Assembly (NCBI GenBank): GCA_030668755.1
Contig: DAOVEW010000002.1
Location: 1-16,677, forward strand
Length of the DNA stretch: 16,677 nt
From: Bacillota bacterium
GTDB taxonomy: Bacteria; Armatimonadota; Hebobacteria; Hebobacterales; Hebobacteraceae
Reading direction: 5' to 3'
Shown here piece by piece: positions 1-16,677 of this stretch. Both the position numbers and the translations under genes were made by a program. The notes under the pieces were generated by a model. The model did no database searches, was not told the DNA's origin, and was given only the letters and a program-made list of their open reading frames with translations. How positions within the stretch are numbered: position 1 is the first letter of the stretch; every line of letters starts with the position of its first letter.

Positions 1-741
1 GAGTGGTCGCAGCAGCTTGGGGTAGAGGTCACCGGCGAGCCGGTGGACATGGACCTGAAGCCGGCGCAGAAGGTGGATCTCTACACGGCGATTGTCGTGC
101 CGGCGAAGGGGCCGGTGCCGAAGCTGATCGTGAAGTCGGGAGAGGGCGGCGTATTGCGGTACGATCTGCGGGGGAGGGTGACACCCCTGGAGGAGAACTT
201 CCGGGACCCCGAGGACGAGTCGGGTGTGAGCGCGCGTCAGCGGGTGATGCCCAAGATGTATGAGAGTGAGTACCACCCGATGGGGCTGTTCGATGTGAAG
301 TACGGCGATCTTGCTCTGCCTGCAGGCGGGCCGTACGCAAGCGCACCGGAGGGGATGGCCCACATGGGCGTCGGGCTCGTGTTCAGGAACGGGAGCGCGG
401 ACGAGCAGCGGCTGTATGCGGACCCGCTCCGGGCAGCGCTGTGGACGCTCGACGGCCGGAAGATAGAGTGGGACTACGACCTGGTCGCAGGACCGGGGTG
501 GGATTCTGTTGACGCCGATCTGGAGCCCGGACAGGCGATGGAGGTGCTGGCCATGTTCGAGGTGCCGGTCGGGACGCCGCTGGGGAGCTTCGAGATTCGC
601 GAAGGTGAGAGGGGCCGGGCATACGTGTTCGACCTCGCCGGCGCGGTTGTGCAGGGGGAAGAGGGGTCGTCGAGTGAGGAATCGAGCGGCGGCGGGGTTG
701 GAGAGGCCCTACTCGAAGGCATCCTGGGCGGAGTGTTCTGA
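1..741 (+). CDS. Unrecognised beta-rich protein, 5'-truncated by window edge
   Basis: The frame is open from the first base and ends at TGA 739-741, so about 246 C-terminal residues are visible and the true start lies outside the window. The ATG at 43 is probably internal, because the frame reads without a stop before it (EWSQQLGVEVTGEPVDMDL). There are no membrane spans. The sequence suggests two beta-sandwich-like halves: an early strand-rich part, and a later part with regularly spaced hydrophobic and acidic residues (HMGVGLVFRNGS, then MEVLAMFEVPVGTPLGSFEIRE). The latter resembles extracellular Ig-like accessory domains of the DUF4352 type, but I do not recognise a family. The tail is low-complexity Ser/Glu/Gly (EEGSSSEESSGGG) followed by a short hydrophobic end (LLEGILGGVF). 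The gene ends at a strong hairpin facing a convergent dehydrogenase gene. Coding status is well supported by long uninterrupted high-GC3 reading; function is unknown. Confidence 0.72.
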   Translation, partial: EWSQQLGVEVTGEPVDMDLKPAQKVDLYTAIVVPAKGPVPKLIVKSGEGGVLRYDLRGRVTPLEENFRDPEDESGVSARQRVMPKMYESEYHPMGLFDVKYGDLALPAGGPYASAPEGMAHMGVGLVFRNGSADEQRLYADPLRAALWTLDGRKIEWDYDLVAGPGWDSVDADLEPGQAMEVLAMFEVPVGTPLGSFEIREGERGRAYVFDLAGAVVQGEEGSSSEESSGGGVGEALLEGILGGVF

Positions 742-786
742 GGGCGGGGCTCTGGCCACGCTGACGCGCGCCACTCGAAAGAGGCG

Positions 787-813
787 CCGCCGGCCCGACT
801 GTCGGGCCGGCGG
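787..813. terminator. Perfect 12-bp hairpin between convergent genes
   Basis: Arms CCGCCGGCCCGA (787-798) and TCGGGCCGGCGG (802-813) pair perfectly around a 3-base loop. A short T run follows on the plus strand (814-816), and a TCTTT stretch follows on the minus strand. It lies between the stop at 741 (+) and the stop at 829 (-), so a bidirectional terminator is the natural reading. Confidence 0.75.
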
Positions 814-828
814 TTTCGCGTTTGAGGG

Positions 829-1872
829 TCAGGGGTTGACGACGATCTTGGTGCGCTCGGCGGAAGACATGGTCTCGATGGCGTCATGGATCTGGGAGAG
901 CGGGAAGCGGTGGGAGATGATCCTCTCCGTGTCCACGAGGCCGGTCTCCATGAGGCGAACGGACTGAAGCATGGCGAGGGTCGTGGTGCCGAAGCTGGCG
1001 TCCATGCGGCCCTCCAGGAAGTGGGTCTCGCCGCCGTCCAACTCGAATCTCTCGTGAGTGGTGATGCCGAACACGTTCCAGCGGGTGCCGCGGCGGCGGA
1101 GGGCAGTCATCAGCCGAACGGCTTCGATGGGCCCGGCGGCCTCGAGGATGAGGTCAGGGCCGTCGGGGATAATCTCGCAGACGCGCTCCTTCGGCTCTTC
1201 CTCGTTAGGGTCAATGGTATGGGTGGCGCCCAGGTCGTGGGCGCGGCGGCGCGCATAGTCGCTCGGGTCTATGGCGATGAGGTGCGCCGCGCCGGCCGCC
1301 TTGGCGACCATGAGGCAGAGGAGGCCCATGCTTCCGGCGCCGATGATGACGACATCGTCGGCGAGCTGCATCCGGCTGTGGTGGATGACGCCCTTCCAGG
1401 CGCCGGCGAGGGGTTCCGTGATCGCGGCGGCGTCGAACGAGATGTCGGGGGGCTTGTGGAAGAGGGACGTCTCCTTGGTAAGCAGGTACTCGGCGAAGGC
1501 GCCGGACCGGACGTCCTCGGGGCCGTCGCCGCCGGTCACGAATGCATTCTCGCAGTAGTGTGTGTTGCCTGCGCGGCAGTGCCGGCAGAAGCCGCAGTGC
1601 CCGAGGGGCTGGACGATAACCTCGTCGCCAATTCGAACGTGGGAGACGCCCGGGCCGACCGTGGTGACGATGCCGCTGGGCTCGTGGCCGACGATGGTGG
1701 GGAAGGTCACATTGCGCCGGATGCCCTTGATGGCCTTGTGGTCGGTGGCGCAGATGCCGCAGGATTTGATGCGGACGAGGACGTCGCCGTAGCTCTCCGG
1801 TTGGGGGACGGGTACTCGTTCGAGCCGGAGGTCGTCGAAGTCGTGGAGCACGGCGGCGAGCATCGTGCACAT
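829..1872 (-). CDS. Zinc-dependent medium-chain alcohol/polyol dehydrogenase
   Basis: A 347-residue protein of the zinc-containing MDR family (threonine/sorbitol dehydrogenase type), which oxidises secondary alcohols or polyols with NAD(P). Expected residues are present: catalytic zinc ligands C38 (SCGICATDH) and H63-E64 (GHEP), with E153 as a possible further ligand. The structural-zinc cysteines are C93, C96, C99 and C107. The Rossmann motif GAGSMG at 178-183 is followed by D202, which favours NAD over NADP. Length is normal for the family. I chose ATG 1872 because AGGAG (1885-1881) lies eight bases upstream; the frame stays open further 5', but that part reads as non-coding arginine/alanine-rich sequence. 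The gene lies downstream of the UroD-like gene on the same strand after a 239-bp gap with a hairpin, so co-transcription is uncertain. The exact substrate cannot be read from the sequence. Confidence 0.93.
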   Translation of the reverse strand: MCTMLAAVLHDFDDLRLERVPVPQPESYGDVLVRIKSCGICATDHKAIKGIRRNVTFPTIVGHEPSGIVTTVGPGVSHVRIGDEVIVQPLGHCGFCRHCRAGNTHYCENAFVTGGDGPEDVRSGAFAEYLLTKETSLFHKPPDISFDAAAITEPLAGAWKGVIHHSRMQLADDVVIIGAGSMGLLCLMVAKAAGAAHLIAIDPSDYARRRAHDLGATHTIDPNEEEPKERVCEIIPDGPDLILEAAGPIEAVRLMTALRRRGTRWNVFGITTHERFELDGGETHFLEGRMDASFGTTTLAMLQSVRLMETGLVDTERIISHRFPLSQIHDAIETMSSAERTKIVVNP

Positions 1873-1961
1873 GGTGGTCGCTCCTACTGTGTTTCTGGCG
1901 GGGCGTTCAGCCCGCGAGTAGACTTCCGGGAGAGCTGGCCGACCACCTGTGACAGATGAGA

Positions 1962-1985
1962 GCGGGGCCGCAACTGCGGCCCCGC
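1962..1985 (-). terminator. GC-rich hairpin between UroD-like and dehydrogenase genes
   Basis: Arms GCGGGGCCGC (1962-1971) and GCGGCCCCGC (1976-1985) are perfect complements with a four-base loop. It lies 3' of the UroD-like stop on the minus strand and upstream of the dehydrogenase. The downstream minus-strand sequence is only modestly T-rich, so this may be an inefficient terminator or an attenuator. Confidence 0.45.
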
Positions 1986-2111
1986 CGATCCTTAGGGCGC
2001 CCAACGACTTTAGATCTCGACGGGCTCGTAGAGGTTGCCGCCAAAGGCGCGATGTTGCGTTTCAGGTCCAAAGAAGGATGCGGGGCAGCGGGCCTGGATG
2101 CGAGGACGCGG

Positions 2112-3176
2112 TCAGCGATCCCACCAGTAGGTCCGGAACTCCTCGAGGGCGCAGCAGAGGGCGTCGATGTTTTCGGGCGGTGTCGGCGGGTAAATGCCGG
2201 CGGTGAACATGAGTCCGCCCTCGGGGGAGCCGAGCTTGACGACCTCCTCGCGAATGAGGCTCCGAATCTCGCTGCGCGTGCCATAAGGGACGATCTTCTG
2301 GCGGTCTACGTCGAGCGAGATGCACACGCGGCCCTTGACGTGCTCAGCGAGGTTCTCGATGCCGTTGCAGAGGTCCTGCGGGTTGAGGATGGTGATCCCG
2401 CAGGTGACGAGGTCGTCCACGAGATCGAGTATGTGGCCATCGCTGTGAAGGTAGACCTGCGCGCCGCGTTGGCGGCAGGGCTGCATGAGGCGGCGGTAGG
2501 CAGGGGCGATCCACCTGCGGAAGGCGGCGGGGCTAATGATGGATGCCTTCTGAGTGCCGAGATCCTCGCCGAAGCTGACGACATCTACGCACATCGAGAG
2601 CCACTGGTCCACGATGCGCTGATTGTGGTCGGCAACCATGCCGATGAGGCTGGGGAGCTGGGGCGGCTCCTCGATGAGGTCGAGCATGAGGTTCTCGAAC
2701 CCGCGCAGGTACCAGAGCCGCATGAGGAGGAAGCCGTGGGCGACGCCGCCACAGGTTAAGCGGCTCGCCGCGCGGTTGCGGGCGATGCGGTCACGCTCGG
2801 CCTCCCAGTCTGCGGGCCCGCGGTCTGCCGTGACGAGGGGATCCGGCGCCTGGTATGATTCGAGAGCGGTCCAATCGGTGAGGGGGTGCTCGACGACCTG
2901 GCCTTCGAGGCCGCCCCAGGCGTTGTCCCAGACACAGCCCCACGCATCGGTGAAGCGTTCACCGGGACGGTAGACGGGGCCGTAGTCCCAGCTGTCGTAG
3001 TCGTGGTGGCCGGGGTCGAAGTCGGGGAAGAGAGTGGGATGGCGTGCGACGACGTCTTCGAGGTCCTCGCGCAGCGAGGTCCAGGAGGCGGGGGAGATAT
3101 GGACGTCGCACGGGATCCACTCGCCGCCCTGGAAGGTCGCGGTGCGCAGGTAGTTCTCGCGGTCGGTGAGGGGCAT
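2112..3176 (-). CDS. Uroporphyrinogen-decarboxylase-fold protein (methyltransferase-like, not HemE)
   Basis: A 354-residue protein. It opens with MPLTDRENYLRTA, the usual N-terminus of catabolic UroD-superfamily proteins, and keeps family blocks such as HGFLLMRLWYLRGFENLMLDL, VDVVSFGEDLGTQ, YLHSDGHILDLVDDL and the closing PPENIDALCCALEEF. Relatives with a known role (MtaA/MtbA) move methyl groups between corrinoids and thiols at a zinc site. Here the usual His-x-Cys-Gly of those enzymes reads H-S-D-G, so the zinc cysteine is replaced by Asp. The true reaction is therefore unknown, and heme synthesis is unlikely. The start is by family alignment at ATG 3176. An in-frame GTG at 3203 has a better purine-rich site (AGGAAG) and would add nine residues. 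It sits 106 bp downstream of the HD-GYP gene on the same strand. Such proteins often sit in sugar-catabolic clusters, but that link is inference. Confidence 0.88.
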   Translation of the reverse strand: MPLTDRENYLRTATFQGGEWIPCDVHISPASWTSLREDLEDVVARHPTLFPDFDPGHHDYDSWDYGPVYRPGERFTDAWGCVWDNAWGGLEGQVVEHPLTDWTALESYQAPDPLVTADRGPADWEAERDRIARNRAASRLTCGGVAHGFLLMRLWYLRGFENLMLDLIEEPPQLPSLIGMVADHNQRIVDQWLSMCVDVVSFGEDLGTQKASIISPAAFRRWIAPAYRRLMQPCRQRGAQVYLHSDGHILDLVDDLVTCGITILNPQDLCNGIENLAEHVKGRVCISLDVDRQKIVPYGTRSEIRSLIREEVVKLGSPEGGLMFTAGIYPPTPPENIDALCCALEEFRTYWWDR

Positions 3177-3282
3177 GGGAGGCCGGGGTTCGGCGAGGAA
3201 CACCGCTCTTCCTGCGGATTGTTGACAGCGTCGCGCGGATGCGCGCGGCGGAGTCTGCCTTGGAGAAGATGGGCGAGGCCGT

Positions 3283-4854
3283 CTACGAGACGGATGTCGG
3301 CGCCTGGTGAGGATCGGGCTGCTTGGCTTCGTCCTCCTGCGTCGGTTTGGTGCGAGGCGGAGGCGGTGTGAGCGACTGCGGGACGTCGAGGATGTCCCCC
3401 GGCCCCGGCGGCTGGCCGAGATCGATGCTGTAGCTGGCGAGCTTGCCGCTTTGCCACAGTTCGACGAGCGCCTCCACGATGTGTCCATCAAGCTGCGTTC
3501 CAGCCATCGCCCTGATCTCTTGGACAGCATCGCTGGGGGTCGCTCCGCCTCGGTAGGGCCGGTGGGAGACGATGGCGTGGTAGACGTCGGCCACGGCCAC
3601 TATGCGAGCGAACAGAGGTATGTCCTCGCCTTTGAGTCGGTCTGGATATCCGGTGCCGTCCCAGCGCTCGTGGTGGCTGCGGATCATCGCCAGCGCGGCG
3701 CTGCTGGGGTTCAAGGGCCCGACGATGTGCTCGCCGATGACGGTGTGTTGGCGGACGATCTCGAACTCCTCTTCGGTCAGCGGCCCTTGCTTCGAAAGCA
3801 GCGAGTCGGCAATTCCGATCTTGCCCAGGTCGTGCAGCGGGCCGTAGGCGCGGAGGGCAGCGATGTCTTCTTCATCGAGGCCGAGATTCTCTCCCAGGCG
3901 GCAAGCGATCCAGGTGACGGCCTCCCCGTGTGCTGCGCTGTAGGGATCCCGCGCCGCGAGCGAGCGGGCCAGCACGTGGAGGGTTCGGTAGTAGGACTGG
4001 CGCAGACGTTGGTGGAGATCCGCGCTCTCGATGGCCTTGCTGGACATATTCGCGAGCGTGGTCAGCAGGTTCACGTCCTCGGTATCAAAGGTCTCCTGTC
4101 GGATGGCGGTGAGCGCGCCGCCGATGACGTCCGAGACTTTCATGGGAACCGCGACAGACGCCCTGATCTTCTCCCATGCCTTGAGCTGCGCTGCGATGGC
4201 GGGAGGGCGGTTCAGCTCGCGGACGCAGGGCGCGTTTGTAGTTGCGGCCTCTGCAATGCCGATCTCATCGTCGGCGACTTCTCTGGGCTGGGCAAGGAGG
4301 CCTTTGCTGTGAGTGTGCAGGTACTCGCCTTTAGTCTTGTCGAGCAGCACGAGGGAGGCTGCCTCCGCGTGGACCTGATCCAGAAGTGCCTCGACCACAA
4401 GCTCTGAGATATGGTCTACGTCCAGCGCGCCGGCAAGGCGAACGCTGGTCTCTGAGAGTTTGTTGAGGCGGGCGACGCGCGTATCAAGGGCGGTCGCCGT
4501 GTCGTGCAGCCGGCGGATGAGCTGGCGATTCTCAGTTCGGTGCTGACGTTCCTTGTCGGCGAAGTATGCGACGGTGCAGGTGATAAAGGCGAGCAGTCCG
4601 ATCAGGAGCAGGGGTTCGCTGTAATCGCCGGAGGTTACCTCCCAACCGTAGGCGACGAGGACGACGAGCGCAAGGGTGAGAAGGCCAACCAGGCCGAGCG
4701 AGAGCCAGAGAAGCTGGGTTCGACGCCTGTCCGGGGCGTAGCTTCCCCCTCGCGCGACGGATTCCAGGTCTGCCGATGTGTGCTCCAAATGGCTCAAACC
4801 GGCCCTCCGCGGACCGCGAGTCACTGTGCTTCTAGCGGCCGCCCGTCTCCGCAT
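3283..4854 (-). CDS. Membrane-anchored GAF/HD-GYP cyclic-di-GMP phosphodiesterase
   Basis: 523 residues from ATG 4854. Two transmembrane helices (about 47-69 and 80-99) are followed by a coiled-coil-like linker (about 100-135), a GAF sensor domain (about 135-280) and an HD-GYP domain (about 290-480). The catalytic set is complete: H309 (AAHGEAV), H341-D342 with K345 (LHDLGKIG), H370, H394-H395 (SHHERWDG), the diagnostic G402-Y403-P404 and D423 (VADVYHA). HD-GYP enzymes hydrolyse cyclic-di-GMP to GMP, so this is probably an active, signal-regulated enzyme at the inner membrane with both sensor and catalytic parts in the cytoplasm. The C-terminal 40 residues are Pro/Gln/Asp-rich and disordered. 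A GTG at 4893 could add 13 residues; neither start has a strong ribosome site. It is divergent from the prenyltransferase gene. The nearby prepilin-like gene is a plausible but unproven link to surface behaviour. Confidence 0.93.
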   Translation of the reverse strand: MRRRAAARSTVTRGPRRAGLSHLEHTSADLESVARGGSYAPDRRRTQLLWLSLGLVGLLTLALVVLVAYGWEVTSGDYSEPLLLIGLLAFITCTVAYFADKERQHRTENRQLIRRLHDTATALDTRVARLNKLSETSVRLAGALDVDHISELVVEALLDQVHAEAASLVLLDKTKGEYLHTHSKGLLAQPREVADDEIGIAEAATTNAPCVRELNRPPAIAAQLKAWEKIRASVAVPMKVSDVIGGALTAIRQETFDTEDVNLLTTLANMSSKAIESADLHQRLRQSYYRTLHVLARSLAARDPYSAAHGEAVTWIACRLGENLGLDEEDIAALRAYGPLHDLGKIGIADSLLSKQGPLTEEEFEIVRQHTVIGEHIVGPLNPSSAALAMIRSHHERWDGTGYPDRLKGEDIPLFARIVAVADVYHAIVSHRPYRGGATPSDAVQEIRAMAGTQLDGHIVEALVELWQSGKLASYSIDLGQPPGPGDILDVPQSLTPPPPRTKPTQEDEAKQPDPHQAPTSVS

Positions 4855-5211
4855 GATATCTGAGCACGGACTGACAGAGTTCCTTTTCCACACTTAGTCG
4901 GCTTCTTACCAGGCATTCTCTGAGGAGCAGCCGATCGCTGGCGAGGTGCAGAGCGATCAGGTTAAGCCTGACGAACCCGCGGTGAGAACATCGGCGCTCC
5001 GTGAGCTGGGTGCGGCAGCGAGGGTGCGAGGGTGCGGCTGAACGCTCGTCGCCTGTCGGCATTTGGAGCAGCTCGTTGGGCGTGCGCTCGGAAACGGCGA
5101 GGATTGAGGGGTGCCCCTGTCTAATGGGCCGAGCACGCAATCGGCCGTGGACATCTCAAGGGAGGCGCAGGGAGTGATGATTAGGCGTTGCGCTAGTGGC
5201 GGCGAGAGGCG
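4855..5211. other. Divergent intergenic region, HD-GYP / prenyltransferase
   Basis: About 357 bp without a convincing gene; frames across it translate to low-complexity Arg/Ser/Pro sequence. It should hold the promoters of both flanking genes. Visible structure: a direct repeat GCGAGGGT around 5018-5035, and an inverted repeat GGCCGA (5127-5132) / TCGGCC (5141-5146) that could be an operator or a leader hairpin ahead of the prenyltransferase. I see no clear -35/-10 pair. Confidence 0.4.
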
Positions 5212-6129
5212 GTGAGACAGACGGCGCGAGGGCCGCTCTTCTGGATACGGGCCGCGCGGGCGCCGTTCTTCACGGGGAGCGTCGCGCCGGCGCTCGTCGG
5301 ATTCGCGCTCGCCTGGCACGAAGCAGCCGCTTTCGACTGGGCCGTCGGTGCGCTGGCGTTGATCGCGCTCGTGTGTCTGCACGCGGGTGCGAACCTGGCG
5401 AATGACTACTACGACCACGTGAGCGGCAACGACGAGGCGAACGTCGCCTATTGGGCGCCTTTCACCGGGGGCAGCCGGTTGATCCAGCGAGGGGAGGTTC
5501 GGGCCGGGGAGGTGCTGGCGGCGTCGCTGGTGTGCTTCGCGGTCGGCGGTGGGATGGGCCTGTACCTCGTGTGGGCTGCGGGGTGGCCGGTGCTCCTGCT
5601 GGGCACGATCGGAGCGGCGACGGGTTTCTTCTATACTGCGCCTCCGCTGAAGCTGGGGTATCGGGGGTTGGGAGAGCTGGCGGTGTTGCTCGACTTCGGG
5701 CTGCTGCCGGTCCTGGGAGCCTACTACGTGCAGGCGGGAGATTTCACAGTCGGAGCGGCCGCGGCCGGCGCGGTGGTGGGGCTGCTAATGGTGAACGTGC
5801 TGTGGATCAACCAGTTCCAGGACCTGGAGGCCGACGCGGCGGTGGGGAAGAGGCACTGGGTGGTGAGGCTGGGGCGTGCGCGGTCGGCATGGGTGCATGT
5901 AGGGTTGTTCGGGGCGGCATATGGGTGCCTGCTGGTGAGCATCGGCATGGCCGCGCTGCCGGGATGGGCCGCGCTGGGGCTGGTGTCGCTGCCCATTGCG
6001 GTGCGAGCCGCGGCGACCTCGCTGAAGCACCACGGCGATCTCGGGCGCCTGCGGCCGGCGAACGTGGCGACGGTCGTGGTGCACGTTGTGACGAGCGTGG
6101 GGATGACCGTGGGGATTCTGCTTGCGTAG
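5212..6129 (+). CDS. menA: UbiA-family prenyltransferase, probable 1,4-dihydroxy-2-naphthoate prenyltransferase
   Basis: 305 residues, integral membrane with about eight or nine hydrophobic helices. The first Asp-rich motif N61-LAN-D65-YY-D68 binds Mg-prenyl diphosphate. It is followed by SGND and GGSRLIQRGEV, the arrangement seen in MenA. The second motif is N200-QFQ-D204-LEA-D208. The conserved YTAPPLKLGYRGLGE block (141-155) is also present. MenA attaches the isoprenoid tail to 1,4-dihydroxy-2-naphthoate, giving demethylmenaquinone. Start: GTG 5212 is the first possible start after an in-frame TAG at 5194, and the protein reaches the usual N-terminal W-x-x-A-x-R-x-P at once. The GAGAGG just before it is close to the start, so the ribosome site is imperfect. 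No other menaquinone gene is nearby. Another UbiA substrate cannot be excluded, although the SGND/GGSR features favour MenA. Confidence 0.85.
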   Translation: MRQTARGPLFWIRAARAPFFTGSVAPALVGFALAWHEAAAFDWAVGALALIALVCLHAGANLANDYYDHVSGNDEANVAYWAPFTGGSRLIQRGEVRAGEVLAASLVCFAVGGGMGLYLVWAAGWPVLLLGTIGAATGFFYTAPPLKLGYRGLGELAVLLDFGLLPVLGAYYVQAGDFTVGAAAAGAVVGLLMVNVLWINQFQDLEADAAVGKRHWVVRLGRARSAWVHVGLFGAAYGCLLVSIGMAALPGWAALGLVSLPIAVRAAATSLKHHGDLGRLRPANVATVVVHVVTSVGMTVGILLA

Positions 6130-6148
6130 GGCTCGGGCCGACACTCGG

Positions 6149-6170
6149 CGGGCATGCAGAGGCATGCCCG
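6149..6170. repeat. Palindrome 1 downstream of the prenyltransferase
   Basis: Arms CGGGCATGC (6149-6157) and GCATGCCCG (6162-6170) are perfect complements with a four-base loop. It begins 19 bases after the MenA-like stop. With the next palindrome it fills most of the gap between two convergent genes. It may act as a terminator, but no T tract follows, so a dispersed REP-like element is an alternative. Confidence 0.6.
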
Positions 6171-6194
6171 TGCTGTAAGACCCGCTGTGGTCTC

Positions 6195-6219
6195 TGGGAC
6201 AGGCTGGTAGCCTGTCCCA
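6195..6219. repeat. Palindrome 2, bidirectional terminator or REP-like element
   Basis: Arms TGGGACAGGCT (6195-6205) and AGCCTGTCCCA (6209-6219) pair over 11 bp around a three-base loop. It ends eight bases from the stop codon of the minus-strand gene at 6228, so it lies in the 3' end of both convergent transcripts. There is no T tract on either side, which is unusual for a classical intrinsic terminator. Confidence 0.65.
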
Positions 6220-6227
6220 CTGCGTCG

Positions 6228-7361
6228 TCAGATGGGACACTCCCCCATCCGCGCTTCGAACCACTGGTAGAAGTCGGTGTTCGGGATGTCTTGGTGGCCG
6301 AGTGTCATGGGGGAGTAGCGGTGTCCTTGCAGGTACGCGAGGTGGGATTCGAGGGCGTTCTGGTCGGTGTCGCGGGCGATCTCGAGGAGGTGGCGGAGGG
6401 AGGAGTCGGGGACGCGATCGGTCTGCTCGGGCGGGACCGCGTTGAGCCAGATCATGCGGGAGACGTCCTCGATATTGAGGTTCAGGTCGGGGAAGTCCCG
6501 CTCGATGCGGCGGGCGAGGTCGTCGTCCTGGTCGGCGTATTCGACGACGAACTTCTCGAGGGTGTCTATGGCATCGGCGAGGAAGGCGCCGAGGGCCACG
6601 CTGAGATTGTAGAGCTTGCCGGCGGCGAGGATGGCGGCGTCGTCGGAGGCGCCGCCGCCGACGCGATCGCGGATGTACATGTAGCGAATGCGGTCGTCGC
6701 GGCCATCGCCCCCCGGGTCTTCCACGATGAGGCCTTCGCGCTTGTAGACCTCGATCTGATCGGCGTGATTGCCGCGGGCGAGGTGGTCGCCGTCCATGCC
6801 CATCTCGTGCATGACCTCGGTGTCGACGAAGCGGCAGGTGCCGCCGCCGATGCGCAGGCCGGTGTTGCGCTCGACCTGGTGGCGCAGCTCGGAGTCGTCG
6901 CGGAGGCCGCCGAGGTAGATGCCGCGCAGGACGTCGGGAGGGTTCACTTCGATGTGCCGGAGGAGGCCGCACCCGATGAGCCCTTCGCCGTCTTCGTTGA
7001 CGAGCGTGGCCCCGCTGTCGCCGGCCAGGGCGCGGTCAACCCAACTGAACACCTCGTCTATGAGGCCTTGGCGCTGCTGGGCGACGAGTCGGGGGCTGCG
7101 GCCGAGGGCTTCGACGATATCCTCCATCTCGGTGTTGGGGAAGCGACGGCCGGCGAAGGCGCCGTGCCCCATCTGGGCGTGGCCCTCGCAGGACTGCATG
7201 AGGATGTTGTCGGCGGCCTGCTCGGTCGTTCGCAGGCGCATAGTGTAGAGCATACGCTGGAAGTCCTCGCGGATGAGCTCGTCGGGAGAGATGTGTGGGC
7301 GCCGCCCCCTGTGACGGGACTTGCTGCCTTTCTTTCGATGGTGCTTGTGCTTGTGCGCCAT
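6228..7361 (-). CDS. Unrecognised 377-residue protein with strongly basic N-terminal tail
   Basis: The start at ATG 7361 is well supported by GGGAGGT six bases upstream. The first 23 residues (MAHKHKHHRKKGSKSRHRGRR...) are almost entirely His, Lys and Arg. The rest is acidic, soluble and mostly helical, with no signal peptide or membrane span. Segments that look conserved but fit no family I know are QSCEGHAQMGHGAFAGRR (57-73), NTGLRIGGGTCRFVDTEVMHEMGMDGDHLARGNHADQ (166-202, several His/Asp/Glu that could bind metal) and the C-terminal DFPDLNLNIEDVSRMIWLNAVPPEQTDR (289-316). The basic tail could bind nucleic acid or a polyanion; this is inference. It sits upstream of no obvious partner; the next gene upstream on this strand is an amidohydrolase 175 bp away. 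The ORF is long and clearly coding; function is unknown. Confidence 0.85.
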   Translation of the reverse strand: MAHKHKHHRKKGSKSRHRGRRPHISPDELIREDFQRMLYTMRLRTTEQAADNILMQSCEGHAQMGHGAFAGRRFPNTEMEDIVEALGRSPRLVAQQRQGLIDEVFSWVDRALAGDSGATLVNEDGEGLIGCGLLRHIEVNPPDVLRGIYLGGLRDDSELRHQVERNTGLRIGGGTCRFVDTEVMHEMGMDGDHLARGNHADQIEVYKREGLIVEDPGGDGRDDRIRYMYIRDRVGGGASDDAAILAAGKLYNLSVALGAFLADAIDTLEKFVVEYADQDDDLARRIERDFPDLNLNIEDVSRMIWLNAVPPEQTDRVPDSSLRHLLEIARDTDQNALESHLAYLQGHRYSPMTLGHQDIPNTDFYQWFEARMGECPI

Positions 7362-7536
7362 AGCGATACCTCCCAATCGACGGCCGATCTGGATTCGCCT
7401 TGCGTGGGTCCGCGCGCTGCGCGGGCATGGGGTCACCGGCAGCCAAGAGTGTCTACCACAGTTCCTCGTCGGAGGAGAATACCGGCCGTTCCTGCGGCGG
7501 GCGCGGCGGAGGCGCCGCCCCTCCCCCCTCGGCGGG

Positions 7537-8796
7537 CTAGAGGCCGAGTTGGTAGAGCTCCCTGGGGTTGTCCCAGAGCCATCTGCGGGCGAGGGTGAGG
7601 GCCTGGTCCTCGGTCATCTGGCCGCGCTCGATGCGGCCGGCGAGCACGCTGGCGATGTCTTCGCGCGCCATTACGAGGTGGCCATAAACCTTCTCGACGG
7701 CCAAGGCGTAGTCGCCGCCGAAGCCGATGACCTTGTTCGTGGGGACCAGGTCTATCACCTCGTCGAGCGCATCGGTTGCGAAGCGTTGCGAGATGATGTG
7801 AGTCCAACAGAAATTGAGCCAGACGTTGGCGAAGCCCTTGCCGAGCATAATGGACTCGCGCACCCACGGGTAGCCGAGGTGATACATGTCGAAGCGAACG
7901 CTGGGGTGGCGCTCCAGGATGGGGATCATATGGAGCGGGTCGAGGGTTCGGAAGTCGCCCCAGTATCCGGTATGCACGCAGACGACGAGGTTCTCCTCCT
8001 CAGAGCACTTGATCATCTCATCGACGACATAGTCGCGGAGGGGGTTAACGGCCGGGAGTGATGAGGCGGTGCCCTTTCTCAGGTCCTCAAAGCACTCCAG
8101 AGCGGCCTGGCGGCTGGGGCTGCGGTAGGGGTTCGATACCATCTTGAGGCCGACCGCGCCCTCTGACTTTACCTGCTTGATGTAGCTTCGATTGGCGGCC
8201 ACCAGGTCGTCCAAGCTGCTGACCGCGATGGCGGGATCCATGGGGCGCAGGTTGCCCTGCCAGTCCATCACAGCCGGACGGCAGACCTGATCCCAGACCT
8301 CCATCTCGGTTACGAGCGGCATGACCGGCGTGAGGAGCGGTTGGCCTACGTCCGTGCGGGCGGCCTGGGTGAGGGCGGTGCGGATGTTGCAGGCGTCCTT
8401 GAGCACCCGCTGGTAGATGCCGGGAGTGTTGGCCTTCGCCATCTTCTGCGAGATGTCCGCGTAAGTTCGCTCGCTGATGTCGTCGGCGCCGTAGAACTTC
8501 TTTGCGGCGATGAGAGCGGCGCGGGCGTAAGAGCCCCAGCGGATGTGCTCCCAGTAGGGGGCGAAGAGCTTCCAGCGGTAGTCGAGGGGGAGATCCGTAT
8601 TCCGGGTGACCTCGTAGTCGGACTCGGACATGCGGGCGACCATGAGGTCGCGGCGGGTGTAGTGAGAGAAGAGCGTGAAGACGTCCACCTTTGCCGAGGT
8701 ACGGACGCGCTCGGGGGAGAGGTGCTCGTGGGCGTCGATGATCTCGATCTGCTCGAGGGCGGCGATGAGGCGCTGGACGAGGTTGGCTGCCGGCAT
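7537..8796 (-). CDS. Amidohydrolase family 2 metal-dependent hydrolase
   Basis: 419 residues, TIM-barrel amidohydrolase of the Amidohydro_2 type. The barrel metal-site residues are visible: H23-E-H25 after strand 1 (IIDAHEHL), H275 (VVCVHTGYWGD), H306 (DMYHLGYPWV) and D362 (GFGGDY). K218 (GLKMV) sits in the position of a barrel-strand lysine. The C-terminus NPRELYQLGL is a usual ending. Members include decarboxylases, lactonases and uronate-processing enzymes; I cannot tell the substrate. The HEH motif, rather than a bare HxH with downstream Lys carboxylation, suggests a mononuclear or uronate-isomerase-like site. Start ATG 8796 has GGAGGG four bases upstream; the reading frame continues 34 codons further 5' but reads as non-coding. 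It is divergent from the DsbA remnant and MFS gene. No signal peptide, so cytoplasmic. Confidence 0.9.
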   Translation of the reverse strand: MPAANLVQRLIAALEQIEIIDAHEHLSPERVRTSAKVDVFTLFSHYTRRDLMVARMSESDYEVTRNTDLPLDYRWKLFAPYWEHIRWGSYARAALIAAKKFYGADDISERTYADISQKMAKANTPGIYQRVLKDACNIRTALTQAARTDVGQPLLTPVMPLVTEMEVWDQVCRPAVMDWQGNLRPMDPAIAVSSLDDLVAANRSYIKQVKSEGAVGLKMVSNPYRSPSRQAALECFEDLRKGTASSLPAVNPLRDYVVDEMIKCSEEENLVVCVHTGYWGDFRTLDPLHMIPILERHPSVRFDMYHLGYPWVRESIMLGKGFANVWLNFCWTHIISQRFATDALDEVIDLVPTNKVIGFGGDYALAVEKVYGHLVMAREDIASVLAGRIERGQMTEDQALTLARRWLWDNPRELYQLGL

Positions 8797-8989
8797 GTTT
8801 CCCTCCGGGCGCGGCAAGCGGACAGCCGCCTTCCGCGCTGGGCGTTTGGCAGGGACTCCCTTCGGCGCAGCTTGCAGCAGCGCCTGCTGGCTGAGCACTT
8901 GGCAGGGTGGCGCGACAGGAACCGGCGGCGGCCCACGCCGTCAAGAGGAGGGAGTCCGCGTCTGCACTGACAATGGGTGCAGCGATCAG

Positions 8990-9214
8990 ATGAGCCTCTA
9001 TCGGGAACTCCTGGACGGGTTTGAGCGGGACATGACGGACGCCGCGAAGAAGCATAGGCTCAGAGAGGAGAAGGTGCTCGGTGTAAGGAGCAGGGTGAAT
9101 GGAATACCGACCCTGTTCATCAACGGGGTGCGGTGCCAAGGAGCGACAGGGCCGGTGGACGACGAGGAGTTGAGGAAAGCCATCGGGGCAGCACTGGCGG
9201 AGAGATCGCGGTAG
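8990..9214 (+). pseudogene. C-terminal remnant of a DsbA-family thioredoxin-like protein
   Basis: 74 codons from ATG 8990 to TAG 9212. The residues LLDGFERDMTD...GVRSRVNGIPTLFINGVRCQG followed by DDEELRKAIGAAL match the last third of DsbA/Thioredoxin_4 proteins, whose usual form is LERFERDL...GVRSGVNGTPTFFINGVRHDG. The cis-Pro loop (GIPT) is kept. The N-terminal half with the CxxC redox site is absent. No frame in the 190 bases upstream encodes it, and the divergent amidohydrolase begins at 8796, leaving no room for about 100 more residues. ATG 8990 lacks a good ribosome site. The stop codon abuts the ATG of the MFS gene, so translation of the remnant could still couple to that gene. An alternative is a small redox-inactive protein in use; I favour a truncated pseudogene. 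Confidence 0.7.
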
Positions 9215-10519
9215 ATGGCCCGCGGAGAGAGAAGCTCGGCTGCGGAACCGGGCGGCGGCGAGACGCGGCTGGGGGTGAGTCGCAACGTCCTGCTGCTGGG
9301 CGTGGTCAGCCTGCTCACAGATGTGAGCAGCGAGATATCGGTGACGTTTCTCCCTTTCTTCCTCGCGAATGTGCTGGGGGTGAAGACGGCCGTGATCGGC
9401 CTGATCGAGGGAGTTGCGGAGAGCACGGCAAGCTTGACGCGGCTCGGATCGGGGTGGCTTTCAGATCGCTGGCGGGCCCGGAGGGCTCTGGTCATCATGG
9501 GCTACGGGCTGTCCGCACTGAGCAAGCCGTTCCTGTATTTCGCAAATGCCTGGCCCACCGTGCTGAGCGTCCGATTCGCGGACCGGGTGGGCAAGGGAGT
9601 GAGGACGAGCCCACGGGACGCGCTGCTGGCGGCGTCGGCGGCAAAAGAATCCCGCGGCTTCTCATTTGGCTTCCACCGAGGAGCAGACACGGCCGGTGCC
9701 TTTCTGGGGCTGTCGGTCGTGGCGCTCGTGATCTACCTCTCCCAGGGATGGGCCGCGCCGCTCCAGGAGCTTGCCTTCCGTCGCCTGGTGCTGGTGGCGG
9801 TGGTTCCGGGATTCCTCGCCGTTCTCGTGCTGCTTTGGGTGCGAGAGATTGGCCCTCGGCGGTCGGTCGCAGAGCAGTCCCGCCGCCGAGAAGCGGGAGC
9901 TCAGGTCGGGAGAGGTTACGGGCGGCGGTTTACGCTGTTTCTGGTTGCGGCCGGGCTGTTCAGCCTGGCCAACTCGAGCGACGCCTTCGTGCTGCTGCGG
10001 ACGCAGAATCTGGGCCTCTCGGTGGCAGCCATCGCGCTCGTGCTGGCGGGGTTCAATCTCGTGTACAGCCTCGTCTCCCCCATTGCCGGGAGGCTGTCTG
10101 ACCGCGTGGGGCGGCCTGTGATGATCGAGCTGGGGTGGGGGCTTTACGCTGTGACTTACCTGGGGTTTGCGCTTGCGCGGTCGGCGTGGGCGGTGTGGCC
10201 GCTGTTTGCGCTGTACGCTGTCTACTATGGCCTGGCGGAGGGAACGGCGCGGGCGCTCGTCGCCGACCTCGTGCCCGATGCGCGGCGGGGGACGGCATAT
10301 GGCCTGTATAGTACTGTGGTGGGAGTCACCGCGCTCCCGGCGAGCTTGCTGGCGGGTCTGGTGTGGCAGGGAGTGGGCGCGTGGCCGGGCTGGGGGCCAT
10401 CTGCGCCGTTTGTGTTGGGGAGCGCGCTGGCCGGAGCGGCGGCGGTGGTGCTGGTGACCGTCACGCGCGGGTCTGGCGGACCGGTCGCCACGAAGCACGC
10501 AGCGCCCGGTGGTTCTTAG
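9215..10519 (+). CDS. Major facilitator superfamily transporter
   Basis: 434 residues with about 12 hydrophobic helices, the standard MFS size. The first helix ends in LLTDVSSE (33-40), a mark of one bacterial MFS subgroup. Motif A is present in both halves: GWLSDRWRARR (80-90), and GRLSDRVGRP in the loop between the first two helices of the second half. The loop DRVGKGVRTSPRDAL (123-137) is also conserved in that subgroup. A charged central loop (EIGPRRSVAEQSRRREAG) separates the halves. It is an inner-membrane secondary carrier driven by proton or ion gradient; the substrate is not readable. The ATG immediately follows the TAG of the DsbA remnant, with GGAGAG about 11 bases upstream. The downstream membrane gene begins 12 bases after its stop, so the two are probably one operon. 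Confidence 0.93.
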   Translation: MARGERSSAAEPGGGETRLGVSRNVLLLGVVSLLTDVSSEISVTFLPFFLANVLGVKTAVIGLIEGVAESTASLTRLGSGWLSDRWRARRALVIMGYGLSALSKPFLYFANAWPTVLSVRFADRVGKGVRTSPRDALLAASAAKESRGFSFGFHRGADTAGAFLGLSVVALVIYLSQGWAAPLQELAFRRLVLVAVVPGFLAVLVLLWVREIGPRRSVAEQSRRREAGAQVGRGYGRRFTLFLVAAGLFSLANSSDAFVLLRTQNLGLSVAAIALVLAGFNLVYSLVSPIAGRLSDRVGRPVMIELGWGLYAVTYLGFALARSAWAVWPLFALYAVYYGLAEGTARALVADLVPDARRGTAYGLYSTVVGVTALPASLLAGLVWQGVGAWPGWGPSAPFVLGSALAGAAAVVLVTVTRGSGGPVATKHAAPGGS

Positions 10520-10531
10520 GAGGAGGAGATA

Positions 10532-11524
10532 TTGCGCCGTCAAGAGCAGGGCGCAAAGCGAGAAGGCTCAGGCGACGAGCAGCGGCCGGCGGTGCGGGAG
10601 GTCGGGCTCGCGCTGCTCTACCTCGGACTGGGGCTGGTGAGCGGGCTGGTGTGGGCACGGCTGGCGAATCTGGGGGAGCTTCCCAAATGGCACCTCGACA
10701 TGATATTGGGGAGGGCGCCGGCCCCGAACCAGTACCGGCCGCTCACGCCGTGGCTGGCGCAAGTGGTGATCTACGCGCTGCCGAGCCACAACCTCTTCAC
10801 GGCCTATATGCTGGTGCGGTCAGTCGTGACGGGGGTCACGCTCTACCTGTTCGATCGCTACATGCGGGTGTGGTTCTCGCCCGGTGCGGCCGCGGCGGGC
10901 GCGCTGTGTCTGGCCGCCATTCTGCCGTTCACGTACCTGCATGTCGTGCAGGAGAGCGACCCGATCAATCTCCTGGCCTTCGTGCTGGCGTTCTGGGCGC
11001 TGGCGCGAGGCCGGGACCTGCTGCTCCTGCCGCTCGTGCTGGTGGGCACGTTGAACCGCGAGACGACGGCGATGATCCCGGCGGTGTACCTCTTCGCGCG
11101 CCTGGGGCGACGACCGATTGCCGAGGTCGTCTGGAAGACGGCGGCCCTGGCAGCTGCATGGGCGGCCGTCTATCTGCCGATGGTCTGGGTGCTCTACGGC
11201 AGGCGGGAGTACTACTGTGATGTAGTGATGTGGCGCCTGAATGTGGAGTCGTGGGCGCCGACCGCGCAGGTTCTGCTGTTGTTCGGGGTGATGTGGGTGC
11301 TGGCCTTTGCCGTGGCGAGACGGGGGCCGCTGTTGCTGCGGCGAGCGCTCTGGCTGCTTCCGCCGTTCGTGATTCTGCACTACGTGGTGGCGATGGTGAG
11401 GGAGGTGCGGTTGTTCCTGCCGTTCGCCCCCGTGGTTATCCCTCTTGCCTGGTGGGTGTTGCTCCCTGAGACGAGGCTGAAGGGCGGAGAGAACGAAGGG
11501 CGACGGCAGCCGGGCCGTATGTGA
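10532..11524 (+). CDS. Polytopic membrane protein, GT-C glycosyltransferase-like
   Basis: 330 residues with about eight to ten membrane helices. TTG start at 10532, set by a strong AGGAGGAGA immediately upstream; no ATG would give a better N-terminus. After a charged N-tail and first helix there is a large loop with PNQYRPLTPWL (65-75), then QESDPINL (140-147), LNRETTAMIP (174-183) and REVRLFLPFAPVVIPL (290-305). The NRET and REVR motifs, acidic residues in the early loops and overall helix pattern resemble undefined GT-C membrane proteins related to lipid-linked sugar transferases. There is no clear DxD/ExD catalytic motif, so activity is an inference and it might have another membrane role. 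It is in an operon with the MFS gene, which suggests a shared function in envelope sugar or lipid handling. Confidence 0.8.
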   Translation: MRRQEQGAKREGSGDEQRPAVREVGLALLYLGLGLVSGLVWARLANLGELPKWHLDMILGRAPAPNQYRPLTPWLAQVVIYALPSHNLFTAYMLVRSVVTGVTLYLFDRYMRVWFSPGAAAAGALCLAAILPFTYLHVVQESDPINLLAFVLAFWALARGRDLLLLPLVLVGTLNRETTAMIPAVYLFARLGRRPIAEVVWKTAALAAAWAAVYLPMVWVLYGRREYYCDVVMWRLNVESWAPTAQVLLLFGVMWVLAFAVARRGPLLLRRALWLLPPFVILHYVVAMVREVRLFLPFAPVVIPLAWWVLLPETRLKGGENEGRRQPGRM

Positions 11525-11968
11525 CCTTTTCTTCACATTTCTCCGGGGCTGGCAGCAAGGCGTCCCTCTCCGCGTCGAATCATTGAGGAGATGTTGGATT
11601 TCCGCTCAACAGGGCAGGTGGATGTTCGATTTGCTGGATATGGCCGCTCTTCGGATGTGGTAACGCTGGACGCAGATGAGGCAAGCGGAACTTAGAGTGT
11701 GTGGTTGACTGATGAGGGGAAGTCTCTGGAAGCGACAGCCGGCGCAGGAACGAGGCCGGCGGCTCCAGGACATGGCGTGGTCCGCCGATAGTGTTGAAGA
11801 GGGAGGGGTCTCGGACCGTTGGGGAAGCCCGGCGATGGCGAGCGGGAGGTCGAATCCTCCCGGCCGGGAGGATGGCTCATCCGGCGGGCCGCTTATCGCC
11901 GCAGAGACCCCGTGCACCCGTCCGGTGGGCGGGCGGAGAAAATGGAAGCATACAGAGGAGGTAGGACG
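11525..11968 (+). other. Intergenic region upstream of the small membrane protein
   Basis: 444 bp without a convincing gene. A frame from 11712 to 11972 exists but has no ribosome site and low-complexity composition. The region is structured, with a direct GTTGAAG/GGTCTCGG stretch (about 11792-11817) and an exact palindrome at 11854-11873. It probably holds the promoter and a long leader for the gene at 11969. TTGACT at 11705-11710 could be a -35 element, but I see no matching -10. Confidence 0.4.
11854..11873. repeat. 20-bp perfect palindrome in the leader of the small membrane protein
   Basis: Bases 11854-11873 (ATCCTCCCGGCCGGGAGGAT) are a perfect self-complement with no spacer. An overlapping alternative hairpin, GGGAGG (11844-11849) with CCTCCC (11856-11861), would compete with it. 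This could be a dimeric-protein operator or an RNA switch. Confidence 0.7.
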
Positions 11969-12319
11969 GTGAACAAGTCGGTGCCTACGTTGTTGGGGAT
12001 CATCATCATCTTGCTGGTCGTGGTGCTTGTGGTCCTGGTCTACGACTACAAGCTGACCTCCGGACTGGCGACTGGTCGGGTTGCTGGAACCGTCGGCGGG
12101 CAGTTGCTGACCGGTGTTCAGCAGCCGGGGGAGGATATCGGGATCGGAGAGGTGCTTGAGGGGCGAGCTCAGCCGGATGCTGTGCCCTCTCCGGTACAGA
12201 CGCAGACGCGCGGGGCTGAGCTGAGTCGCGAGGCGAAAGAACGTCGCGCCGCCCGCGAACAGGGCGAGACGCCGCAGGGCGAGCTGCGCGAGGCAGTGCC
12301 GCCGCCCTCTGGGCCCTAG
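11969..12319 (+). CDS. Small single-span membrane protein, function unknown
   Basis: 116 residues. GTG 11969 is the start because AGGAGGT sits six bases upstream, the best such site here; an ATG at 11942 would add nine residues without a comparable site. Residues 7-25 (TLLGIIIILLVVVLVVLVY) form one uninterrupted membrane helix. A short cytoplasmic N-terminus (MNKSVP) and the following YDYKLTSG suggest an N-in, C-out or signal-anchor topology. The C-terminal 90 residues are Gly/Gln/Pro/Glu-rich and probably disordered, with a charged segment SREAKERRAAREQGE. There is no lipobox and no known domain. It is followed by a clear terminator, so it is a one-gene transcript. I do not recognise the family. 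Confidence 0.8.
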   Translation: MNKSVPTLLGIIIILLVVVLVVLVYDYKLTSGLATGRVAGTVGGQLLTGVQQPGEDIGIGEVLEGRAQPDAVPSPVQTQTRGAELSREAKERRAAREQGETPQGELREAVPPPSGP

Positions 12320-12351
12320 CGACAGCCCTGACGGGCCAGGAAGTCCCTAGT

Positions 12352-12381
12352 GAAAGGATCCGGCGCGAGCCGGGTCCTTTC
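12352..12381 (+). terminator. Intrinsic terminator of the small membrane protein
   Basis: Arms 12352-12364 and 12369-12381 (GAAAGGATCCGGC with GCCGGGTCCTTTC) pair over 13 bp with one G-T wobble around a GCGA (GNRA) tetraloop. The 3' arm ends in CCTTTCCT. It begins 33 bases after the stop at 12319. Confidence 0.8.
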
Positions 12382-12495
12382 CTGTGGCCGGGAGGGCAGT
12401 GGCAGCGGTGCTTGAGGCTGACGACCGGTGGTTGTCTGGAAGGGGAGAGGAAAGGGCAGGATAGCCGAGCATCGTCGAGGTGCCAAAATGCGACA

Positions 12496-12530
12496 GCCCT
12501 GCGGTGAAGCGTTTCCTCCCCCCGCAGGGC
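12496..12530. repeat. Hairpin preceding prepilin-leader copy 1
   Basis: Arms GCCCTGCGG (12496-12504) and CCGCAGGGC (12522-12530) are perfect complements with a 17-base loop. It lies just upstream of prepilin-leader copy 1; copy 2 has a comparable hairpin on its own 5' side. Confidence 0.55.
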
Positions 12531-12536
12531 CATCTA

Positions 12537-12587
12537 GGCGGTTTGTTCACGATGATCGAGCTGTTGGTGGTAACCGCCGAGGATATA
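12537..12587 (+). pseudogene. Prepilin cleavage-segment copy 1 (relic or RNA element)
   Basis: The plus strand reads GGLFTMIELLVVTAEDIY, matching the prepilin GFTLIELLVVIA segment, then loses the hydrophobic helix at once. Bases 12553-12573 are identical over 21 positions, wobble bases included, to the intact prepilin gene (14377-14357 on the minus strand). The match sits in the loop of an inverted repeat GGCGGTT (12537-12543) / AACCGCC (12572-12578). An open frame from GTG 12480 passes through it but has no ribosome site, and a terminator follows. Either a recombination scar from a prepilin gene or a transcribed element. Confidence 0.65.
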
Positions 12588-12597
12588 TACCACATCT

Positions 12598-12620
12598 CAC
12601 CCCGAAACCGGGGTGCTTTT
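12598..12620 (+). terminator. Intrinsic terminator after prepilin-leader copy 1
   Basis: Arms CACCCCG (12598-12604) and CGGGGTG (12609-12615) with loop AAAC, followed by CTTTTCTG. This is a classical hairpin plus T tract in the plus direction although no intact gene precedes it, which suggests that a short RNA ends here. Confidence 0.75.
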
Positions 12621-12742
12621 CTGTCCACAAGACGGGAGAGCGTGATGACATTGGGTGAAATCGCGCTCCACCGGGACGAAGGTCAGGGCAAAGAGCACAG
12701 CCGGCAAGAGAATCACAGAAGTTTACCCGCTTGTTCATAGTT

Positions 12743-12770
12743 CTGACACGAACACAGGGCACTCTATAGA
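12743..12770 (+). promoter_or_regulatory. Possible sigma-70-like promoter facing prepilin-leader copy 2
   Basis: CTGACA (12743-12748; five of six to TTGACA), 16-base spacer, TATAGA (12765-12770; four of six to TATAAT). Transcription would start near 12777, at the first bases of the antisense strand of prepilin-leader copy 2. Match quality is moderate. Confidence 0.35.
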
Positions 12771-12803
12771 CGAAACCACCAACAGCTCGATGAGGGCGAA
12801 TCT
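12765..12803 (-). pseudogene. Prepilin cleavage-segment copy 2 (opposite strand)
   Basis: The minus strand reads RRFALIELLVVSS, the prepilin segment again, and then leaves homology. The 17 bases ATCGAGCTGTTGGTGGT (12791-12775) are identical to the intact gene (14375-14359) and to copy 1. With two mismatches the match extends to 26 bases. The surrounding frame (12735-13067) has no convincing start or downstream pilin. On the 5' side, as in copy 1, there is a strong hairpin (12809-12836). Confidence 0.65.
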
Positions 12804-12808
12804 CCTTG

Positions 12809-12836
12809 GACCGCCTGGTGCCGCCGCCAGGCGGTC
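12809..12836. repeat. Hairpin beside prepilin-leader copy 2
   Basis: Arms GACCGCCTGG (12809-12818) and CCAGGCGGTC (12827-12836) are perfect complements over 10 bp with an 8-base loop. In the plus direction it would form the 3' structure of a short RNA starting near 12777. No T tract follows. Confidence 0.6.
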
Positions 12837-12941
12837 TCGCCGTTGTTCGGGGGACCGTGCAGGACGAGCTGCCGCGGCGCGGGTAACTACAAGACCGCCT
12901 TCGCGCGTTGGCGGAGAGGAACGAGTAAGCTGGCCGCCGCG

Positions 12942-13168
12942 GTGCTGGATGAGTCTCAGATGGCGGCGGTGCTCTGGCTCGACCGCCGATACCTCGTCCA
13001 AGTCGTCCGGAAGGCCGTCGGCCTGCGGTCCCTGGCCGATGACTCCGAGGAGGCGTTTAGCTATCACACCGCCGAGCCTTGCCTTTCTTCCTGGGCATGT
13101 TGGTGGGCAGCGCCCTGATCGGTCTACTTCAGTCTGTCGTGCTTCGGGCGCTCGGGCTGACTGCGTAG
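12942..13168 (+). pseudogene. Frameshifted C-terminal part of an unrecognised membrane protein
   Basis: One frame reads VLDESQMAAVLWLDRRYLVQVVRKAVGLRSLADDSEEAFSYHTAEP. A second frame continues from 13079 as LPFFLGMLVGSALIGLLQSVVLRALGLTA and stops at TAG 13166. The second part is a convincing membrane helix, and joining the two needs one extra base in the CCTTG of 13077-13081. The first frame continues only to CLSSWACWWAAP and stops. The start is unclear (GTG 12942 or ATG 12960), and no ribosome site is seen. A single-base deletion in a decaying gene or a sequencing error would both explain it. Family not recognised. Confidence 0.45.
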
Positions 13169-13221
13169 TTTCCCCTCTCGGACAGTCATCCGGGCCCTGC
13201 TGCAGATCTGGGCGGTAAGAG

Positions 13222-13259
13222 AAAAATCAGGCGGAGCGCCCGTCTGGGCGCTCCGCCTG
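13222..13259 (-). terminator. Strong intrinsic terminator of the prepilin-like gene
   Basis: Arms 13228-13241 and 13246-13259 (CAGGCGGAGCGCCC with GGGCGCTCCGCCTG) pair over 14 bp around a four-base loop. On the minus strand they are followed by ATTTTTC (13227-13221). It lies 88 bases 3' of the stop at 13347. Confidence 0.92.
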
Positions 13260-13292
13260 CACGTCTGATCTCCGTGCTGGGATCAGTTGTAG

Positions 13293-13336
13293 GCGGCGGA
13301 CATCTCACCGCCGCAACCTGGCTTGCAGCGCCAGGT
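13293..13336 (-). other. Tandem hairpins in the 3' region of the prepilin-like gene
   Basis: Two perfect stems precede the terminator in the minus direction: ACCTGGC (13316-13322) / GCCAGGT (13330-13336), and GCGGCGG (13293-13299) / CCGCCGC (13308-13314). Together with the terminator they give three consecutive structures in the 3' untranslated region, which might stabilise the mRNA against 3' exonucleases. Confidence 0.5.
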
Positions 13337-13346
13337 CAGGGCCGAC

Positions 13347-14408
13347 CTAGTAGATGAAGATCGCGTCCGGGTAGCAGGGCAGCACCCAAGAGGCGTCTGC
13401 GGAGGTCGGGCCCCAAGTGCTGACGCCCTGGTAGTCGCCCTCGGCGATCCTGGTGATCAGCCTTTCAGAGTTTGTCCAGGTAGCGTGGCCATCGAGGAAG
13501 CCGATGTTCACGCCACCGAGGTGTCTGGCGTACGGCCTGCGCAACTCCGGATTCCTCAGGAAGGATCCGTCGTTGGGCGCGTAGATGTACAGGCCGCAGT
13601 CCGCGGCCCACGTGCAGATCTCCCAGTCGGTCCAGCCACAGGTGGCGCTGCACTCGAGGGTGCAGAGGTCGGGGTACGCCATCGTGCCCACGTTGTTGTC
13701 CTCGGAGGAAACGCCGGCGTCCGAGCAGATGATGTAGTTGACGGGATCCTGGACCTCGACTAGCTTGAGCCCAGGCGCCCACTGCGTCCCGATGGTCTGG
13801 ATGAACGCCTTGTTGGCCACAGCTCCTTGGACGGAGCCGAGCTCGGGCACGGCCATTATCCCCTGGCCGAGCGAGTCGGTGACGTCGCCGCCCCAACCGG
13901 GCGGCCAGGACCAGAAGCACGGGCCGCCGATCATGTTGTCGCCTGCGATGGTTCCCCACTGGCCCTCATAGCTCTTGAGGTGGCCGAGCCAGTCCGGTCC
14001 GGGGACGATCCAGGTCGCACCCCCTCCGACTTTCGCGCTCGGACACTGCCACACATCGCGATTCTTGATGTACTCGTCAAAGATGACTGCCCAGCGGAGG
14101 TACGGATTGGACTGGAAGCAACACCAGGCATCCGATTCCTCGGGTGGGTCTGAGCCACCGGGTGCGGTCGCGAAGTACGCGCGCGCCTCCTCACGGTGCT
14201 CCGTCGGAGGCAGCGTGTCGTTGTTGTCCGCAAGGTACATCTGAATGGCCAGCGCAATGTTCTTGACGTTCGATAGACAGACTGCTTTGCGAGCCGATTC
14301 GCGCGCTCGCGCGAAGACCGGAAAGACCATAGCGGCGAGGATACCGATGATCGCGATTACCACCAACAGCTCGATCAGGGTGAACCCTCTTCGCCGTTGC
14401 GTCATCAT
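13347..14408 (-). CDS. Prepilin-like protein, type IV cleavage motif and H-X9-DG C-terminus
   Basis: 353 residues. A basic leader MMTQRRRG (1-8) precedes cleavage after G8 and mature F9; E13 is the conserved Glu at mature position +5, and residues 10-30 form the pilin helix. The segment continues FARARESARKAVCLSNVKNIALAIQMYLADNNDTLPP, typical of the large pseudopilin-like families of Armatimonadota and Planctomycetes-like bacteria. H296 with D306-G307 (HLGGVNIGFLDG) is the family's C-terminal motif. Such proteins are processed by prepilin peptidase and exported or assembled at the membrane; exact role is unknown. The middle region is rich in Trp and Cys (WCCF, CTLECSATCG, ICTWAADCG), suggesting disulfides. 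Start ATG 14408 has AGGAGG seven bases upstream; a second ATG follows directly. An upstream in-frame GTG at 14507 is less likely. It has its own strong terminator. Confidence 0.95.
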   Translation of the reverse strand: MMTQRRRGFTLIELLVVIAIIGILAAMVFPVFARARESARKAVCLSNVKNIALAIQMYLADNNDTLPPTEHREEARAYFATAPGGSDPPEESDAWCCFQSNPYLRWAVIFDEYIKNRDVWQCPSAKVGGGATWIVPGPDWLGHLKSYEGQWGTIAGDNMIGGPCFWSWPPGWGGDVTDSLGQGIMAVPELGSVQGAVANKAFIQTIGTQWAPGLKLVEVQDPVNYIICSDAGVSSEDNNVGTMAYPDLCTLECSATCGWTDWEICTWAADCGLYIYAPNDGSFLRNPELRRPYARHLGGVNIGFLDGHATWTNSERLITRIAEGDYQGVSTWGPTSADASWVLPCYPDAIFIY

Positions 14409-14503
14409 GTGAAGACCTCCTGCTTGCAGGTAATTGGCCACCAGCTCCAACGATAGGGCCGCTCGTTCCACGTCGCTCCACGAGCCACCGCGGCGGGTTC
14501 GGC

Positions 14504-14514
14504 TCACCTCCTTT
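14504..14514 (-). promoter_or_regulatory. Perfect Shine-Dalgarno-like run without an obvious gene
   Basis: The minus strand reads AAAGGAGGTGA, full-length complementarity to the anti-Shine-Dalgarno end of 16S rRNA. No ATG/GTG/TTG lies at the usual distance. The GTG at 14507 sits inside the motif and would add 33 residues, in frame, to the prepilin-like protein. It may serve as a ribosome standby site or mark a lost leader peptide. Confidence 0.4.
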
Positions 14515-14884
14515 CCTGCTCACCCCGTTCGCCCGGCCGGACCTGCCCAAGGGCGCGGGGATGGGCGCTACTGCGGCCCGGTGCCCCCGCGGTGTTTGGG
14601 CGAGCCGGCAAACTGGGAGTTAGACGGAGCACACAGCGTTCTGGTTGGATGCGCGGACGAGCGATGGGTTGTCACGTAATCGAGGGGGACAGCGCTTTGG
14701 CGAAGGCGAGCAAGGCCGCAGCGCGGCTGAAACGAGCCACGGTGGAAACCGGCCTCTGCGAAGCGATCCCACCGGGGTCCCCGCGCGAGCGACCGTGTCA
14801 CAGACTTCTTCCCCGGCGCGCCGCGAACACCCATCTGGTCCATGGTCCTTGCCGCGTGATCGGGTAACACCACTACCATAATGT

Positions 14885-14913
14885 ATTGTACGAGCAGAGA
14901 CACACTCCGTCAT
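14885..14913 (-). promoter_or_regulatory. Possible divergent promoter toward the prepilin-like gene
   Basis: On the minus strand: ATGACG (14913-14908; four of six to TTGACA), 17-base spacer, TACAAT (14890-14885; five of six to TATAAT). Its -35 box abuts the -35 of the AraC-type promoter, so the two would compete for polymerase and could be co-regulated. Confidence 0.35.
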
Positions 14914-14942
14914 TGCACCCCTTTCTGGAGCTGTTGTATAAT
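14913..14942 (+). promoter_or_regulatory. Sigma-70-type promoter of the AraC-family gene, apparently leaderless
   Basis: TTGCAC (14913-14918), 18-base spacer and a perfect TATAAT (14937-14942). Transcription would begin 6-8 bases later, at 14949-14950, i.e. at the A of the ATG. There is no ribosome site in the few bases before the ATG. Confidence 0.65.
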
Positions 14943-14949
14943 CGTCTGA

Positions 14950-15867
14950 ATGGAACGGTTTCCTCCCATTGCGGGACTAGGGATTGACGAGTCTGGGCAG
15001 ACCCGGCGATTCGACTACGGCCTGACGCCGACAGAACCGCTCCACGCGGATGTGACGCGCTCTGAAGGCGACACGCTCCTCACTGTCCACGCCCACGCGG
15101 GCATCGAGTTCAGCATTCTGCTCTCTGGTGCACAAGAGGCGCACTACGAGGACTTCGTCCGACCGCTTAGACCTGGAGACGTTTCGCTCTGCGCAACCTG
15201 GGAGCCCCACGGCTGGCGCAGCACTGCGCCGGATACGGAAGGCGTGGTGCTCATGTTCCTGCCGGATTTTCTGGGCGAGGAGACACTGGGAGACGCGTCG
15301 TGGCTTCAGCTCTTCGCGGTGCCGCCTGCCGAACGTCCGCAAGTGACGAGCGACGAGCTGCGGGAGAGCATGCTGGCGCTGGGCCGGGAGATGCAGCGGG
15401 AGATCCTGGAGAGACGGCCCGGGTGGGAGAGCGCAGTGCGGCTGGACCTATTGAGGGCGTTGCTGGCGCTGAAGCGCGAATGGAAGGTGCCTGCGCTGCC
15501 CAAGTCGCGAATTCGCGTGTCGGCGGGCAACTTGCCGAGGATCATGCCCGCACTCGTGCTGGTGCACACGAGGCCCGCGCGGCGGGTGACTGTGGAGGAG
15601 GCGGCGAAGGCATGTGGCCTCAGCCGCGCGCAGTTCTGCCTGACCTTCCACAATATTATCGGGATTAGCTTCGGACAGTTCTGTACGCGTTTCCGGCTGG
15701 CGTTGGTGGCGGCGATGCTGCTCTCGACGGACATGCCCATGAACGCCATTGCGCAGCGTACGGGGTTTGTGGACGCCAGCCATCTGCACCGTGTGTTTGT
15801 GAAGCGCTACGCATGCACACCCGGCCAGTATCGTATGCAGAACCAGGTGCAGACAAGCAGCGCCTAG
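14950..15867 (+). CDS. AraC-family transcriptional regulator with cupin sensor domain
   Basis: 305 residues. The N-terminal half has a cupin-like ligand-binding region (about 45-95: HAHAGIEFSILLSG...LRPGDVSLCATWEPHGWR). The C-terminal half has two helix-turn-helix units: about 212-233 (RVTVEEAAKACGLSRAQFCLTF) and about 262-283 (MPMNAIAQRTGFVDASHLHRVFVKRY), then TPGQYR. This matches the AraC/XylS signature. Members bind sugar or aromatic effectors and activate nearby operons. ATG 14950 is the start; the mRNA is probably leaderless. It is transcribed away from the prepilin-like gene and converges with the YdjC-like deacetylase, so either neighbour or itself might be its target. The effector is unknown. 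Confidence 0.93.
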   Translation: MERFPPIAGLGIDESGQTRRFDYGLTPTEPLHADVTRSEGDTLLTVHAHAGIEFSILLSGAQEAHYEDFVRPLRPGDVSLCATWEPHGWRSTAPDTEGVVLMFLPDFLGEETLGDASWLQLFAVPPAERPQVTSDELRESMLALGREMQREILERRPGWESAVRLDLLRALLALKREWKVPALPKSRIRVSAGNLPRIMPALVLVHTRPARRVTVEEAAKACGLSRAQFCLTFHNIIGISFGQFCTRFRLALVAAMLLSTDMPMNAIAQRTGFVDASHLHRVFVKRYACTPGQYRMQNQVQTSSA

Positions 15868-15937
15868 AAGCCATTTCGGAAGTCCATGTCGCGGCCTCGA
15901 TGGCCCACAGAGCAAACCCGCTACGAGCTGATCCGCT

Positions 15938-15959
15938 CCGCCTCTGGGCCTTGAGGCGG
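15938..15959. terminator. Hairpin between convergent AraC and YdjC-like genes
   Basis: Arms CCGCCTC (15938-15944) and GAGGCGG (15953-15959) pair over 7 bp with an 8-base loop. It lies between the stops at 15867 (+) and 15980 (-). No T tract, so termination may be Rho-dependent or weak. Confidence 0.4.
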
Positions 15960-15979
15960 CCCCTAGGCGGCTAGCAGTG

Positions 15980-16677
15980 TCACGATAAGCAGTCCCGATA
16001 GGTGGTGAGAGTGATGCCGTTGTCGGAGATGGCGGCCGCGACCTGCGGACTGGTGAATGCGGCGAGCTCCTGCTCCCAGTGGTAGCCCCAGCGGAGCTGC
16101 GCGTCGATGCCGTCGTCAGCCCCCGGGTGACAGCAGATCTCGGTGAGACCACCATCGAGGTCTGCGAGCGTACCGACGAGCGATTGCTCGCTCCACGCGC
16201 CGGCCTCGCGGAAGCCGCGGAAGTCGTTGGCGGCCAGCAGCCCGTTTGCACTCACCATCTTTCTCCCAAGTCGACACAGCCCTCGCAGCGCGATTCCCTG
16301 GGCCGCGCGATGGATGCCTGCGCCGGTGCCGCGAGCGCGCGGTGAGCTCCGTGTCTGAGCTGGGTCGCGAAGCGCCCCGATGCCGTAGTCGGAGGCGAGG
16401 CGCACGACGATCGGCAGGATGCCGGGGAGCATGTGGAGGTGCTGGTGGCTGTCGAGATGAGAGTACGAGAGCCCCGACTGGCGTGCGCGCTCGATCTGCG
16501 CGCGCAGCTCGGTCTCGACCTCCTTGCTCCGGATGCCGCGCCGGAGGTAGCGCCTGAGGAAGGCACTCCAGCTCGGCAGAAAGCGGCCCGAGGAACCGAC
16601 CAGCGACCGGATGCGCTCGGGTGGTGAGAGCGGCTGAGTCCCGGTGAGTGCGAGGTGTATGCCGAGATCGAGAGCGG
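15980..16677 (-). CDS. YdjC/ChbG-family carbohydrate deacetylase, 5'-truncated by window edge
   Basis: The frame is open from the right window edge (ALDLGIHLALTGTQPLSPPERIRSLVG...) to TGA at 15980, about 232 residues; the start lies outside the window. Key family features are seen: DLGIHLALTGTQPL near the left end of what is visible, the metal-binding SHLDSHQHLHMLPGI block around 16464-16420, and GLTEICCHPG further on. The N-terminal Asp pair that completes the metal site is outside the window. YdjC-like enzymes remove acetyl groups from chito-oligosaccharide or related amino sugars; some relatives (HpnK) act near hopanoid genes, but the SHLDSHQHLH form fits the general carbohydrate deacetylases. 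It is convergent with the AraC regulator; the two could share a sugar-related role. Substrate unknown. Confidence 0.87.
   Translation of the reverse strand, partial: ALDLGIHLALTGTQPLSPPERIRSLVGSSGRFLPSWSAFLRRYLRRGIRSKEVETELRAQIERARQSGLSYSHLDSHQHLHMLPGILPIVVRLASDYGIGALRDPAQTRSSPRARGTGAGIHRAAQGIALRGLCRLGRKMVSANGLLAANDFRGFREAGAWSEQSLVGTLADLDGGLTEICCHPGADDGIDAQLRWGYHWEQELAAFTSPQVAAAISDNGITLTTYRDCLS

Follow-up and report, generated by a model that had tools for sequence, protein, structure and literature searches.

Candidate trans-encoded small RNAs antisense to shared prepilin leader codons in Candidatus Hebobacteria

Two short units, A and B, were found in a stretch of 16,677 nucleotides, hereafter the window. 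It corresponds to contig C169 of genome G000, an assembly of 1.92 Mb in 411 contigs with a completeness of 55%. Both carry the antisense of prepilin leader codons. We propose that A and B are trans-encoded small RNAs that would base-pair within the coding region of many prepilin mRNAs, most likely silencing them, a reading to which we give a probability of about two in three. Conservation, structure, a preference for one strand, complementarity to prepilin leaders and a mostly synonymous drift of the core are all observed in the sequences. Taken together, this suggests that a single RNA family could govern a whole set of pilus genes through the most conserved part of their messages. A more far-reaching version, in which a multi-gene RNA family silences an entire family of pilus proteins at once through their shared sorting-signal codons and tracks the synonymous drift of these codons, is held tentatively and falls slightly short of even odds. 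The features of the window concerned are as follows.

11969 to 12316: small membrane-like protein VNKSVPTLLG..., which accompanies A at 4 of 7 loci.
12481 to 12595, minus strand: putative antisense RNA gene A, from promoter box to the tail past the second hairpin (111 bits with covariance model R1, for whose building this copy was among those used).
12492 to 12533, minus strand: second hairpin of A, with a conserved stem and 4 pairs changed on both sides.
12537 to 12543, minus strand: 3' stem arm AACCGCC (minus-strand reading).
12553 to 12571, minus strand: antisense core ACCACCAACAGCTCGATCA, in the loop, complementary to LIELLVV codons.
12572 to 12578, minus strand: 5' stem arm GGCGGTT, the likely RNA start.
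12584 to 12592, minus strand: extended -10-like box TGGTATATA, from the alignment, with TGGTAT kept in 7 of 7 copies.
12598 to 12615, plus strand: terminator-like hairpin from the terminator scan, in the upstream region of A and outside the unit.
12743 to 12770, plus strand: promoter-like CTGACA-16-TATAGA preceding B, found by eye and absent from the sigma-70 scan list.
12768 to 12845, plus strand: putative antisense RNA unit B, divergent from A, with antisense leader CAACAGCTCGATGAGGGCGAA at 12780-12800 and a hairpin at 12809-12836.
13347 to 14408, minus strand: intact prepilin gene (PF07963, DUF1559), the nearest presumed target.
14359 to 14384, minus strand: presumed pairing site in this prepilin, the opening Leu codon of the core lying 30 nt after the ATG.

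An earlier note on this DNA had drawn attention to an identity of 21 nucleotides between a stretch outside the prepilin gene and its leader, and the identity is indeed present: TGATCGAGCTGTTGGTGGTAA at 12553-12573 on the plus strand recurs in the leader of the intact prepilin gene on the minus strand. Two matches to the 22-mer, with 0 and 1 mismatch, occur in the window where shuffles predict 0.01, and a search of the host genome aligned the stretch with the prepilin leader over 33 nt at 91% identity (E 1.8e-6). The inverted repeat described around the core (GGCGGTT at 12537-12543, AACCGCC at 12572-12578), the hairpin upstream of it (GACAGCCCTGCGG at 12492-12504 and CCGCAGGGC at 12522-12530) and the absence of a pilin body when the sequence is read on from 12537-12620 were likewise found as described. 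A further leader copy at 12775-12800 on the minus strand belongs to the same kind of unit in inverse orientation, namely B.

Prepilins are numerous in the eight genomes of this family, with 15-63 matches to the prepilin N-terminal family PF07963 per genome at E<=0.1. From these genomes 100 stretches were sampled, 96 from the better-scoring part of the PF07963 list and 4, all in G001, among the R1 matches; 3 of the 100 yielded no prepilin under the rule applied (L142 holds an orphan unit, B_G001b, the prepilin of L140 is cut by masked letters and L139 contains something other than a prepilin). The addition of 6 local prepilins brought the leader set to 103, of which the analysis of unpaired positions and mismatches took the 81 with IELLVVIA. 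In 5 of 7 cases (G000, G001, G003, G005 and G006) at least one prepilin leader of the same genome matches the 20-nt core of A exactly; the closest leader differs at 1 position in G007 and at 2 in G002. Across the 17 units of this kind described below, the best prepilin duplex exceeded the best of 194 control windows in every case, a result that is partly circular as the core was used to find the units, and for each unit between 3 and 20 prepilins of the sample outscored the best control window. The duplexes of the G004 unit, O_G004, were scored against prepilins of G001 and G002, there being none of G004 in the sample. When A cores were compared with the prepilins of their own genome, the summed mean mismatch was 10.9 against an average of 14.7, with 0.6% of 5040 permutations as low, a statistic that was set aside as confounded by genome kinship (G003 with G006, G005 with G007).

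In the proposed mechanism, A and B would be transcribed away from each other and each RNA would expose about 20-25 nt antisense to the LIELL(VV) leader codons common to many prepilin genes. The core would be displayed in the loop of the 5' stem-loop in A, or in a 5' segment ahead of a GC-rich hairpin in B, and would bind numerous prepilin mRNAs in trans, about 30-50 nt into the coding region. Since this site lies inside the gene, a block of early translation or decay of the duplex would be expected rather than plain masking of the ribosome-binding site. Real antisense RNAs with another outcome share all this sequence evidence: the pairing might stabilise or activate the mRNA, time its translation at the membrane or guard against stray prepilin transcripts, and a site past the ribosome-binding site, 30 nt into the gene, does not assure masking of initiation. 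Yet no feature favours activation over silencing, and silencing is the commoner outcome when antisense RNAs pair within coding regions, so that another outcome appears unlikely, with a chance that still deserves weight.

The strand on which A is read decides between an antisense RNA and the opposite arrangement, a plus-strand RNA that mimics prepilin mRNA, as the earlier note suggested it might, and would titrate a regulator. A plus-strand reading can point to the sense copy of the leader and to the plus-strand hairpin at 12598-12615, which is present with CTTTTCTG. This terminator-like stretch, 12598-12620, sits upstream of the putative promoter of A and reads in the opposite direction. The scan that listed it gave 4 terminator-like sites in 3.1 kb against a mean of 2.0 in shuffles, and visual inspection showed a similar hairpin close to A in G003. 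On the minus strand, the A copies have a common order of TGGTAT, a stem of consensus GGCGGT, a core ACCACCAACAGCTCRATCA (with some variants), an arm ACCGC and a long hairpin AGCYCTG...CAGRGCTGT (minus-strand reading). TGGTAT is found in all seven copies and the hexamer after TGG lies 5-7 nt from the stem, a spacing that fits the expected distance to a start site, and we infer that the RNA starts there. The sigma-70 scan of 11500-14600 listed no promoter at A or B, nor the TGGTAT box; its sole site, 12486-12458 on the minus strand, lies just past A.

Folding also favours the minus strand. The consensus fold of five copies reached -30.3 kcal/mol on this strand against -21.9 on the plus strand, and the weaker plus-strand fold was set aside. 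Among 153 paired cells of the seven copies, 17 are G-U and 4 A-C on the minus strand, with the counts swapped on the plus strand, although the alignment was fitted to the minus-strand model and the comparison therefore leans towards that strand. Paired cells amount to 92.2% against 85.6% in shuffles, none of 500 shuffles being as high, and 5 pairs are changed on both sides against 2.6 in shuffles (20 of 500 as high). The core is predicted to be unpaired with probabilities of 0.62-0.83 against 0.28-0.39 for the remainder of A, and this holds in all seven copies; A of G007 has an altered core (CACCAACTC) and one broken stem pair. The 3' hairpins of the units are strong, and the tails beyond them look U-poor by eye in most copies. 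Unit A is thus most likely read on the minus strand, as judged from its sequence, and a plus-strand mimic, which has the conserved TGGTAT box, the fold and the G-U pattern against it, is very unlikely. The earlier note was right in kind in seeing a short self-contained RNA unit with the leader segment only; that the parts named there make up a single plus-strand unit is not supported.

The antisense reading of A gains from its distribution. When 61 genomes (the window's own and 60 relatives) were searched with blastn, ordinary prepilin leaders were recovered along with matches in same-family genomes that extend beyond the leader into the surroundings, over 40 nt in G006 and about 100 nt in G002. 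Covariance models were then built from 5 copies (R1) and from all 7 (R2), their E-values being rough as those of home-made models. R1 recovered its 5 copies and 2 new ones, in G001 (84.9 bits, E 3.7e-27) and G007 (73.9 bits, E 5.6e-23), and in 14 genomes of the class the score next below the A copies was 28.5 bits. One strong copy each is therefore present in 7 of the 8 genomes of this Armatimonadota family (Candidatus Hebobacteria), and none was found with the covariance model in G004, which is 74% complete. Under the stricter filters of Infernal, R2 placed the seven copies at 93-107 bits in 291 genomes of the phylum, where the next score was 33.3 and no other copy was found at a comparable score. 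A pattern scan of 84,980 species, among which records very close to the window's own genome may be absent, gave 6 matches, 4 named Candidatus Hebobacteria or Hebobacterum and 2 Armatimonadetes or Armatimonadota bacterium. Between G003 and G006 the A element is 82% identical against 37-54% in adjoining blocks, while between G005 and G007 its 79% falls within the range of the flanking DNA (70-92%). Rfam 15 gave three weak matches in 11500-14700 of the window, none above the gathering score, and no match in nine loci.

The earlier note, which allowed that the stretch might be a remnant, had asked whether its parts recur together, and hairpin and core were indeed found together in relatives' genomes, along with the promoter box. 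Leader fragments left by decayed prepilin genes would be easily supplied, as prepilins are both numerous and nearby. However, hairpins, core and promoter box are common to different genera, the A element of G003 and G006 forms a conservation island, and 0 of 17 units go on into the pilin body (IAIIGILAAM). A scar is largely refuted by these shared flanks and is highly improbable.

The 17 units comprise at least one in each of the 8 genomes (G000 2, G001 4, G002 2, G003 1, G004 1, G005 2, G006 1, G007 4). B of the window is shorter than A and has a hairpin GACCGCC...GGCGGTC, and its homologs adjoin A divergently in G001 and G002. A model from six B-type units, R3, found three units outside its training set, in G005 C150 (57.1 bits), G007 C99 (51.1 bits) and G001 at 1364454 (43.3 bits), and a fourth in G007 C92 (36.5 bits). 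Since an intact prepilin outside the family (G266) reaches 44.5 bits, above the weakest of the three, the units at G001 1364454 and G007 C92 were distinguished from prepilins by reading their sequence and not by score. As for A or B outside the family, the 28 loci read among the matches listed were all prepilin leaders continuing into the hydrophobic stretch of the protein, and such candidates were rejected. O_G004 has TTGACA-17-TAGAAT ahead of its core (by eye). A loosely shared block TTCAYA...YGACACAG precedes several B units (12700-12770 in the window; L061, L065, L241 and L254) and might act as a shared promoter or activator site. The DNA is GC-rich, and each of the 17 units is overlapped on one strand or the other by open frames of 67-359 aa, among them a 359-aa frame on the opposite strand that extends into A of G005, and open reading frames were dropped as a sign of intergenic position.

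The paired arrangement could also be read at the level of DNA, as a small mobile element or a recombination site that exchanges prepilin segments. The cores of A and B form a 26-nt inverted repeat in the window, 203 nt apart, they are also inverted in G001 and G002, and several B units occur in G001 and G007. On the other hand A is single-copy in each genome with related neighbourhoods, and G-U pairs matter only in RNA, which leaves a DNA element with a very slight chance.

In the prepilin frame the cores read LIEL in 16 of 17 units and MIEL in one, A of the window; the GAG codon is kept in all 17, and the codon after this motif is Leu in 14. Variant codons of LIEL are synonymous in 4 of 5 cases against 11 of 36 expected under random change. 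A codon bias at the Ile of LIE was set aside as evidence because ATT there is also seen outside the family. A short LIELLVV peptide encoded on the plus strand is barely credible: translation of the sense strand predicts the same mostly synonymous changes, but the residues on either side of LIEL are not conserved among the 17 units, the spacing from core to TGGTAT varies by frame-shifting lengths, and the plus-strand ORF at 12480-12737 has no Pfam match. For the antisense RNAs, a simple reading of the drift is that they would have to pair with mRNAs that differ at synonymous sites.

With respect to the class of RNA, all 17 units are separate putative genes and no prepilin body lies opposite any of them, as expected of trans-encoded RNAs. 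The seed complementary to mRNAs is predicted to be accessible (unpaired in 7 of 7 copies of A, with favourable pairing energies in 17 of 17 units). At a distance of 750 nt from the prepilin gene, A is not encoded opposite this target as a cis-antisense RNA would be. Hfq was not found above cut-off in any of the 8 family genomes, which are incomplete, with one weak match in G006, by a search whose control gave a signal for 5 of 14 known genomes. A and B may instead depend on extended pairing or on a different partner.

Concerning the neighbourhood, A lies between a prepilin and the small membrane-like protein VNKS(V/I)PT in G000, G003 and G006. In G002 the small protein is near A with no prepilin seen on the contig, and in G001, G005 and G007 a prepilin is near A without the small protein, which in the window (11969-12316) has no Pfam match. 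A strong terminator hairpin that reads on the minus strand follows the prepilin gene at 13228-13259, where Rfam gives a match to a trypanosome snoRNA below gathering. Beside the prepilin are an AraC-type regulator with HTH_18 (14950-15864) and a YdjC-like protein (15983-16675). In G003 and G006, stretches common to both between A and the prepilin (L064 4600-5270 and L063 3795-4460) hold promoter-like and hairpin sequences, for example GTTGACA and TGGGTATAATACT, and are possibly a further small RNA.

We know of no mechanism for set-wise control of the 15-63 prepilins per genome in this family. The class Candidatus Hebobacteria has been described in a paper whose main text makes no use of the words pili, pilus, pilin, small RNA or noncoding (PMC10290634). 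If the proposal is true, an RNA aimed at widespread sorting-signal codons would be a simple means of controlling a whole paralogous family, and a constraint at the protein level would double as an RNA address.

Small RNAs are already linked to pili in other bacteria. FasX is a trans-acting small RNA on Gram-positive pili, and to our knowledge neither FasX nor the pneumococcal pilus-1 small RNA is aimed at prepilin leader codons. The latter is likewise reported to act in trans on a Gram-positive pilus (PMC8465756). Both resemble the proposed A and B RNAs as small RNAs affecting pilus expression, in another type of pilus and another phylum. In Synechocystis, the antisense RNA PilR is reported to lower pilA11 mRNA and protein; it is antisense to prepilin sequence as A and B are, but lies opposite its single target, whereas A and B would be separate genes with a core that fits many prepilins (PMC5924778). 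In the same way, the pilE antisense RNA of Neisseria meningitidis concerns a type IV pilin and is reportedly tied to antigenic variation; it lies in the pilin locus, while A and B would be intergenic genes with their own promoter-like box (PMC4402397).

In the open-access literature searched, no small RNA directed at leader codons common to many prepilins was found. Among enterobacterial small RNAs, RybB uses one seed for many mRNAs and MicC pairs with ompD in its coding region. A and B would resemble them in having one short seed with many targets or a coding-region site. They differ in belonging to genomes in which Hfq was not found above cut-off, and in a putative seed that is antisense to the codons of a protein-sorting motif and shows long, near-perfect complementarity.
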